A stretch of 64,000 nucleotides of DNA from Granulicella cerasi. GTDB lineage: Bacteria > Acidobacteriota > Terriglobia > Terriglobales > Acidobacteriaceae. The DNA is taken from assembly GCF_025685575.1 (NCBI RefSeq), contig NZ_JAGSYD010000002.1, positions 310,001 through 374,000 on the forward strand. Reading direction: 5' to 3'. Of the stretch, positions 1 through 64,000 are shown piece after piece. Position 1 is the first letter of the stretch. Each line of letters opens with the position of its first letter. The notes under the pieces are model-generated. The model was not told the DNA's origin, did not search any database, and saw only the letters and a program-made list of their open reading frames with translations. Both the position numbers and the translations under genes were made by a program.

Positions 1-861
1 CAGTCCACCGCCGTCACCCTTCCGGACCTGAACGCCGAAGTTGAGGTCATCTGCGATACGCTCGCAAAGACGCGCCCCACGGCCGTCAATCTCTTCTGGG
101 GCATCGCGCAGATCCGCGACCTGTACAACAAGCTCGCGGCTGAGAACGTCGCCATCGACGAGATCAAATCGCAGGTCGTCGCACTCGCGCAGACGCTCTA
201 CGACGAAGACATCGCCAACCTCAAGGTCCTCGGCGCGTACGGCGCAGACCTGCTGCCGAAGGAAGGCACGATCCTCACCCACTGCAATGCTGGAGCCCTT
301 GCTGCCTGCGGCTACGGCTCAGCGCTCGGCGTCATCCGCGCCGCTGTAGAGCGCGGCTATAAGATCGACGTCTTCGCCGACGAGACGCGCCCCTTCAACC
401 AGGGCACACGCCTCACCGCGTGGGAGCTCACGAAGGACAACATCCCCACCACGCTCATCTGCGACAACATGGCCGGCTACTTTATGGGCCAGGGCCGCAT
501 CAAGGCCGCCATCGTCGGCGCAGACCGCATCGCCGCCAACGGTGACACCGCTAACAAGATCGGCACCTACTCTGTCGCCATCCTCTGCAAAGAGCACGGC
601 ATCCCGTTCTACGTTGCCGCGCCCTTCAACACCATCGACATCGAAACGCTCAACGGCAAGGACATCCCCATCGAAGAGCGCGCCGCGAAGGAAGTCACCC
701 ACGTGAACGGCGTGCAGGTAACGCCCGACGGTGTCGGCATCGCGAACCCGGCCTTCGACGTCACGCCCGCCAAGTACATCACCGCGATCATCACCGAGCG
801 CGGCGTGCTGCGCGCACCGTTTGAAGAGTCCATCGCAGCAATGTCCAAGCAGACGAAGTAG
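1..861 (+). CDS. mtnA: S-methyl-5-thioribose-1-phosphate isomerase, 5' end missing
   Basis: The reading frame is open from base 1 and ends at TAG 859-861, so only the C-terminal ~286 residues are present and the start lies left of the window. The family (eIF2B-alpha/MtnA) isomerises methylthioribose-1-phosphate to methylthioribulose-1-phosphate in methionine salvage, in the cytoplasm. Visible family motifs are HCNAGALA around bases 280-305 (the catalytic Cys region), [17 protein letters not shown] around 376-430 and the catalytic Asp region [18 protein letters not shown] around 517-570. The C-terminal [17 protein letters not shown] is also typical. A methionine-related fusion enzyme lies 8.6 kb downstream but is not in the same unit. 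Identification is firm; the missing N-terminus cannot be judged. Confidence 0.95.
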
Positions 862-1015
862 TTTTTGTTTCCCATTCCCGAAGAGAATCTGCCGCTCGCC
901 ATCTCGGCAAGTCGCGCGATCTCCGAGGGCAAAACCGCGAATCCCGAAGCCGTGCGCAACTATCTGCGCACGGCTTCTGTCTATACTGCAAACGATTCTC
1001 TTTCAGAGGCCTTTG

Positions 1016-2914
1016 ATGCGTCGAGTTTTCGCAGTCGCCCTGCTTGCCCTCGCTTCCGCCACGCTGCCCGCGCAGCAGGAGCAGGAACCCACGATGCCGA
1101 CCATCCACGCCAGCACACAGATCGTGCTCGTCGACGTCACCGTGCAGGACAAAAAAGGCAACCCCATCCACGGCCTTAGCAAAGACAGCTTCGTTCTTTC
1201 GGAGGATAAGCACCCGCAAGGCGTGCGCCACTTCGAAGAGCACTCTGCCGCGACCGCAAAGCCTGGGCCCGAGCTGCCGCCCATGCCTGCCGGCACCTTT
1301 ACCAACTACACGCCCACCCCCGAAGGCGGCGCGCTCAACATTCTTCTGCTCGATAGCCTCAACACGCCGATCCAGGACCAGGTCTTCGTACGTCAGCAGC
1401 TGCTCGACTTCATCAAGAAGGCGCCCGCCGGCCAGCGCATCGCTATCTTTGGCCTCTCCAATCGCCTGTATATGCTGCAGGGATTCTCGTCGGACCCGCA
1501 GACACTCAAGGATTCCCTGCAGAAGAAGCTCACAGCGCGCCAGTCCACCATGCTTGACGGCGCCGCTGGCTCCAGCGAGGCCGTCGACAGCCTCGACGAC
1601 CTCACTCCCGCCAGCGACATCAGCGGCTCGCTCGCAGCCTCCTCGCTGCAGCAGTTCCAGACGCAGATGAACGCACAGATGACGCAGTTCCGCGTGCAAT
1701 ACACGCTCGACGCCTTCAACACGCTCGCGCACTATCTGCAGAACTTCCCCGGCCGCAAAAACCTCATCTGGTTCTCGGGCTCGTTCCCCATCAACATCAT
1801 GCCGGATGCCACGCTCGACAACCCGTTCTCCGTGATGAACCTGAACGAAGACGAGTTCCGCGAAACGACCAATCTGCTCGCCCGGTCGCAGGTCGCGGTT
1901 TATCCCGTGGACGCGCGCGGCCTCATGGTCGACCCGACCTTCTCCGCTGCGCAAAGCGGCCGCAGCTTCTCGCGCAACCCTCAGGCCTTCGGGAACAAGA
2001 TCGCCCAGTTCAATCAGTCGCAGGCCGATGAGCACATCACCATGAATCAGCTCGCCGACGACACCGGCGGCCGCGCCTTCTACAACACCAACGACCTTAC
2101 CAGCGCTGTCTCAAAGGCCATCGACTCCGGCTCGAACTACTACACGCTGGCGTACTCACCGAGCAATAAGAAGTGGGACGGCAGCTACCGCAACATTCGC
2201 GTCGAACTCGCGCCTGCGCTCGCGGGTTCGGGCTACCAGCTCTCCTATCGCCACGGTTACTACGCGTTTGACCCCAACGCGCCGACGCCGAAGAAGCGAC
2301 CGGAAGCCACGCCCAACACTCCCGTCACCACCGAGGACAAGCTCACCAGCGCGACGCAGGCCGCCGCCTACGAGCGCACCGCCATGGCGCACGGCGCGCC
2401 CACGCCGCAGGACATCCTCTTCAAGGTGCGCGTGCTGCCCGCCTCCACAAGCACCTCCGACAAGTTTGCCCCCAACAACGCCCCCGACCCCATCCATCCC
2501 ATCAAGCCGCCGTTCCGCGACTTCCTTGTGGACTACGCGATCCCCGGCAGCGCCTTCAGCCTCACCAAGTCCCCGCAAGGGCGCTTCCAGGGCGGTATCG
2601 CCTTCTCGGTCTTCCTCTACGACCGCGATGGGCGTCTGCTGAACACCAGCGGCGAAACGATCCACCTGAACCTGACGCCGGAAAACTACGAGGCCTTCCG
2701 CAAGGTCGTGCGCGGCCGCTTTGCGATCAGCGTCCCGGCCAAAGGCGGCGGCGAAATGTTCCTCCGCATCGGCGTGGAAGACGTCTCCGCCGCCCGCTTT
2801 GGCGTGGTCGAAATCCCGGTCGCCTCGGTGGCGAAACTCGCGCCCCCGCCCGACGCTCCCAAGCTCCCTTCCGGGGACCCACCCGCGACAGCGCCCACGG
2901 CTGCGAAACCCTGA
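1016..2914 (+). CDS. VWFA-related domain exported protein
   Basis: 632 residues from ATG 1016, which has AGAGG about six bases upstream; longer in-frame starts run into mtnA. The N-terminus (MRRVFAVALLALASATLPA) is a Sec signal peptide. After it comes an Ig-like stretch (VDVTVQDKKGNPIHGLSKDSF) and a von Willebrand A-like domain at roughly residues 115-375. This is the acidobacterial VWFA-related domain type, which is abundant in that phylum and has no assigned function. The MIDAS position reads DSLNT instead of DxSxS, so metal binding is doubtful. The C-terminus is rich in Pro and Ala. A TATACT box at 982-987 could be its -10. Probably secreted or periplasmic; adhesion or protein binding would be inference. 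Confidence 0.85.
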   Translation: MRRVFAVALLALASATLPAQQEQEPTMPTIHASTQIVLVDVTVQDKKGNPIHGLSKDSFVLSEDKHPQGVRHFEEHSAATAKPGPELPPMPAGTFTNYTPTPEGGALNILLLDSLNTPIQDQVFVRQQLLDFIKKAPAGQRIAIFGLSNRLYMLQGFSSDPQTLKDSLQKKLTARQSTMLDGAAGSSEAVDSLDDLTPASDISGSLAASSLQQFQTQMNAQMTQFRVQYTLDAFNTLAHYLQNFPGRKNLIWFSGSFPINIMPDATLDNPFSVMNLNEDEFRETTNLLARSQVAVYPVDARGLMVDPTFSAAQSGRSFSRNPQAFGNKIAQFNQSQADEHITMNQLADDTGGRAFYNTNDLTSAVSKAIDSGSNYYTLAYSPSNKKWDGSYRNIRVELAPALAGSGYQLSYRHGYYAFDPNAPTPKKRPEATPNTPVTTEDKLTSATQAAAYERTAMAHGAPTPQDILFKVRVLPASTSTSDKFAPNNAPDPIHPIKPPFRDFLVDYAIPGSAFSLTKSPQGRFQGGIAFSVFLYDRDGRLLNTSGETIHLNLTPENYEAFRKVVRGRFAISVPAKGGGEMFLRIGVEDVSAARFGVVEIPVASVAKLAPPPDAPKLPSGDPPATAPTAAKP

Positions 2915-2991
2915 TCGTCTAGGGCGTTGTCGCACATCGCGACATCGCCTTCCTACGCACCCTCGCGCAAAGGCGTACCCTGTCAGTAGGG

Positions 2992-3297
2992 ATGACGTTT
3001 CGCTTTCTAGATTGGCGCAGGAAATCGCTGGCCCGGGCGAACACGATCTCCTTCGGCGGATTCTTGGTCTCCGTCCCGCTGGCGCACTTCCCGCATCTGC
3101 AGCCTGCGCCGGTGCTCGTCGTGCCGCTGGGCATCATCCTTCTGGGCACACTCGACACCACCCGCAATATGAAAGCCCGCTGGGACTGGTATCACGCAGG
3201 CGTGCTCATGTGCATTTACGCCGATGTCCTGATGCTCTTCCTCGTGCTTTTCTTCCTGATCTGCCCCTACCTGGCCATGGGCGTGACAGGACATTAA
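2992..3297 (+). CDS. Small membrane protein of unknown function
   Basis: 101 residues from ATG 2992, with a weak GTAGGG-like site just upstream. Two or three hydrophobic stretches are visible: about residues 21-33, 39-50 and a strong one near 70-95 (LMCIYADVLMLFLVLFFLICPYLAMG). The N-terminus is basic (FRFLDWRRKSLARA), which suggests a cytoplasmic N-terminus. I do not recognise a named family. It lies between the VWFA-related gene and the transporter, in the same direction, with short gaps of 77 and 94 bases. The coding call rests on the clean hydrophobic pattern and lack of a better overlapping gene. Confidence 0.65.
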   Translation: MTFRFLDWRRKSLARANTISFGGFLVSVPLAHFPHLQPAPVLVVPLGIILLGTLDTTRNMKARWDWYHAGVLMCIYADVLMLFLVLFFLICPYLAMGVTGH

Positions 3298-3330
3298 GCC
3301 GCGCGGCGAAAGATAGCTGCCTTACAGGTT

Positions 3331-3342
3331 GACACCCGTGTC
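3331..3342 (+). promoter_or_regulatory. Inverted repeat GACAC-N2-GTGTC upstream of MFS gene
   Basis: A short perfect inverted repeat overlaps a TTGACA-like element about 50 bases upstream of the transporter start. It could be an operator or part of the promoter, but no matching -10 at 16-18 bases is clear. Confidence 0.3.
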
Positions 3343-3391
3343 TACAATCCAAGACACTCGTTGCCAAGACCGAAGGAAGCTGCCCGAACGC

Positions 3392-4717
3392 ATGACTGAA
3401 TTCACCGCCGAAGACTCCTCGCGCTCCAACCTACGCTGGTACGTCTGTTTCCTCGTCTTCCTTGCGACGACCATCAACTACATGGACCGCAGCGTCTTCT
3501 CGTTCATCGAGCCGCTGCTGCACAACGTCTCCTTCATGGGTTGGGACCACGCCGCCGACAAGCTGCACCAACCGGCCTTCGACAACAACTTCGGCAACGT
3601 CGTCATCTGCTTCCAGATCGCCTACGGTGTTGGCCTGCTCACCGCCGGCCGCGTCATCGACAAGCTGGGAGCCAAGGCGGGCTACGCGGTCGCGATCGCT
3701 ATCTGGGGAATCGCATCGATGTCGCACTCGCTCGTCACCGGCGTAGCGGGCTTCTGCATCGCGCGCATCGTGCTCGGCCTCGGCGAAGCGGGCAACTTCC
3801 CCGCCGCCATCAAGGCCATCACCGAGTGGTTCCCCGCCGAAGAACGCGGCAAGGCCATCGGCCTCTTCAACTCTGGCTCAAACGTCAGCTTCTTCCTCGC
3901 GCCGCTCATCATCACGGCCGTCACCACGCGCTGGGGATGGCGCTACGCCTTCCTCGCCACCGGCAGCATGGGCGCCGTGTGGCTCGTACTCTGGCTCGCC
4001 TTCCCGTACAACAAGCTGCGCCGTACAGGCACCATGACGCAGGCGAATCTTGAGCCCGTCGTACAGCAGTCGCACCCGCTCGCAAGCATCTTCTCCAACC
4101 CCGGCACCTACGCCTTCGCCATCGGCAAAGGCCTCACCGACGGCGTCTGGTGGTTCTATCTCTTCTATCTGCCGCAGTTCCTCAACCGCACGTACGGCCT
4201 CGACCTCGACCATGCATATCGCTACATTGTGACGGTGTATGTCGTCAGTTCGGTCGGATCCATCTTCGGCGGAGCGCTTTCCGGCACCATCATGAAGCGC
4301 GGCCACACCATCAACTTCGGTCGTAAGATCGCGATGCTCTGTATGGCAGTGCTGGTCGTTCCGATGGTGATCGTGCCGCATCTCGGCGAGCTTTTCCCCG
4401 CAAACTCCTGGCCCGCAACGATTGTGATCGCCGTGGCCGCAGCAGCACATCAAGGCTGGTCGGCGAACATCTTCTCCACGCCGTCCGACATGTTCCCTGC
4501 CACCGCAGTCTCCACCGTTGTCGGCATCGGTGGCGCGGCCGGCGCTATCGGCGGCGCGATCTTCACCTACATGGTGAAGCACACTCTCTCGCTGCATCCG
4601 CTGCTTGTATTCGGCATCGCGTCGGTCAGCTACCTGATCGCGCTCGGCATCTTCCAACTGCTCGTGCCGCGCCTCGGCGCACCGCGCAGCCCGGAAATGC
4701 CCATCACCGCGCCGTAG
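3392..4717 (+). CDS. MFS transporter, anion:cation symporter (hexuronate/ExuT-like) family
   Basis: 441 residues from ATG 3392 (MTEFTAEDSS), which fits the usual family length better than the longer frame from 3329. About 12 membrane spans are visible. The N-terminal LATTINYMDRSVFSF matches the ACS signature NYxDR, and the loop 2-3 motif GRVIDKLGAK is a typical MFS motif A region. GEAGNFPAAIKAITEWFP is characteristic of hexuronate, glucarate and phthalate transporters of this family. The likely role is proton-coupled uptake of a sugar acid or similar carboxylate across the inner membrane. The substrate cannot be read from sequence. It ends before a shared bidirectional terminator with the converging ferritin-like operon. 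Confidence 0.88.
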   Translation: MTEFTAEDSSRSNLRWYVCFLVFLATTINYMDRSVFSFIEPLLHNVSFMGWDHAADKLHQPAFDNNFGNVVICFQIAYGVGLLTAGRVIDKLGAKAGYAVAIAIWGIASMSHSLVTGVAGFCIARIVLGLGEAGNFPAAIKAITEWFPAEERGKAIGLFNSGSNVSFFLAPLIITAVTTRWGWRYAFLATGSMGAVWLVLWLAFPYNKLRRTGTMTQANLEPVVQQSHPLASIFSNPGTYAFAIGKGLTDGVWWFYLFYLPQFLNRTYGLDLDHAYRYIVTVYVVSSVGSIFGGALSGTIMKRGHTINFGRKIAMLCMAVLVVPMVIVPHLGELFPANSWPATIVIAVAAAAHQGWSANIFSTPSDMFPATAVSTVVGIGGAAGAIGGAIFTYMVKHTLSLHPLLVFGIASVSYLIALGIFQLLVPRLGAPRSPEMPITAP

Positions 4718-4736
4718 CTTCCGTACCATCCACGAC

Positions 4737-4768
4737 AAAGGGCGCGCTCACTTGCGAGCGCGCCCTTT
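4737..4768. terminator. Bidirectional intrinsic terminator between MFS and ferritin-like genes
   Basis: Perfect 13-bp stem (4737-4749 with 4756-4768) and a 6-base loop. The arms begin AAAGGGCG and end CGCCCTTT, giving U-runs in both directions. It sits between two convergent genes. Confidence 0.9.
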
Positions 4769-4789
4769 GCCTTTCCTGAGGGTGAAAAG

Positions 4790-5794
4790 TTATGCGATCG
4801 TGCCGTTCATGCCCGCAGGATAAAAGACTCCCGTAGACTTCGTTCCCGAGGCGTTCAAACCACCACCGGTCACGATGTTCAGCACCGAGCTCGTCGTGCG
4901 TGAGAACGCGATCTCGTTGGTGCTGTCAGCGTCTGCAATCGTCGTCGCCGGATAGCCTGCCGTGCCGGCGAGCGTTACCGTCGTGGCGGTAGTCAGCGGG
5001 ACATCGTCCGTAGTCACGGAGGAGTTCGCTGCCTTCGACAACGTCTGGCGCAGCGTGGACACCTTCTGCGTCAAACCGATGTAGCCCAGCGAACCCGTCG
5101 GATCGAGCGAGTTCAGCGTCGAGCGAATCAGGCCCGCGTGATAAGCCTCCACCGCCAGAATGCTCGCGGCAGCCTTCAGGTTGCCGCTGGGCTGCGTGGC
5201 TGTGCTCAGCAACGGCGCCGCGCCTGAGTATGCCGTGACGCCTACGTCCTCGAATACATACGCAGCGATCAGGAAGTTCGCCTGGTTCGCAAAGGGATTG
5301 AACGTTGCCGCGATGCCTGCAGCGGTCGCAAGCTTATCGAACGCACCCGTACCGCTGGAGTTCGAGCTGAGATCGATCGCCGGCATCGCCACCGCAGCCG
5401 TGCTCAGAGCACTGCGTAGGAAGTTGACGTGACGACCTTCTTCAATAGCCGTTTCCAGCGCGTACGCTGCAAGCGCGGGTGAAGTGAACGTCACCTTCGG
5501 CGACGCCACCGTGGTCACGGTGCCCTGCGTGCCTGTGCCGGTGATGGCGATCGGGCTGGCTGCGCCGTAGATCGTCGTACCGTACGCCGCAAGGTAGTAG
5601 AAGTTGGCCTCGAGGTACTCAAGGTTCAACGCAAAGTTGAGGATGTCCGTGTCGCCGATGATTGACGGGGTCAACTGCGCGTTCGCCTGCTTCGGCAGAA
5701 ACGCTGCTGCCAGCGCCGCTGCTCCGCCACCCATCAGAAGAGTGCGACGGCTGGCAATAATGTTGTCGAGTTGCTGTGTTTCCTGGTTCGCCAT
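4790..5794 (-). CDS. Ferritin-like domain protein with Tat-type signal, second copy
   Basis: 334 residues from ATG 5794. The N-terminus carries SRRTLLMGGGAAALAAAFLP followed by QANAQ, a twin-arginine-like signal with an AxA cleavage site, so a soluble periplasmic product is expected. The mature part begins DTDILNFALNLEYLEANFYY, the helix of the ferritin-2 (desiccation-related) family, with a second conserved helix AIEEGRHVNFLRSAL and a third VFEDVGVTAY...AVEAYHAGLIRS. Glu and His in these helices could bind a di-metal centre. It starts 13 bases after the upstream paralogue, which has the same architecture, so the two are a tandem duplication in one operon. Iron storage is not shown; stress or desiccation tolerance is inferred from family name only. 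Confidence 0.88.
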   Translation of the reverse strand: MANQETQQLDNIIASRRTLLMGGGAAALAAAFLPKQANAQLTPSIIGDTDILNFALNLEYLEANFYYLAAYGTTIYGAASPIAITGTGTQGTVTTVASPKVTFTSPALAAYALETAIEEGRHVNFLRSALSTAAVAMPAIDLSSNSSGTGAFDKLATAAGIAATFNPFANQANFLIAAYVFEDVGVTAYSGAAPLLSTATQPSGNLKAAASILAVEAYHAGLIRSTLNSLDPTGSLGYIGLTQKVSTLRQTLSKAANSSVTTDDVPLTTATTVTLAGTAGYPATTIADADSTNEIAFSRTTSSVLNIVTGGGLNASGTKSTGVFYPAGMNGTIA

Positions 5795-5807
5795 GTTCGC
5801 TCCTCTG

Positions 5808-6821
5808 TTACGACTGCGTCGTAGAGATGTTGCCGTTGAGTCCCGCCGGAAAGAAGCCGCCCTTGGTCACGCCTGCAGCCGAGGTCGTCGAGCCGGAGGT
5901 GTTGGAGAGCGTGCCGTAAACGATGTGCAGTACCTGATCCGTCGAACGCGGCAGAGCCAGGCCGTTCGCGTCCGCAGGAACGATCGTCGAAGCGATGACC
6001 GTCGAAGGAACCGTAGTCTGCGGGGCCGCCGTAGGACCAGCAAGCGCTACCGTACCGTAGTTGGTCGAGAGCGTCGAGATCACCGTCTGCAACTGGTTGA
6101 AGTAGGTGTAGTACGGATACGCGGTGGTGCCCAGCGTGTACGCCTGCGAGGTGAGATAGCCGCGCAGCGTTGCGCCGTGATAGGCCTCGGTCGCCATGAT
6201 GCCCGCAGCCGCAGCAAGAATGCCGCTCTTCACACCGGCCGCGCTGATCGCCGTTGCAGCTCCTGCGTACGCCGTTACGCCGACATCTTCAAACAGCGCT
6301 GCTGCGGTGATGAACGTATCGAAGTTCGTGAACGCGTTGAGCGACGAACCGATACCTGCAAGCGAAGCAAGCGTGTTGAACGGCGTCACAAAGTCGATGG
6401 CCGGACGGCTCACCGGTGTGGCACCTGCGGCGGTCAGCGCCGCGCGCAGCGCCTTCACATGCTGCTGTTCGGTGTAAGCCAACTCGTTCAGCAGGTTCTG
6501 CTGAAAGTTCGTCAGGCCGCTAAGCTTGGTCGTCGTCGGGACGGTCACGGCGCCTGCCGAGGACCCGGTGTCCGTCGAAGCCAGGCCTGCACCCGTCGCC
6601 GCGCGCAGATAGAACTCTGCCTCCAGATACTCCAGGTTCAGCGCGAACGTAAGAATGTCCGCATCGCTGTAGGAGGCGATCTTCGGTGCAATGATTGTGC
6701 CGTCATCGCTGCAACCAGCGAGTGCCGCTGCCGCCGCTACCGATCCTGCTCCTGCGAGAAAGGAACGCCGACTGCGCGCTTTCTCGACAAGGCGTTGCAA
6801 TGTGCCTGTCATGGGATCCAC
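5808..6821 (-). CDS. Ferritin-like domain lipoprotein with Tat-type signal, first copy
   Basis: 337 residues if GTG 6821 is used: AGGAG lies seven bases upstream of it. ATG 6812 and a longer frame to 6869 are less well placed. The signal region ARSRRSFLAGAGSVAAAAALAGC combines a twin-arginine-like pair with an LAGC lipobox, so the product should be an exported lipoprotein. The mature part has DADILTFALNLEYLEAEFYL, TEQQHVKALRAAL and ALFEDVGVTAYAGA, the same ferritin-2 helices as its downstream paralogue. First gene of the pair; the 226-base region to 7047 should hold the promoter. Anchored versus soluble copies suggest partition between membrane and periplasm. Confidence 0.87.
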   Translation of the reverse strand: MDPMTGTLQRLVEKARSRRSFLAGAGSVAAAAALAGCSDDGTIIAPKIASYSDADILTFALNLEYLEAEFYLRAATGAGLASTDTGSSAGAVTVPTTTKLSGLTNFQQNLLNELAYTEQQHVKALRAALTAAGATPVSRPAIDFVTPFNTLASLAGIGSSLNAFTNFDTFITAAALFEDVGVTAYAGAATAISAAGVKSGILAAAAGIMATEAYHGATLRGYLTSQAYTLGTTAYPYYTYFNQLQTVISTLSTNYGTVALAGPTAAPQTTVPSTVIASTIVPADANGLALPRSTDQVLHIVYGTLSNTSGSTTSAAGVTKGGFFPAGLNGNISTTQS

Positions 6822-7047
6822 GGTGCTTCTCCTGAGTACTTCGGGATTAGGGCGAAGAGGCGAAAGCACGGTGCTGCAGACACACGTGTCATCACCGCGA
6901 CGTCATGTCGACGGGACTCACGCTCTCGCGAGCGCGAAAAGAATTGCTGTACTCCACGTGAGAGATACGGCGTGTCGAATCAGTTGGATTGGAGGAGAGG
7001 TATTTTTCTTTTCGTGCTACGGGACGAACGGGAAGTGCGATGAACTT

Positions 7048-7818
7048 TCACACGCTGGCAACAGTCAACGTCACAAGGTCATGGACGAGAGCGACTTCCT
7101 TCTGCACGAAGGGCTCCGCGTAGCGAACGCCCGCCAGCAGACCGTAATGTCGCGCCGTCGCATACATGCGCTCGCGAATATCTTCTTCCGGTACGAATAG
7201 ACCCGTGCCATCACGCTGCGCACCATACTGCGAACGGTAGGCCAGCAGCGACTCCAGCCGCGTCTCGATGTGCGGCGTGATGTCCACGACAAACGTCGGA
7301 CGCACATCCGCATACAACGAAGCGTAGAGAATCTTGTATGGGCGATGCGGCTTGCCATGCGAAGGATCCAGCTCCAACCGCGAGAGTCCCGCAAGGAAGC
7401 AAGCCTCGTAGCCCAGCGTCGCCGAAGTGTAGTGGTCCGGATGCCTTCCCTGCCAGTACGGCAGAATCACCACCCGAGGACGCAGGCGCCGAATGACGGC
7501 CGCAACCTTCAGACGATTCTCCAGCGTGTTCTGCACGTTGGAGTCCGGAAGGTCGAGCGCTTCACGATGCGACACCCGCAAAATCTTTGCCGCCGCGTTC
7601 GCCTCGGCTTCACGCTCTGCAGCAGAGCCTCGCGTGCCGCCTTCGCCACGCGTCAGGTCGAGGATCCCCGTACGCCATCCCGCCGACTGCTGCACCAGCA
7701 AGGTGCCACCGCAGGTCTGCTCCACGTCATCGCGATGCGCTGCGATCGCAAGCACATCGACCCCGCTCCGAGCTTCGGATGCGGGGTCGATCGATGTCGC
7801 CTTGAGCAGGTCAGCCAT
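7048..7818 (-). CDS. bshB1: PIG-L family deacetylase, BshB1 type (bacillithiol synthesis)
   Basis: 256 residues. The zinc motif of the LmbE/PIG-L family is present as AHRDDVE at residues 27-33 (His, Asp, Asp conserved; Arg replaces the usual Pro), with the second ligand region GRHPDHYTS near residue 125. LDLTRGEGGTRGS and LPDSNVQNT are typical of BshB1, which deacetylates GlcNAc-malate in bacillithiol synthesis. The cytoplasmic enzyme needs bshA and bshC partners, which are not in this window. The start codon is one base upstream of the stop of the next gene to the right, so the two may be cotranscribed. Subfamily assignment is from motif memory, not a search. Confidence 0.85.
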   Translation of the reverse strand: MADLLKATSIDPASEARSGVDVLAIAAHRDDVEQTCGGTLLVQQSAGWRTGILDLTRGEGGTRGSAAEREAEANAAAKILRVSHREALDLPDSNVQNTLENRLKVAAVIRRLRPRVVILPYWQGRHPDHYTSATLGYEACFLAGLSRLELDPSHGKPHRPYKILYASLYADVRPTFVVDITPHIETRLESLLAYRSQYGAQRDGTGLFVPEEDIRERMYATARHYGLLAGVRYAEPFVQKEVALVHDLVTLTVASV

Positions 7819-9342
7819 TTAGTTGGAAGAGTTCGTCAGAGCGTCCATGTACGCCACGTCCAAAGCTGTGCCCTGGATCGTGAGGTAGTAGTTGTCGATC
7901 TCCGAGTTGTCACTCGTCTTGAACGCATGGATCTGCCCACCGTAGGCGGTGTAGACCTTGTTGTAGTTCTGCACCCAGCACAGACCGGTCAGGTTGCCGT
8001 AGTAGTACTGGTTGTTATCGGTGTTCGGATACGGCACGGTCGTGGGGTTCGTGCTCGACTGCACCACCGTCGGCACGATGGTCGCTACCGGCGTTGTACC
8101 GGCCAGCGAAACACTCGTCAGGCAGTTGTAGTTGCCCGCGGCATCGGTTGTTCCCGTAGCAGCCAGTTCCGCCGTCGCCGTCGCCGCACGCACGCCCGTC
8201 GCGCAGGTATTCGCGCCCACCCACAGCGTGCTGTTGTCGGCAAAGAGCAGCTTTGTATGGTTGCCGTCGGAGATCGAAACCTTCGAGGTCACCGTGTAGG
8301 TCGAAAGGTTGATCGTGCTGAGATTCCCCGCCCACAGGCCGGCGTAGCTTCCTGTCGTCGCCTTCTGTTGGCCGGCCACGTAGAGGTTTGTGCCGTTGCT
8401 CAGAGCGACGGTCGCGCCGCCAGGGGTCGGGATCGGGTTCGCCACCGGCAACGTCTGCATGGAGGTCGGCGCTGCGGACGAAGCCGGATCCACCGTGGGG
8501 ATCTGGTCCACCTGGATCGTGCCGGGCTGCAGGACCGAAATGCTGGCCGTCGTTCCACTGCACTCAGGACCGCAGTTCACAACGTACACCGCGCTGCCGT
8601 CCGTCGAAAACGCAGCATCCACGGGGTGGTCGAAGGTGCCCTTCACCGGAACCACGCAGTAAACCGGGTTCGTCAGCGGCTCGCAATCGATGTAGCCCGG
8701 AGGCAACACCGGCGAAGTCGTCTGCGGCAGCTTGATGACGCGATACACCGTGTTCGAGTTATTCACCATCGCGAGCAGAATCGAGTTGCCCGCGTTCATC
8801 ACGACCTTGTTCACACCCGGCAGGTTCAGCGACACATACGATCCGCCGCTCAGCGCCACTTCCAGCACGCCCTGCGAGTACACAGCGCCCATGAAGCGTG
8901 TCGCATTGGGCTCCATCGCCACCGAAGGCGAGTACGCGCCGAAACTCGCCGCTGTTCCCGTCCCCGCTTCCGTCGAGTAGTTGATCGTGGTGAGTGCACC
9001 ATCGGTCAAACCATAAACATAGCCACGCGTCTGTTCGGGGAAGTTCAGAATCTTGCTCGGATACGCCGACGAGAAACCCGCAATCGGGAAGCTTGTGACG
9101 GTATTCTGAATGTTGCCGCGCAGGTCACGAAGACCGTCGAGCATCACAGCGCCACCGCTGGAGCCGTTCGTCGTGTACGTCACCAGCACGCGCTGATACA
9201 GACCGCTCGGAGGAGTAGGACGGCCCGAATACGTGTAACCGGGGTGATAGTACAAAACGGTCGAGCAACCGGACATCGACAACACGGCTGTGACCAGAAG
9301 AAGCCCGGCAAACAGGCGGGCAAAGACGCTTTTCTTCTTCAA
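7819..9342 (-). CDS. Lipoprotein with YncE/lactonase-like beta-propeller repeats
   Basis: 507 residues if TTG 9342 is the start; GGAG lies nine bases upstream and the N-terminus then reads KKKSVFARLFAGLLLVTAVL followed by SMSGC, a good lipoprotein signal. A much longer frame to 10584 overlaps the oppositely oriented methionine gene and is rejected. Repeated short stretches such as DGSAVYVVNCG, TKLLFADNSTLWVGAN and LYVAGQQKATTGSYAG resemble blades of YncE/NHL propellers. The protein is expected in the outer or inner membrane facing the periplasm. Function is not known. It diverges from the methyltransferase gene and may be read through into bshB1. Confidence 0.75.
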   Translation of the reverse strand: MKKKSVFARLFAGLLLVTAVLSMSGCSTVLYYHPGYTYSGRPTPPSGLYQRVLVTYTTNGSSGGAVMLDGLRDLRGNIQNTVTSFPIAGFSSAYPSKILNFPEQTRGYVYGLTDGALTTINYSTEAGTGTAASFGAYSPSVAMEPNATRFMGAVYSQGVLEVALSGGSYVSLNLPGVNKVVMNAGNSILLAMVNNSNTVYRVIKLPQTTSPVLPPGYIDCEPLTNPVYCVVPVKGTFDHPVDAAFSTDGSAVYVVNCGPECSGTTASISVLQPGTIQVDQIPTVDPASSAAPTSMQTLPVANPIPTPGGATVALSNGTNLYVAGQQKATTGSYAGLWAGNLSTINLSTYTVTSKVSISDGNHTKLLFADNSTLWVGANTCATGVRAATATAELAATGTTDAAGNYNCLTSVSLAGTTPVATIVPTVVQSSTNPTTVPYPNTDNNQYYYGNLTGLCWVQNYNKVYTAYGGQIHAFKTSDNSEIDNYYLTIQGTALDVAYMDALTNSSN

Positions 9343-9480
9343 CGTGAACCACTCCAAACCGAACGCGAACACCGCACCAGCCGCGAACTTTATAGGCTGA
9401 GTATAGCAAACCACCCGCTCGCCCAGCGGAGCGATATACCATGGTTGTTTAGCCACAACGGCTGTAGGAAGCGAAGAACC

Positions 9481-11343
9481 ATGGCAGACGTCCGCCAAAA
9501 ACTTTTCAACGGCCAGACCGTGCTTTGCGACGGCGCGATGGGCACCATGCTCTACGGCTGCGGCGTGTTCATCAACCGCTGCTATGACGAGCTGAATGTA
9601 TCCCAGCCGGAGACCGTCCGCTCCGTCCACCAGCAGTATCTGCAGGCCGGCGCACAGGTCATCGAGACCAACACCTTCGGCGCTAACCGCTTCCGTCTCA
9701 AGCACTTCGACCTGCAGGAGAAAGTCCGCGCCTTCAACCTGGCCGGGGCGCAGCTCGCCCGCCAGTGCATTGAAGCCGCGCGCGAGAAGCACAACACTCA
9801 GGCCTTCGTCGCCGGAGCCATCGGTTCGCTGGGCATCAAACTCGCGCCCGAGGGGGACGTCTCCCCGGCTGACGCTCGCGCAGCTTTCGCCGAACAGATC
9901 GCCGCGCTCGCGGAGGGCGGCGTTGATCTGCTGATCGTCGAAACCATGATGTCGCAGGCTGAAGCACTGGAAGCGCTCGCAGCCGCGCGCGAAGTCGCGC
10001 CGCAACTGCCGGTTATTGTGCTCATCACCGTCAACGACCAGGTGAAGCTGCTCGACGGCACCACCGTCGCCGACGCTGCTCGCGCCTTCGCCGCGGCCGG
10101 TGCCGCTGCCGTCGGAGCCAACTGCTCCTCCGGCCCGCAGGTCGTACTCGAAGCCGTGCAGCAGATGCGTGCCGCCGTCGAGATTCCTATCGCCGCGATG
10201 CCGAACGCCGGTCTGCCCCGCGAGATCGAGGGCCGCAACATCTATCTCACCTCGCCGGAGTACATGGGCAGCTTCGCGCGCAAGGCTATTCGCGCCGGGG
10301 CCTCGTGGGTGGGAGGCTGCTGCGGCACCACGCCCGCGCACGTCCGCGCTATGCGCTCCGCCATCCGCGCCATGGACGCCCAGGCCGCAGGCGAAGCGGG
10401 CGACACACCCATCGCCACCATCATCGATGAGTCCAAAGCGGTGGCCGCAATCCCCTTCGCCGAGCGTTCGACGCTCAGCCGCAAGATTGCCGAAGGCAAA
10501 TTCGCCACGCTTGTTGAGATCGTGCCGCCCAAAGGATTCGACGCCAGCAAAGAGATCGCTGGCGCGCGCCTGCTGAAGGACCACGGCGTCGACGCGATCA
10601 ACATCCCCGACTCACCGCGCGCGTCGGCGCGCATGAGCGCCATGAGCCTCTGCACTCAGGTGCAGCAGCAGGTCGGCATTGAAACGGTCATCCACTACAC
10701 CTGCCGCGACCGCAACGTGCTCGCCATCCAGAGCGACCTGCTCGGGGCTGCAGCGATCGGTCTCAAGAACATCCTCTGCCTCACCGGCGATCCGCCAAAG
10801 ATGGGCGCCTATCCCGACGCCACCGCCGTCTTCGACGTGGATGCCATCGGCCTCACGCGCATCGTCGGCAACCTGAACCGCGGCATCGACATCGGCGGCA
10901 ACCCGATCTTCGCCTCCGCCGGCTTCAGCATCTGCGTCGCCGCGAACCCCGGCCTGCCTGACATGGAGCACGAGGTCCGCCGCTTTGCCGCCAAGGTGGA
11001 AGCTGGTGCGGAGTATGCGATTACGCAGCCGGTGTTTGACCTCCGCCTGCTGGAAGACTTCCTGCGCCGCATCGAGCAGTTCCGCATCCCGGTGATCGCC
11101 GGCATCTGGCCGCTCACGAGCTATAAGAACGCGGAGTTCATGAAGAACGACCTGAAGGTCGCCATGCCCGAAGAGATCTTCCAACGCATGGCTGCCACCA
11201 CCAGCAAGGAAGAAGGACTCGCAGAAGGCATCAAGATCGCACAGGAGATGCTCGCCGCCGTCCGCAACGACGTGCAGGGCGTGCAGGTCTCCGCGCCGTT
11301 CGGCAAATACCCCGCAGCCGTCGAAGTTCTCGACGCCATCTAA
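9481..11343 (+). CDS. Bifunctional homocysteine S-methyltransferase / methylenetetrahydrofolate reductase
   Basis: 620 residues from ATG 9481, preceded by GGAAG. Residues 1 to about 300 are a zinc-dependent homocysteine methyltransferase: DGAMGTMLY at the N-terminus, Cys215 in GANCSSGP, and the Cys280-Cys281 pair in GGCCGTTPAHV. Residues about 335-615 are a methylenetetrahydrofolate reductase TIM barrel (LVEIVPPKGFD, ILCLTGDPP, TQPVFDLRLLEDF, GIWPL). This architecture is known from Bacillus YitJ-like proteins and makes methyl-THF and methionine in the cytoplasm. xseB follows 20 bases downstream. No SAM riboswitch is visible in the short region upstream. Confidence 0.93.
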   Translation: MADVRQKLFNGQTVLCDGAMGTMLYGCGVFINRCYDELNVSQPETVRSVHQQYLQAGAQVIETNTFGANRFRLKHFDLQEKVRAFNLAGAQLARQCIEAAREKHNTQAFVAGAIGSLGIKLAPEGDVSPADARAAFAEQIAALAEGGVDLLIVETMMSQAEALEALAAAREVAPQLPVIVLITVNDQVKLLDGTTVADAARAFAAAGAAAVGANCSSGPQVVLEAVQQMRAAVEIPIAAMPNAGLPREIEGRNIYLTSPEYMGSFARKAIRAGASWVGGCCGTTPAHVRAMRSAIRAMDAQAAGEAGDTPIATIIDESKAVAAIPFAERSTLSRKIAEGKFATLVEIVPPKGFDASKEIAGARLLKDHGVDAINIPDSPRASARMSAMSLCTQVQQQVGIETVIHYTCRDRNVLAIQSDLLGAAAIGLKNILCLTGDPPKMGAYPDATAVFDVDAIGLTRIVGNLNRGIDIGGNPIFASAGFSICVAANPGLPDMEHEVRRFAAKVEAGAEYAITQPVFDLRLLEDFLRRIEQFRIPVIAGIWPLTSYKNAEFMKNDLKVAMPEEIFQRMAATTSKEEGLAEGIKIAQEMLAAVRNDVQGVQVSAPFGKYPAAVEVLDAI

Positions 11344-11363
11344 CCCGCAAAAGGAGCCGCACC

Positions 11364-11636
11364 ATGGCATCATTTGAAAACGATCTCGGCGAGCTCGAAA
11401 AGGTGGTCGACCAACTCGAGCGTGGCGACCTTCCGCTCGAAGAGTCCGTCGCCCTCTTCGAGCGCGGCATTGAACTCTCGCGCTCCTGCAAGAGCGTACT
11501 CGCCAACGCCGAGGCACGCCTCCAACGCCTCGTCGAACCTGAAACCAGCAGCGAAGTCCGCACTGAAGACATCGCCATGGCTGTGGAAGAAGGCGAAGGC
11601 GACGAAGAAGACGAATACGCCGACGACGAAGAATAG
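11364..11636 (+). CDS. xseB: Exodeoxyribonuclease VII small subunit
   Basis: 90 residues from ATG 11364 with AAAGGAG about nine bases upstream. The sequence FENDLGELEKVVDQLERGDL and LEESVALFERGIELSRSCKS is the XseB helical hairpin. The C-terminal 20 residues are strongly acidic (EEGEGDEEDEYADDEE) and extend beyond the usual ~70-80 residue core. XseB binds the large subunit XseA, which degrades single-stranded DNA; xseA is not in this window. Likely cotranscribed with the methionine gene. Confidence 0.93.
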   Translation: MASFENDLGELEKVVDQLERGDLPLEESVALFERGIELSRSCKSVLANAEARLQRLVEPETSSEVRTEDIAMAVEEGEGDEEDEYADDEE

Positions 11637-11649
11637 TCACACGCAAAGC

Positions 11650-11679
11650 AAAGGCCACTGCTGAAACGCAGTGGCCTTT
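11650..11679. terminator. Bidirectional terminator after xseB
   Basis: Perfect 12-bp stem (11650-11661 with 11668-11679), loop of six, arms starting AAAGG and ending CCTTT. It separates xseB from the convergent SDR gene. Confidence 0.9.
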
Positions 11680-11697
11680 GTCATGCTCGGTGGCAAA

Positions 11698-12579
11698 CTA
11701 GAACTTCGTCTGCTTCAGGTCCGACAGCAGATCCGGCCCGGTCGGCGTCCAGCCCAGCTTCTTCTGCGTAATCTCGCTCGTCGCGCGGAAGTCCATCTTC
11801 GCAAACACCGCCATCCAGCCGAAGAACGACGCAATCTCCTCGCCTTCAATCGCCTTCACCGGCACCTTCAGGTTCGCGCCGATGACCTCTGCGATCTCTT
11901 TGAACGACACACCGCTCTCGTCCACTGCGTTATAGATCGCGCCCTTCTCGCCGCGCTCGATCGCCAGCTTGTACAGTCGCGCGACGTCCGTCACATGCGC
12001 CGCCGACCACGCCGTAGCACCCGAGGTCAGATAGCCTGATACGCCCTTCTCCTTCGCGATTGCCGCAAAGTAAGGAATCAAGCCCGACTTCTCCGTGTCA
12101 TGCACCTGTGGCAGACGAACGACGCCCAGGTTCACGCCCTTCTCCAGCAGCTCAAGGCCTGCGTACTCCGACTGACGCGGGCTCTGATGAATCGTGTCCG
12201 TGTAGTCTTCCGTCGCTGGCTTGCCGTCGCCACGATTGCCCAGCGCTACGCCCGACGTGATCAGCATCGGACGATCCGATCCCAGCAGCGCCTCGCCCAT
12301 CGTCAGAATCGCCTTCTTGTCCTTCTCGCCATTCGCCGCGAAGGTCGCAAAGTTATGGTCAAACGCACAATGGATCACCGCATCCGCCTTCTCCACGCCC
12401 GGCACCAGCGACTGCGGCTCTTCGAGCGTGCCACGCAGCACCTCGACACCCGCTGCCTGCAACTTCGCCGCACCCTCGTCCGAACGCGAGAGTCCAATCA
12501 CCTGATGTCCCGCGCCCAACAGCTCGGGAATGAGATACGTTCCGATGAATCCCGTCGCACCCGTAAGAAAAACTCGCAT
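11698..12579 (-). CDS. NAD(P)-binding epimerase/dehydratase-like (extended SDR)
   Basis: 293 residues from ATG 12579. The N-terminus MRVFLTGATGFIGTYLIPEL holds the Rossmann motif GATGFIG at residues 7-13. AVIHCAFDH follows the usual place of a substrate-side strand. The canonical YxxxK is not obvious; the region SPRQSEYAGLELLEKG is where it would lie, so it may be an atypical member. Family members are cytoplasmic oxidoreductases or epimerases. It is divergent from an AraC-type regulator, a common pairing where the regulator controls the enzyme gene. Substrate unknown. Confidence 0.83.
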   Translation of the reverse strand: MRVFLTGATGFIGTYLIPELLGAGHQVIGLSRSDEGAAKLQAAGVEVLRGTLEEPQSLVPGVEKADAVIHCAFDHNFATFAANGEKDKKAILTMGEALLGSDRPMLITSGVALGNRGDGKPATEDYTDTIHQSPRQSEYAGLELLEKGVNLGVVRLPQVHDTEKSGLIPYFAAIAKEKGVSGYLTSGATAWSAAHVTDVARLYKLAIERGEKGAIYNAVDESGVSFKEIAEVIGANLKVPVKAIEGEEIASFFGWMAVFAKMDFRATSEITQKKLGWTPTGPDLLSDLKQTKF

Positions 12580-12709
12580 AGCCTGTACCCTATCTCTCGT
12601 AAGCTAAGACGCTCGCGCGCCCTGTACTGAGAAAGATGGCGGCAACCGCCTCCGCGTTCCGTTCCGTTCGTCCGCAAGATTGGCCCGTTCGTCCCGAAGG
12701 AGTTTTACC

Positions 12710-13609
12710 GTGGATCCGCTCTCTGAAGTCCTCGCCTTGCTGAAGGTCCACAGCCTCGCCGCAGGCGCCTACGGCATTGCGGAAGGCGTGGCCATCCAGT
12801 GGCCGTACCACGGCGGCATCAAGTGCTACGCCATCGCCAGCGGCAGCGCCTGGCTCGAGCTTGAGGGCCACCCCGAGCCGATCCCCATGGCCGCAGGCGA
12901 CTGCTTCATCCTTCCGCCCGGCCCGCCCTTCTGCATCGCCACGGACCTCTCGCTGCCGCGCGTTGACTTCATGACGCTGCGCGAACAATGCCGCGCCGCC
13001 GAAACACTCGTCCCACAGAACTGCAGCACCTACATGCTCGGCGGCCACTTCGCACTGCAAGGCAAGCACGCAGAACTCCTGCTTGGTTCGCTGCCACCAG
13101 TCATCCACATTCGCAACGAAGACGGCAAAGCCGCAATGCGCTGGTCGCTCGAGCGCATGCGGAACGAAGCGCAGCAGCAAGACCCCGGCAGCGCGCTCAT
13201 CACACAGCAGCTTGCGTTCATCATGCTCATTGAGGCGCTGCGCCTGCACTTCGCCGACGACACACGCCCTGTGAAAGGCTGGCTTGCCGCGCTCGCCGAC
13301 CCGCAGATGGGCGCGGCCATCGCAGCGATGCACGAACGCCCACACCACTGCTGGACGCTCGAATCACTCGCATCTGAAATCGGCATGTCGCGCTCAGTCT
13401 TCGCGCAGCGCTTCAAGCAAACCGTCGGCCTTTCGCCCATGGAGTACCTGACGGAGTGGCGCATGCAACTAGCCGCCGACAAGCTTCAACGCTCACGCGA
13501 ATCACTCGCCGAGATCGCCGCCTCTCTCGGCTACGAATCCGCCAGCGCCTTCGGCAAAGCTTTCAAACGCGTCATGGGCTTCCCACCGCGTCAGTATCAA
13601 CGCGCATAA
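12710..13609 (+). CDS. AraC family transcriptional regulator with cupin-type sensor domain
   Basis: 299 residues from GTG 12710, chosen because AAGGAG sits seven bases before it. The N-terminal part (about residues 15-190) is a cupin-like sensor, with YHGGIKCYAIASGSAWLELEG and MAAGDCFILPPGPPF. The last ~100 residues are the double helix-turn-helix: LESLASEIGMSRSVFAQRFK, PMEYLTEWRMQLAADKL and IAASLGYESASAFGKAFKRV. It is a cytoplasmic DNA-binding regulator. The divergent SDR gene, 130 bases away, is the most likely target. Confidence 0.9.
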   Translation: MDPLSEVLALLKVHSLAAGAYGIAEGVAIQWPYHGGIKCYAIASGSAWLELEGHPEPIPMAAGDCFILPPGPPFCIATDLSLPRVDFMTLREQCRAAETLVPQNCSTYMLGGHFALQGKHAELLLGSLPPVIHIRNEDGKAAMRWSLERMRNEAQQQDPGSALITQQLAFIMLIEALRLHFADDTRPVKGWLAALADPQMGAAIAAMHERPHHCWTLESLASEIGMSRSVFAQRFKQTVGLSPMEYLTEWRMQLAADKLQRSRESLAEIAASLGYESASAFGKAFKRVMGFPPRQYQRA

Positions 13610-13674
13610 GCGATCACTTTTTCTTGGTCATCCTCGAAGGACATCTGCGCTGCTCGAAGCAACGTGCGTGACGC

Positions 13675-14676
13675 CTAACGATCGCGGCTGGTCACAAACC
13701 CTGGAACCCACATCAACGCGCGCTTGAACTCCGTCTCCGGCAACTCTGCAATCGACTGACGCGCAGCCTCTGCATATGCCTGCGCCGTGTCCATCGCATA
13801 GGCGAGCGACCCGTGACGACGCAGAATCTCAAGGATGTGCGAGTGTCGAATGCGATCGAAACCACGATCTTCCATCACCGTGCGAATCGCCTCGCGATCG
13901 GCTCCCGTGCCACGCTCCAGCGCATGAATCACCGCCAGCGTCGCCTTGCCTTCACGAAGATCCGAAGCCGCAGGCTTGCCGAGAATCACATCCTGCGCGG
14001 TCAGGTCGAGAACATCGTCCACAATCTGGAACGCAAGCCCCAGGTTGCGTCCGTACTCACCCAGCGCCTCTTCGTACGGCAGCATCCCCTCAGACGGCGG
14101 ATACGCCACCACCGCACCCAACTGCATCGATACCTTGAACAGCGATGCGGTCTTGCGATAGATCAGGTCGAAGTACTCTTCCTCGTTGATCAGATGGCCA
14201 AGCTTCTCCATCTGCAGCAACTCGCCTTCCACCATCTCCTGCGTCAGCGAGATCAGCAGATCGAGCATACGGAAGTTGCGCTCTTCGAGCGCCGTGCGAA
14301 AGCTCTGCATATAAAGCCAATCGCCCGCGAGCACGCACTTCGAGTTGCCCCATGTTGTGTTCGAGCTCGGCTTACCGCGGCGCGTCGACGCTTCATCGAT
14401 GATGTCGTCATGCACCAGCGTCGCCGTATGCAGCATCTCGACGACAGCACCCAGGCGGATGCGCGCCTCGTCCTTGCAACCCAGCGCCTTCGCCGCCAAC
14501 AGTAAGAGCAGCGGACGAATCCGCTTGCCACCACCAGCAATCAGATACTCGGCGATGTCCGTCACCACGCGCACGGGCGACTGCGACTGCACCGTGAACT
14601 CCTGCTCTACAGCAGCAAGGTCGTCACGCAGCAGTTCGAGCACTTCGCCCGAGGTCGCAATGGAAAAGGAACTCAC
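13675..14676 (-). CDS. Polyprenyl diphosphate synthase (IspB-like)
   Basis: 333 residues. The first aspartate-rich motif is in LVHDDIIDEASTRRG (near residue 85) and the second in FQIVDDVLDLTAQ (near residue 212); GGGKRIRPLL is the IPP-binding region. Such enzymes extend farnesyl or geranyl diphosphate to long all-trans chains for quinone side chains, in the cytoplasm. The residues before the first motif (MLHTATL) are typical of long-chain synthases, but the chain length cannot be determined. It lies 20 bases downstream of yajQ in the same direction and may be in one transcript with it. Confidence 0.92.
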   Translation of the reverse strand: MSSFSIATSGEVLELLRDDLAAVEQEFTVQSQSPVRVVTDIAEYLIAGGGKRIRPLLLLLAAKALGCKDEARIRLGAVVEMLHTATLVHDDIIDEASTRRGKPSSNTTWGNSKCVLAGDWLYMQSFRTALEERNFRMLDLLISLTQEMVEGELLQMEKLGHLINEEEYFDLIYRKTASLFKVSMQLGAVVAYPPSEGMLPYEEALGEYGRNLGLAFQIVDDVLDLTAQDVILGKPAASDLREGKATLAVIHALERGTGADREAIRTVMEDRGFDRIRHSHILEILRRHGSLAYAMDTAQAYAEAARQSIAELPETEFKRALMWVPGFVTSRDR

Positions 14677-14696
14677 GCTTTGCCTAGTCTACTCGC

Positions 14697-15197
14697 TTAG
14701 TTCGAGCGGAAGTTGGTGAACTGCAGTTCAACGCCCATGTCCTTGCCGCGCAGCAGGCCCATGATCTCCTGCAACGTGTCGCGGTCCTTCGACGAAACGC
14801 GCACCGTATCGCCCTGAATCGACGCCTGCGCCTTCTTCTTGGAGTCCTTGATCAGCGCCACGATCTTCTTTGCCACATCCGAAGCGATGCCCTGCTTCAG
14901 CTTGATCTTCTGGCGGACCGATGCACCCGACGCGGGCTCGATCTTCTCGTACTCGAGGTTCTTCAGACTGACGCCGCGCTTCACAAACTTTGCCTGCAGA
15001 ATGTCGATCACAGCCTTCAGCGTGTACTCATCCTGCGATGCAAGCTGCACGATGTCCTCGCCCTCAAAGGCGATCGTCGACTTCGTGTTCTTCAGATCGA
15101 AGCGCGTCGTGATCTCCTTCTGCGCCTGGTCGATCGCGTTCTTCACTTCCTGTACTTCTACCTTGCTGACAACGTCAAAGCTCTGATCTGCGGCCAT
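14697..15197 (-). CDS. yajQ: YajQ family nucleotide-binding protein
   Basis: 166 residues from ATG 15197; a GTG six bases further up (15203) also has a good GAAGGA site, so the start is not settled. The sequence opens with AADQSFDVVSKVEVQEVKNA and contains KEITTRFDLKNTKS, both diagnostic of YajQ. The protein has two ferredoxin-like domains and some members bind cyclic di-GMP and act as regulators; a GGDEF protein is encoded at 43 kb but linkage is only speculative. It is cytoplasmic. Followed by the polyprenyl synthase gene. Confidence 0.93.
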   Translation of the reverse strand: MAADQSFDVVSKVEVQEVKNAIDQAQKEITTRFDLKNTKSTIAFEGEDIVQLASQDEYTLKAVIDILQAKFVKRGVSLKNLEYEKIEPASGASVRQKIKLKQGIASDVAKKIVALIKDSKKKAQASIQGDTVRVSSKDRDTLQEIMGLLRGKDMGVELQFTNFRSN

Positions 15198-15268
15198 ATC
15201 CACCCTCGTCCTTCTACGCCTTCTATTATCCGCGCCTTAGCAGAGGAAAGGCAAAACCGGAGAGTTCT

Positions 15269-15338
15269 ACGTTGTACGTTCTAAGTTCCAGGCCTTCAAA
15301 GGCGCCCGCGACCCTTCACAACTTACAACGTAAAACGT
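15269..15338. repeat. Imperfect inverted repeat between tatD and yajQ
   Basis: Arms 15269-15287 and 15320-15338 are complementary over 19 bases with a few mismatches (left arm begins ACGTTGTACGTT, right arm begins AACTTACAACGT). The loop is 32 bases. No T-run follows. It may be a dispersed repeat or an RNA hairpin. Confidence 0.55.
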
Positions 15339-15350
15339 GCAACGCCTCTC

Positions 15351-16193
15351 TCACGCCGTCGTCGGAAACAGCACACGGAAGTTCACCGTAGTCTGCGCGG
15401 CGATGTCCTCAAACGACTCACTCCGCAACTCCGCCAGAAACCTCGCCGTATGCAGCGTATTCGCCGGCTCGTTCTGCGAAACCTTGCCGCGCAATGGCAC
15501 CGGCGTCAGAAATGGCGCATCGGTCTCCACCAACATGCGATCCCCCGGCACCCACTTCGCGACCTCTTGAATCACCGCCGACTTTGCGTACGTAACGTTG
15601 CCCGCGAAGCTCAAGTAAAACCCAAGCTCCACCGCTGCCTTCGCCTGCGTCATGTTGCCGCTGAAGCAATGCATGATGCCCGGCAACCCTGTCGGCTTCC
15701 AATGCTCATTCAGCAGGCGCAGCAGGTCATCCCACGCAGCATCAGGGTTGCCATGCTGCTCAAAGCGCGCCTTCGCCGCTGGCTGAGCGAGTTCGCTCGT
15801 TCGCACATGAATCGTGATCGGCTTCCGCACCCGCGCGGCGATCGCCATCTGGTCGACAAACGCACGCTGCTGCACCTCCACATCAGGGTTCTCCGCGTGA
15901 TAGTAGTCGAGGCCGATTTCGCCCACCGCGATCACGCGCGAGTCGGAAGCCAGCGTGGCCAGCATCGCCAGCGATTCCGGATTCACCTGATGCGCTTCCT
16001 GCGGATGCACGCCCACCGACGCCCACACATTGGCGTAGTGATGCGCGATGTCCACGGCAACGTGCATCTCCGACGGCCCGTTGCCGATGCCAATGGCGAG
16101 CACTTCCTCCACGCCCGCAGCCTTCGCGTTCGCGAGGATCGCTGGCAGGTCCGTGTAGTCGTCGAGATGGCAGTGAGAATCAATCAGCATCAT
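15351..16193 (-). CDS. tatD: TatD family hydrolase
   Basis: 280 residues. The metal motif DSHCHLDDY is at the N-terminus (residues 5-13), GEIGLDYYHAENP provides the central Glu, and QQRAFVDQMAIA, HVRTSE and GIMHCFSGN give the other metal ligands; ETDAPFLTPVPLRGK is the C-terminal signature. TatD enzymes are cytoplasmic metal-dependent nucleases. The start is three bases downstream of the metG stop, so the pair is translationally linked. ATG 16190 is an equally possible start. Confidence 0.93.
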   Translation of the reverse strand: MMLIDSHCHLDDYTDLPAILANAKAAGVEEVLAIGIGNGPSEMHVAVDIAHHYANVWASVGVHPQEAHQVNPESLAMLATLASDSRVIAVGEIGLDYYHAENPDVEVQQRAFVDQMAIAARVRKPITIHVRTSELAQPAAKARFEQHGNPDAAWDDLLRLLNEHWKPTGLPGIMHCFSGNMTQAKAAVELGFYLSFAGNVTYAKSAVIQEVAKWVPGDRMLVETDAPFLTPVPLRGKVSQNEPANTLHTARFLAELRSESFEDIAAQTTVNFRVLFPTTA

Positions 16194-16196
16194 GGC

Positions 16197-18407
16197 CTAC
16201 TTCAAACGCGTACCCACCGGCACGCCTTCCGGCACCGTGGCGAGGAAAGGCTTGCCGCCTTCCTCGCTCGCGGCAAGCAACATGCCATGCGACTCAAGCC
16301 CACGCATCTTGCGCGGAGCCAGGTTCGTGATCACGATGATGCGGCGGCCGATCAACTCTTCCGGCGTGTAGAACTCCGCGATGCCCGATAGAATCTGACG
16401 CTTCTCAAAGCCGAGGTCGACTTCCAAACGCAGCAGCTTATCGGCCTTCGGAATGCGTTCAGCAACGAGTACCTGCGCAACGCGAAGCTCAATCTTCACG
16501 AAGTCATCAATGCCGATCTCCGGTGAGGAATCCGCAGGCTTCGCAGGCGCAGCCACTTCTGCGGCAGCTTCCGCCGCAGGCGTTTCAACAGCAGCTACAG
16601 GAGTCGTTTCAGCAGCAGCTCCCGTCGTCGGAGCTGCAGTCGTATTCGTGTTTTCCATCTCGATCATCACTTCCGCTAAATTCTTATCTGCGCGCGGCAC
16701 CAACGGTCCCAGCACGCTAAGTTTCGTTCCGGGGCCAAGGCCGCCCCAATGCATATTCGCGAGTTCGCCGTTCCGCCACGAGTGCTCTATCGAGCCCAGC
16801 CCAAGCTGTTCCCACACGCGCGTTGTAATGAACGGACACACCGTGTGCAGATGCGCCGTCGCCCAACGCACGGCCTCCGCCGTGACATAGAGCACCGTCG
16901 CAAGGCGCCCGCGCATCGCTTCATCCTTCGCAAGCTTCCAAGGCGCATTCGCCGTGATGAAGCCATCGACCACGGTGATGAAGCCAGCAATCTTACTCAA
17001 GCGCGTCGCGAAATCCGTCTCACCCAGCGCAGCAAGCTCGTGCTTCAACGCTTCGCCCGCGCGCGACAATATCGCGGCGTCAAAGCCATCGGGAGCGACG
17101 CCGTCTTCGCTGTCTTCGAACTTCGGTGCTGGAATCGCACCCTCGAAGTACTTCTCGATCATCGACAGCGTGCGGCTCACGAGGTTGCCGTAGCCATTCG
17201 CGAGGTCCGCGTTATAGCGCGTCACCATGGCGTCGAACGAGAAGCTGCCATCCTGCCCGAACGGAATCTCGCGCAGCAGGAAGTAGCGCAGCACGTCTGC
17301 ACCGAACAGATCGCGCTCCTGTTTCGTCGACTCAGGAAACTGCGTGGCGAAGACGTTCTCACCAAACGCGTCGAGAATCGTCTCACTGCGCACCACGTTG
17401 CCGCGCGACTTCGACATCTTCGCGTTGTCGAAAAGCAGCCAACCGTTCGCCGTAATCTTCTTCGGCAACGGCAAGCCCGCCGCCATCAAAAACGCCGGCC
17501 AGTACACGCAGTGGAAGCGCGTAATCTCCTTGCCCACAAGGTGCAAATCCGCAGGCCAGTACTTCGCAAACGACGCGGCATCTTCAGGCTTGTCCGAGCC
17601 ATAACCGATTGCGGTCATGTAGTTCGAGAGCGCATCGAGCCACACGTAGACGATGTGCTTCTGCGTTGCGCCTGCGGCCTTCTGGATCGCCTCCGGCACA
17701 GGCACGCCCCACGTGAAACTCGAGCGCGAGATGCTGAGATCCTTCAATGCTCCGGGGACATACGTGATGCCACTCGCAGCAGCTTCAGCCGTGGCACCGT
17801 CCGCATTCACGTTGCCACGCAAAAAGCTCAATACCTCATTTCTTGCGGTCGCGGGTTCGATCACCAACTCGCCCGACTCAATCGCATCAATCAACGACCG
17901 CTGATACTCGCTCAGCTTGAAGAAAAAGTTCTCCTCCGTCACCTGCTCGAGCAGCTTGCCGCAGTCCGGGCAAGGCGTGCCCACGGGCAGGTCCACAAAC
18001 GCTTCATCGCTCACGCAGTACGCGCCGGTGTACGTGCTCAGATAGATCTTGCCGCGCTCGTACAGCTCTGCAAAGAGCTTCTGCACGCCGAGTTTGTGGC
18101 ACTCATCCGTCGTGCGGATGTAGCGGTCATAGGTGAGGCCCATGCGGTCCCACAGCGAGCGGAACTTGATCGACACCTCGTCCGTAAACTGCTGCGGAGG
18201 CACACCCGCTGCCGCAGCCGAGCGCTCGATCTTTTGCCCATGCTCATCAGTGCCGGTCAGGAAAAACGTATCCTCGCCGCGCAAGCGATGCTCGCGCGCG
18301 ATCACATCCGCAACGATCGTCGTGTACGCATGGCCAATATGCGGCCGCGCGTTCACGTAGTAGATCGGCGTCGTCAGGTAGTACTTGCTAGGGGTCTCAG
18401 AAGCCAT
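16197..18407 (-). CDS. metG: Methionyl-tRNA synthetase with C-terminal tRNA-binding domain
   Basis: 736 residues from ATG 18407 with AGAGGA upstream. HIGHAY is near residue 23 and KMSKSRGN near residue 329, the two class I nucleotide-binding motifs. A CPDC knuckle around residue 145 indicates one zinc site. The region about 600-630 is an Ala, Glu and Thr-rich linker. From about 635 the EMAP/Trbp111-like domain follows (KIELRVAQVLVAERIPKADK, RRIIVITNLAPRKMRG). The enzyme charges tRNA-Met in the cytoplasm. Precedes tatD directly. Confidence 0.97.
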   Translation of the reverse strand: MASETPSKYYLTTPIYYVNARPHIGHAYTTIVADVIAREHRLRGEDTFFLTGTDEHGQKIERSAAAAGVPPQQFTDEVSIKFRSLWDRMGLTYDRYIRTTDECHKLGVQKLFAELYERGKIYLSTYTGAYCVSDEAFVDLPVGTPCPDCGKLLEQVTEENFFFKLSEYQRSLIDAIESGELVIEPATARNEVLSFLRGNVNADGATAEAAASGITYVPGALKDLSISRSSFTWGVPVPEAIQKAAGATQKHIVYVWLDALSNYMTAIGYGSDKPEDAASFAKYWPADLHLVGKEITRFHCVYWPAFLMAAGLPLPKKITANGWLLFDNAKMSKSRGNVVRSETILDAFGENVFATQFPESTKQERDLFGADVLRYFLLREIPFGQDGSFSFDAMVTRYNADLANGYGNLVSRTLSMIEKYFEGAIPAPKFEDSEDGVAPDGFDAAILSRAGEALKHELAALGETDFATRLSKIAGFITVVDGFITANAPWKLAKDEAMRGRLATVLYVTAEAVRWATAHLHTVCPFITTRVWEQLGLGSIEHSWRNGELANMHWGGLGPGTKLSVLGPLVPRADKNLAEVMIEMENTNTTAAPTTGAAAETTPVAAVETPAAEAAAEVAAPAKPADSSPEIGIDDFVKIELRVAQVLVAERIPKADKLLRLEVDLGFEKRQILSGIAEFYTPEELIGRRIIVITNLAPRKMRGLESHGMLLAASEEGGKPFLATVPEGVPVGTRLK

Positions 18408-18438
18408 CGGTCCTCTGTAAGTTTACTCGCTGTCGGAA

Positions 18439-18525
18439 TCACAACAGACTTCCAGAATCCAGATATCCAGTGATCCAGTAAAAAACTGGCACTCTCGGTT
18501 CCCGGACTCTGGCATTCTGTTGTGA
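18439..18525. repeat. Inverted repeat in front of the four-helix-bundle gene
   Basis: Perfect 10-base arms TCACAACAGA (18439-18448) and TCTGTTGTGA (18516-18525), with further partial pairing inward (CCAGA with TCTGG). The right arm overlaps the possible GTG start at 18522. Inside are three ATCCAG repeats and a CCAGT/ACTGG hairpin around A5. Confidence 0.6.
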
Positions 18526-18905
18526 CTATGGTCGACTTCCGCAAGCTGAGCTCCTGGCAGAAGGCACACGCAATCGCGCTGAACATCTATGAACTCACCC
18601 GAGGCCTCCCCCAGGACGAAGCCTTTGGCATGACGATCCAACTGCGGCGCGCCGCCACTGCCATCCCGCAACGCATCGCACTTGCTGCCGGACATGACAT
18701 ATCCCTGATGAGCGCGGAGACCAAGAAGGCCGCTGCGCTCACGAATGATCTCGAATACCTGATTCTGCTGTCACGCGATCTTGGCTACTTCACTACCGCG
18801 ACGCATGAGCTACTCACGGCGGAGGTCACCGAAGTTCGCAAGATGCTGTTCGGCCTGGCGCGTTCGCAAGCTTCCCCTGCACAAACTCCCGCAGCGGCGC
18901 ACTAG
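18522..18905 (+). CDS. Four-helix-bundle protein (S23/intervening-sequence family)
   Basis: About 127 residues from GTG 18522, or 125 from ATG 18528; no clear ribosome site is seen. MVDFRKLSSWQKAHAIALNIYELTRGLP, FGMTIQLRRAATAIPQRIALAAG and TNDLEYLILLSRDLGYFT follow the family pattern (D/F..L..W..A..L....Y..T..FP..E..GL..Q.RRAA.SI..NIAEG) closely. Family members form homopentamers and are known from 23S rRNA intervening sequences and diversity-generating elements, but most chromosomal copies have no assigned role. The last 80 bases overlap the 3' end of the opposite-strand P-loop gene. Confidence 0.85.
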   Translation: MTMVDFRKLSSWQKAHAIALNIYELTRGLPQDEAFGMTIQLRRAATAIPQRIALAAGHDISLMSAETKKAAALTNDLEYLILLSRDLGYFTTATHELLTAEVTEVRKMLFGLARSQASPAQTPAAAH

Positions 18906-19443
18906 AAAAATCCGCCTCCACCGCGAACCACGGTTTCTTCAGCAGCGACGGCGCGACGCCCGCCCAGGAACCTCGCTGCTCGCCAATGAACGCGTCCACA
19001 CGATCCAAATAGCGCAGCGCCGAGGGCTTGAAGTCCTCCACCGCGGCGTCGGTTACGAACAGCGCCAGGTCCGGCCGTACAAAGCGCAGCACACTGTTTG
19101 ATTCCACGATCACATTCTCGTTCTCCGCGATCAGCTTCCGCACCCGCGGCATCGCGGAGGCCAGTTCTCCCTGTTGCGTGCGCACCCAGATCGACCGCCG
19201 CGCTCCCGCGGCCAGATATCGCGACGTGTCCTTGCCGCTCGTCGCCGAGCGCTCCTCGCTGATCGCGATCGTGTGATCCGCCGTTGCACAGTCGCACGGC
19301 TCGCCGTTCGCCGAGCAGACGCCATGCCCGTACTGGGTGATCTTCACCGCCACCCACTCGCGCTCGCGAAACGCGCCGATGACACCAGCCATCACGCCCG
19401 TCTTGCCGATATTTCGCGTGTGACCGCCGACGACTACCAGCAT
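18826..19443 (-). CDS. P-loop protein resembling MobB, in lipid A operon
   Basis: 205 residues. The N-terminus MLVVVGGHTRNIGKTGVMAG carries a Walker A-like loop (GGHTRNIGKT) as in MobB/CooC-type GTPases. A Cys cluster CSANGEPCDC lies near residues 43-53 and VRPDLALFVTDAA provides a strand typical of the fold. The function is not known; MobB proteins bind GTP during molybdopterin guanine dinucleotide formation, but no other molybdenum gene is here. It begins 13 bases after lpxD and is the last gene of a leftward run with lpxD and an acyltransferase, which suggests a common transcript rather than a common pathway. Confidence 0.7.
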   Translation of the reverse strand: MLVVVGGHTRNIGKTGVMAGVIGAFREREWVAVKITQYGHGVCSANGEPCDCATADHTIAISEERSATSGKDTSRYLAAGARRSIWVRTQQGELASAMPRVRKLIAENENVIVESNSVLRFVRPDLALFVTDAAVEDFKPSALRYLDRVDAFIGEQRGSWAGVAPSLLKKPWFAVEADFSSAPLREFVQGKLANAPGRTASCELR

Positions 19444-19456
19444 CGCTGCACCCCTG

Positions 19457-20341
19457 TTACTTCAGACGCCGCAAACGCGCCAACGACTTCAGCATGTCTT
19501 TGATGGGCTCAGCTGGTGTACCTGCAAACATCTGCCCAGGTCCCTTTACCGTCGCTCCACGGAATACGCCTGCCTGCCCGCCGAGAATTACGCCCGGGCC
19601 GATGTGGCAGTGGTCGGAAATGCCCACTTGCCCGGCCAGCACGGCACCGTCCTCTATCACACACGAACCCGAAATTCCGACCTGCGCGGCGATGACCACA
19701 TTCCTGCCGACGCGCACATTGTGGCCAATGTGCACGAGGTTGTCGATCTTCGTTCCTTTGCCAATGCGCGTTTCGCCCAGCGCGCCGCGGTCAATCGTCG
19801 AGTTTGCGCCGATCTCTACATCGTCCTCGATCACCAACTCGCCCTGCTGCGGAAACAGCGTGTACTCGCCCGTCGCGGCATCGCGCACATAACCGAATCC
19901 CAGCCCGCCCAGCACCGCGCCCGCCTGCACCAACACGCGGTTCCCCAGCACCACGCCAGCCAGCACCTTCGCTCCCGCGCCCAGCGTCACATCGTCGCCT
20001 AGAACAGCATTCGCTTCGACGACCGCTCCGGCAGCCACGTACACGCGCGCGCCGATCTTCGCCATTGCATCGACTGACGCCGAAGGATGCACGAACGCCT
20101 CACGCTGCGGCGCAATCTTCTGGGCAAACTTCGCGAACTCAAGACGCGGATTCGTCACGACGACAATGCGCTCGTCAGCGGATTCCCCAGCCAACTCCGA
20201 GGTCGTCAGTACGGCTCCGGCCCGGGACGCGAGTGCTGCGGCCAACGACTCCGCCGACTCCGCAAACACCACTGCATCCGCCTTCGCGTTCTCTGCGGAG
20301 GCGACATGTGTCATCTTTTCGTGCAGCTCTTCCAGCTTCAT
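19457..20341 (-). CDS. lpxD: UDP-3-O-acylglucosamine N-acyltransferase, short form
   Basis: 294 residues, shorter than the ~340 of E. coli LpxD: the N-terminal uridine-binding part is reduced to about 90 residues. The rest is a left-handed beta helix of hexapeptide repeats, with [10 protein letters not shown] and the catalytic His in [12 protein letters not shown]. The C-terminal sequence [21 protein letters not shown] is typical. LpxD adds the N-linked hydroxyacyl chain in lipid A synthesis in the cytoplasm. It sits nine bases downstream of a lipid A acyltransferase-like gene. No lpxA, fabZ or lpxC is adjacent, so this may be one of several paralogues. Confidence 0.9.
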
Positions 20342-20350
20342 CGCTCTCCT

Positions 20351-21313
20351 CTAGTACACCGGCGGCTCGCCCGCGGGGCGCGTCTTCCAGCGACGATGCA
20401 ACCACAACCACTGGTCCGGGAACTCTCGGATCGCAGCCTCCAGCGCTGCTGTAAACCGCGCTGTGTTCGCCACGATGTCCGCCTCGGCGTCACCAGTTTT
20501 CCGCACGACGATCTCCTCGCCAAAGTGCAGAACGTATTTGCGCTCATCTTCATGCCAAGCGAGGTATCCCGGCAGCACGGCGGCGCCTGAGTGCATCGCC
20601 ACACGCGCGAGCCCCGAGGCCGTGCAGGCCTCAACGCCAAAGAACGGCACAAACACCCCCTGCGGCGGCGTCATGTTCGTGTCCATCAGAATGCCGACGG
20701 TCTGGCCCTGCCTCATCGCAACCAGTAGCCCGCGCGCAAAGTCATCCTTGTGCAGCGCGCGGTTGCCATGCAGCGAGCGCACGCGGTCGACGAACGCATC
20801 CACGCGCGGATTGTCCAGGCGACGAATCACCATCGACATCGGATGCCCCATGAGCGAGTGGTAGAAGCTGGAAAGTTCCCAGGCACCAAGATGCGCCGTC
20901 AACACCAGCACCCCTTTGCCACGAGCCTCAGCCGCGAGGAACCGCTCCAGCCCAGCCTCGTCGTAGCGCACAAACTTCGACGCCGACTCACGCGTGTAGC
21001 CGCTCATCTTGCAGAATTCGGCCATCTGCCAACCGAGCGAGCGAAACTCTCCGCGCAGTAATTGCTCGCGTTCTGCCTCTGTCTTTTCCGGAAACGCGAT
21101 CTCGAGGTTCCGCATACCGACGCGTCGCAGACGCCCAACGGCCGCGTATGCGAAAGCCCCAATGCCCGCTCCGAGCGCACGAGCCGCGGGCCTTGGCAAC
21201 GCACCCACCGCACCCACCAGCGAACGCAGCGCCCAATACTCCGCCGCTTGCCGGAAGGCGCCGCCACCCTTCTTGCGGGGAGGCTGTGTCTGCTTGGAAT
21301 CCATCGCGTTCAA
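20351..21313 (-). CDS. LpxL/HtrB-type lysophospholipid (lipid A) acyltransferase
   Basis: 320 residues from TTG 21313, or 317 from ATG 21304 (MDSKQTQPPRKKGG). An N-terminal membrane helix with GAVGALPRPAARALGAGIGAFAYAAVG is followed by the acyltransferase motif HLGAWE (HX4E) near residue 142, as in LpxL/LpxM. GQTVGILMDTNMTPPQGVFVPFFG is the second conserved block. It likely adds a secondary acyl chain to lipid A at the inner membrane. A TACACT box lies eight bases upstream of the TTG and may be its -10. Leads the operon with lpxD and the P-loop gene. Confidence 0.88.
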   Translation of the reverse strand: MNAMDSKQTQPPRKKGGGAFRQAAEYWALRSLVGAVGALPRPAARALGAGIGAFAYAAVGRLRRVGMRNLEIAFPEKTEAEREQLLRGEFRSLGWQMAEFCKMSGYTRESASKFVRYDEAGLERFLAAEARGKGVLVLTAHLGAWELSSFYHSLMGHPMSMVIRRLDNPRVDAFVDRVRSLHGNRALHKDDFARGLLVAMRQGQTVGILMDTNMTPPQGVFVPFFGVEACTASGLARVAMHSGAAVLPGYLAWHEDERKYVLHFGEEIVVRKTGDAEADIVANTARFTAALEAAIREFPDQWLWLHRRWKTRPAGEPPVY

Positions 21314-21351
21314 ACGCTCTCAGTGTACGCAATTCATCGCGTTGGAAGCAG

Positions 21352-21379
21352 CAAAAGGCGGCCGGAGATCCGGCCGCCT
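21352..21379 (-). terminator. Terminator of the SYLF gene
   Basis: Perfect 10-bp GC stem (21356-21365 with 21370-21379), loop of four, followed on the minus strand by TTTT. Lies 25 bases after the SYLF stop. Confidence 0.85.
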
Positions 21380-21403
21380 CTCACTCACCCGAAACGCTGG
21401 TGT

Positions 21404-22096
21404 TTAGTGGTTGATCTTCGAGATCACGAAGTACTTCGCGGTCGTGCGAACGAAGCGCTGTGCATTGGCCGGAACCGGTGTCTTGCCAGCAAGCACCTGC
21501 TTGAACGGCAGGTTCGCGCCATACTCCGCACGCATATCGTCGTCATCCGCATCCAGCACGGTACCGTCAAGGTTGATGCCGGCGAAGAGACCCTTCGAAC
21601 GCGAGTAGGTCAGGAACTCCGAGTTGAGCTTCCAGTCGGTGCCAGCCTGCGCATTACGACCCACCGGGCCTGCCGAAGCTGCTGCATCCGCACCGAGCTT
21701 GAACTTCGCGCCCAGCATGTGCTGCAGGCCGTGCTCGTTCATAGCCACCAGGACGAGGTCAGTCGACTGACCGCCAATCTGCCAGCCGAAGCTGCCACCA
21801 GCGAGCTTCACCATCACCGGAGCAGACCAGCCCGTCGGCGTGCGGCAGGTCGCTGCGCCCTTGCCGTACTGTGCGCCCACGATGAAAGCGCCCTTCTTGT
21901 AAGCCGGGATCACAACGACGCAGTACGCGCCCGAAAGGATCGACTGCGGAATGCCCTTGTCAGGCGTCGCCATGATCTCCTGCAGCACATTCGCTGAATT
22001 GTTCAGACGCTCCGCGTTCTTGTCATCCTGCGCATGGGCTGCTACTGCACCCAGACCCATTGCCAGACCCAGTACAGCACTCACCATCTTCTTCAT
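21404..22096 (-). CDS. SYLF-domain lipid-binding exported protein
   Basis: 230 residues from ATG 22096, chosen for AAGGAG seven bases upstream and for the signal peptide KKMVSAVLGLAMGLGAVAAHAQ. The rest is the SYLF (Ysc84) domain: ERLNNSANVLQEIMATPDKGIP, CVVVIPAYKKGAFIVGAQYGKG and GSFGWQIGGQSTDLVLVAMNE. Eukaryotic SYLF domains bind phosphoinositides; the bacterial role is unknown. Expected in the periplasm or on the envelope. It has its own promoter and terminator, so it is a single-gene unit. Confidence 0.9.
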   Translation of the reverse strand: MKKMVSAVLGLAMGLGAVAAHAQDDKNAERLNNSANVLQEIMATPDKGIPQSILSGAYCVVVIPAYKKGAFIVGAQYGKGAATCRTPTGWSAPVMVKLAGGSFGWQIGGQSTDLVLVAMNEHGLQHMLGAKFKLGADAAASAGPVGRNAQAGTDWKLNSEFLTYSRSKGLFAGINLDGTVLDADDDDMRAEYGANLPFKQVLAGKTPVPANAQRFVRTTAKYFVISKINH

Positions 22097-22142
22097 CGCT
22101 AATCTCCTTACGCGCGCACCAGCGCCGTATTTCGAGTGAGAT

Positions 22143-22170
22143 GGAATACCAGGGGCTGTGGTTGTGTCAA
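22143..22170 (-). promoter_or_regulatory. Sigma70-like promoter of the SYLF gene
   Basis: On the minus strand TTGACA (22165-22170) is followed after 16 bases by TATTCC (22143-22148). This would give a leader of about 40 bases to ATG 22096, including the AAGGAG site. Confidence 0.55.
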
Positions 22171-22205
22171 CGTCAAAAATGTTCACAAGTTGACCTCACC
22201 AAACC

Positions 22206-22255
22206 AAAAAAGAGGGGTGGGAGCCACGCTCTTGCCAGCGTCGCCACTCCACCCC
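22206..22255 (-). terminator. Terminator of the LuxR-type regulator
   Basis: On the minus strand, GGGGTGG (22249-22255) pairs with CCACCCC-like 22214-22220; an inner GACGCT/AGCGT arm extends the stem and TCTTTTTT follows. It lies 130 bases beyond the regulator stop. Confidence 0.75.
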
Positions 22256-22384
22256 ATTTCTCCCAGGTCTGTACTGAAGTAATCATGCGACGGTTACCAA
22301 ATTCCCACAACGGTACGAAGGGCTGTAGACCTCGTCCATTGTTCCGAAACAGTAACGTGCGCTCGAAAAGGGGGCGCCAGCCGC

Positions 22385-23035
22385 CTAAGCGCGCTCTTCT
22401 TCTTCCATGGCGCGCAGCGTGAGTTCTACGCGGTTTGCGGTACCGGTCTTGCGCAACATGCGGCCCAGGTGCGCCTTCACGGTGGTCTCGTCAATGCCTA
22501 AAGCCTGCGCGATATCGCGGTTCGATTTGCCGTCCTTCAACAGGCGAAGCACCTCATGCTCGCGCGGCGTCATCTTCGAAGCCACAGATAATCCGGTCGC
22601 GGTCTTGGAAGAAGACGTGCCACCTTCTTCCAACAGTCGCGCCAGCACCTTGCGCGGCGCCCAGACCGAGCCATCGAGCACGACCTCCATGGCCATGCGG
22701 AACTCGCTCTCGCTTGCCGTCTCGGCCAGATACCCCTTCGCACCGGCACCGATCACCGCTTGCACATGCAGCGGCTCCACGGACGCGCCAACGACGACGA
22801 CCTTCGACTGGGGGCTTTCACGACGGATGCGGCTCAGCATCTCCGGCAACTGGCCGTTCGACATGCGCGTGTCCAGCACCAACGCCGACAGCGTCGCGAG
22901 CTGCTTCCACAGATGCGCAGGAGAAAGGATTACCGCCTCGAGACCATCGATCTCGTTCAGTATGGATTCCAGCCCAATTGACCGGAGCGGATCAGAGGCA
23001 AGAATGCCGATCCGCTGATTCATGTCTGCCTGCAT
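22385..23035 (-). CDS. NarL/FixJ-type response regulator (receiver plus LuxR HTH)
   Basis: 216 residues from ATG 23035 (212 from an internal ATG MNQRIGIL). The receiver-like part (residues 5-120) has ALVLDTRM, with a plausible phospho-acceptor Asp, and GAKGYL with the conserved Lys, but only one acidic residue in the usual N-terminal pocket (ASDP). The C-terminus is a LuxR HTH: MTPREHEVLRLLKDGKSNRDIAQALGIDETTVKAHLGRML. No sensor kinase is adjacent, so its signal is unknown. It acts as a cytoplasmic DNA-binding regulator. Confidence 0.9.
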   Translation of the reverse strand: MQADMNQRIGILASDPLRSIGLESILNEIDGLEAVILSPAHLWKQLATLSALVLDTRMSNGQLPEMLSRIRRESPQSKVVVVGASVEPLHVQAVIGAGAKGYLAETASESEFRMAMEVVLDGSVWAPRKVLARLLEEGGTSSSKTATGLSVASKMTPREHEVLRLLKDGKSNRDIAQALGIDETTVKAHLGRMLRKTGTANRVELTLRAMEEEERA

Positions 23036-23114
23036 CGTCCTCTTAGGATCTACATCCGTCCTGAGCGTTCAACCTTGCAGCGTTCTCACGCCGCATGTAC
23101 AGCCTTGGGCCCGA

Positions 23115-23669
23115 TTACAGTTTCGGCAGCACGATTCCCTGCTGCTTCTGGTACTTCCCGTTGCGATCGCCATAGCTCACTTCGCACTGTTCGTCGCTCT
23201 GGAAGAACAGGATCTGGCACAGGCCTTCGTTCGCATACACCTTCGCCGGAAGCGGCGTGGTGTTGGAGATTTCGAGCGTCACATAGCCTTCCCACTCAGG
23301 CTCAAATGGCGTGACGTTCACGATGATGCCGCAGCGCGCATACGTGCTCTTCCCCACGCAAACCGTCAGCACATCGCGCGGAATCTTGAAGTATTCGATC
23401 GACTTCGCGAGCGCAAACGAATTCGGCGGAACGATGACGCTGTCCGCCTGAACGGTCACAAAGGAGCGCTCATCGAAGTTCTTCGGATCGATGATCGCCG
23501 AGTTCACGTTCGTGAAAATCTTGAACTCATCGGAAACGCGCAGATCATAGCCGTAGCTCGAAAGGCCGTAGCTGATCACGCCTTCGCGTACCTGCTTCTC
23601 GCTGAAGGGCGAGATCATCCCGTTTTCCAACGCCTGCGTACGAATCCACTTATCGCTCTTGATCGCCAT
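23115..23669 (-). CDS. dcd: dCTP deaminase
   Basis: 184 residues from ATG 23669 with GAAGGAAG upstream; the longer frame to 23885 is spurious. Family motifs are [37 protein letters not shown] (with the catalytic region) and PLEISNTT-like [22 protein letters not shown]. The enzyme deaminates dCTP to dUTP for thymidylate synthesis in the cytoplasm. It diverges from the HU gene. Confidence 0.96.
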
Positions 23670-23771
23670 AAATCTTCCTTCGCGTCGCCCGCATCTTGCC
23701 GCAGACGATTCCGCTTGCAATTTCCTCAGAGGGCTTTTGTGCAGAGTACCGCAAACTGCTGTGGCTTTACA

Positions 23772-23800
23772 TTGACAATCGAAAACACCGACCCTACCAT
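23772..23800 (+). promoter_or_regulatory. Sigma70-like promoter of the HU gene
   Basis: Perfect TTGACA (23772-23777), 17-base spacer, then TACCAT (23795-23800). This predicts a leader of about 78 bases before TTG 23885. Confidence 0.6.
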
Positions 23801-23884
23801 CAACCCATCGGGCGTGTATCGCTCCCCCTCGACAGCTAACGCCATGCAAGTTACGGCGTCTGTTATGGAAAGGAAGACGACCCA

Positions 23885-24154
23885 TTGATTAAGCAGGATC
23901 TTGTACAGCGCGTCGTGGAACGCACCGGGCTACCGCGCATCAAGGCGGAAGCATCGGTGGATGCCATCTTCGAGGCTATGAAGAAAGCCCTTACCGGCGG
24001 CGAACGCATCGAGCTACGTGGCTTCGGCGTGTTCACCGTGAAACCTCGCAAGACTGGCGTAGGACGCAACCCTCGCACCGGCGCAGAAGTATCGATCGCT
24101 CCGGGCAAAGCCGTGCGCTTCAAGCCCGGCAAGGAACTGCACCTGCTCGACTAA
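23885..24154 (+). CDS. HU/IHF family DNA-binding protein
   Basis: 89 residues from TTG 23885, with AAGGAAG about eight bases upstream. The sequence [20 protein letters not shown] and the DNA-binding arm signature [21 protein letters not shown] are those of HU/IHF. It forms dimers and bends DNA in the nucleoid. The TTG start is notable for an abundant protein. Whether it is HU or an IHF subunit cannot be told from this single gene. Confidence 0.94.
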
Positions 24155-24222
24155 TTTCTCTCCCAGCAGGCGGGCACTCGTGCTCGCCTCTATCCCCATC
24201 CCACGGACGCAAACCATCCTGC

Positions 24223-25203
24223 ATGGCCCTACCTGAGACCGCGCCAGGCCCGCGCCCAACTTCCCCGACAATCGAACGCTCGACCCCACGCCAGCTTGCG
24301 ACCCAGGCCGCGCTGATGCTTTGTACCCTGCTGACCACCACCGCCATCGGCATGAGGTACATGGACAACTTCCGCCACGGGCGCTTCCCGCTCGCGACCG
24401 AAGCCGACATCTTCCCCTTCCGCTGGGTGCTGGCGCATCTCGCCGACTGGCGCACCGGCCTGCCCTTTTCGCTGAGCCTGCTCGGCATCCTGCTCGCACA
24501 TGAGTTCGGCCACTACTTCGCCTGCCGCCGCAATGGCATCAGCGCCACGCTGCCCTTCGTACTTCCAGCGCCTACGCTCAGCGGAACCGCCGGAGCTGTC
24601 ATTCGCCTGCGCCAGCGCGTGAAAACCCGCGCCGCGCTCCTCAGCATCGGGGCCGCTGGCCCCATCGCCGGATTCTGCGTCGCCATCATCACCGTAACGC
24701 TCGGCTTGCTGCACTCGGTCGTCGCCATCGGCCAGCCGGAGCGCCTTGCCGAGCTCAACTCGCCGCTGCTTTTCGTCGCTGTCCAACGCGCGCTCACCGC
24801 CGCCGGAAAAATCAGCTTCAACGGCCCTGTACTCTGGCACCCCATCCTCGTCGCGAGCTGGATGGGACTGCTCATCACCTCGCTGAACCTCATCCCCGCA
24901 GGCATCCTCGACGGCGGTCACGTCCTTTACGCGCTCTCGCCGCGCATCCACCGCGTCGCCAGTACCGCGTCGGTGGTCGCCCTCTTCCTGCTGGCCGCTG
25001 CCAGCTGGGTCGGCTGGATCGTCTGGGCAATCTTCCTGCTCACACCCGCCATGCGACACCCGCGCGTCCGTGATCACTCTGAGATTTCGACTCCGCTCCG
25101 GCTCCTCGCACCGCTGTGCTTTCTGGTACTCGCACTCAGCATCACGCCGCGGCCCATCGCGCACGAAACCCTCTTCGATCTCCTGCGCGGCCTGCGCCAC
25201 TAG
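24223..25203 (+). CDS. Site-2 protease family membrane metalloprotease (M50)
   Basis: 326 residues. The zinc motif HEFGH is within LLAHEFGHYFACRRNG at about residues 90-105, and the third ligand is in IPAGILDGGHVLYAL near residue 230. Six or so hydrophobic segments are visible. There is no PDZ domain between the motifs. Members cleave transmembrane segments of regulators or signal peptides, but the substrate is unknown. The stop is three bases from that of the convergent priA gene. No good ribosome site is seen at ATG 24223. Confidence 0.9.
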   Translation: MALPETAPGPRPTSPTIERSTPRQLATQAALMLCTLLTTTAIGMRYMDNFRHGRFPLATEADIFPFRWVLAHLADWRTGLPFSLSLLGILLAHEFGHYFACRRNGISATLPFVLPAPTLSGTAGAVIRLRQRVKTRAALLSIGAAGPIAGFCVAIITVTLGLLHSVVAIGQPERLAELNSPLLFVAVQRALTAAGKISFNGPVLWHPILVASWMGLLITSLNLIPAGILDGGHVLYALSPRIHRVASTASVVALFLLAAASWVGWIVWAIFLLTPAMRHPRVRDHSEISTPLRLLAPLCFLVLALSITPRPIAHETLFDLLRGLRH

Positions 25204-25206
25204 CGG

Positions 25207-27846
25207 CTACATCAAGTGCAACGCGTCAACGTCGACCACGACGCTACGACGTGCAATGCCTTCACGATCCATCCACGCCAGCATCTGCTTCAGCACACGC
25301 TGTAGCGTGTCGCGTCGCTCCGACTTCAGCACCAGGTGGAAGCGGTAGATCCGTTTCACGCGTGATAACGGCGCCGCGGCAGGACCGAGCACACGCACGC
25401 CCTCCTGCTTTGCAGGCAGCAGAAACTTGCCGAGTCGCGCCGCAATGTCCAACGCCTCTTCCAACTGCTCGCTCTGGATCACCACGTTCGCCAACGCAGC
25501 CAGCGGCGGATACTTCATCTGCCGACGGAAGTACATCTCCCGCGCCGCAAAGCCTGTGTAGTCGTGCTCGCGCGCAAACTCGTTCACATAGTGGTCCGGC
25601 TGATACGTCTGCACGAGCACGCGCCCCTTCAGTTCGCCACGCCCCGCTCGCCCGCTCACCTGCGCGAGCAACTGAAAGACCCGCTCCGCTGCACGAAAAT
25701 CCGGCAAGCCTAAAGCGAAGTCCGCACCGACGACGCCTACCAGTGTGACGCCGTGGATGTCATGCCCCTTGGCGATCATCTGCGTGCCGACGAGCAGGTT
25801 GATTTCGCCCGAATGCAGCCGCGACAGCAGCCGCTCCATGTCGCCGCGCGTCCGCACCGTATCGCGGTCCATGCGCCCGATGCGCGCCCCCGGAAACAGC
25901 TCCTGCAGCTTCTCTTCGCCTTGCTGCGAGCCTGCACCCATGTAGTACAGGTGGTCGCTTTCGCACTTCGGGCAATGCGACGGCACACCGCGCTTGAAGC
26001 CGCAGTAGTGACACTCCAAACGCTCGCCCACGCGCGCCTCGCCACCGTTGGAGTCTTCGTCGCCGTGCTTGTGATACGTCATCGAGATCGCGCAGTTCTC
26101 GCACTCGATCTTCTCGCCGCACTTGCGACACATCACGACGAACGAGTACCCGCGCCGGTTCAGCAGGATGATCACCTGCTCGCCGCGATCCAGCGTCTTC
26201 TGCGTCTCCGCGATGAGCTTCTGCGAAAACATCTGCTCCTTGCCCGTCTCGCGAAACTCCTCGCGCATGTCGATCATCTCGACCGTCGGCAACGGCCTGC
26301 CGCCCACGCGCTGACGCATCTCCACGCGCTCATACCGCCCACGCTCGGCGTTGTTCCAGGACTCCAGCGAAGGCGTCGCAGAACCCAGCACCACAGGGAT
26401 GCCGCGCAGCTTCGCACGCATCACTGCCACATCGCGACCGTGATACCGCGGCGTCTCCTCCTGCTTGTAGCTCGAGTCATGCTCCTCATCCACGAGGATC
26501 AACCCCAGCTCCGGCATAGGCGCATAGACCGCCGATCGGGTACCGACCACTACACGCGCCTCGCCGCGACGAATGCGATGCCACTGCTCCGCGCGCTCAT
26601 CCGGCGTCAGCTGCGAGTGCAACAGCGCAACCTCGCTGCCGAACGCCGCCACCATCGTCGAAGCCATCGCAGGCGTCAGCCCAATCTCTGGCACCAGCAG
26701 CAACACACTCTTGCCCATCGCCAACGCGCGCTGCATCGCGGCGACATACACCGCGGTCTTACCCGAGCCCGTAACGCCGTACAACAGCATCGGATGAAAG
26801 CCCTTCGCCATTGCCGCCATGATCGACGCAAGAGCCTCGGTCTGCGCTTCATTCAGCGAGTGTTCATGCGCAAACTTCTTGCCAAACGCACCCAGCCCCG
26901 AAAGATGAAAAGCCTCAGCCTGCTCCTCGATCACCACCAGCCCACGCTTCACGAGTGACTGCAGCGACGACTCGGAAATCCCATTCCGCACGAGCCGTTC
27001 GCGCAGATCGCGCAACACCACACGCCCACCCGCTCCAGCCAACTCCGCCATCACCGCAAGCTGATTTTCATTCAGCTTCGGCAACCGTCTCGAAGCTGAA
27101 GCACCGGCTGCTGGACGCTGACTTTCGCCGTCCTGAATCTCTGACACACTGTCTTGCTGAATCACTGGATGGGCCCTCTCGCCCGCAGCCAGTTCCGGGT
27201 CCAACTCATCACCCACAACTCGCGACTCAGCACTCGTATCACCAACCAGCACCGCGATCTTCTCCAGCCGTCGCGCATCACGCACCTCGGCAACGGCCTC
27301 GCGCACGAGCCACTTCTTACGCGCCATCGCATCAAGCAGCGCCTTGCGAGCGCCTGTCGCTGAACGCACCGTCGCCAGCTTCACCGCATCGCCGGCCTCA
27401 AGGTAGTTCAGCACCGCGTACTCCTGGTTCTGCTCCTCAACACTGAGCCGCGAACGACGCGACGACCCACGCGCGGCCTCGTACAAAACCTTCCGCCCCT
27501 GCTCGCCGATGCGATACGTAAACTGTCGCCGCACCTCGGCCATCAACGGCATCATGCCGCGCAGCACCTCGCCCAACGGCGCGCAGTAGTAGCCCGCAAC
27601 CCAACGGCCCAGGTCCATCAACTCATCCGAGAGCAGCGCCTCTTCATCCATCACGCGCTCCACCGGCTTGACGTCAATGCCCTCGCCCGGCGCGTTCTCA
27701 TGCACCGCCACGACAACGCCCATCAGCTTCTGCCCACCAAACGGCACAAGCACACGCGCGCCCACCTCCACCTCCGCCCCTCGCAGCGCATAGGTAAAGC
27801 TCTGGTCCATCGGGACCGGCAACGCGACATCGCAAAACTGACTCAC
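25207..27846 (-). CDS. priA: Primosomal replication restart helicase PriA
   Basis: 879 residues from GTG 27846. Order: N-terminal 3'-end-binding domain (FCDVALPVPMDQSFTYAL), helicase core with Walker A GVTGSGKT near residue 357, Walker B DEEHD near 452, zinc-binding Cys clusters (CRKCGEKIECENC, CHYCGFKRG, CPKCESD) at about 570-625, then helicase C-terminal motifs (VGTQMIAKGHDI, QVSGRAGRG). It is longer than the usual ~730 residues owing to an insertion around residues 200-300. PriA reloads the replisome at stalled forks. TAAACT lies six bases before the GTG with no Shine-Dalgarno sequence. Confidence 0.96.
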   Translation of the reverse strand: MSQFCDVALPVPMDQSFTYALRGAEVEVGARVLVPFGGQKLMGVVVAVHENAPGEGIDVKPVERVMDEEALLSDELMDLGRWVAGYYCAPLGEVLRGMMPLMAEVRRQFTYRIGEQGRKVLYEAARGSSRRSRLSVEEQNQEYAVLNYLEAGDAVKLATVRSATGARKALLDAMARKKWLVREAVAEVRDARRLEKIAVLVGDTSAESRVVGDELDPELAAGERAHPVIQQDSVSEIQDGESQRPAAGASASRRLPKLNENQLAVMAELAGAGGRVVLRDLRERLVRNGISESSLQSLVKRGLVVIEEQAEAFHLSGLGAFGKKFAHEHSLNEAQTEALASIMAAMAKGFHPMLLYGVTGSGKTAVYVAAMQRALAMGKSVLLLVPEIGLTPAMASTMVAAFGSEVALLHSQLTPDERAEQWHRIRRGEARVVVGTRSAVYAPMPELGLILVDEEHDSSYKQEETPRYHGRDVAVMRAKLRGIPVVLGSATPSLESWNNAERGRYERVEMRQRVGGRPLPTVEMIDMREEFRETGKEQMFSQKLIAETQKTLDRGEQVIILLNRRGYSFVVMCRKCGEKIECENCAISMTYHKHGDEDSNGGEARVGERLECHYCGFKRGVPSHCPKCESDHLYYMGAGSQQGEEKLQELFPGARIGRMDRDTVRTRGDMERLLSRLHSGEINLLVGTQMIAKGHDIHGVTLVGVVGADFALGLPDFRAAERVFQLLAQVSGRAGRGELKGRVLVQTYQPDHYVNEFAREHDYTGFAAREMYFRRQMKYPPLAALANVVIQSEQLEEALDIAARLGKFLLPAKQEGVRVLGPAAAPLSRVKRIYRFHLVLKSERRDTLQRVLKQMLAWMDREGIARRSVVVDVDALHLM

Positions 27847-28019
27847 GCTCTCAGTTTAGTCTTCGCCCTTGTGGGTCGAGGCAGCGCCACCTGCATCGAC
27901 AGAGCGCTCAACGCTCAGAAGATCGCCATCCTATCTACGCGCGATGTGAAGGCAACTCCCACCTCAAGTACGGCATGCAACGCCACGAGGTCGACGCTCA
28001 GGTTCGATATGATGGCGTA

Positions 28020-29546
28020 ATGTCTGAGCTGAAACCAACCGCCGCTAAAGGCAGAATGGAGCGCTCCCTGAAATCGGGCCAGACCGTCACACAGCAGAGT
28101 CCCACCAAGGTCTTACTGTTCCTTCTCCTCATCGGGTTCCTGCTGCGACTCGCTCTTCTCCACACGCCGCGCAGCTTTCAAGCCGACGAAACGTTTCAGT
28201 ATCTCGAGCAAGCGCACCGTCTTGTCTTCGGCTACGGCGTAGTCCCATGGGAGTATCGCTACGGCATCCGTAGCTGGCTTGTGCCTTTCGCGCTCTCAGG
28301 CCCCATGAAGCTCGGCAGCGTCCTGCTGCCAGGCACCGCCGCCTACCTTCTTCTGCCGCGCATCTGCCTCTGCATCCTTTCACTCGGCAGCATCCTGGCC
28401 GCGTATGCTCTCGGTCTGCGTCTCTCGCGAGCTCACGCCCTCGCCGCGGCCACCGTCGCGGCACTCTGGCCCGACTTCCTCCTCTTCTCCGGCCAGGCGC
28501 TCACCGACTCGATCGCCGTCCCCTTCGCGCTTGGCGCCGCCGTTCTACTGCGCAGCTCCGCACGCTGGAAGCTTGTCGCTGCAGGCGCGTTGCTTGCACT
28601 GGCGTGCGCCATCCGCGTGCAGTATCTCCCCGCTCTTGCCGCCATGCTGCTCGTCAGCCTTGCCTTCCGCTGGCGCGACTGGCTCTGGACCGGGCTCGGT
28701 ATCCTCGCCGCTACCGCGCTCAGCACCGTTCCCGACATCCTTCTCGCCGACGCGCCCTTCGTCTGGGTCTCGAAGAACATCCACATGAACCTCGTCGCGC
28801 ACCACGCAGTGGCCTATGGGTCCGAGGGGCCGCTCTTCTACCTTGTGCAGTTCTTCGCTACGTGGGTCATCTGGACGATCCCGCTCTTCTGGCTCGCGTG
28901 GATCGGCTCCCGCCGCTTCCCGGAACTCCGCGCGATGATCGTCGTCCTGATTGCCATGCACAGCTTCATCGCGCATAAGGAGTTCCGCTACATCCACCTC
29001 GCGATGATCACTATCCTGCTGCTCGCGGCTATCGGCACCGTGGAGTGGCTGCAACAGCAGGAGCACCTTCGCTACACGCGCTGGGTCATCGCCTGCTGGC
29101 TGCTTGCAGCGTTCACCAGCGTCGCCATGCCCACGCAGACCGAAGACTGGGGACGCGCCGTTGCCGGCAACGAAGCCTTCGCCGCGATCAGCCACGATCC
29201 GAGAACCTGCGGCGTCGCCATGTTCAAACAGTGGTGGACCAACGCCGGCGGCTACACCTATCTGCATCGCGATGTGCCGCTCTATCCCACGGACCGCACC
29301 GACAACCCCGCGCAATCTCTGTGGCAGCATCAGGACGCCTTCAACGTCATCCTCACGACCCAGCATCCCGATGCGCCACTGCCTCCCGCATACCATCGCA
29401 CACAATGCTTCGCGCACGCGCTCTACAACGATGACGACGCCTGCATCTGGCAACGCGAAGGTTCATGCCGACGCACCGGCGCCGAGACGCTCGAGATCAA
29501 CCACCTCGTCGGCGAACCCGACAAACCCAAAACGGCCCCCGAGTGA
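28020..29546 (+). CDS. GT22-like (Alg9/PIG-B-type) membrane mannosyltransferase
   Basis: 508 residues from ATG 28020; TATGAT is six bases upstream and no ribosome site exists, so the message may be leaderless. After a charged N-terminus, the first luminal loop carries ADETFQYLEQAHRLVFGYG and WEYRYGIRSW, the DE and WE..RS signature of family 22 lipid-linked mannosyltransferases. Eight to ten membrane spans follow. The C-terminal ~130 residues look soluble and periplasmic. It probably uses a polyprenol-linked sugar; donor and acceptor are unknown. Confidence 0.78.
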   Translation: MSELKPTAAKGRMERSLKSGQTVTQQSPTKVLLFLLLIGFLLRLALLHTPRSFQADETFQYLEQAHRLVFGYGVVPWEYRYGIRSWLVPFALSGPMKLGSVLLPGTAAYLLLPRICLCILSLGSILAAYALGLRLSRAHALAAATVAALWPDFLLFSGQALTDSIAVPFALGAAVLLRSSARWKLVAAGALLALACAIRVQYLPALAAMLLVSLAFRWRDWLWTGLGILAATALSTVPDILLADAPFVWVSKNIHMNLVAHHAVAYGSEGPLFYLVQFFATWVIWTIPLFWLAWIGSRRFPELRAMIVVLIAMHSFIAHKEFRYIHLAMITILLLAAIGTVEWLQQQEHLRYTRWVIACWLLAAFTSVAMPTQTEDWGRAVAGNEAFAAISHDPRTCGVAMFKQWWTNAGGYTYLHRDVPLYPTDRTDNPAQSLWQHQDAFNVILTTQHPDAPLPPAYHRTQCFAHALYNDDDACIWQREGSCRRTGAETLEINHLVGEPDKPKTAPE

Positions 29547-29597
29547 AACGTACTCACCCAAGGGGCCGCTTGATCACATCTCTACACTCGTAGAGCT

Positions 29598-30512
29598 CTA
29601 AGCCGAAGGAGGCAGCAGCGCCTTCAGCTTCTTCAGCTCCTTGGCCTGCGCTTTCTTCTCTTCCAGTAGCGCCTCCACACGCGCCTGCACGTCGGCCGCG
29701 CCCACACTCAGCGTGCGCGCCACTGCATCCAGCGCGATGTAGTCCTTACGCGCCGCGCGCACCACACGCTGGCCGCAGCAGAACTCTACACGCCAGCCCT
29801 GCTTCACCTTCTCCAGCCGACGGATCGAGATCGCGCCGATTGCGCCTGTATTCTCCACATGCGTGCCGCCGCAGGCGTTGAACTCGATGCCCTGAATCTG
29901 CACGACGCGCATCGGCCCTTCGCGCTCGGGCAGCTTGCGCAGATCGCCGCGCCGCAGCATGTCCTCGGCGTACTCGCGCTCCACAAAGCGCGACCAGATC
30001 GGGCGCGACTCCGCCACGACACGATTCGCAGCTTCCTCCACCTGGTGAAGCTGCTCTTCGGTCGGACGCTCCTTCGTGTCGAGGTCGATCGTCGACGACT
30101 CCGCGCCAAGATGAAACGACACCGTCGTCAACGTCAGCTCACGCAGAAAGACCGCGCTCAACAGATGCTGCCCCGAGTGCTGCTGCTCGTGGTCCATGCG
30201 GCGCGACGCCAGCACACGCCCCTGCACCTCCGTGCCTTCAATCAGTGGCTTGCGCACATAGTGCCAAACCTCGCCGTCTTCGTCTTCTTCGACAGCTTCA
30301 ATCGGCACCTCCAGCGAAGCACCGCTCGGCGCATACGCGATCAGCATTCCGCGGTCCGAAGGCTGTCCACCGCCCGTCGGATAGAACGCCGTCTCGGCCA
30401 GCGCCACCTGCCAAAGCTGCCCTAGCTCATCGGTCTTCGTCAGCCGAATGTCCGCAATCGTCGTGTCGAAGTCCAACACCGCCGAGGTGTAATAAAGTCG
30501 CTCAGCCGCCAC
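29598..30512 (-). CDS. Alanyl-tRNA editing protein (AlaX-like)
   Basis: 304 residues from GTG 30512, which follows the fbp stop codon without a gap. It has the beta-barrel start (LYYTSAVLDFDTTIADI, FYPTGGGQPSDRG), the zinc motif HSGQHLLSAVF and the CGGTHV motif of the AlaRS/ThrRS editing domain, here with full Cys and His ligands. The tail (ARVEALLEEKKAQAKELKKLKALL) is a short coiled coil like the beginning of the AlaRS C-terminal region. Such proteins hydrolyse Ser- or Gly-tRNA-Ala in trans in the cytoplasm. Likely cotranscribed with fbp. Confidence 0.88.
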   Translation of the reverse strand: MAAERLYYTSAVLDFDTTIADIRLTKTDELGQLWQVALAETAFYPTGGGQPSDRGMLIAYAPSGASLEVPIEAVEEDEDGEVWHYVRKPLIEGTEVQGRVLASRRMDHEQQHSGQHLLSAVFLRELTLTTVSFHLGAESSTIDLDTKERPTEEQLHQVEEAANRVVAESRPIWSRFVEREYAEDMLRRGDLRKLPEREGPMRVVQIQGIEFNACGGTHVENTGAIGAISIRRLEKVKQGWRVEFCCGQRVVRAARKDYIALDAVARTLSVGAADVQARVEALLEEKKAQAKELKKLKALLPPSA

Positions 30513-31460
30513 TTACTTGCCCGCCTTCAGAACCATCTGCTGCAGCGCCTCAACCTCGCGCTTCGAGCCCACAATCAGCGGCGTGCGCTCATGCACCTGC
30601 TCGGCCACCACCTCAAGAATCCGCGTCCGGCCATTCACCGCTGCGCCATCAGCCTTCTCCGCAATCAGCGCGAGCGGGTTCGCCTCATACAACAGTCGCA
30701 GCTTGCCCTTCGGGGCCTTCTCCGTCGGCGGATAGAGGAACACGCCGCCCTTGAGAATCGTGCGATGGAAGTCCGCCACCAACGAGCCAATGTAGCGCGC
30801 GCCATAGGCCTTGCCGCCCAACTCGCCCTTCACCAGCGTCGCCACGTACTCGCGATACACCGCCGGCCAGCTCGCCGCATTCGCTTCGTTGGTCGAGTAG
30901 TAAGGCCCTTGCTCGGGCATCTTCACGCCCTCGGCCGTCAACACAAACTCGCCCTTGTCATCGAGCGTGAAGAACGCCACGCCCTCTTTCTCCGCAAGGG
31001 CAACGACCATCACCGTCGAAGGCCCGTAGACCACATACAACGCTGCGACCTGCGCTGTTCCGGGCTGCAACGCCGTCGCAGTCGCATCACCCTTCACCGC
31101 TTGAATCGACACAATCGTGCCAACATTCACATTCACGTCAATGTTTGAAGAGCCATCGAGCGGGTCGAAGATCGCAACAAACTTCGCGCCCGGATGATCG
31201 AACACGACCGGCTCATCATCCTCTTCGCTCACAATCGCCGCACACTCCGCGACCGCGCCCAGCTTGGCGATCATCACATCGTTCGCAAACACATCGAGCT
31301 TCTGCTGCGCTTCGCCCTGCACATTCACCGCGCCAGCCGCGCCGTAGATGTCGCTCAGCCCCGCCAAACGAATCTTCGTCGCAATCTCCGCACTCGCCTC
31401 GGCGATCGCACCGATCACCTCACCCAAACCCGCCGCTGCAGCAAACTCTTTCGCGTTCAT
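30513..31460 (-). CDS. fbp: Class 1 fructose-1,6-bisphosphatase
   Basis: 315 residues from ATG 31460 with GAGGAG upstream. Diagnostic motifs are VSEEDDEP (metal loop), FDPLDGSSNIDVNVNVGTI (active site) and GGVFLYPPTEKAPKGKLRLLYEANP (substrate binding). It catalyses the gluconeogenic step to fructose-6-phosphate. The editing-protein gene follows directly. Confidence 0.95.
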   Translation of the reverse strand: MNAKEFAAAAGLGEVIGAIAEASAEIATKIRLAGLSDIYGAAGAVNVQGEAQQKLDVFANDVMIAKLGAVAECAAIVSEEDDEPVVFDHPGAKFVAIFDPLDGSSNIDVNVNVGTIVSIQAVKGDATATALQPGTAQVAALYVVYGPSTVMVVALAEKEGVAFFTLDDKGEFVLTAEGVKMPEQGPYYSTNEANAASWPAVYREYVATLVKGELGGKAYGARYIGSLVADFHRTILKGGVFLYPPTEKAPKGKLRLLYEANPLALIAEKADGAAVNGRTRILEVVAEQVHERTPLIVGSKREVEALQQMVLKAGK

Positions 31461-31520
31461 CAGCTCTCCTCTATCTATCTTCGCAGGCCGATGCTATCAA
31501 CCGCCACATACCGCAGCCAA

Positions 31521-32519
31521 CTATCGCGCCAAACCCTTCAGCAACTCGCGATGAAACGCCGCCGGATCTTGAATCTGCGGCGAATGCCCAAGCGCTGGAA
31601 ACTCTACGAGCTTCGCATGAGGAATGCGCGCCGCAGCCTCCTTGGCCAGCACCGGATAATTACCGAGCTTTGCACGTATCTCCGGCGCAGCCAGGTCCTT
31701 GCCGATCGCCGTATTGTCCTTGTCGCCCACCATCAGCAACGTGGGCACCGCAATCTTCTCCAGCTCATGCACCACTGGCTGCGTGTAGATCATGTCGTAC
31801 AGCAGCGCAGAATCCCACGCCACAGCGTCCTTGCCCGGCCCGCGATACATCCCCGCCAGCATCTGCACCCACGGCTCGTACGCCGGGCTCCACGTGCTCG
31901 CGTAGTAGGTCGCCTGCTCATACTTGCGAATCTTCTCCGCGCTATTGCCAAGCTCGCGCGCGTACCACTGGTCGACCGAAATCGAAGGCACGCCCTTCGC
32001 CTTCCAGTCCTCCAGCCCGATCGGATCAACGAGCACCAACTGCTCGGTGGCCTCGGGATACATCAGCGCATAGCGCACCGCCAGCATCCCGCCAGTGGAG
32101 TGCCCCATGATCGTCGCCTTCGTCACACCCAGCGACTCCAGCAACGCATGAGTATTTCGCGCCAACTGCTGAAACGTGAACTGATAACTCTGTGGCTTTG
32201 ACGACTTGCAGAACCCGATTTGATCCACTGCAATCACACGATACCCCGCCTGCGACAGCACATCGATCGAGCCCTTCCACGTCGCCGCGCAGAAGTTCTT
32301 GCCATGCAACAGCACCACCGTGCGACCATTCGCCACTGCAGGTTTCACATCCATGTAAGCCATCTGCAACGACTGCTTCTGCGACGCAAACTCAAACCGC
32401 TGCACCGGGTAGGGATACTCGTAACCCTGCAACTCCGGCCCATACGAGGGCTCATCTTGAGCTACAGCTACCCCACCGCACATCGCCGCCAGCAACGCTA
32501 CTACCCACAACTTTCGCAT
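31521..32519 (-). CDS. Exported alpha/beta hydrolase
   Basis: 332 residues. A Sec signal peptide (MRKLWVVALLAAMCGGVAVAQ) precedes the fold. VVLLHGKNFCAATW is the oxyanion region, GHSTGGML holds the nucleophile Ser, DPIGLEDW and VGDKDNTA give the acid strand region, and LGHSPQIQDP holds the catalytic His. It is likely a periplasmic esterase or hydrolase of unknown substrate. The monooxygenase-like gene ends 18 bases upstream, so they form one leftward pair. Confidence 0.9.
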   Translation of the reverse strand: MRKLWVVALLAAMCGGVAVAQDEPSYGPELQGYEYPYPVQRFEFASQKQSLQMAYMDVKPAVANGRTVVLLHGKNFCAATWKGSIDVLSQAGYRVIAVDQIGFCKSSKPQSYQFTFQQLARNTHALLESLGVTKATIMGHSTGGMLAVRYALMYPEATEQLVLVDPIGLEDWKAKGVPSISVDQWYARELGNSAEKIRKYEQATYYASTWSPAYEPWVQMLAGMYRGPGKDAVAWDSALLYDMIYTQPVVHELEKIAVPTLLMVGDKDNTAIGKDLAAPEIRAKLGNYPVLAKEAAARIPHAKLVEFPALGHSPQIQDPAAFHRELLKGLAR

Positions 32520-32537
32520 CTCAGGGATCCCTTCGCG

Positions 32538-32918
32538 CTACTGAAGCGGCGTATGCAAACGCGTATCAAACGGCCCACCCAGCAGCGGCTGAACCTTCTC
32601 GCGGAAACTCACCGTGTGCGGGGAACCTACGTGCCTCTCATACGCCGTGCGGTCGTTCCAGGTCTCGACGATCGTGAAGTGATTGCTCGACCCAACCTCC
32701 TGATACACGCCATAGGCCACCAGCCCCGCATCCTTGTGCGTCGCAACGGTCTCCGCCTGCAGCAGCTTCTCGGCCGTCTCCACCGCCTGCGGCAAATACG
32801 CATCCGGCTTGATGTCCACATGGCTCACCACCGTCACCGGCACCGCCTTCGTCTGCGCAGACGAACCGGTACTCGCGAGCGCGAGAACACCCACCACACC
32901 CACAACAACCCGCTTCAT
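32538..32918 (-). CDS. Exported antibiotic-biosynthesis-monooxygenase (ABM) domain protein
   Basis: 126 residues from ATG 32918; the longer frame to 33017 is not needed. KRVVVGVVGVLALASTGSSAQ is a signal peptide. The remainder is one ABM ferredoxin-like domain with VTVVSHVDIKPDAYLPQAVETAEKLL, VYQEVGSSNHFTIVETWND and a terminal HV..PHT segment. Cytoplasmic relatives are quinol monooxygenases; an exported form is less usual and enzymatic activity is uncertain. Pairs with the exported hydrolase downstream. Confidence 0.8.
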   Translation of the reverse strand: MKRVVVGVVGVLALASTGSSAQTKAVPVTVVSHVDIKPDAYLPQAVETAEKLLQAETVATHKDAGLVAYGVYQEVGSSNHFTIVETWNDRTAYERHVGSPHTVSFREKVQPLLGGPFDTRLHTPLQ

Positions 32919-33288
32919 GATTTCCCTCAAGATCGCCTCTCCTGCGAGCTTCGCTCGCTGCATCTCTATGGATGTAGGGCGTCTCGCAGGCGATTCATCG
33001 GAACTTCTGATCGCCACAATGCCTAAGCCTTCTTGCGCTTGACCTTCAGTGCGGGTCCGCTAACGACGCACCCTTCGCAAAGGCGAGCTTCACCGCGGCC
33101 TTGTACGTCTTGCCCGGGCAAAGGATCCCGTTGCAGGAACACACCGGCACGCGGCGCCACTGCGCTTCATCATGATGCCAGCGACAGCCACGATGACGCC
33201 CTCACCCGCGCCAGCATTGCTCCAAGCCAGTCACCCGACTCCGCAATCTTCGCGTCAATCAATTCCGCTGCTGTCGCCATCGCAGCCG
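32919..33288. other. Intergenic region, 370 bases, with a possible gene remnant
   Basis: No complete gene is seen. On the minus strand 33046-33201 is an open frame of 51 codons without an ATG; it reads ...RVPVCSCNGILCPGKTYKAAVK and ends TGA at 33046-33048. The composition looks coding-like, so it may be the decayed end of a gene. The right part should hold nothing but the TetR gene terminator, which is not obvious. Confidence 0.3.
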
Positions 33289-33903
33289 CTATCGATCGGG
33301 ATAGATCAGCTTCAACACCTTTGGCAGATCTTTTTCAACGAACTCGCCGGCGTTCGCTCGTGGAAACATGTGCTGGATCTTCTCCGCGATCACCATGTCT
33401 GCCATGCCATGCAGCAGCGCCAGTCCCGCGAACTCGTCCGACGCGTGCTCGAACGCGGAGATCTTCTTCTCCGCCTTGCCGTGATACGCCTCCAGCGCCG
33501 CACCCAATCGCTTGCCCGGAACCTCCGTCGCCTCTTTGTAGCGCGGGTCTTTGCGATCGATAAGGTCGTGGCGAAACATCAGCCGAAAATGCCCGGGATG
33601 CTCATACGCGAACTGCACGAACGCATACGAGATCGCGCGCATGTTCGCAGCAGCATTGTCCGCGCGCTCGACAGCCTTCATCATCTCGTCCGCTTTCGCA
33701 AACGCCAGCAGTGCCACCTCGGTCAGCAGGCCCTTCGCCGAGCCGAAGTGATGCGCCGGCGCACCCGGCGAAACACCCGCTCGCTGTGCCGCGGCGCGGA
33801 GGGAGAAGCCCTCTATCCCGCTCTCCGCAATGATCTCGTCCGCCGCGTGGATCAGCGCCGTCTTCAGATCGCCGTGATGATACGTCGCTCGCTTTTTTGC
33901 CAT
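33289..33903 (-). CDS. TetR family transcriptional regulator
   Basis: 204 residues. The HTH is at residues 10-55: HHGDLKTALIHAADEIIAESG, FSLRAAAQRAGVSPGAPAHHFGSAKGLL. The C-terminal part (HPGHFRLMFRHDLIDRKDPRY) resembles the WHG-type TetR C-terminal domain. It is divergent from an SDR oxidoreductase 100 bases away and probably represses itself and that gene; a palindrome in the gap is a candidate operator. Confidence 0.92.
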   Translation of the reverse strand: MAKKRATYHHGDLKTALIHAADEIIAESGIEGFSLRAAAQRAGVSPGAPAHHFGSAKGLLTEVALLAFAKADEMMKAVERADNAAANMRAISYAFVQFAYEHPGHFRLMFRHDLIDRKDPRYKEATEVPGKRLGAALEAYHGKAEKKISAFEHASDEFAGLALLHGMADMVIAEKIQHMFPRANAGEFVEKDLPKVLKLIYPDR

Positions 33904-33975
33904 CGTGAAAGGAAGATCTGCACACCGTTCAGATTTATCTAGACAGCGTTCAAATGCAACGCTACTCTAAGACTC

Positions 33976-33985
33976 GAGTGCACTC
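33976..33985. promoter_or_regulatory. Palindrome GAGTGCACTC, candidate TetR operator
   Basis: Perfect 10-base palindrome in the divergent TetR/SDR gap. The same gap has two direct CGTTCA repeats spaced about 23 bases apart, which overlap the likely TetR promoter. Either could be the regulator site. Confidence 0.35.
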
Positions 33986-34003
33986 AACACTCCAAGTATA
34001 GGG

Positions 34004-34852
34004 ATGTTGAAGATGAAAACCTGGCTAATCACCGGAGCCTCGCGCGGCATGGGTCGCGTGTGGGCCGAAGCTGCCCTGCTGCGCGGAGACAATGTCGCCG
34101 CGATCGCTCGAACCACCACCGACTTCAAAGAACTCTCCGCGCGCTTCGGCGATAAGATTCTCCCTCTCGCCATGGACGTCAGCCACCCCGAGCAAGTCGC
34201 CGCTGGCGTTGCGCAGGCGCACCAGCACTTCGGCCAGCTCGATATCGTCATCAACAACGCGGGATACCCTCTCGTTGCCACGATCGAAGAAGCTTCGGAT
34301 GATGAAATCCGCGCGCTGTACGACACGAACATTCTCGGCACCGTGCGCGTCATTCGCGCGGTGCTTCCGATCCTCCGCAAGCAGGGACACGGCCACATCA
34401 TCGGCGTATCCAGCACGCTCGCGCTGCAGTCCATGCCGCTCATCGGCTTCTACGCCTCCTCCAAGTGGGCGTTCGAAGCCATCCACGAAAGCCTTGCGCT
34501 CGAGGTCGCTCCCTTCGGCCTGAAGGTCTCGATCATCGAGCCCGGCGCCTACGCCACCGATTTCGGCGGCCCGCAGTCCGGCAAGCATGGCACAGCCATG
34601 CCCGAATACGCGCCCGTCCGCGAGCACGTCTTCGGGATGATGCGCACCATGCAGCGCGCCGAACCCGCAGCCACCGCCGACGCCGTGCTCAAGCTTGTGG
34701 ACGCAGAGCAGCCGCCGCTGCGCCTCATTCTCGGCAGTGAAGGCGTTCCTCATGCGCATCAGGTCTATGCCAGGCGCCTCGCCGAGTGGGATGCGTGGGA
34801 AGAGGTCTCCGCCTCTGCGCAGGGCCAATCGACTACCGCCGCAGGCCACTAA
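34004..34852 (+). CDS. SDR family oxidoreductase
   Basis: 282 residues from ATG 34004; ATG 34013 (MKTWLITGASRG) is also possible. Classical SDR motifs are present: TGASRGMGR (cofactor loop), NNAG, VSSTLALQS with the catalytic Ser, and YASSKWA with the YxxxK pair. LDIVINNAGYPLVATIEEASDDE is typical of bacterial NADP-dependent SDRs. Cytoplasmic, substrate unknown. Probably controlled by the divergent TetR gene. Confidence 0.92.
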   Translation: MLKMKTWLITGASRGMGRVWAEAALLRGDNVAAIARTTTDFKELSARFGDKILPLAMDVSHPEQVAAGVAQAHQHFGQLDIVINNAGYPLVATIEEASDDEIRALYDTNILGTVRVIRAVLPILRKQGHGHIIGVSSTLALQSMPLIGFYASSKWAFEAIHESLALEVAPFGLKVSIIEPGAYATDFGGPQSGKHGTAMPEYAPVREHVFGMMRTMQRAEPAATADAVLKLVDAEQPPLRLILGSEGVPHAHQVYARRLAEWDAWEEVSASAQGQSTTAAGH

Positions 34853-34862
34853 CCGCAACTCC

Positions 34863-34888
34863 GGGCGTCGGCACACAAGCCGACGCCC
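34863..34888. repeat. Perfect hairpin between SDR and M24 peptidase genes
   Basis: 10-bp stem GGGCGTCGGC with its exact complement, loop ACACAA. There is no T-run, so it is a weak terminator candidate; it resembles short dispersed hairpins seen at 40-41 kb. TACAAT (34889-34894) follows immediately. Confidence 0.7.
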
Positions 34889-34900
34889 TACAATCTCTTC

Positions 34901-36334
34901 ATGTTGTCTCGCCGCCGCTTCCTCGTATCCGCAGCCGCCACCGCACCCGCTTTCGCGCTGCACGCGCAGGAGAAAGCCGCCGCCCCGCCCGCTCCTGCGG
35001 TTTGCGACGCCCCGAAGCTTCCCGAAGCGATCCTCGCCCTCACCGATCGCCGCAAGGACATCGTCCCCATCACAGGCTTTGAGCGCGACCAACGCACCGA
35101 CCTCGCTCGCGAGTTGATGAAGCAGTACAAGCTCGACGCCGTGCTCATCACCACCGGCCCCTCGCTGCGCTACTACACCGGAACGAACTGGGGACAGTCC
35201 GAACGCCTTTTCGCGTACGTGATCCCGCAGGCAGCCGCGCCCTTCATCATCTGCCCGTTCTTCGAGCGCGACCGTCTCGCCGAAGTGCTCCTCAACTTTC
35301 CCGAGCGCGAGTCCACCATCACCTACCTCTGGCAGGAGAATGAAGACCCGTTCATCATCCTGCGTCGCGCGCTCGCCGAAGCCAACGTCACCGCGGGCAC
35401 GCTCGGCATCGAGGAAATGGTGCCCTTCGGCATGGCGAACATGATCGCCAAGGCCGCACCGGCGCTCACCATCGCCAGCGCTACGCCCGTCACCGCCGGC
35501 CAGCGCTCGCTCAAGTCTCCCGCAGAGATCGCGCTCCTGCGCCTCGCCAACCAGATCACCTTCGACGTCTATAAGGCGGTCTATCTCTCCTGCGGTCCCG
35601 GCGACACGAATCACAAGGTCGAAGCCCTGATCGCCGAAGCGTACAAGCGCTGCGGCGTGCGTGGCGAGGCCTCCTGCAACGTCGGCGTCGCAACCGCTAC
35701 GCCGCACGGCTCGAGCAAGGAGCAACTCATCCACGAGCATGAGATGGTCGTGCTTGACGACGGCTGTACCGTCGAGGGCTACACCTCAGACATCACACGC
35801 AGTTTCGTCTACGGCACGCCGACCGACGACCAGCGCATGGTCTTCGAGATTGTGCACAACGCGCAGTCCGCCGCGCTGGCTGCCGCGCGTCCTGGCGTGG
35901 AGATGCGCGCCATCGACGCTGCGGCTCGCGCCGTCATCGACAAGTCTCCGTACGGTAGCGGCTACTCGCACTTCCAGCATCGTCTCGGTCACGGCATTGG
36001 CCTCGCCATGCATGAGTGGCCGTACCTGGTCGGCGGCAACGCGCAGAAGCTGATGCCAGGCATGTTCTTCTCCAACGAGCCGGGCATCTACCTGCCCAAC
36101 CAGTTCGGCATCCGCCTGGAAGATGACATGCTCATCACCGAAAACGGCGCCGAGCTGATGACATGGCAAAGCCCATCGCTGCTCGACCCCTTCGCCATTC
36201 CGGCCAAAGGCACGCAGCCGGCTCCGCCTCCGGCTGAAACCAAGCCTGAGGACAAACCTGCCGACAAACCTGCGGACGCGTCGGCTCCCGCATCCCCGGA
36301 AACAACGAAACCCGCTGACACCCCAAAGCCCTAG
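34901..36334 (+). CDS. Exported M24 family metallopeptidase (Xaa-Pro aminopeptidase-like)
   Basis: 477 residues. The N-terminus MLSRRRFLVSAAATAPAFALHAQ is a Tat-type signal with AxA cleavage. The creatinase-like N-domain is followed by the pita-bread catalytic domain with metal ligands in VVLDDGCTVEGYTSDITRSF, HRLGHGIGLAMHEWP, NEPGIYLP and RLEDDMLIT. The last ~40 residues are a Pro, Lys and Asp-rich tail (KPEDKPADKPADAS). It likely acts on peptides with Pro at position two in the periplasm. TACAAT lies six bases before ATG, with no ribosome site. Confidence 0.9.
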   Translation: MLSRRRFLVSAAATAPAFALHAQEKAAAPPAPAVCDAPKLPEAILALTDRRKDIVPITGFERDQRTDLARELMKQYKLDAVLITTGPSLRYYTGTNWGQSERLFAYVIPQAAAPFIICPFFERDRLAEVLLNFPERESTITYLWQENEDPFIILRRALAEANVTAGTLGIEEMVPFGMANMIAKAAPALTIASATPVTAGQRSLKSPAEIALLRLANQITFDVYKAVYLSCGPGDTNHKVEALIAEAYKRCGVRGEASCNVGVATATPHGSSKEQLIHEHEMVVLDDGCTVEGYTSDITRSFVYGTPTDDQRMVFEIVHNAQSAALAAARPGVEMRAIDAAARAVIDKSPYGSGYSHFQHRLGHGIGLAMHEWPYLVGGNAQKLMPGMFFSNEPGIYLPNQFGIRLEDDMLITENGAELMTWQSPSLLDPFAIPAKGTQPAPPPAETKPEDKPADKPADASAPASPETTKPADTPKP

Positions 36335-36383
36335 AGCTTTGCAGGTGTAGCGGGTTCATCTGGATCGTGTGAGCTAGCGGCAG

Positions 36384-36662
36384 CTAAGCGGCTGACTGCT
36401 CCGCGGTCTGCGGTTCTGCAGTAGGATCCTCTGCGCGGAAAGAACGCGGCAGGTCCTTTGCCTGGAACTCCACTCCGTCAGAAACCATCTGACGAGCGGT
36501 CTTCTCCAAGGTGCTGCGCTTGGTCACCATCTTCTTACGCTCTGCGGCCGAGCCTGCAGCGCTGTACTTGTCAAAGTGTGCCAGCTTACGGTCGTATAGG
36601 TCGATTTCCTCATGCAGCCACTTCAGTTGAAATGCTGCCGATACGGCTTGGGGTGTGCTCAT
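36384..36662 (-). CDS. Hypothetical protein, charged and helical
   Basis: 92 residues from ATG 36662, with AAGGAG seven bases upstream. It has no signal peptide or membrane segment. Residues 15-65 are rich in Lys, Glu, Arg and Leu (LKWLHEEIDLYDRKLAHFDKY, KKMVTKRSTLEKTARQMV), which suggests a helical hairpin or coiled coil. The tail EDPTAEPQTAEQSAA is acidic and disordered. I do not recognise the family. It lies downstream of cspA, beyond the cspA terminator. Confidence 0.65.
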   Translation of the reverse strand: MSTPQAVSAAFQLKWLHEEIDLYDRKLAHFDKYSAAGSAAERKKMVTKRSTLEKTARQMVSDGVEFQAKDLPRSFRAEDPTAEPQTAEQSAA

Positions 36663-36703
36663 TCCGTTGCTCCTTGGTAAGAGGGAAAGACCTGGATAAA
36701 GCA

Positions 36704-36730
36704 AAAGGGCGGCTTTGATCGCCGCCCTTT
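36704..36730 (-). terminator. Terminator of cspA
   Basis: 10-bp stem (36704-36713 with 36721-36730), loop of seven; on the minus strand it ends CCCTTTTGC. It lies 24 bases after the cspA stop. Confidence 0.85.
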
Positions 36731-36753
36731 CGTCAAACTGCTCGTTCCGCGAT

Positions 36754-36957
36754 TTAGAGACCGCGAACGTTCTCAGCCTGCAGGCCCTTCGGACCCGTCA
36801 CAACGCTGAACTCCACTGCCTGGCCTTCGGCCAGCGAGCGGAAGCCCTGCGTCTGAATCGCGGTGTGGTGAACGAATACGTCACCACCACCGTTTGCACG
36901 GCTGATGAAACCAAAACCCTTAGCGTCGTTGAACCACTTTACAGTGCCCTGCTCCAT
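36754..36957 (-). CDS. cspA: Cold-shock domain protein
   Basis: 67 residues from ATG 36957, preceded by AAAGGAAG. The sequence opens [20 protein letters not shown], with RNP1 (KGFGFI) and RNP2 (VFVHHTAI) motifs. It is the single-domain RNA chaperone type. The ~200-base gap to the divergent ffh gene holds a leader with a 9-bp hairpin just before the ribosome site, consistent with the long structured leaders known in csp genes. Confidence 0.96.
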
Positions 36958-36982
36958 AGTATTTCTTCCTTTTGAAACTAGA

Positions 36983-37022
36983 TGTACCGACGAACATTTG
37001 GAACAGATGGCGAGTCGGTACA
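36983..37022 (-). promoter_or_regulatory. Hairpin in the cspA leader
   Basis: Arms TGTACCGAC (36983-36991) and GTCGGTACA (37014-37022) pair perfectly over nine bases with a 22-base loop. The stem ends about 14 bases from the AAAGGAAG ribosome site. A role in temperature response would be inference. Confidence 0.5.
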
Positions 37023-37158
37023 GCAGGAACACGCAAAAAGACCAGACCGATCGTTCGATCCTCTACAGCATAGCAGCCTCGTACCCCTTTTTTGCAAACT
37101 TCCGTGCACACTCCGCTTCCACAGCATCGAATCCATATCCCTGTAAACTGAAAACGCC

Positions 37159-38553
<1,395 letters not shown>

Positions 38554-38611
38554 TAGTTCCTATATCCATGTAGAATTGCCCGTATCTTACGGATTCACGT
38601 TGGGGTTATCC

Positions 38612-39280
38612 ATGGCAAATATTCGTATCTCCGTTAATGGACTTGCCGAATTCATGAAGGCTGGAGCGTCGCGTCAGCGTGCGATGCTTAGGAACTATAA
38701 GTTCCAGTTCGATGCGAACGGCCATAAGCGGCCACAGATCGTCCGATATAGTGAGGCTCGTGCAGCCATAAAGAAATTTCACGAATCAGGCAACGATATG
38801 GGGCTTTTAATCAGCGCCGCAGTAAAGCTCCAGAAGAAGGAAGCAGCAGAGCCGGACAGGGATAGCTCAAGGCTACGGGATAATATTCGCGCAATTGAGT
38901 CATATGCTACTCACTTCGGCAATTCAAAATTTCAGATCATTGATAGCCCTAAACCTGTGTATACACATGGGACTGTTGACGTGACGGCGACGCCGGATCT
39001 CTATGTCGACGACCAGGGAACACCCAAGATCGTCAAGTTGCATTTCAGCCGAACCGAGCCAGATCAAGATCACATTAATATCGTGCTCAAAGTGATGCAT
39101 GAGGCGGTTACCTCATGCGGCATCAACGTACATCCACGTGATGTTATTTATCTTGATATCGCACGCAATCGCCACTACACCGGCGCTAAGCTCAATAAGA
39201 GGCTCAAATCAGATATCGATGCGGCATGTGACACTATTGCCGATATCTGGCCAAAGATTACCCAAACTACAGGAAATTAA
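38612..39280 (+). CDS. Hypothetical protein, possible PD-(D/E)XK-like domain
   Basis: 222 residues from ATG 38612. I do not recognise a named family. The N-terminal third is basic (SRQRAMLRNYKFQFDANGHKR). The middle and end read TATPDLYVDDQGTPKIVKLHFS, then two helices and DVIYLDIARNRHYTGAKLN, ending in DAACDTIADIWPKI. A Pro-Asp followed ~11 residues later by a Lys in a strand resembles the core of RecB/PD-(D/E)XK nucleases, but the Glu before Lys is missing (IVK), so activity is doubtful. Base composition is clearly lower in GC than ffh, suggesting acquired DNA. It converges on the TIR-like gene; the two stop codons share TTAA. Confidence 0.6.
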   Translation: MANIRISVNGLAEFMKAGASRQRAMLRNYKFQFDANGHKRPQIVRYSEARAAIKKFHESGNDMGLLISAAVKLQKKEAAEPDRDSSRLRDNIRAIESYATHFGNSKFQIIDSPKPVYTHGTVDVTATPDLYVDDQGTPKIVKLHFSRTEPDQDHINIVLKVMHEAVTSCGINVHPRDVIYLDIARNRHYTGAKLNKRLKSDIDAACDTIADIWPKITQTTGN

Positions 39281-40044
39281 TCAGACTCTCCAGAGAGCTG
39301 GATCGCATCGGTATCGAAAAGTTTTCTCCTATTCTTCTCAATGGAGTTCGCTAGCTTCTCGTCCAATTCTGCGAGATTGGAGAAGAAAAGCACATTCTGA
39401 TGAATGTCGAAATGGATTTTCGTCGCCGTCCCCGGATGCAGCACACTCTGCTTGCTGGCGATATAGACGATAGGCTTTCCTATCCCTTCCGCATAACCAA
39501 CTTCAAAATAGCAAGATGGGCGCTCATCGGTCATATCGGCAACGATAAAAATTGCCCCTCGAATTTCTTTCTTAATGCGTCCAACTAAGTCTTCGATGGC
39601 ATGCTCTTTATCAATACGAATGGCAACCCCGCCAGCATCGGAAATCACGCGCTCGATGGTTTCAAAGCGCTCATCATACTCGCGATGCACACGCTGTTGG
39701 TCCTGATCCCCCATCTTGTCCCCTTGAATTGGGGTTACAACAAAGACGCGGGGCTTCTTAACCGCGAGAATGTCATTTGCTCGATTCTCGAAGCGGCTGA
39801 AGATATTTCTTTTTCTTTTGATATGCTCGGCCAGAGTCGATTGACGCTTATCCCAAACGGAACTGGTTTCGTAGATACGCAGTTCGAGCACTTGATAACT
39901 TCGGCGTTCGGATCCCCACTTTGCGGTGATAACGCCGCTGTTTACGAATGGGATGACAACATCCGTTAGTATCTGACTTTCCGTCTTATTAGGGATCGTC
40001 TTTTGACGATTTCCAGAGAGAACAGCAATCGCATGAAAACTCAA
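39277..40044 (-). CDS. TIR/nucleoside-2-deoxyribosyltransferase-like domain protein
   Basis: 255 residues from TTG 40044, which has GAGG seven bases upstream. Residues 1-95 form an N-terminal domain of unknown type (QVLELRIYETSSVWDKRQST). Residues about 97-215 look like a Rossmann-type NDT/TIR-like fold: PRVFVVTPI, a helix ERFETIERVISDAGG, the strand AIFIVADMTDERPSCYFEVG and GKPIVYIAS. Glu181 in CYFEVGYAEG is at the catalytic Glu position of these enzymes. Related domains cleave N-glycosidic bonds of nucleotides or NAD and often occur in phage-defence systems. Low GC, accessory setting. Fold assignment is by pattern only. Confidence 0.65.
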   Translation of the reverse strand: MSFHAIAVLSGNRQKTIPNKTESQILTDVVIPFVNSGVITAKWGSERRSYQVLELRIYETSSVWDKRQSTLAEHIKRKRNIFSRFENRANDILAVKKPRVFVVTPIQGDKMGDQDQQRVHREYDERFETIERVISDAGGVAIRIDKEHAIEDLVGRIKKEIRGAIFIVADMTDERPSCYFEVGYAEGIGKPIVYIASKQSVLHPGTATKIHFDIHQNVLFFSNLAELDEKLANSIEKNRRKLFDTDAIQLSGESD

Positions 40045-40429
40045 TCCGCGACCTCAAGAGTGGAATACCATTATTGTAATCTTAGAGGTTGGCGATATGC
40101 ACTCCTCCGACTCACAGTGACGCGTTGCTCCATGGCGGGTAGCCCACCTGTCGTCTAAGCAAGAATTTGGGTGCCCCATCCGTACACGCTGCTGCGGACG
40201 CGTGGGAGACCACAACCGCCAGCCCCGCCACGAACCTTCATCCCACCAAATGCCCCATGAGCCAAGAACGGTAGGGCACGGCTTGAGCCGCGCCACCAAC
40301 CACCCGCGCTGGAGCGCCTCCGCTCTGCCGAAGGCCGTCGTGAAGCGCCCTAGCGCGCAACGACCGAATTGCTTTCTTTCGCCAGCCACGAAGCTGCTAT
40401 CCTACGGCAAAATCGGAGTCAACCAGAGC
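40045..40429. other. Intergenic region, 385 bases, with mosaic repeat
   Basis: No gene is evident. The left part should contain the promoter of the TIR-like gene (minus strand). The middle, from about 40155, has GGGTGCCCCATCC and hairpin segments typical of dispersed repeats, and 40275-40377 is the left copy of a repeat found again at 41003-41095. Confidence 0.6.
40275..40377 (+). repeat. Left copy of ~100-bp dispersed repeat
   Basis: Starts with an imperfect hairpin around CACGGCTTGAGCCG. 57 bases on comes AGGCCGTCGTGAAGC (40332-40346), then GCGCAACGACC (40355-40365) and AATTGC. The same order and near-identical spacing recur at 41003-41095 in the same orientation. Confidence 0.75.
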
Positions 40430-40909
40430 ATGTCAGAGCCTTCGCCGCCAAACACTATTTTGGTGAACACGTCCTATCAAGTCGCCGTAGACACCTGGAA
40501 ATTTCAGGTTGAGCAATACTGGACGCGATCAAGCTACTACGTCGTATTCGAACTCGCCTTGGCCGCAGGAATATGGAAGGTCTTCGACGAAAAGCATTGG
40601 TTTACTTCAGGATTTCTCTCAGTCGGAGCAATTCTGTTTACCGTCCTTTGGGTTTTGAACAATGAGCGCTTGAACGAGTACATCAGCTATTACTGGAAAC
40701 GCCTCAAAGACGTCGAGAATGATTTAAAAATCCCACGCGAATACCAAATATTCCATCGCATCCATGATGCGGATGGTCTTGGCAAAAGGCGATACGACGG
40801 TAGCTACCGAACCTACGGCCGCATGCTTCCTCGAATCTTTTTTATTGGCTGGCTTTACATGGCCGTTTGGTCATTTCAGCTCGCGTTCCATCACTGTCCC
40901 TGCAAATAG
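40430..40909 (+). CDS. Small membrane protein of unknown function
   Basis: 159 residues from ATG 40430; a GGAG lies 11 bases upstream, which is a long spacing, and an in-frame extension to 40202 covers repeat DNA. Two hydrophobic segments lie near residues 32-44 and 55-72 (SGFLSVGAILFTVLWVL) and one at the C-terminus (MLPRIFFIGWLYMAVWSFQLAF). Between them is a charged helix (NERLNEYISYYWKRLKDVENDL). The family is not recognised. Lower GC than its surroundings, and bracketed by direct repeats, so it looks acquired. It diverges from the TIR-like gene across 385 bases. Confidence 0.65.
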   Translation: MSEPSPPNTILVNTSYQVAVDTWKFQVEQYWTRSSYYVVFELALAAGIWKVFDEKHWFTSGFLSVGAILFTVLWVLNNERLNEYISYYWKRLKDVENDLKIPREYQIFHRIHDADGLGKRRYDGSYRTYGRMLPRIFFIGWLYMAVWSFQLAFHHCPCK

Positions 40910-41002
40910 TGAAATAGGAACAACTGAGGCGGGTGCTGGAAGCCGGAGGACAACACCTCACCTCATCCCTCCCCAAATCCCACACAAAACAAAAACGAAG
41001 GG

Positions 41003-41095
41003 TCACGGCTTCAGCCGTGACATCCACCCACCGCACAAAACCCTTCCTTGCTGCCGCAGGCCGTCGTGAAGCAAAGCGCAACGACCAAATTGCCT
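41003..41095 (+). repeat. Right copy of ~100-bp dispersed repeat
   Basis: Begins with a perfect 8-bp hairpin TCACGGCT-TC-AGCCGTGA (41003-41020). AGGCCGTCGTGAAGC follows at 41058-41072 and GCGCAACGACC at 41076-41086, as in the left copy. The 264-base gap to the next gene holds nothing else I can name. Confidence 0.75.
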
Positions 41096-41173
41096 TCCTC
41101 CACCCAGCCACCAATCTCCACCAGAACATTCGACTCTTAATCGACAGGCCCTACACCTGCGATACCCTTCCCC

Positions 41174-41539
41174 ATGGGTCTGGACAGTGTCGAAATCGCA
41201 CTCCGCTGCGAAGGGTTCTTCGGAGTCACCCTCGCCGACGAAGACCTCGCGCAAACCAGCACGGTGCGGGAGCTTTACGAACTGATCTGCCGCACGCTCT
41301 CGCTCACGCCCGAGCAAAACCTCGTGCCGCCCAAGCATCTCCCCACCATCAGCGAGCGCGGGAAGGGCTTCCTCTTCCTCCACACCCGCAAGCCGCTCCC
41401 ACCACCCGCAGAACTCCTGCCATGGACGCCCCAAACCGTCTGGATCGGCCTCGTCGCCATCTTCGTCGATCAACAGAACCTGCCTCTGGATGAGATCCTT
41501 CCAGACGCACACATGGCACACGACCTCGGCATCGACTGA
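41174..41539 (+). CDS. Acyl-carrier-protein-like protein lacking helix I
   Basis: 121 residues. The N-terminus MGLDSVEIALRCEGFFGVTLADEDL matches helix II of acyl carrier proteins, with Ser5 in DSVE at the phosphopantetheine position; VRELYELICRTL matches the later helices. The ~35 residues that normally precede the Ser are absent and no upstream in-frame start exists. Residues 50-121 form an extra part with TPQTVWIGLVAIFVDQQNLPLDEI, which itself resembles an ACP helix I region and ends DLGID. No ribosome site is visible. If Ser5 is modified it would carry acyl groups; the partner enzymes are not adjacent. Confidence 0.65.
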   Translation: MGLDSVEIALRCEGFFGVTLADEDLAQTSTVRELYELICRTLSLTPEQNLVPPKHLPTISERGKGFLFLHTRKPLPPPAELLPWTPQTVWIGLVAIFVDQQNLPLDEILPDAHMAHDLGID

Positions 41540-41546
41540 AACACAA

Positions 41547-41577
41547 AAGGCCGCCACCGATTCCGGCAGCGGCCCTT
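41547..41577. terminator. Hairpin terminator between ACP-like gene and barrel gene
   Basis: GGCCGC pairs with GCGGCC across a longer loop, flanked by AAAA on the left and CTT on the right. Position between two convergent genes supports a terminator, though the stem is imperfect. Confidence 0.55.
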
Positions 41578-41589
41578 GCGTGGGTCGGG

Positions 41590-42201
41590 TTACCGCTTGT
41601 GGCGGCCGCCGAAGGTGTAGAAGAGCGTGCCGGTCAGGGTGATTTCGTTGCGGCCGTTGCCCGCGAAGACGTCGTACTGCTGCGCCGAGTGCGAAAGCTG
41701 CTGGCGCTCGTAGCGGACCTCCGGGCGGATGCCGAAGCCTGCAGGCAGGTACGCGTTCACGCCGAGACCCGCACCCAGGTAGCCGCCCGACAAGGTCTGC
41801 GAGACCGTCGTGGTGCCGTCCGTGGCCTTGCCCTTCAGCTTCAGGCCGCCGCCCACCACCGAAACATAGGGCATCATCGCCTTCGCCGAGAACAGGCCGA
41901 AACGTGCAACGCCGCCGTAGTTGTGCAGGTCCACGCTGGCCGTGACGCCGCTTTCCGTCTGCGAGTGCAGCGGGGTCAGGGTGTATTCAAAACCCACGGA
42001 GATCTTGCGCACGATGTTGTACGACGCCGACACGTCGAAGGTGCCGTGGTTCTTGTAGCCCTCTTCGCCCTGACGGCCGGTATCGAGGTAGGAGTATCCG
42101 CCACCGACGGCGACTTCCGCCGTACGAGCCTGTGCAAAGGCCGTGAGGCCAGAAAAAACAAACAAGGATGCTGCGACTGCTATGAGTTTGAAGCTCTTCA
42201 C
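41590..42201 (-). CDS. Outer-membrane beta-barrel protein
   Basis: 203 residues from GTG 42201; the longer frame to 42285 lacks a signal at its start. KSFKLIAVAASLFVFSGLTAFAQA is a Sec signal peptide. The mature part alternates hydrophobic and polar residues as in 8-stranded barrels (EVAVGGGYSYLD, KISVGFEYTLTP, GYLGAGLGVNAYLPAGFGIRPEVRYERQQL) and ends in a hydrophobic strand (NEITLTGTLFYTFGG). It resembles OmpA/OmpW-type small porin-like proteins. A promoter with a long leader lies upstream. Confidence 0.82.
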   Translation of the reverse strand: MKSFKLIAVAASLFVFSGLTAFAQARTAEVAVGGGYSYLDTGRQGEEGYKNHGTFDVSASYNIVRKISVGFEYTLTPLHSQTESGVTASVDLHNYGGVARFGLFSAKAMMPYVSVVGGGLKLKGKATDGTTTVSQTLSGGYLGAGLGVNAYLPAGFGIRPEVRYERQQLSHSAQQYDVFAGNGRNEITLTGTLFYTFGGRHKR

Positions 42202-42351
42202 TCTGTAGGTACTTTCTTGAATTGCAGGATGCCTGCCCTGAGGTGCAGGAGCGTCTTCCGCGTACGCAGACAGGCGTAGCCTCAAACCCGCAGCTTGACT
42301 GCGAGAGATCGTTCAGGGCCCGTCATCGAATCGCTTGGAAACGTTCCCACT

Positions 42352-42380
42352 ATTACACCTGTAGGACAGGCGCGGGTCAA
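42352..42380 (-). promoter_or_regulatory. Sigma70-like promoter of the barrel gene
   Basis: On the minus strand TTGACC (42375-42380), 17-base spacer, TGTAAT (42352-42357). The spacer contains an inverted repeat CCTGT-N3-ACAGG (42358-42370), a possible operator. It predicts a ~145-base leader before GTG 42201. Confidence 0.5.
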
Positions 42381-42402
42381 GCAAGACATCCAAAAGAGAG
42401 TT

Positions 42403-42474
42403 CCCCCCGTGCAGAGTCGATCCAGACTTATCTCCTCATTTGGAGGAGACGTTTGGACTCAAAAGCACGGGGGG
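42403..42474 (-). terminator. Long GC-rich stem-loop after the lectin gene
   Basis: CCCCCCGTGC (42403-42412) pairs perfectly with GCACGGGGGG (42465-42474). Inside, GAG/CTC, TCCAGAC/GTTTGGA (one wobble) and CTCCTC/GAGGAG (42432-42437 with 42443-42448) continue the stem to a five-base loop. It lies 24 bases after the lectin stop and may terminate it, but it has no T-run and is unusually long. Confidence 0.6.
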
Positions 42475-42497
42475 GGCTAACTCGACTTCGAAATTGC

Positions 42498-43022
42498 CTA
42501 ACGCCAGTTCACCGGGCCGTGACGACGCTCGGTCTGGCTGGACCAGTAGACCTGTCCGCGCGAGTAGACGACGAGGTTGCCGTCATCCTGCAGGATGAAC
42601 ACCTGCCCATGACGCATCTGCGGTCCGGTGATGCCTGTGTTCCAGATCGGGCGACCGTTGCGCATGTAAAGCACGACGTTGCCGTCATCCTGCATGGTGA
42701 GGCGGAACGCCGGCGAACCAGCCGTGCCCATGTCCCACATCACACGACCGCTGCGCATGTGCTTCAGCACCACGTTGCCGTCGCCCTGGAAGTCCAGACG
42801 ATACATGCCGTTGGTGGAGACGAGCGACTGCCCGCGGTAGAGGCTCTGGTTCACGCGCAGCGTGTTGCCACCCTGTCCCGGCGGCGGTGGCGGAGGGCCT
42901 TGCGGAGGACCGTACTGCCCACCCGGGGGAGGGCCGTAGCCCTGGGCCTGCATCTTCACTGCGGAAACACCGCTGGCCAGCACGAGCGCCAACGCTAATC
43001 CTGTAACTGTTCGTCCACGCAT
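42498..43022 (-). CDS. Exported B-type (mannose-binding bulb) lectin domain protein
   Basis: 174 residues from ATG 43022 with GAGG six bases upstream. A signal peptide (VTGLALALVLASGVSAVKMQAQ) and a Gly-Pro-rich linker (residues about 26-52) precede a B_lectin domain. Three copies of the mannose-site pattern QxDxNxVxY are seen: LDFQGDGNVVL (last position changed), MQDDGNVVLYMRNGRPIWNT and LQDDGNLVVYSRGQVYWSS. The protein is expected outside the inner membrane and may bind mannose-type glycans; several glycosyltransferases lie 5-9 kb away, but a link is speculative. Confidence 0.87.
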   Translation of the reverse strand: MRGRTVTGLALALVLASGVSAVKMQAQGYGPPPGGQYGPPQGPPPPPPGQGGNTLRVNQSLYRGQSLVSTNGMYRLDFQGDGNVVLKHMRSGRVMWDMGTAGSPAFRLTMQDDGNVVLYMRNGRPIWNTGITGPQMRHGQVFILQDDGNLVVYSRGQVYWSSQTERRHGPVNWR

Positions 43023-43193
43023 ATCGAACCTCGTCTCCTGCGATACCTCGCACCTGCTGTAGGAATCGCCCCACACTATCAACGTTGTCTGCGCGAAGCA
43101 ATGAAAATTCAGAGCTTCGCACCACAACGTGAAGTGCTGCGAGGAATTGACCCGAAGCAGAGTGAGATGTTTCGTGGAAAACGTAGGGCGCGG

Positions 43194-44552
43194 CTAGAGC
43201 ACCATCGCGTCGGCGACGGCTGCACCCGCAAGCGCAGAACCAGCGGAGCGCGTCCGCTCTGCGGCAGAGTAGCGGCGCTTGTTGGAGTACATATCGTTGT
43301 CGGCGAGCGCGAAGAGCGATTCGAGATCCTCGGCGCTGTTCGGATAGATCGCGAAGCCGATGCTGATCGACGGCGTGATGCAGATATCGCCGTTGCTCAA
43401 GGCCGCAGGCTTTTCTACCGCAGCACGCAGCGCGTTGGCCCAGGCTTCGCCTTGCTGGCGCAGCGCTACATCCGGATCAAGGCGACGATTTGCTTCAGAG
43501 ATATTGAAGTCTGAGGAGACCAGCAGGAACTCATCGCCACCGACACGCGCCAGCGTATCGCAAGCACGTGTGATCGACGACAGACGCTCCGCGACAACAC
43601 GCAGCAACTCATCACCCGCACCGTGCCCGTAGGAATCGTTCACCTGCTTGAAGCGGTTGAGGTCCATGTTGAAGACGACGAGCCGCGAATGGTCGCGCTG
43701 CGCACGCGCCAACGCCTGCTGCAGACGATCGTTGACGAGACGGCGGTTCGCAAGACCGGTGAGTTCGTCATGTAACGATTGGTACTCGCTGCGCGCGCTG
43801 TGCTCTTCCAGCGTCACCATCAACAGGCCGAACATCACAACGAACTTCTCAAGGTCCCAGACCTGGTTGAGCATCGGGCCCCAGTTCTGAGCATGCTCGG
43901 CCACGAACGGATGCAGCACGAAGCAGAGCGCCCACAGCAGGAACCCAGCCACAACAACATACTTGCCGCGATGCCCGCGATCAAACGCGCGCGCGAAGGC
44001 GATGCCCGCGAACGCGAAGAGAATCGCCAGCGTGGTGTACGCGCCTGCTCGCAGTTCGCCGATGCCAAAGATCAGGATGATCGGCGCCCAGGCGAGCGTG
44101 AGCGCAGCCGACCAGATGAACGGGTAGCGCAGCGTCACCACCGCAGCAAGGCTCAGTACGAATCCGCTCACCCCCACGGAGACGAATGCCAGCGGCGAAG
44201 TCACCCACTCTGCATACATCGCCAACATCGCGAGCGGAGGAAGTGCGCAGATCGTGAGCAGTGCGACAGGGCGGCGCAGGTCTTTGACCGGACAGATGGC
44301 TGCGTAGAGGAAGACGAACGCCGCGATCACGTAGGCGTCGAGCGCGACAACGTGTGAGAGACGATGCGCCTGATTCGATAGCGGCACCAGGTAAACGATA
44401 CGCGCGATGCCTTCGAGCGCGATCAGGCCGATCGCCACCATCCACAGACGTGATTTTTGATCCTCACCACGGCGCAGACTCTGCAGGACGCCAGCGAGTA
44501 ACAGGAACACGAGCAGTTCCGGCACATCAAGATAATGGGATAACGTCCACAC
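43194..44552 (-). CDS. Membrane-bound GGDEF diguanylate cyclase
   Basis: 452 residues from GTG 44552, with GAGG seven bases upstream. The first ~240 residues hold about eight hydrophobic segments. The GGDEF domain follows from HDELTGLANRRLVND, with the intact active motif RVGGDEFLLV (GGDEF at residues 338-342) and an allosteric I-site RACD five residues before it. It therefore probably makes cyclic di-GMP with product inhibition. No EAL or HD-GYP domain is present. The signal sensed by the membrane part is not known. Confidence 0.92.
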   Translation of the reverse strand: MWTLSHYLDVPELLVFLLLAGVLQSLRRGEDQKSRLWMVAIGLIALEGIARIVYLVPLSNQAHRLSHVVALDAYVIAAFVFLYAAICPVKDLRRPVALLTICALPPLAMLAMYAEWVTSPLAFVSVGVSGFVLSLAAVVTLRYPFIWSAALTLAWAPIILIFGIGELRAGAYTTLAILFAFAGIAFARAFDRGHRGKYVVVAGFLLWALCFVLHPFVAEHAQNWGPMLNQVWDLEKFVVMFGLLMVTLEEHSARSEYQSLHDELTGLANRRLVNDRLQQALARAQRDHSRLVVFNMDLNRFKQVNDSYGHGAGDELLRVVAERLSSITRACDTLARVGGDEFLLVSSDFNISEANRRLDPDVALRQQGEAWANALRAAVEKPAALSNGDICITPSISIGFAIYPNSAEDLESLFALADNDMYSNKRRYSAAERTRSAGSALAGAAVADAMVL

Positions 44553-44739
44553 AGATCAGCCTCAACGGAGGGGTTCACCCTCTAATTTCTGTCAGATACA
44601 TTCTGCGCCCCCAAAGGGGTGACTGGGTATCCCCATCTTCGGTGACACGTGTCGTTCTCCGTCGGAAATTGTCCCGATTCGGCACTCAGGGTGCCCTGCG
44701 TCACACCCGCGTGCCAGCCGGGGCACTACACTGGAGCAG

Positions 44740-45438
44740 ATGACGTTTTCGAGCGATTCCCCGATGCTTTCCACGTACTCACTGCAAGCCCGGCTGGACG
44801 AAATCACGGAGCAGACACGCGCGCTGGTGCAGGCTGATCGGCTCGCGATCGCGGACCGCTGGATCGCCGAACTCTTCTCTACCGGGATCGAAGATCGTGC
44901 GCTGACGGTGGACGCATCCGCTCCGATGTTTGCCCTGCCGGATGCGACCACGGGTCGAACTGTGCGTGCGGCGGATCTGCTGGCTCTCGGGCCGCTGGTG
45001 CTGAAGTTCTTCCGCGGACGGTGGGATCCCTACGACATGACCGAGCTCGAGGTCTGGCAACAGGCATTTGCGGAGGTCCGCTCGCGCGGAGCTTTGCTCG
45101 TGGCGGTCTCGCCGCAGCTGCCTCGGCAGAACGACTTTACCGCCAGCCAGCACGGCATCACGTTTCCCCTGCTCACCGACAAAGGCTGCGAGCTCGCCGA
45201 GCAGTACGGTATCGCATACGCTTTGCCCGACGACATGCAGCAGTACTACCGCTCGATCATGGTGAATGTGCCGTTCATGAATGGCGACAACACCTGGCGG
45301 CTGCCGTTGGCGTCGACGTTCGTGATCGCGCAGAACGGTCGCGTGGCCTACAGCGAAGTCCATGCCGACCACCGCGTGCGCCCCGAACCGCACGATGTGC
45401 TGGCCGCGCTGGATGCGCTGATCGCGCAACATTCATAG
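44740..45438 (+). CDS. Peroxiredoxin-like (AhpC/TSA) protein without catalytic cysteines
   Basis: 232 residues. A helical N-terminal region (LQARLDEITEQTRALVQADRLAIADRW) precedes a thioredoxin fold with APMFALPDATTGRTVRAADLL and GPLVLKFFRGRWDPYDMTELEVWQ. Family members normally read WCPYC here; in this gene both Cys are Asp (residues 96 and 99, codons GAT and GAC). No other Cys is well placed (the only one follows in TDKGCELAEQYGIAYAL). The frame is intact, so it may have lost peroxidase activity and gained another role. TACACT lies seven bases before ATG. It diverges from the cyclase gene. Confidence 0.82.
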   Translation: MTFSSDSPMLSTYSLQARLDEITEQTRALVQADRLAIADRWIAELFSTGIEDRALTVDASAPMFALPDATTGRTVRAADLLALGPLVLKFFRGRWDPYDMTELEVWQQAFAEVRSRGALLVAVSPQLPRQNDFTASQHGITFPLLTDKGCELAEQYGIAYALPDDMQQYYRSIMVNVPFMNGDNTWRLPLASTFVIAQNGRVAYSEVHADHRVRPEPHDVLAALDALIAQHS

Positions 45439-45521
45439 CTCGTTCAACAGCGGCCCGTGTGCGTTCCGTGCATGGGTGAAATAATGGTCTCGACGCGACT
45501 AGCGATTCGAGGAGCATTGTT

Positions 45522-47138
45522 TTGAGCCAAGACCTTACCTCCCTTCCCGCATGGAAGGCCCTTGCAGCCCACGCCGCCACGCTGAAGCCGAAGCATCTGC
45601 GTGAGCTCTTTGCAGAAGACCCCAAGCGCGGCACGACCTTCACCGTCGAAGCTGCTGGTCTGTTCCTCGACTATTCGAAGAACCGCATTACCGCTGAAAC
45701 GCTCGACCTGCTCGTGAAGCTCGCCCAGGAAACTGGCGTGGCTGAGCGCGCCGAAGCGATGTTCAAGGGTGAAAAGATCAATATCACTGAAGGTCGCGCT
45801 GTGTTGCACACCGCACTGCGTGCGCCCAAGGATGCCGTCATCAACGTGGACGGCGAGAACGTGGTTCCTGAAGTGCACGCGGTGCTCGACAAGATGAGCG
45901 GCTTTGCGGAAAAGATCCGTTCGGGCTCATGGCTCGGCCACACCGGCAAGCGCATCAAGAACGTTGTGAACATCGGTATCGGCGGCTCAGATCTCGGCCC
46001 CGTGATGGCGTACGAAGCGCTGAAGTTCTACTCGCAGCGCAACCTTGTCTTCCGCTTCGTTTCGAACGTGGACGGCACCGACTTCGCAGAAGCCGTGATC
46101 GATCTCGACCCCGAAGAGACGCTCTTCCTCATCGCCTCGAAGACCTTCACCACGCTCGAGACCATGACCAACGCGCACAGTGCACGTGATTGGTTCCTCA
46201 AGTCTGGCGCGGGCGAAGCCGCGATTGCGAAGCACTTCGTCGCCATCTCGACGAACGCGAAGGAAGTCGCGAAGTTCGGTATCGACACCGAAAACATGTT
46301 CGGCTTCTGGGACTGGGTCGGCGGTCGCTACTCGATGGATTCCGCAATCGGCCTTTCGACGATGATCGCGATCGGCCCGGAGAACTTCCGCGAAATGCTC
46401 GCTGGCTTCCACGATATGGACGTGCACTTCCGCACGACACCGATCGAGAAGAACCTGCCTGCACTGCTCGGCCTGCTGAGCGTCTGGTACACCGAGTTCT
46501 TCGACGCGCAGACCGTCGCGATCCTGCCGTATGACCAGTACCTGAAGCGCTTCCCTGCCTACCTGCAGCAGCTCACGATGGAGTCGAACGGCAAGCACGT
46601 CACACTCGACGGCAAGCATGTCGACTACCAGACCGGCCCGATCTACTGGGGCGAGCCCGGCACCAATGGCCAGCACTCGTTCTACCAGTTGATCCACCAG
46701 GGCACGCGCCTGATCCCCTGCGACTTCATCGGCTTCATCAAGACGCTGAACCCGCTCGGCAACCACCACGATCTGCTGATGGCCAACGTCTTCGCACAGA
46801 CCGAAGCGCTTGCCTTTGGCAAGACCGCAGAAGAGGTAAAGGCTGAAGGCGTTGCTGAAGCACTGGTGCCGCACAAGGTCTTCGAGGGCAATCGTCCGTC
46901 GAACACGATCCTCGCAGAGAAGCTCACGCCGCGTCTGCTTGGCTCGCTGATCGCGCTCTACGAACACGCCGTGTTCACGCAGGGCGTGGTCTGGAACATC
47001 GACAGCTTTGACCAGTGGGGTGTGGAACTCGGCAAGGTGCTGGCATCGCGCATCATCAAGGAAATTGCGGAGCCGGTCGAGCTCAAGCACGACTCCTCCA
47101 CCAACAACCTGCTCGAAAAGTACAAGGCAACCAAGTAA
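45522..47138 (+). CDS. pgi: Glucose-6-phosphate isomerase
   Basis: 538 residues from TTG 45522, with GAGGAG about eight bases upstream. Signatures are [53 protein letters not shown], and [20 protein letters not shown]. The C-terminal [14 protein letters not shown] is also typical. It interconverts glucose-6-phosphate and fructose-6-phosphate in the cytoplasm. It is a single-gene unit with its own terminator. Confidence 0.97.
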
Positions 47139-47171
47139 CTCTCGACATCACTCGATGAAGAGGAGCAAAGT

Positions 47172-47200
47172 AGGGCGCGGCGAGAGTCGCGCCCTTTTAC
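47172..47200 (+). terminator. Terminator of pgi
   Basis: 8-bp stem AGGGCGCG (47172-47179) with CGCGCCCT (47188-47195), followed by TTTTAC. Confidence 0.85.
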
Positions 47201-47329
47201 TTTGCCTACCGTCTTCGTTCGTTTATCGCATGGCCTGTGCGAAATACTTGTAATCGGACACGCCGTGCGTTTATCGTGAAGACAATGGCGTGGCCGATTC
47301 CTGGTAGCGCCCAGAGAGGATCTCTGCCC

Positions 47330-48193
47330 ATGCCCACCGTTTCTGCGCCGCTTTCCGCTTCTCCCCTGCAAGACGCTGCCTCCGTAGCGCTCGCCAAGCA
47401 GAAGCTTCTCCCCGCTGCCGCGCTTGAGGTGTACACCGGCGATCCCAACTTCATGGCTTCCCTTGCGCGAGGCCTCGTCGTCATTCAGGCGTTCACGCCG
47501 CAGATGCCGCAGATGACCATATCGCAGCTCAGCCTGCGCACCGGCCTCTCGCGCGCTGCCGTGCGTCGATGTCTTTACACGCTGGTGAAGCTCGGCTTTG
47601 CCGGCGCCGACGAAGCTCAGCGTTACTCGCTGCGACCGAAGATGCTGACGCTCGCCAACACCTACACCGCGTCGAGCACGCTGGCGAACGCCGCACAGCC
47701 GATTCTTGAGCGCATGTCCGCCGCGCACGGTGAAAGCTTCTCCGTGGCCACGCTGGATGGTGACGACATCGTCTACATCGCGCGCTCGAGCGTTTCGCGT
47801 GTCATGAGCGTCGATCTGCACATCGGCTCACGCCTTCCGGCGTTCTGCACCAGCATGGGTCGCGTGTTGCTCGCCTACCTTCCGCAGGACCAGCTCGAAG
47901 CCTACTTCGCACGCGTGCACATGCAGCAGTACACCCCGAAGACGATCAACTCGCCGGAGAAGTTGCGCCTCGCGCTGCGCAACGTGCGCCGCAACGGTTA
48001 TGCGCTCTGCGATCAGGAGTTCGAGGTTGGTCTGCGTTCGATCGCCGTACCGGTGCAGGCACCGAACGGCCGCGTCGTGGCGTGCGTGAACCTGAGCGGC
48101 CATGCACCGCGCATGCCGATGCTGGAGATGCAGACCCGCTTCCTTCCTCCGCTGCGTGCTGCGGCCATGGAACTCAGTGCATTTCTGCGCTAG
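47330..48193 (+). CDS. IclR family transcriptional regulator
   Basis: 287 residues from ATG 47330, with AGAGG ten bases upstream; ATG 47285 is an alternative. The winged HTH is at about residues 40-105 (LARGLVVIQAFTPQMPQMTISQLSLRTGLSRAAVRRCLYTLVKLG), and the effector domain follows, with GRVLLAYLP, RRNGYALCDQEFEVGLRSIAVPV and VACVNLSG. The sequence looks like the PcaR/PobR branch controlling aromatic degradation, but no such pathway genes are adjacent. Confidence 0.9.
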   Translation: MPTVSAPLSASPLQDAASVALAKQKLLPAAALEVYTGDPNFMASLARGLVVIQAFTPQMPQMTISQLSLRTGLSRAAVRRCLYTLVKLGFAGADEAQRYSLRPKMLTLANTYTASSTLANAAQPILERMSAAHGESFSVATLDGDDIVYIARSSVSRVMSVDLHIGSRLPAFCTSMGRVLLAYLPQDQLEAYFARVHMQQYTPKTINSPEKLRLALRNVRRNGYALCDQEFEVGLRSIAVPVQAPNGRVVACVNLSGHAPRMPMLEMQTRFLPPLRAAAMELSAFLR

Positions 48194-48337
48194 TCCCGGC
48201 GCAAAAGCAGCGTACACAGCGCGTTTCCCGTCTTCGGGGACGCGCTGCTGTGCTTGTGGGCTAAAATTGGACATCCTGCTCGGTACTCCCGCCAAGAATG
48301 GGTGTCGTCTACGTTCTTGAGCGAGGTTTACTAACGC

Positions 48338-49555
48338 ATGCCCATTCTGTCTGAAGGACTTCCAAGCGCAATGACCGGCCCTTCCTCATCTTCATGGGGA
48401 CCACTTCACGAAGCGCCTTCTGAGACGACCCCGCTTGATCTGGCGGTCGTTGTTCCTACGTACAACGAGAGCGCGAACGTTCTGGAACTTATCCAGCGCC
48501 TGGAAAAGGTGCTCGCAGGCCTGCATTGGGAAGTGATCTTCGTCGATGACGACTCCCCTGACGGCACGGCAGACATCGTGCGCAAGCAATCGGCGCGCAA
48601 CCCGCGTGTACGTCTGGTGCACCGCATCGGTCGCCGCGGCTTGTCCTCAGCCTGCATTGAAGGCATTCTGGCCACGAGTTCCCGCTACGTCGTCATCATG
48701 GACGGCGACATGCAGCATGATGAGGCGATCGTGCCGCAGATGCTCACCAAGATGCGCGATGGCGGTTTCGATATCGTCGTCGGCACGCGAAACGCAGAGG
48801 GCGGCTCGATGGGTGAGTTCTCCAAGGGCCGCGTGCGGATCTCGCGCCTGGGGCAGCGAGTGTCCAACAGCATCTGCCGTTGCGACATCTCTGACCCGAT
48901 GAGCGGATTCTTCCTCGTCGATCGCCGCTTCTTCCGCAGCGTCGTCCGCTCGCTGCACGGTGGCGGCTTCAAGATCCTCGTCGATATGCTCGCGTCTTCT
49001 TCGCGCCCGGTGCGATTTGCGGAGGTGGGTTATACCTTCCGCACCCGCAGGCATGGCAAGTCGAAGCTCGACGTGAATACCGCAGTCGAATACTTCTTCC
49101 TGATCATCGATAAAGCGACGCACCGCCTGATCCCTGCCCGCTTCGCAGCGTTCTCGCTGGTGGGCGCGGCCGGTGCGGCAACGCATCTGCTCTGCGTGTG
49201 GGTGATGCTTCATCTCTTCCACGTGAGCTTTGTGAAGGCCCAGATCGCAGCGACCTACATTGCGATGACGGAGAACTTCTTCCTGAACAACCTGATCACC
49301 TGGCGTGATCGCTCGTTGCGCGGACTCCGTCTCGTTACAGGTCTGCTTTCGTTCTGGATCGCCTGCTCGTTCGGTGCATGGGCCAACGTGATCTTCGCGC
49401 GCGCCCTGCTGAACGAAGGGATGTCCTGGTACTTCGCCAGCCTCGCCGGCATCGTGCTGAGCTCGGTGTGGAACTACTCCATCTCGAACCTCTTCACCTG
49501 GCAGAAGAAGCCGGCGCGCATGACCGAGATCAACATGGTGGACGAAGCGTACTAA
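48338..49555 (+). CDS. Polyprenol-phosphate mannose synthase-like GT2 with GtrA domain
   Basis: 405 residues from ATG 48338 with GAGG upstream; ATG 48371 is an alternative. Residues 30-260 are a GT2 (DPM1-like) domain: VVPTYNESANV, FVDDDSPDGTAD, MDGDMQHDEA (DxD) and ISDPMSGFFLVDRRF. Residues about 270-390 are a GtrA-type membrane domain with four helices (RFAAFSLVGAAGAATHL, NNLITWRDR). It likely makes and helps flip polyprenol-phosphate-linked sugar used by the neighbouring GT87 and GT39 type enzymes. Confidence 0.9.
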   Translation: MPILSEGLPSAMTGPSSSSWGPLHEAPSETTPLDLAVVVPTYNESANVLELIQRLEKVLAGLHWEVIFVDDDSPDGTADIVRKQSARNPRVRLVHRIGRRGLSSACIEGILATSSRYVVIMDGDMQHDEAIVPQMLTKMRDGGFDIVVGTRNAEGGSMGEFSKGRVRISRLGQRVSNSICRCDISDPMSGFFLVDRRFFRSVVRSLHGGGFKILVDMLASSSRPVRFAEVGYTFRTRRHGKSKLDVNTAVEYFFLIIDKATHRLIPARFAAFSLVGAAGAATHLLCVWVMLHLFHVSFVKAQIAATYIAMTENFFLNNLITWRDRSLRGLRLVTGLLSFWIACSFGAWANVIFARALLNEGMSWYFASLAGIVLSSVWNYSISNLFTWQKKPARMTEINMVDEAY

Positions 49556-49575
49556 GACATTCGCCACAGCAGGAA

Positions 49576-49606
49576 AAAGAGGCATGGCTTAGAGCCATGC
49601 CTCTTT
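49576..49606. terminator. Bidirectional terminator between two glycosyltransferase genes
   Basis: Perfect 14-bp stem with a three-base loop; arms begin AAAGAGG and end CCTCTTT, followed by CCTTTTG. Confidence 0.92.
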
Positions 49607-49623
49607 CCTTTTGAACGGTGCAG

Positions 49624-50880
49624 TTACGCGCGGGCCGGATAGAGCGTTGAGCCCAGTGCAGGCTCGCCGCGCTTTACCCGACGGAACAGATCATAAGAAC
49701 CGAAGAAGAAGAGCAGCACAAGCGTCATGCAAGCGGTAGGACGCCACGTGTGAGCGGCCAGACCGTTGGCCAGGCCGAACGCCCCGAGCGCCACACCGAT
49801 CTGAGCGCCGAAGGAGTTCGTGATGCTGCCCGAGAAACGCCACAGGATCAAAGCGAAGAAGACCGTGATCGGAGCGAGGTCATACTCCATGATGCGAGGG
49901 TTCAGCAAAGCCACGCCCAACAGCATGACGGGGACCCACTGCTGCAGCGAGATACGGCCCGCGAAGTATTGCTTGCGGAGCCATAGCAGAATGCCGCCGA
50001 AGAGGCAGGAGCAGAAGAGCCAGAAGCCGCCCCAGACCGGCTTATACGGCAACACGTCGAACAATGCATCCGCCGTGAGACCCGAGGGCGACGAGCTGAA
50101 GTCGTGGTTGAACGAGAACTGCAGCTCCACGCCCGTCATGTAGTTGCGGTAGAGGTCCGGCCAGATGTGCGGCTGGATGAGGAAGAGCGCCACACCCGCA
50201 GCGACCGCAATCGCAGCAGGAAGCCACTGCTTCTTCGCCAGCATCAGCGGAATGACCACAAGATACATCAACGGCGCCTTGACGCAGCTCACCGCGACGA
50301 GCACGAGATAGAACGGCAGCCAAGCTCCCTTGCGCAACGCATACCAGGTGCAAAGCAGCAGCGCGGCATAGAGGATGTAAGCGATATTGCCCGCGAAGAA
50401 GACGTCGTTCTGCAGCAGGGCCGGAAAGAACACGATGGCGGGCAGCACAAACCGGAAGACGCGACGCTCGCGCTCATCGATGAAGAACTTCGTTCCGAAC
50501 CAGATGGCTGCAATGGTGGCAGCGACATAAATCGTCCAGTAGACGATGGCATCGAAGACCAGCGGGAGGCGTGCGGCCAGCCCTACGATCGGCAGAGTAA
50601 TCGGAGAGTAAACATAGCAGAAAGGGACGGGAGTGCCCGGAGGATGAGGCCCCTCTGCGTGAAACGCACGCTGCACGGCAATTGCGTCAGCGTAGGGATC
50701 GTGGTGGTGCCGCAGTGAAATCAGGGCGGCCTTGTAAACGTTCAAGTCCCAACCAACGACATAATTGGGGACGAGGGCCCAGACCACGATGGCGATGACC
50801 GCACAAACCCAGAACGTCCGAGGCACAATGCGCGTCGCTTGTGTACCACTTTCTGTCAACAAAAGATCTCCTTGCTGCAT
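49624..50880 (-). CDS. GT87-like (DUF2029) polyprenol-linked mannosyltransferase
   Basis: 418 residues from ATG 50880; GTG 50892 would add four. About ten membrane segments are present. The first external loop contains NYVVGWDLNVYKAALISL and YADAIAVQRAF, the Asp-containing loop of GT-C enzymes, and FCYVYSPITLPIVGLAARL matches the GT87 pattern (YPPL-like). It would transfer a sugar from a polyprenol phosphate donor on the outer face of the inner membrane. Divergent from the GT39-type gene and convergent with the DPM1-like gene. Confidence 0.82.
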   Translation of the reverse strand: MQQGDLLLTESGTQATRIVPRTFWVCAVIAIVVWALVPNYVVGWDLNVYKAALISLRHHHDPYADAIAVQRAFHAEGPHPPGTPVPFCYVYSPITLPIVGLAARLPLVFDAIVYWTIYVAATIAAIWFGTKFFIDERERRVFRFVLPAIVFFPALLQNDVFFAGNIAYILYAALLLCTWYALRKGAWLPFYLVLVAVSCVKAPLMYLVVIPLMLAKKQWLPAAIAVAAGVALFLIQPHIWPDLYRNYMTGVELQFSFNHDFSSSPSGLTADALFDVLPYKPVWGGFWLFCSCLFGGILLWLRKQYFAGRISLQQWVPVMLLGVALLNPRIMEYDLAPITVFFALILWRFSGSITNSFGAQIGVALGAFGLANGLAAHTWRPTACMTLVLLFFFGSYDLFRRVKRGEPALGSTLYPARA

Positions 50881-51078
50881 GATATCGTGCACTCGTTAGG
50901 ACGTTCATTCCGTCCAACAAGGTGACCCATAACGGTTCACAGCACTGAACCAAATCCCAAGCCCTGGCGAAATCGATAGCGGGTCCCCCGCCGTTCGCAT
51001 AGAATAGTTGGAACATTAGCCAACGAAGGAAGCGTTCTTATTTTCACTGAGACCAACAAACAGACCCGCACCTCCACT

Positions 51079-52455
51079 GTGTCGCACGCAGGTTCATCGC
51101 GGCAGTCGTGGCTTGATCGTTTCCATTCGATTCCGGTGTTTCTGGGCTCTGTTTTCTGCTTCGCGCTCGCTATCCGTCTTATAGTCCTGTTCGTTTTGGT
51201 GCATCAGCTTCCTTCGCACACGATCAGCTACAACGATCTGGGTTGGGAAAGCTGGGAAGTGGGCTGGACGGCCCGCTCGATCTTCATGGGCATGGGCTTC
51301 AGCTCGCCCTATCTGGCATTTACCGGCCCCACGGCGCTGGTTCCACCGGTCTATACCTATCTGGTAGCCGGTTCGTTCTTCCTCTTTGGACTGAACACGA
51401 TCCACTCCGCCGTCGCGATTCTCACCTTCAATAGCGTGTGCTCTTCGCTGACTGCGGTCGTGCTCTACTTCGTGGCACGCAACGCGCTTTCGAAGCGCGC
51501 AGGTCGCATCGCCGCCATCTCCTGGGCGCTCTATCCGTTCGCAATCTACTTCTCTGCAACGCGAATTTGGGACTACGCACTCACTTCCTTGCTTTTCACC
51601 AGCTGCATCCTGGTAGCGCAGACGCTCCACCGCCGCGGCGCGTGGATGTGGTGCCTCTTCGGCCTGCTCTACGGCATTACCGTGATGACGAACCCGTCGA
51701 TTGCGACGATGCTTCCTTTCCTGCTGCTGATCGCGGCGGCGAAGGTCTGGCGCCGTTCGCACGGAACGCGTGGTCAGCGCACATGGCTCGCCTCCGGCCG
51801 CATCATCATCGCCTCGCTGGCCTTCGCGGCCGCCTGCACCCCGTGGACGATCCGCAACATGAAGGTGATGCACGCGACGTTCTTCGTCCGCGATGGATTC
51901 TGGGAAGAGTTCTACGCCGGCAACAGCGGCGATGCACATGAGTCGAACTCCGCCTCCACGCATCCGGCTTCCAGCAACGTCGAATTGCAGAAGTACGTGC
52001 AAATGGGCGAGCTTGATTACCTGAAGCATAAGCGCGAACTTTCCATCACCTTCGTGAAGGAGCATCCGGACTTCTTCCTGATCGCCACGGCACGACGCGT
52101 TGTGCGCTTCTGGACGGGCTACTGGTCGTTTGCACCGCAGTATCTGCGCTACGAGCCGTTCGATCTGCCGAACGTTCCCTTCTGCCTCTTCCTTCTCTGG
52201 GCGACTGCTCGCGGCGTCAGGCGCTGGAGCCGTCAACGCATGAACACGCTGATGCCGTACATCGTGGCGATCGTGATCTTCCCCCTGCCGTATTACCTGA
52301 CGCACAGCTCCATGGACTATCGTCAGCCGATCGAACCGCTGCTCATTCTGCTGGTTTCAATCGGGCTCTTCGGCACAGGTCTTGAACGTGTGCACGAGCC
52401 GACAGTAGAGCACGCTTACGAGCACGAGCCGGAACGCGAAGTAGCTCTCGCATAG
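51079..52455 (+). CDS. GT39-like (ArnT/PMT-type) membrane glycosyltransferase
   Basis: 458 residues from GTG 51079. Around ten membrane spans are seen; the first outer loop contains YNDLGWESWEVGWTARSI, in which Asp-Leu-Gly takes the place of the usual D(E)-bearing GT-C loop. NPSIATMLPFLLLIAAAK and TPWTIRNMKVMHATFFVRDGFWEEFYAGN match bacterial GT39-type proteins. It probably uses the polyprenol-linked sugar made by the neighbour. The GTG has no ribosome site; AAGGAAG at 51026-51032 is instead seven bases before an in-frame ATT at 51040, which may be the real start. Confidence 0.83.
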   Translation: MSHAGSSRQSWLDRFHSIPVFLGSVFCFALAIRLIVLFVLVHQLPSHTISYNDLGWESWEVGWTARSIFMGMGFSSPYLAFTGPTALVPPVYTYLVAGSFFLFGLNTIHSAVAILTFNSVCSSLTAVVLYFVARNALSKRAGRIAAISWALYPFAIYFSATRIWDYALTSLLFTSCILVAQTLHRRGAWMWCLFGLLYGITVMTNPSIATMLPFLLLIAAAKVWRRSHGTRGQRTWLASGRIIIASLAFAAACTPWTIRNMKVMHATFFVRDGFWEEFYAGNSGDAHESNSASTHPASSNVELQKYVQMGELDYLKHKRELSITFVKEHPDFFLIATARRVVRFWTGYWSFAPQYLRYEPFDLPNVPFCLFLLWATARGVRRWSRQRMNTLMPYIVAIVIFPLPYYLTHSSMDYRQPIEPLLILLVSIGLFGTGLERVHEPTVEHAYEHEPEREVALA

Positions 52456-52477
52456 CGATCCAGCAGCATTTCAAAGA

Positions 52478-52508
52478 AGGCCCCGACACTGTTCGGGGCC
52501 TCTTTCCT
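52478..52508 (+). terminator. Terminator after the GT39-like gene
   Basis: 9-bp stem AGGCCCCGA (52478-52486) with its complement (52493-52501), then CTTTCCTT. Confidence 0.88.
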
Positions 52509-52634
52509 TGCGCGTATGAAATGTCCGGCAACAAGTACACAACTGTTACACCACTCTGTCAGCATTCGCACTATGGTTGGAAATGTAGAGTCCCCGATCA
52601 CTCAAGTTTCATTCACCACCAAGGAAGCAAACGC

Positions 52635-53612
52635 ATGACTCCGACTATCGATTCGCAAGAAACCGTTACAGACCTTTACGGCTCCGTCACAGTGGCAGAG
52701 GAGAAGCGCCGCAAGCTGCGCGAAGAGATCCGCCTCGGCCGCAAGTTTGACGATGGCCGCATCAACTGGGTCACCGCCATCGCGATGACCGCCTTCCACG
52801 TGCTTGCGATCGGTGCGTTCTTCTTCTTCTCGTGGAAGAACGTGGCTGCCGCTGTTGTCATGTACTTCCTCGCGATCAACGTGGGCATCGGCATGTGCTA
52901 TCACCGCCTGCTGACGCACCGCGGCTATCGCACCTCGAAGTTCTGGGAGTACGTGCTGACCATCTGCGGCACGCTCGCACTTGAAGGCGGACCGATTTTC
53001 TGGGTGGCCACGCACCGCGTGCATCACCAGAATTCAGACCAGGAAGGCGATCCGCACTCGCCGCATGACGGCACCTGGTGGGCGCACGCTGGCTGGATTC
53101 TTACCGGCCGCGCGCTGCACTCGGAAACCGCTCTTCTCGGCCGCTACGCTCCCGACCTTACGCGCGATCGCGTGCACGTCTGGCTGTCGAAGTACCACTG
53201 GCTCCCGCTGACGATCGCAGGCTTCCTCCAGATCGGCATCGGTGCTGCACTCGCCCCTGCTGGCCACCGCCTCGCTGGCGGCCTCGGCATGATGTTCTGG
53301 GCGACCTTCCTCCGCGTCTGCCTCGGCCTGCACGCTACCTGGCTGACGAACTCGGCTGCTCACCTCTGGGGCAAGCGCCGCTTCGAAACGCGCGATGACT
53401 CGCGTAACAGCTGGTGGGTTGCGATCTTCACCGGTGGCGAAGGCTGGCACAACAACCATCACGCGCATCCGGTCAGCGCTCGTCACGGCCTGGTCTGGTA
53501 TGAGTTCGACATCAACTACTACGGCATCTGGCTCATGGAGAAGCTCGGCCTCGCGAAGAAGGTCCAGATCGCGAAGTGGGATCCGGAAAACCCGAAGCCC
53601 GCTGGCGTCTAG
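52635..53612 (+). CDS. Acyl-CoA/acyl-lipid delta-9-type fatty acid desaturase
   Basis: 325 residues from ATG 52635, AAGGAAG seven bases upstream. Three His boxes are intact: CYHRLLTHRGY, THRVHHQNSDQ and GEGWHNNHHAHP. Membrane segments flank the first box and lie before the last. It introduces a cis double bond in membrane fatty acids, with di-iron and electron donor. Single-gene unit between two strong terminators. Acyl-CoA versus lipid-bound substrate is not distinguishable. Confidence 0.93.
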   Translation: MTPTIDSQETVTDLYGSVTVAEEKRRKLREEIRLGRKFDDGRINWVTAIAMTAFHVLAIGAFFFFSWKNVAAAVVMYFLAINVGIGMCYHRLLTHRGYRTSKFWEYVLTICGTLALEGGPIFWVATHRVHHQNSDQEGDPHSPHDGTWWAHAGWILTGRALHSETALLGRYAPDLTRDRVHVWLSKYHWLPLTIAGFLQIGIGAALAPAGHRLAGGLGMMFWATFLRVCLGLHATWLTNSAAHLWGKRRFETRDDSRNSWWVAIFTGGEGWHNNHHAHPVSARHGLVWYEFDINYYGIWLMEKLGLAKKVQIAKWDPENPKPAGV

Positions 53613-53629
53613 TCGATCCGCAAAAGCGA

Positions 53630-53657
53630 AAGGCCGCTCTCACAAGAGAGCGGCCTT
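53630..53657 (+). terminator. Terminator of the desaturase gene
   Basis: Perfect 12-bp stem (53630-53641 with 53646-53657), loop ACAA, then CTGCTTTT. Confidence 0.92.
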
Positions 53658-53672
53658 CTGCTTTTGGCGCCG

Positions 53673-53702
53673 CTTCCCTCATCTATACTTCCCTCATCTA
53701 TG
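53673..53702 (+). repeat. 15-bp tandem repeat over the histidine kinase start
   Basis: CTTCCCTCATCTATA (53673-53687) is repeated as CTTCCCTCATCTATG (53688-53702). The second unit contains the start codon ATG 53700; the junction creates TATACT (53684-53689), a -10-like box ten bases before it. Confidence 0.75.
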
Positions 53703-54635
53703 AACCTCACCCGGCGCCGAGGAGCGATCGCGTTTTTCATCACACTCGGCGTCTGCCTGACGGTGCTTGCCGTGGTGCTGAACATCTCCTGGGTTCACAA
53801 TAACGGCCGCCGCCTCGCGCTCGATCTGCTGGGCATCATCCTCTTTGCGATCCTCATCGCAGGCGTCGTCATCAACACCGTCTTCCTCGTCCGCGAGATC
53901 CGCCGCAACGAGCGCCAGGACTCCTTCCTCAACGCCGTCACTCACGAGTTAAAGACGCCGATCGCGAGCATCCGCCTTTATCTCGACACGCTCGAGCGCA
54001 GAACGCTCGACGAGGCACAGCGGCACAAGTTCTACACGGTCATGCGATCTGACACCGACCGCCTGCTCGCCACCGTGGAACAAGTGCTCAAAGCCGGCGA
54101 GCTCGGGCAACGAGCCAATCAAGGCCGCTTCGAGCGCATCGATCTTCATGCGCTGATGGCTGACTCCGTAGCGGTCGCCCTGCAGCGGCATCAACTCTCA
54201 CCGAGCGCCATCACGCTCGCTGAACCTTCGGGCGGCGTCCGCCTCTACGTGATGGGCAATCCTGAAGACCTCCGCACTGCGGTCATCAATCTGCTGGACA
54301 ACGCGGTGAAGTATTCGCCGAACGGTGTAAATGTGCGCTGCCGCGTTTCGATCGACCAATACACCTGGGCGTTGATCACCATTGAAGATCAGGGACTCGG
54401 CATCGATCCGCGCGAGCTTAAGCGCATCTTCAAACGCTTCTATCGGTCGTTCTCCACGGACCGCGTGAAGATCAAGGGAACGGGTCTCGGACTCTTTCTG
54501 GTGAAGACCATCGCGAAACAGCATGGCGGCAGCATCCGCGCGCAGAGCGAAGGGCTTGGGCATGGAGCTACCATGTTGTTGAGGCTTCCCCTGGCTATCG
54601 CGAACGGCGTAGCCGCTGTGTCGGAGAACGTATGA
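53700..54635 (+). CDS. Sensor histidine kinase
   Basis: 311 residues from ATG 53700. Two membrane helices (about residues 9-29 and 41-64) are separated by only ~11 residues, so there is no periplasmic sensor domain. The dimerisation helix has the phospho-acceptor His82 in AVTHELKTPIASIR. The ATPase has NLLDNAVKYSPNG (N box), DQGLGID (G1), FKRFYRS (F box) and GTGLGLFLVK (G2). It overlaps the regulator start by four bases (ATGA). Copper genes follow downstream, so a metal or envelope signal is possible but not shown. Confidence 0.92.
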   Translation: MNLTRRRGAIAFFITLGVCLTVLAVVLNISWVHNNGRRLALDLLGIILFAILIAGVVINTVFLVREIRRNERQDSFLNAVTHELKTPIASIRLYLDTLERRTLDEAQRHKFYTVMRSDTDRLLATVEQVLKAGELGQRANQGRFERIDLHALMADSVAVALQRHQLSPSAITLAEPSGGVRLYVMGNPEDLRTAVINLLDNAVKYSPNGVNVRCRVSIDQYTWALITIEDQGLGIDPRELKRIFKRFYRSFSTDRVKIKGTGLGLFLVKTIAKQHGGSIRAQSEGLGHGATMLLRLPLAIANGVAAVSENV

Positions 54636-55378
54636 GTGATTCCAACACGACGCCGCTGATCGCCGTCGTTGAAGACGAAGAACATATCGCGCAGGGCCTC
54701 CTGTTCAACCTCGAAGCAGAAGGCTACCGCGTCCATCATGAAGCTGACGGCGATGCTGCGCTCGCGTGGTTGCTGGAACACGCGAGCGAGCTTTCGGCTG
54801 TGGTGCTTGACGTGATGCTGCCGGGGATGGATGGCTTCTCCATCGCACGCGCTCTACGCGATGCAGGATGGTATGTGCCTGTGCTCATGCTGACTGCGCG
54901 CGGACGCACGGAGGACATCGTGCAAGGCTTCGCAGCAGGTGCGGATGATTATCTGCCCAAGCCCTTCGACCTGAATGTTCTACTCGCGCGACTGCACGCG
55001 CTGATGCGCCGCGTGCAGTGGCAACGAACACCGCTACATCCGCAGACAGACGCAGCCATCGACGAACAACCAGTACGTCTCGGTGAGCGTGAGATCGACC
55101 TCGCAGGCCTGGAAATCCGGGGCGGCGAGCAGGTTGTGCACATGACTGTAATGGAAGCCGACCTGCTGCGTTATCTGCTTGAGCGACCCAATAAAGTGAT
55201 CGCCCGCAAAGACCTGCTGGAAAACGTGTGGCACGTGCACGAAGATACCGACACGCGTGCCATCGACAACTTCATCGTGCGCTTGCGTCGCTACCTCGAA
55301 CCCGATCCGGCGAATCCTCGCTTCCTGATCACGGTTCGCGGAGTGGGCTATCGCTTCGCACCGGAGTTCTCTGCCTAG
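54632..55378 (+). CDS. OmpR/PhoB-type response regulator
   Basis: 248 residues. The receiver has the acidic pair in VVEDEEH, phospho-acceptor Asp60 in VVLDVMLPG, Thr in MLTARG and Lys in LPKPFDL. The C-terminal winged helix has MTVMEADLLRYLLERPNKVIARKDLLENVW and DTRAIDNFIVRLRRYLE...LITVRGVGYRF. It is translationally coupled to the kinase gene and is its obvious partner. The copper chaperone gene starts 34 bases downstream. Confidence 0.95.
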   Translation: MSDSNTTPLIAVVEDEEHIAQGLLFNLEAEGYRVHHEADGDAALAWLLEHASELSAVVLDVMLPGMDGFSIARALRDAGWYVPVLMLTARGRTEDIVQGFAAGADDYLPKPFDLNVLLARLHALMRRVQWQRTPLHPQTDAAIDEQPVRLGEREIDLAGLEIRGGEQVVHMTVMEADLLRYLLERPNKVIARKDLLENVWHVHEDTDTRAIDNFIVRLRRYLEPDPANPRFLITVRGVGYRFAPEFSA

Positions 55379-55412
55379 ACGACTCTCGTAACCGGAAGCA
55401 TTGGAAGTAAAG

Positions 55413-55619
55413 ATGGCAAAGCTAACTCTCGAGATCGAAAAGATGAGCTGTGGCGGATGCGTTCGCAGCGTGATGAAAACGCTGAACGCGCTCGACGGCA
55501 CGCGCGCCACCGAAGTTCATATCGGCGGTGCGGAAGCTGAGACAAATTTGCCGTCACAGCAAGTCATCGACGCGTTGACGACGGCCGGCTATCCCACGCG
55601 CGTTGTCGCGGGGGCCTAA
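55413..55619 (+). CDS. Heavy-metal-associated domain protein (CopZ-like chaperone)
   Basis: 68 residues from ATG 55413 with GGAAG five bases upstream. A single HMA fold has the metal site in [11 protein letters not shown] (MxCxxC). Such proteins carry Cu(I) to P-type ATPases in the cytoplasm. The stop is one base before the TTG start of the ATPase gene, supporting this partnership. Confidence 0.9.
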
Positions 55620-55620
55620 G

Positions 55621-57876
55621 TTGTCTGAGCAGGCCAGCGTTCGTCTTCAGGTGGAAGGCATGACCTGTGCGGCGTGCCAGGCCCATGTGGAGCGCGCGCT
55701 TGCGGGTGTTTCTGGCGTAGACTCCGCCAACGTCAATCTGATGACGAACACGGCCACCGTAGCAGTACGCACGGCTGTGTCTGCCGATAGCCTCATCACC
55801 GCCGTGCAGCGAGCTGGCTATCGAGCGTCCCTTCCCGGCAGCAAAGCTGCTGGAGCCACGGAAGCGCAGGACTCCGACGCGCAGAGTACGCGCGTGCTGG
55901 GATCGGTGCTGCTGGGTGCGGTGGCGATGCTGCTCTCGATGCCGCTGATGATGCACCCGGGCACATGCGGGCTTTGCGCACGAATGATGCCGCAGTGGTC
56001 CATGCAGATATCCCCCGCGATCTTGCGTTGGACGCTCTGCGCTATCGCGGGCACGAGCATGGTTCTGGCGGGCGAAGTGTATCGTGCAGCCTGGAGCGCG
56101 GCACGGCACGCGGCGAGCAACATGAACACGCTCATCGCTGTCGGGACCCTCGCAGCATTCGCGGCGTCGTTCGCCTCCACGGTTGCGCCGCAGTGGATGC
56201 TCGCCCACGCAGGCTCGGCGGATTTGTACTACGAGGCCGTAGCGTTGATCCTCGCATTCCTGCTCGTGGGCCGCTGGCTTGAGTCGCGCGCGCGACGCCG
56301 TGCAGGCGAAGCGCTCGCGGCGTTCGGCAAAATGCAGGCATCCTCAGCTCGCTTCCTGCTCGGAGCGGAAGAGGCAATCCCCGCGAGTTGGAATGAGCTG
56401 CAGGAGACATCTCTTCCGGTCGACGCGCTCGTGGCAGGAGACATCGTCCGCGTTCTTCCCGGCGACCGCATTCCGGTCGACGGCATCATCCTCGACGGCA
56501 AGAGCTCCGTGAACGAGTCGATGCTGACCGGCGAACCGCTGCCGGTCGTGCGTCATGCGGGCGATCGCGTATCGAGCGGAACCTTGAACCTCGACGGAGT
56601 CCTGGTGCTGCAAGCCACGGCCGTCGGAGCTGATGCCGCCGTCGCACAGGTTGCTCAACTGCTCGAACAGGCGCAGGGAAAGCGCGCGCCGCTGCAGCGA
56701 TGGGGAGATCGCATCAGCGCGATCTTCGTGCCCTGCGTGCTGGTGTTGGCGCTGCTGACCTTTGCGCTCTGGCTGATGGTGGGCCATGTGGGTCCGGTGC
56801 GCGCGTCGTCCATGGCCATCGCTGTGCTGATCGTTGCGTGCCCCTGCGCGATGGGCATCGCGGTACCTGCAGCGGTGACGGTAGCGATCGGTCGCGCTGC
56901 GCAGCTTGGGCTACTGATCAAAGGTGGCGATGTGCTTGAGCGACTTGCTGACATCCAGCGCATCGCTCTGGACAAGACCGGCACCCTGACCCATGGCACA
57001 CCCGCCATCGTCGGCTTTGAGCAACACTATGATGCGTTCTCTCCCCATGATTTGATAGCCTGGGCCGCAGCCGTTGAGAAGAACAGCACGCACCCGCTCG
57101 CGCAAGCTGTGCTCGACTACGCGCAGACGCTGGGGCTCGCGGGACTCGCTGCCACGGAGGCGATCGTGCGCCCCGGTGAAGGCGTCGTCGCGACCGTCGA
57201 TGCGCACGTAGTGGCTGTGGGCAATAGCGCTCTGCTGCCAGTGACGTCCACCGCCGAACATGGCTCGGCGACCCCGCTGTACATCGTCGTGGACGGCGTG
57301 CACGCGGCCACCATGCTTGCGGAGGATCAACCGCGGCCGGAAGCGATCGACGTCGTTCGCGCGTTGAAGACGATCGGCATCCAGCCGCTCATGCTCACTG
57401 GCGACGTCCGCGCCTCTGCTGAAGCCATTGGGCAGCAAGTCGGCATCGAAGAGATTCGCGCAAGCTGCACCCCCGCCGGAAAGACCGAGGCTATCGCGGA
57501 GCTGCAGTCGCGACACCATCGCGTAGCGATGGTGGGTGACGGCATCAACGACGCCGCTGCTCTTGCCACATCGGACCTCGGTATCGCCATGGCAGGTGGC
57601 ACGGACCTTGCCCGCGAGGCTGGCGACATTCTGCTGCTGCGCCCGGACCTTCGCCTGGTGCCAACCGCCTTTCGTCTCGGCCGTCAGGCGCAGCGCGTGA
57701 TGCGGCAAAACATTTTCTGGGCGTTGGGCTACAACGTCATCATGCTGCCGTTGGCCGCCGGAGCGCTGTATCCGCACTTCGGACTCACGCTCAGCCCTGT
57801 TTTTGCGAGCCTGGCGATGGCTCTCAGCTCGCTCTCCGTGCTGGCGAACTCGCTTCGCCTCCGCGCCGCGCGATAA
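55621..57876 (+). CDS. copA: Copper-translocating P1B-type ATPase
   Basis: 751 residues from TTG 55621. One N-terminal HMA domain ([15 protein letters not shown]) is followed by eight membrane helices. The transport motif CPC is Cys407-Pro-Cys409 in [12 protein letters not shown], the phosphorylated Asp451 is in DKTGTLTHG, the HP motif is in THPLAQAV, and [21 protein letters not shown] is the hinge. The phosphatase loop reads LTGEPLPV. An extra Met, His and Cys-rich stretch ([15 protein letters not shown]) lies between helices one and two. It should export Cu(I) and receive it from the adjacent chaperone. Silver is an alternative substrate. Confidence 0.95.
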
Positions 57877-57906
57877 ACTGCTCCCAACAGGACGGTTCAA
57901 CTCTCA

Positions 57907-60264
57907 GTGCGCATTTTCACGCGTTACATCCTTCGCGAAGTGATTGGCTATGCTGCACTCGGCGGCGTGCTCTTCACGTTCATCTTGTTTATGCGCTATC
58001 TGTTGCCGTTGCTGGAACTCGCCGTGCGCGGCGTGGCCGGTCCGGGCGACATTCTCCTGCTCATCGGCTATCTGCTGCCGAACTTCCTCACGCTCACCAT
58101 TCCGATGGCGGTGCTGATCGGCATTCTGCTTGGCCTGAGCCGTCTTGCCGCGGACAGCGAGATCACCGCTATGCGCGCCAGCGGACTCGGGGTGATGTCT
58201 TTCATCCGCATCGTCGGCCTGCTTGCCGTGGTCATGTGGGGCCTCGGCCTGGCGAACTCGCTATGGCTCGCACCCCGCGCGGCCCGGGCGTTGCTTCAGT
58301 ATGAGGAGCAGGCCAAGACCAGTCAGGCCACAGTCGAAGTGCAGGCGCGCGTTTTCTACGAAGACTTCAAGAACTACGTGCTGTACGTGCAGGAAGTCCA
58401 GCCCGGCGCGAATGGGACCGCCCTTTGGAAGCACGTCTTCCTCGCCGATCTGACGAAGCCTTCACAACCGCGCATCATCTCCGCCGAGCGCACGTACGTC
58501 CTCAGCAGCGACGCGCAGACACTTCATCTGCAGATGGAAGATGGTTCGCGGCATGATCTTTCGCGCGACGATCCCAACCGGTACGATATCTCCACCTTCA
58601 ACACCGCGGACCTGCCCGTACAGGTCGGGCAGCAAGGCGAAGACTCTCACTTGAGTCGCCGCGATACGCCGCTGCAGGCAACGCCGACGAGCGAGCTTTG
58701 GACGCTGATGCATCGCCCCGGCGATAGCCGCTCATACCGCATCGAGCTGCACCGTCGCTTTTCTTTCCCGGCCGCCTGCCTGGTGCTCATGCTGGTCGGC
58801 GTGCCCTTGGGACTTTCTTCCAAACGAGGCGGTAAAGGCACGGGCTTCGTCGTTACGCTGCTGCTCGTCTTCCTCTACTACTTCGCGTCGTCGATGGGCA
58901 TTGCAATGGCGCGCCAGGGCAAGGTCTCTGCAGGCGTCGGCGTATGGGGAGCCAACGTGCTCTTCGCGCTCGCTGGCGGAGTGCTCATTCAGCAGATGTC
59001 CCGCAGCGCGCTCTCGCTGGGCCTGCTCTCTCAGCTCGGATCGACGATCGCCGGCATCTTCTCGAAGAAGCAGAAAACTCCGGCCAGCGAGCTGCGTACG
59101 AATACGCTCAGCAATCAATGGACACAACGCCTCCGTCGCGCGCTCCATGTGCGCTTCCCCCTCATCCTCGACGAGTATGTGATGGGCAACTTCGTGCGGA
59201 ACTTCATCCTCGTTCTGCTCAGCCTTACCGTGCTGTTTCTCATCTTCACGTTCTTCGAGCTGATCGGCGACATCATCAAGTACCGCACGCCGCTCGTGAC
59301 CGTGGGCGAGTACCTGATGAACCTCATTCCGTTCATCCTCTATAACGTCACACCTGTCTGCTCGCTCGTCGCCGTGCTCATCACCTTTGGCACGCTCAAC
59401 CGCACCAGCGAACTGACCGCGATGAAGGCCACGGGAACAAGCCTTTACCGCATGGTGACGCCCGTCCTGCTGATTGCGACCTTGATCTCTGCCGCGCTGT
59501 TCGCGTTCGATGAGTTCTATCTGCCCGATGCCAACCGCAAGCAGGAAGCGCTACTCTCCACCATCAAGGGCAAGCCTGCTCAGACGTTTTTGCGTCCTGA
59601 TCGCAAGTGGATGTCCGGGCAATCCGGCGGGTCGACGCAGCCGACGCGCATCTTCTACTACCAGTTCTTCGGTCCAGACACGAACGTCTTCGCAAACCTG
59701 ACGGTCTTCGAGTTTGAGCCCGGAACCTTCCGCCTGACACGCCGCATCTTCGCCACGAGCACGCGCTGGGATGAGAACGAGCACACCTGGATCTTCGAGA
59801 ATGGGTGGCAGCGTTCCTTCGGCGACGACTCCGTCTCGGACTACCAGACCTTCGCCCACGCCACCTTCCCTGAGATTCGCGAACGCCCTTCGTACTTCAA
59901 GAAAGAAGATCGCCAGTCGCAGCAGATGAGTTTCACGGAGCTGCGCACGTATATCCACGACCTGAGCCAGAGCGGTTTCGACACGATGCGTCTGCGCGTG
60001 CAGCTCAATCGGAAACTGGCCTACCCGCTGGTCACCCTCGTCATGGCGTTGATCGCGATTCCTTTTTCACTACAGGCGGGCAAGCGCGGCTCCATCGCGG
60101 GCATGAGCGCGGCCGTGGGACTGGCGATCGCTTATTGGGTCATCGCGGGCATTACCGAAAATCTCGGCAACGTAAACTCACTGCCTGCGGTATTAGCCGC
60201 CTGGTCGCCGGATATCCTCTTCGCCTGCGCTGGCGGCTATCTGCTGCTGAGAACGCCCACGTAA
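57907..60264 (+). CDS. LptF-LptG fusion permease of the LPS transporter
   Basis: 785 residues from GTG 57907. Two YjgP/YjgQ domains are joined: residues 1 to about 383 (MRIFTRYILREVIGYAAL, LTIPMAVLIGILLGLSRLAADSEITAMRASG) and about 410-785 (LDEYVMGNFVRNFILVLLSL, YNVTPVCSLVAVLITFGTLNRTSELTAMKATGTSLYRM). Each has six helices with a periplasmic jellyroll-like part between. A basic linker (KKQKTPASELRTN) connects them. In most bacteria these are separate proteins that, with LptB2, extract LPS from the inner membrane. The expected LptB and LptC genes are not adjacent. Confidence 0.9.
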   Translation: MRIFTRYILREVIGYAALGGVLFTFILFMRYLLPLLELAVRGVAGPGDILLLIGYLLPNFLTLTIPMAVLIGILLGLSRLAADSEITAMRASGLGVMSFIRIVGLLAVVMWGLGLANSLWLAPRAARALLQYEEQAKTSQATVEVQARVFYEDFKNYVLYVQEVQPGANGTALWKHVFLADLTKPSQPRIISAERTYVLSSDAQTLHLQMEDGSRHDLSRDDPNRYDISTFNTADLPVQVGQQGEDSHLSRRDTPLQATPTSELWTLMHRPGDSRSYRIELHRRFSFPAACLVLMLVGVPLGLSSKRGGKGTGFVVTLLLVFLYYFASSMGIAMARQGKVSAGVGVWGANVLFALAGGVLIQQMSRSALSLGLLSQLGSTIAGIFSKKQKTPASELRTNTLSNQWTQRLRRALHVRFPLILDEYVMGNFVRNFILVLLSLTVLFLIFTFFELIGDIIKYRTPLVTVGEYLMNLIPFILYNVTPVCSLVAVLITFGTLNRTSELTAMKATGTSLYRMVTPVLLIATLISAALFAFDEFYLPDANRKQEALLSTIKGKPAQTFLRPDRKWMSGQSGGSTQPTRIFYYQFFGPDTNVFANLTVFEFEPGTFRLTRRIFATSTRWDENEHTWIFENGWQRSFGDDSVSDYQTFAHATFPEIRERPSYFKKEDRQSQQMSFTELRTYIHDLSQSGFDTMRLRVQLNRKLAYPLVTLVMALIAIPFSLQAGKRGSIAGMSAAVGLAIAYWVIAGITENLGNVNSLPAVLAAWSPDILFACAGGYLLLRTPT

Positions 60265-60292
60265 GCGCGTTTTTGCTTACACTGGATGCGAG

Positions 60293-61036
60293 ATGAAATC
60301 CTCGATCGCTTCCCTCTCCGTCCTCGTCCTCACCGGCTCTGCCCTGAGCATCGCCGCGCAGACCGCCAAGCCCGCTGCCGCGCCTCATCGCGCCGCGACC
60401 GCGCACAAGGCGGTGAGCAGCGAATCCGCTCTTGGCGGTTGCGTCACCCTGCCCAAGCTATCTGAAAAGATTCCAGCGCTCCCGGCAGGCAGCCCCTGCG
60501 CGAAGCCGCTCTACACCATCACGAAGCGCTCCGACATTTCGCTCGATTACGCGTCGCCAATGCTGAGCCCCGCGCTGCGCGAGGCTCTCGATGTGAAGCC
60601 GATCACGATCTCGCTCGTTTACATCGACACGAAGATCGGTACCGGCGAACTCGCGCTACCGAACAAGTGGTACACCGTGCACTACACCGGCTACCTTCCC
60701 GACGGCACCAAGTTCGACTCCTCTGTGGACCGCGGCGAGCCCATCTCGTTCCCCTACGGCCAGCACCGCGTCATCCAGGGCTGGGACACCGGCTTTGAAG
60801 GCATGCACGTCGGCGGCAAGCGTCGCCTCTTCGTGCCCTACCCGCTGGCGTACGGCGACCAGGGCCACCCGCCCGTCATCCCCGCAAAGGCAGAGCTGAT
60901 CTTTGACGTGGAACTCGTGGCACAGAGCGACGACCAGCCCAAGCCGAAGGCCGCTCCGGCACCGAAGATGGAAGAGAAGCCCGCAACTCCGGCGACCAAT
61001 GGTGCTGCCCCCACGGCAAAGCCCGAAACCAAGTAA
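60293..61036 (+). CDS. Exported FKBP-type peptidyl-prolyl isomerase
   Basis: 247 residues from ATG 60293. A signal peptide (SSIASLSVLVLTGSALSIAAQ) is followed by ~95 residues of unknown type and a single FKBP domain at about 118-212 (VHYTGYLPDGTKFDSSVDRGEP, VIQGWDTGFEGMHVGGKRRL, YPLAYGDQGHPPVIPAKAELIFDVELV). The tail is Ala, Pro and Lys-rich. It would assist folding in the periplasm or envelope. TACACT nine bases before ATG may be its -10. Confidence 0.92.
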   Translation: MKSSIASLSVLVLTGSALSIAAQTAKPAAAPHRAATAHKAVSSESALGGCVTLPKLSEKIPALPAGSPCAKPLYTITKRSDISLDYASPMLSPALREALDVKPITISLVYIDTKIGTGELALPNKWYTVHYTGYLPDGTKFDSSVDRGEPISFPYGQHRVIQGWDTGFEGMHVGGKRRLFVPYPLAYGDQGHPPVIPAKAELIFDVELVAQSDDQPKPKAAPAPKMEEKPATPATNGAAPTAKPETK

Positions 61037-61050
61037 ATCCACGCTACTGA

Positions 61051-61083
61051 AAACGGTCGCGGCTTTTTGAGCCGCGGCCGTTT
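61051..61083 (+). terminator. Terminator of the FKBP gene
   Basis: AAACGG-CGCGGCT stem with one mismatch, loop TTTTTG-like, right arm ending CCGTTTCTC. Confidence 0.8.
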
Positions 61084-61110
61084 CTCGTTCATCCAATACA
61101 CTGCAGACAG

Positions 61111-62859
61111 ATGTTCAATCGCCTACGCCCACTCTTCCCGTATCTCCGTCGCTACTGGCGCAGCTTCGCCTGGGGCTGTTTGGCGCTTGTCATCTACAAC
61201 TGTACAAAGGCCGTGCTGCCGCTCATCATCGGGCGCGCAGTGGACGGCCTTCGACACGATCTCTCCGCGCGACATGTCGCGCTCTACGCGTCGCTCCTGC
61301 TGGGCCTCGCGGTAGTCTCAGGAACCTTCCTCTATCTCATGCGCCAGATCATCATCGGCGCTTCGCGCGAGATCGAATTCGACCTCCGCAACGATCTCTT
61401 TGCGAACCTCGAACTGCAGCCACCATCGTTCTTCCAGCGCCATCGTACCGGCGACATCATGGCGCGCTCGACGAATGATCTAAGCGCTGTCCGCCAACTG
61501 CTCGGCCCGGCGATCATGTACGCGGCGAACACCATCGTCTTCACCGCGGCCGCGCTGCCGTTCATGATGCGCATCAGCCCGCACCTTACGCTGGTTGCCT
61601 TCCTTCCGCTGCCCTTCGCTTCCATCCTGGTGCAGTACTTCGGCGCGAAGATTCATACGCGCTTCGAACGCATTCAGGCGATGTTCTCTGACATTTCCGC
61701 GCAGGCCGAAGAGAATTTCACCGGCGCACGCCTCATCCGCGCCTTCGCGCAGGAAGAAGCGCAGATCGCGGCCTTTGAAGAATCGAACCGTGAGTACATC
61801 CGTCGCTCACTGCTGCTCGCGCGCCTGATGGCCATGCTTTGGCCGACGCTCGAACTCGTGCTCGGCCTATCGCTCATGATCACATTGCTGGTCGGCGGTC
61901 GTGAAGTCGTACTGCATCACATCACGGTCGGACAGTTCACCAGCTACAACGTCTACATGGTGCAGCTCACGTGGCCGATGATCGCGATCGGCTGGGTTGT
62001 GAATCTCGTGCAGCGCGGCACGGCAAGCGTTACCCGCATCCACGCACTCATGATCGAGAAACCCGCAATCGACGACTCTAACGCAGATGCTTCGCTGAAG
62101 GATGTTGCGATCCAGGGCGACATCACCTTCGATCACCTGCGGTTCACTTACGCCACTGGACCCGAGGTGCTGCACGACATTTCGCTCCACGTCCCTGCAG
62201 GCTCAAGCTTGGCGATCGTCGGACCCACAGGTGCAGGCAAGAGTACGCTCACCGCGTTGATTCCGCGTTTGCAGGATGCTGACGCGGGCATGGTGCTGAT
62301 CGATGGTCGCCCCATCGCGAGCTATCCGCTTGCGACGCTTCGCGGAGCCATCGGCACCGTGCCGCAGGAGACGTTCCTCTTCTCCGCGACGATCCATGAC
62401 AACGTGAGCTTCGGCGTCCCCGGTGCCACGCGTGACGAGGTCGTCGAGGCGGCCCGTGTCGCTCACATTGCGGATGAAATTCTCGAGTTTCCTCACGGCT
62501 TCGACACGATCGTAGGCGAACGAGGCGTGACTCTTTCCGGCGGACAGAAGCAACGCACCGCGATCGCGCGCGCCATCCTCCGCGATCCGCGCATTCTCAT
62601 TCTCGACGATGCGCTCGCCTCGGTTGACACCTACACCGAAGAGCAGATCCTCAACGGCCTGCGCACGGTGATGCAGGGACGCACATCCATCCTGATCGCG
62701 CATCGTGTCTCGACCGCTCGCAGCGCAGACCGCATCGCGGTGCTCGTAGACGGTCGCGTTGCAGAGCTTGGCACGCATGACGAGCTGCTCGCACGTGGCG
62801 GTTACTACGCAGAACTGGCGGAAAAGCAAAGCCTCGAGCAAGAGCTCGAGGCCGTGTAA
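61111..62859 (+). CDS. MsbA-like ABC exporter (fused membrane and ATPase domains)
   Basis: 582 residues. Six helices are in residues 1-310 (FPYLRRYWRSFAWGCLALVIYN and onward), then the ATPase with Walker A GPTGAGKST near residue 372, signature LSGGQKQR near 475 and Walker B ILILDDALASVD near 497. It forms a homodimer or half-transporter for lipids, peptides or drugs. Closeness to LptFG suggests lipid A or LPS flipping, but drug export is equally possible. TACACT eight bases before ATG and no ribosome site suggest leaderless transcription. Confidence 0.88.
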   Translation: MFNRLRPLFPYLRRYWRSFAWGCLALVIYNCTKAVLPLIIGRAVDGLRHDLSARHVALYASLLLGLAVVSGTFLYLMRQIIIGASREIEFDLRNDLFANLELQPPSFFQRHRTGDIMARSTNDLSAVRQLLGPAIMYAANTIVFTAAALPFMMRISPHLTLVAFLPLPFASILVQYFGAKIHTRFERIQAMFSDISAQAEENFTGARLIRAFAQEEAQIAAFEESNREYIRRSLLLARLMAMLWPTLELVLGLSLMITLLVGGREVVLHHITVGQFTSYNVYMVQLTWPMIAIGWVVNLVQRGTASVTRIHALMIEKPAIDDSNADASLKDVAIQGDITFDHLRFTYATGPEVLHDISLHVPAGSSLAIVGPTGAGKSTLTALIPRLQDADAGMVLIDGRPIASYPLATLRGAIGTVPQETFLFSATIHDNVSFGVPGATRDEVVEAARVAHIADEILEFPHGFDTIVGERGVTLSGGQKQRTAIARAILRDPRILILDDALASVDTYTEEQILNGLRTVMQGRTSILIAHRVSTARSADRIAVLVDGRVAELGTHDELLARGGYYAELAEKQSLEQELEAV

Positions 62860-62886
62860 AGCTAACCAGACAACTAAGCAGCCAAG

Positions 62887-63384
62887 CTACGCAGCCCAGC
62901 CACGAGAAGTGCTCTCCGCAGCGAACTCCTGCGCTACAGCGTGTGTCGGTACAGCGGTGAACTTCTCTTCTCGCGTGCGAAGCTCTCGCGGAAGAATCTT
63001 GTTCGCCTCAGGATCACGAGCGACGACCATCCATGCATCACGCACATTGCGGATGCAGAGAATGATCTCCTGCAGCTCCTCTGCCGACGCGCGATGCGAA
63101 GCCTCCAGCGTCAACTGGAACATCGCTGCATAGAAATCTCCCAGGGCCTGCGCAGTTTTGCCGCCGACATCCGGCCTCAGTCGCGCTTGCAGGTACATCA
63201 GAATGTCGAGGGCCTTCTTCACCGCGATTCGACGGCCCCGCGCATCCTCTTCCTCCACCGCCATCACGGCACGGTAAAGGAAACGAATCGCTCCATCGTA
63301 GAGCGCAATGACAAGCTCAATGCCCGTGGCACCGCTCAAGGTCTGCTCACGATAACTATCCATCAACTGCTGCTCATCCATCAT
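62887..63384 (-). CDS. fliS: Flagellar export chaperone FliS
   Basis: 165 residues. The core matches FliS (SYREQTLSGATGIELVIALYDGAIRFLYRAV, KKALDILMYLQARLR, DFYAAMFQLTLEAS). FliS binds the flagellin C-terminus and prevents early polymerisation. The last ~40 residues extend beyond the usual length (~130). It starts five bases after the fliD stop, so fliD and fliS are one unit reading leftward. Confidence 0.92.
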   Translation of the reverse strand: MMDEQQLMDSYREQTLSGATGIELVIALYDGAIRFLYRAVMAVEEEDARGRRIAVKKALDILMYLQARLRPDVGGKTAQALGDFYAAMFQLTLEASHRASAEELQEIILCIRNVRDAWMVVARDPEANKILPRELRTREEKFTAVPTHAVAQEFAAESTSRGWAA

Positions 63385-63389
63385 TCTCG

Positions 63390-64000
63390 TTACCCTTTCT
63401 CGTTGTATCCGGTGATCGCTGCGTACATCTGATCGATTTCGCTGAGCTGTGACGGGATCGATTGCAGGATCTCGTTGGCGTTATTCAGCTCTGTCGTCAG
63501 CCGCGTTTTCTGCGACGCGATCCGGTCTTCCTGGTCGTCAATGTCGTCGTTCAGCGTGCTTTCTTGCGAGGAGTTTTCCTTCAACGCCAGATAGATCGCA
63601 CCTGTAGTCGCGGTCGAGCTCAGTCCCGTCAACGTCGAGGTGAGGTTCACGCCGAAGCTGCCCGAGTTCTGGAAGAACGCAACGGCATCCGCGAAATTCT
63701 CATTCAGCGCGGAAAGCGCTGTGCTCTGCGTGAAGCTCAACGTGCCGTCCTGGTTCACAGCAATGCCGAGCTGCGAAAGCGAGGTAACCGCTCCCTGTCC
63801 CCCACCCGCAACCAGTGCGCCGGTCAACTGCTCCTGCAACAGCGCCAAGGTGCGACTGCCCGCCAAAGGCTCTTCATTGCCGCTTGAGTCTTTGCCGCTC
63901 TGCGTGTTGATCTCCGTCGCCAGCTTGTTGTAATCCGTCACGAAAGTATTGATCGCCGTTGCGATGGAAGCGGTGTCGTTCGTGATCTCCACCTGCACGG
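63390..64000 (-). CDS. fliD: Flagellar filament cap protein FliD, C-terminal part (start outside window)
   Basis: The frame is open to the right edge, so only the last ~203 residues are present. INTFVTDYNKLATEINTQSG is the FliD C-terminal domain start, followed by LSQLGIAVNQDGTLSF and a coiled-coil end DQEDRIASQKTRLTTELNNANEILQSIPSQLSEIDQMYAAITGYN. FliD caps the growing filament. The GTG at 63998 is internal. fliS follows immediately. Confidence 0.92.
   Translation of the reverse strand, partial: VQVEITNDTASIATAINTFVTDYNKLATEINTQSGKDSSGNEEPLAGSRTLALLQEQLTGALVAGGGQGAVTSLSQLGIAVNQDGTLSFTQSTALSALNENFADAVAFFQNSGSFGVNLTSTLTGLSSTATTGAIYLALKENSSQESTLNDDIDDQEDRIASQKTRLTTELNNANEILQSIPSQLSEIDQMYAAITGYNEKG

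Follow-up and report, generated by a model that had tools for sequence, protein, structure and literature searches.

The pocket downstream of ffh

The stretch of DNA analysed here (64 kb, hereafter the window) lies within a 4.08 Mb genome of seven contigs, which by its gene content is probably that of an acidobacterium. It holds three small genes, P1, P2 and P3, directly downstream of ffh, and they are followed first by an acyl-carrier-like ORF (41174–41539) and then by a gene for an outer-membrane-type protein (41590–42285, − strand). The features of the pocket are:

37159–38553, + strand: ffh (SRP GTPase), the conserved left edge of the hotspot
38612–39280, + strand: P1, 222 aa, predicted Cas4/Dna2/AdnA-type PD-(D/E)XK fold with a degenerate active site (AlphaFold2, Foldseek, alignment of 12)
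38996–39037, + strand: P1 Asp129 (PD motif) to the invariant Lys142 (family alignment)
39277–40044, − strand: P2, 255 aa, putative two-domain NDT/TIR-like nucleotide N-glycosidase effector with a TTG start (profiles, model, alignment)
39760–40044, − strand: P2 N-terminal domain, residues 1–95 (predicted secondary structure; unmatched outside the P2 family)
39310–39753, − strand: P2 C-terminal NDT/TIR-like domain, residues 98–245 (profile, model, Foldseek)
39502–39504, − strand: codon of P2 Glu181, aligned with the catalytic Glu103 of MilB (alignment; PMC4081090)
39742–39744, − strand: codon of P2 Phe101, at the position of MilB Phe17 and DNPH1 Tyr24 (motif F-x-x-x-P; PMC4081090, PMC10603095)
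40430–40909, + strand: P3, 159-aa 8xMP (PF24838) membrane protein (63.9 bits; same site in G006 and G016)
40325–40383, + strand: left copy of a short imperfect direct repeat flanking P3 (repeats D1, D2)
41051–41104, + strand: right copy of the same repeat (repeats D1, D2)

P1 and P2 are convergent and overlap by 4 bases. Just left of ffh, a cspA thermoregulator RNA (Rfam RF01766; window 36699–37055, − strand) lies over a cold-shock protein gene.

An earlier note on this DNA had described three ORFs, at 38612–39280, 39277–40044 and 40430–40909, in an AT-richer pocket, and both the ORFs and the composition were found as described. At 0.476, the GC content of 38612–40044 undercuts all sliding windows of equal size in the 64 kb (mean 0.610, sd 0.027, minimum 0.478); nowhere else in the stretch does a window fall below 0.5. 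The GC contents of P1, P2 and P3 are 0.478, 0.471 and 0.475, respectively, against 0.642 for ffh.

In most of 28 same-genus genomes ffh is about 80–97% identical to that of the window, and the match to the nearest relative ends abruptly at the ffh stop codon and resumes at P3. The region 3' of ffh was inspected in 20 genomes of the same genus (L056–L075), giving 21 loci together with the window. The first 500 bp after ffh have a GC content below 0.56 in 13 of these 21, while ffh itself is at 0.60–0.65. In most of the genomes one or two low-GC genes, differing from genome to genome and mostly unrelated, start right after the ffh stop codon. The earlier note had called the site variable, and so it is: nearly every genome of the genus has other, mostly low-GC genes here, and P1 and P2 are not fixed among the relatives. 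Occupants elsewhere include UPF0175 with DUF3368/PIN (PDC-S70), TIR_2 with an ATPase, an HNH protein of the CBASS/SAVED type with a PDC-S42-like gene, Fic (PDC-S04), AAA_15/21, HEPN_Swt1 beside PDC-M34A, DUF4145 (L064) and DUF6119. A cargo hotspot carrying such genes supports, at the level of sequence, the assignment of 38612–40909 as a defence-type accessory pocket. Ten hotspot genes were scanned with PADLOC, and at the same cut-off 2 of 10 ordinary window genes also gave matches, one of them weak; the hotspot genes were chosen by eye from about 22, and the comparison therefore points strongly to an enrichment but is no unbiased measurement of one.

In L074 (2428–5199) an AAA_15/21 ATPase gene, with NsnB as its best PADLOC match, is located directly 3' of ffh and followed by an unmatched 380-aa gene. 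The two are a candidate two-gene defence system.

P2, a predicted two-domain NDT/TIR-like protein

Support for the TTG start of P2 comes from relatives whose proteins start at the corresponding residue (MPYHAIAV..., MYYQLIAT...). From the stretches PRVFVVTPI and CYFEVGYAEG and from Glu181, all of which are found in the translation, the earlier note had proposed a TIR- or NDT-like enzyme, and structure prediction bears this out. The AlphaFold2 model, built from 3 sequences only (pLDDT 76, pTM 0.60; residues 201–216 below 50), contains a Rossmann/TIR-like core with the conserved Glu181, and a Foldseek search of the PDB returned MilB (3.9e-5), NDT (2.2e-4), DNPH1 (3.2e-4) and SARM1 (3.2e-4). The C-terminal half matches the PADLOC profile for CBASS TIR effectors (PDLC00733) with 34 bits (E 3.1e-9). 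It also matches three unnamed PHROGs (E below 1e-8) and, less well, a fourth (0.002). The score against PF05014 (Nucleoside 2-deoxyribosyltransferase) is 18.6 bits, under the curated cut-off of 28.8, and no Pfam TIR family was matched at E 10, the TIR signal coming only from the PADLOC 'TIR effector' profile.

Model and alignment agree on a flavodoxin-like core with a catalytic-type Glu, as in the NDT/MilB/DNPH1 superfamily. Glu181 is aligned by phmmer with the Glu of MilB HVEIGWA, and exchange of this residue (E103A) leaves MilB catalytically inactive (PMC4081090). The segment F101-V-V-T-P-I-Q107 lines up with the MilB motif F-L-(G/A)-(G/A)-P-F-(R/K) (PMC4081090). Phe101 is located where 2'-deoxy-specific NDT has a Tyr beside the catalytic Glu, and P2 does not carry this tyrosine. 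MilB uses Phe17 at this position to accept ribose, DNPH1 has Tyr24 there, and the F17Y exchange shifts MilB to deoxyribose substrates (PMC10603095); in TIR NADases the position is usually Phe or Ala (PMC11204291). The Phe thus suggests that ribose is favoured over deoxyribose, and P2 looks made to act on a ribonucleotide. P2 has Gln107 at the position of MilB Arg23 and is therefore not expected to share MilB's base specificity. By a hand count, the spacing of MilB Asp78 and DNPH1 Asp80 leads to about Gly155, with Asp152 nearby. Judged by its predicted fold and key residues, P2 is an NDT/TIR-like, putatively nucleotide-cleaving protein.

In summary of its relationship to the nucleotide N-glycosidases MilB, BcmB and DNPH1, P2 shares with them the predicted core fold and, as in MilB, the catalytic Glu and a Phe at the ribose-selecting position, but it differs in an extra N-terminal domain, in Gln107 and in a 'DMTDERPSCYFEVGYAEG' motif. 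Furthermore, the P2 gene is mobile, low in GC and without biosynthetic neighbours. The N-terminal domain (about 95 residues) is predicted to fold as beta-beta-alpha-beta-beta-beta followed by helices, and profile searches and tblastn against plasmids gave no sequence match to it outside the P2 family. The overall arrangement of domains has been published before, in fusions of AbiJ-NTD1 with a nucleoside deoxyribosyltransferase, in which an N-terminal abortive-infection domain precedes an NDT-fold enzyme (PMC3710099). AbiJ-NTD1 is about 140 aa long and mostly helical, whereas the domain of P2 has five strands.

Two families of defence systems were compared with P2 as possible sources. Retron Eco1 (Ec86) has an NDT-like effector domain, as P2 has, and, going by the title of Carabias 2024, reportedly forms NAD+-hydrolyzing filaments. 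In contrast to the retron, the P2 locus lacks a reverse transcriptase (no such ORF in 36–44 kb, by reading) and a retron RNA (no Rfam match in 36–42 kb), and the N-terminal domain of P2 has no known counterpart; a retron origin was rejected for the lack of RT and RNA. CBASS and TIR effectors are similar to P2 through the PDLC00733 match of its C-terminal domain, and TIR NADases of the SARM1 type through its model. P2 differs from them in having no Pfam TIR match and no cyclase close by: no CD-NTase profile was matched among the flanking genes scanned, and a CBASS origin was rejected for this lack of a cyclase.

Among 150 relatives, full-length P2 was found in its own genome only, and 7 others have matches to the C-terminal domain in other architectures. 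Full-length relatives were found only in three deltaproteobacterial genomes, namely L017 (Deltaproteobacteria MAG, 63%), L018 (Smithellaceae MAG, 55–56%) and G823, where the gene is split over two contigs. In all three the GC content of the gene is far below that of its host (0.413 vs 0.656 in L017, 0.408 vs 0.544 in L018, 0.39–0.41 vs about 0.67 in G823), and neither P1 nor P3 lies beside it. The tblastn search of phages with P2 gave nothing useful, the scans of viral contigs nothing beyond distant matches to the C-terminal domain, and a viral structure search NDT-domain matches and a few phage proteins of about 70 aa. As far as sequence comparison can tell, this distribution is the pattern of a single-gene, stand-alone mobile effector.

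In L018 the P2 relative has a DUF4145 gene (1679–2281) immediately upstream; DUF4145 is of the HEPN type and is known from conflict systems. The neighbourhoods of the other P2 relatives have no evident partner.

The P1 and P3 families

The suggestion in the earlier note that P1 may be a PD-(D/E)XK relative was right for the fold but not for a nuclease active site. The AlphaFold2 model (pLDDT 89) matches Argonaute-associated ACE1 (5e-5), Dna2 (8e-5) and AdnA (1e-3), and thus has the fold of the Cas4/Dna2/AdnA RecB-family nucleases. At the sequence level the family has no Pfam match, and its profile gave no meaningful match among PDB chains; 'Pizza' designed repeats were discarded as repetitive artefacts, and Bac_globin and ShosA as weak chance matches. 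All 12 aligned members share Pro128, Lys142 and Leu159, and each has an acid, Asp or Glu, at position 129. At residue 140, two before Lys142, none of the 12 has an acid, the residue being aliphatic or aromatic-neutral/Met throughout, and no member has a lysine two residues after Lys142. The (D/E)xK element of the known nucleases is thus lost in either register.

Relatives of P1 are uncommon, turning up in 11 of 397 genomes of the order. Their neighbours include an HNH gene (L083), HsdS (L085), a PDC-S42 gene near a RelE toxin gene (L101), a PDC-M36A-like gene (L082), DUF3800 (L080, L084) or unknown ORFs, and a weak relative in L088 adjoins AlbA and PglX of a BREX-like cluster. Several are co-directional with the neighbour and nearly or actually overlap it, often lying within about 12 bp; in L080 the relative and DUF3800 are convergent, like P1 and P2 in the window. 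Searches of plasmids and phages (tblastn) with P1 gave nothing useful.

In three genomes P1 relatives are located near glmS (L086:8002–8664, in the own genome, C1; L087:6044–6727; L105:6018–6662). This is a second site for the family, with glmS recognised by reading translations. Downstream of the relative in L081 (4342–5786) are two overlapping genes for 312 and 169 aa, the second membrane-like, and neither has a Pfam or PADLOC match.

P3, taken for a membrane protein in the earlier note, belongs to 8xMP (PF24838), with 63.9 bits well over the curated cut-off of 30 and nothing marked that would set it apart. G006 and G016 also carry P3 at the corresponding position 3' of ffh, with neither P1 nor P2, and in G006 a 422-aa gene replaces these two between ffh and P3. 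Other 8xMP members of the order are scattered, mostly as single low-GC genes, and our literature search on the family found no paper. By sequence comparison P3 is an orphan accessory gene without linkage to P1 and P2 in relatives. Alongside the direct repeats that flank P3, a palindrome at 41001 occurs in three copies in the genome (up to 3 mismatches); it is not an abundant repeat, and repeat-driven turnover is thus unproven.

In G620 (L138:2957–4158) an 8xMP gene overlaps by 4 bases a gene that reads as TIR-like in translation, a possible two-gene TIR defence pair. Apart from G620, none of the 8xMP loci read has a TIR-like neighbour.

Interpretation of the locus

With moderate confidence, we favour an explanation in which a small site immediately 3' of ffh would take up and lose accessory genes as cargo, and in which P2, as a stand-alone, horizontally mobile effector, would be the chief occupant here. 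Its N-terminal domain, perhaps a sensor or oligomerisation domain, would hold or trigger the C-terminal NDT/TIR-like nucleotide N-glycosidase, most likely during phage infection. Once activated, P2 would use Glu181 to cleave a ribonucleotide at its N-glycosidic bond, and this cleavage would stop the growth of the infected cell. NAD+ is the first candidate substrate, by analogy with the TIR enzymes and the title on retron Eco1, and CMP-like nucleotides are the second. P1 would be a separate accessory gene whose product more probably serves as a DNA-binding or regulatory plug-in than as a nuclease, and P3 an older, unrelated occupant. The analysis itself gives the folds, as predictions, together with the residue alignments, the mobility, the hotspot and the missing linkage between the genes; catalysis, substrate, trigger and anti-phage role are inferred. 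P2 is probably a nucleotide-cleaving anti-phage enzyme of the cell-shutdown type.

NDT-fold proteins also act in nucleotide salvage and antibiotic synthesis, and P2 could be a metabolic hydrolase or transferase of the MilB/DNPH1/NDT type, serving in salvage or pool-cleaning rather than in defence. Its nearest solved structures are indeed metabolic, and both Glu and Phe match MilB. Such a role is nevertheless rather unlikely for a gene found as sporadic, strongly foreign insertions in distant bacteria, at a site common to defence-type genes, whose product has an extra N-terminal domain, Gln in place of the MilB Arg and a C-terminal domain that fits a defence effector profile better than PF05014. 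For P1, an active Cas4/RecB-type nuclease that cuts phage DNA would be in line with the matches to ACE1, Dna2 and AdnA, with the conserved Pro128, Lys142 and acid at 129, and with defence-type neighbours in several genomes. The loss of the (D/E)xK element throughout the family makes this unlikely. Only tentatively do we propose that P1 represents a new degenerate Cas4/Dna2-fold family acting as an interchangeable partner of unrelated defence effectors, and P2 a new single-gene NDT-type effector with its own sensor domain.

The earlier note had seen enzyme, nuclease-like protein and membrane protein as a possible defence module. A single system of effector, nuclease-like regulator and membrane protein has in its favour that the three genes are adjacent and all low in GC, that 8xMP and TIR-like genes overlap in G620, and that P1 relatives often adjoin defence-type genes. 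On the other hand, the orientations are +, − and +, a TIR-like neighbour of 8xMP was seen in G620 only, P2 relatives occur without P1 and P3, P1 relatives have other partners, and P3 occupies the site in two relatives without the other two. A single system is very improbable, and the three-gene module was rejected because the families were never together in any other locus found; P1, P2 and P3 are separate passengers rather than one machine. That the low GC content arose by mere chance, or because the composition of ordinary resident genes is relaxed, has nothing in its favour beyond the general GC spread within the window. It can hardly be true of the lowest stretch in 64 kb, where homology stops at the ffh stop codon, and it is already refuted by the absence of P1 and P2 from the site in most relatives.

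Bacteria of this group have, to our knowledge, had few of their defence systems tested. If our preferred explanation of the ffh site is true, the nucleotide-destroying anti-phage enzymes would gain a stand-alone member of the NDT type whose N-terminal domain had gone unrecognised, and an unnamed Cas4-fold family would be seen to travel with many defence genes. Furthermore, the DNA 3' of ffh would offer a compact and easily scanned hotspot for more defence candidates in these bacteria.
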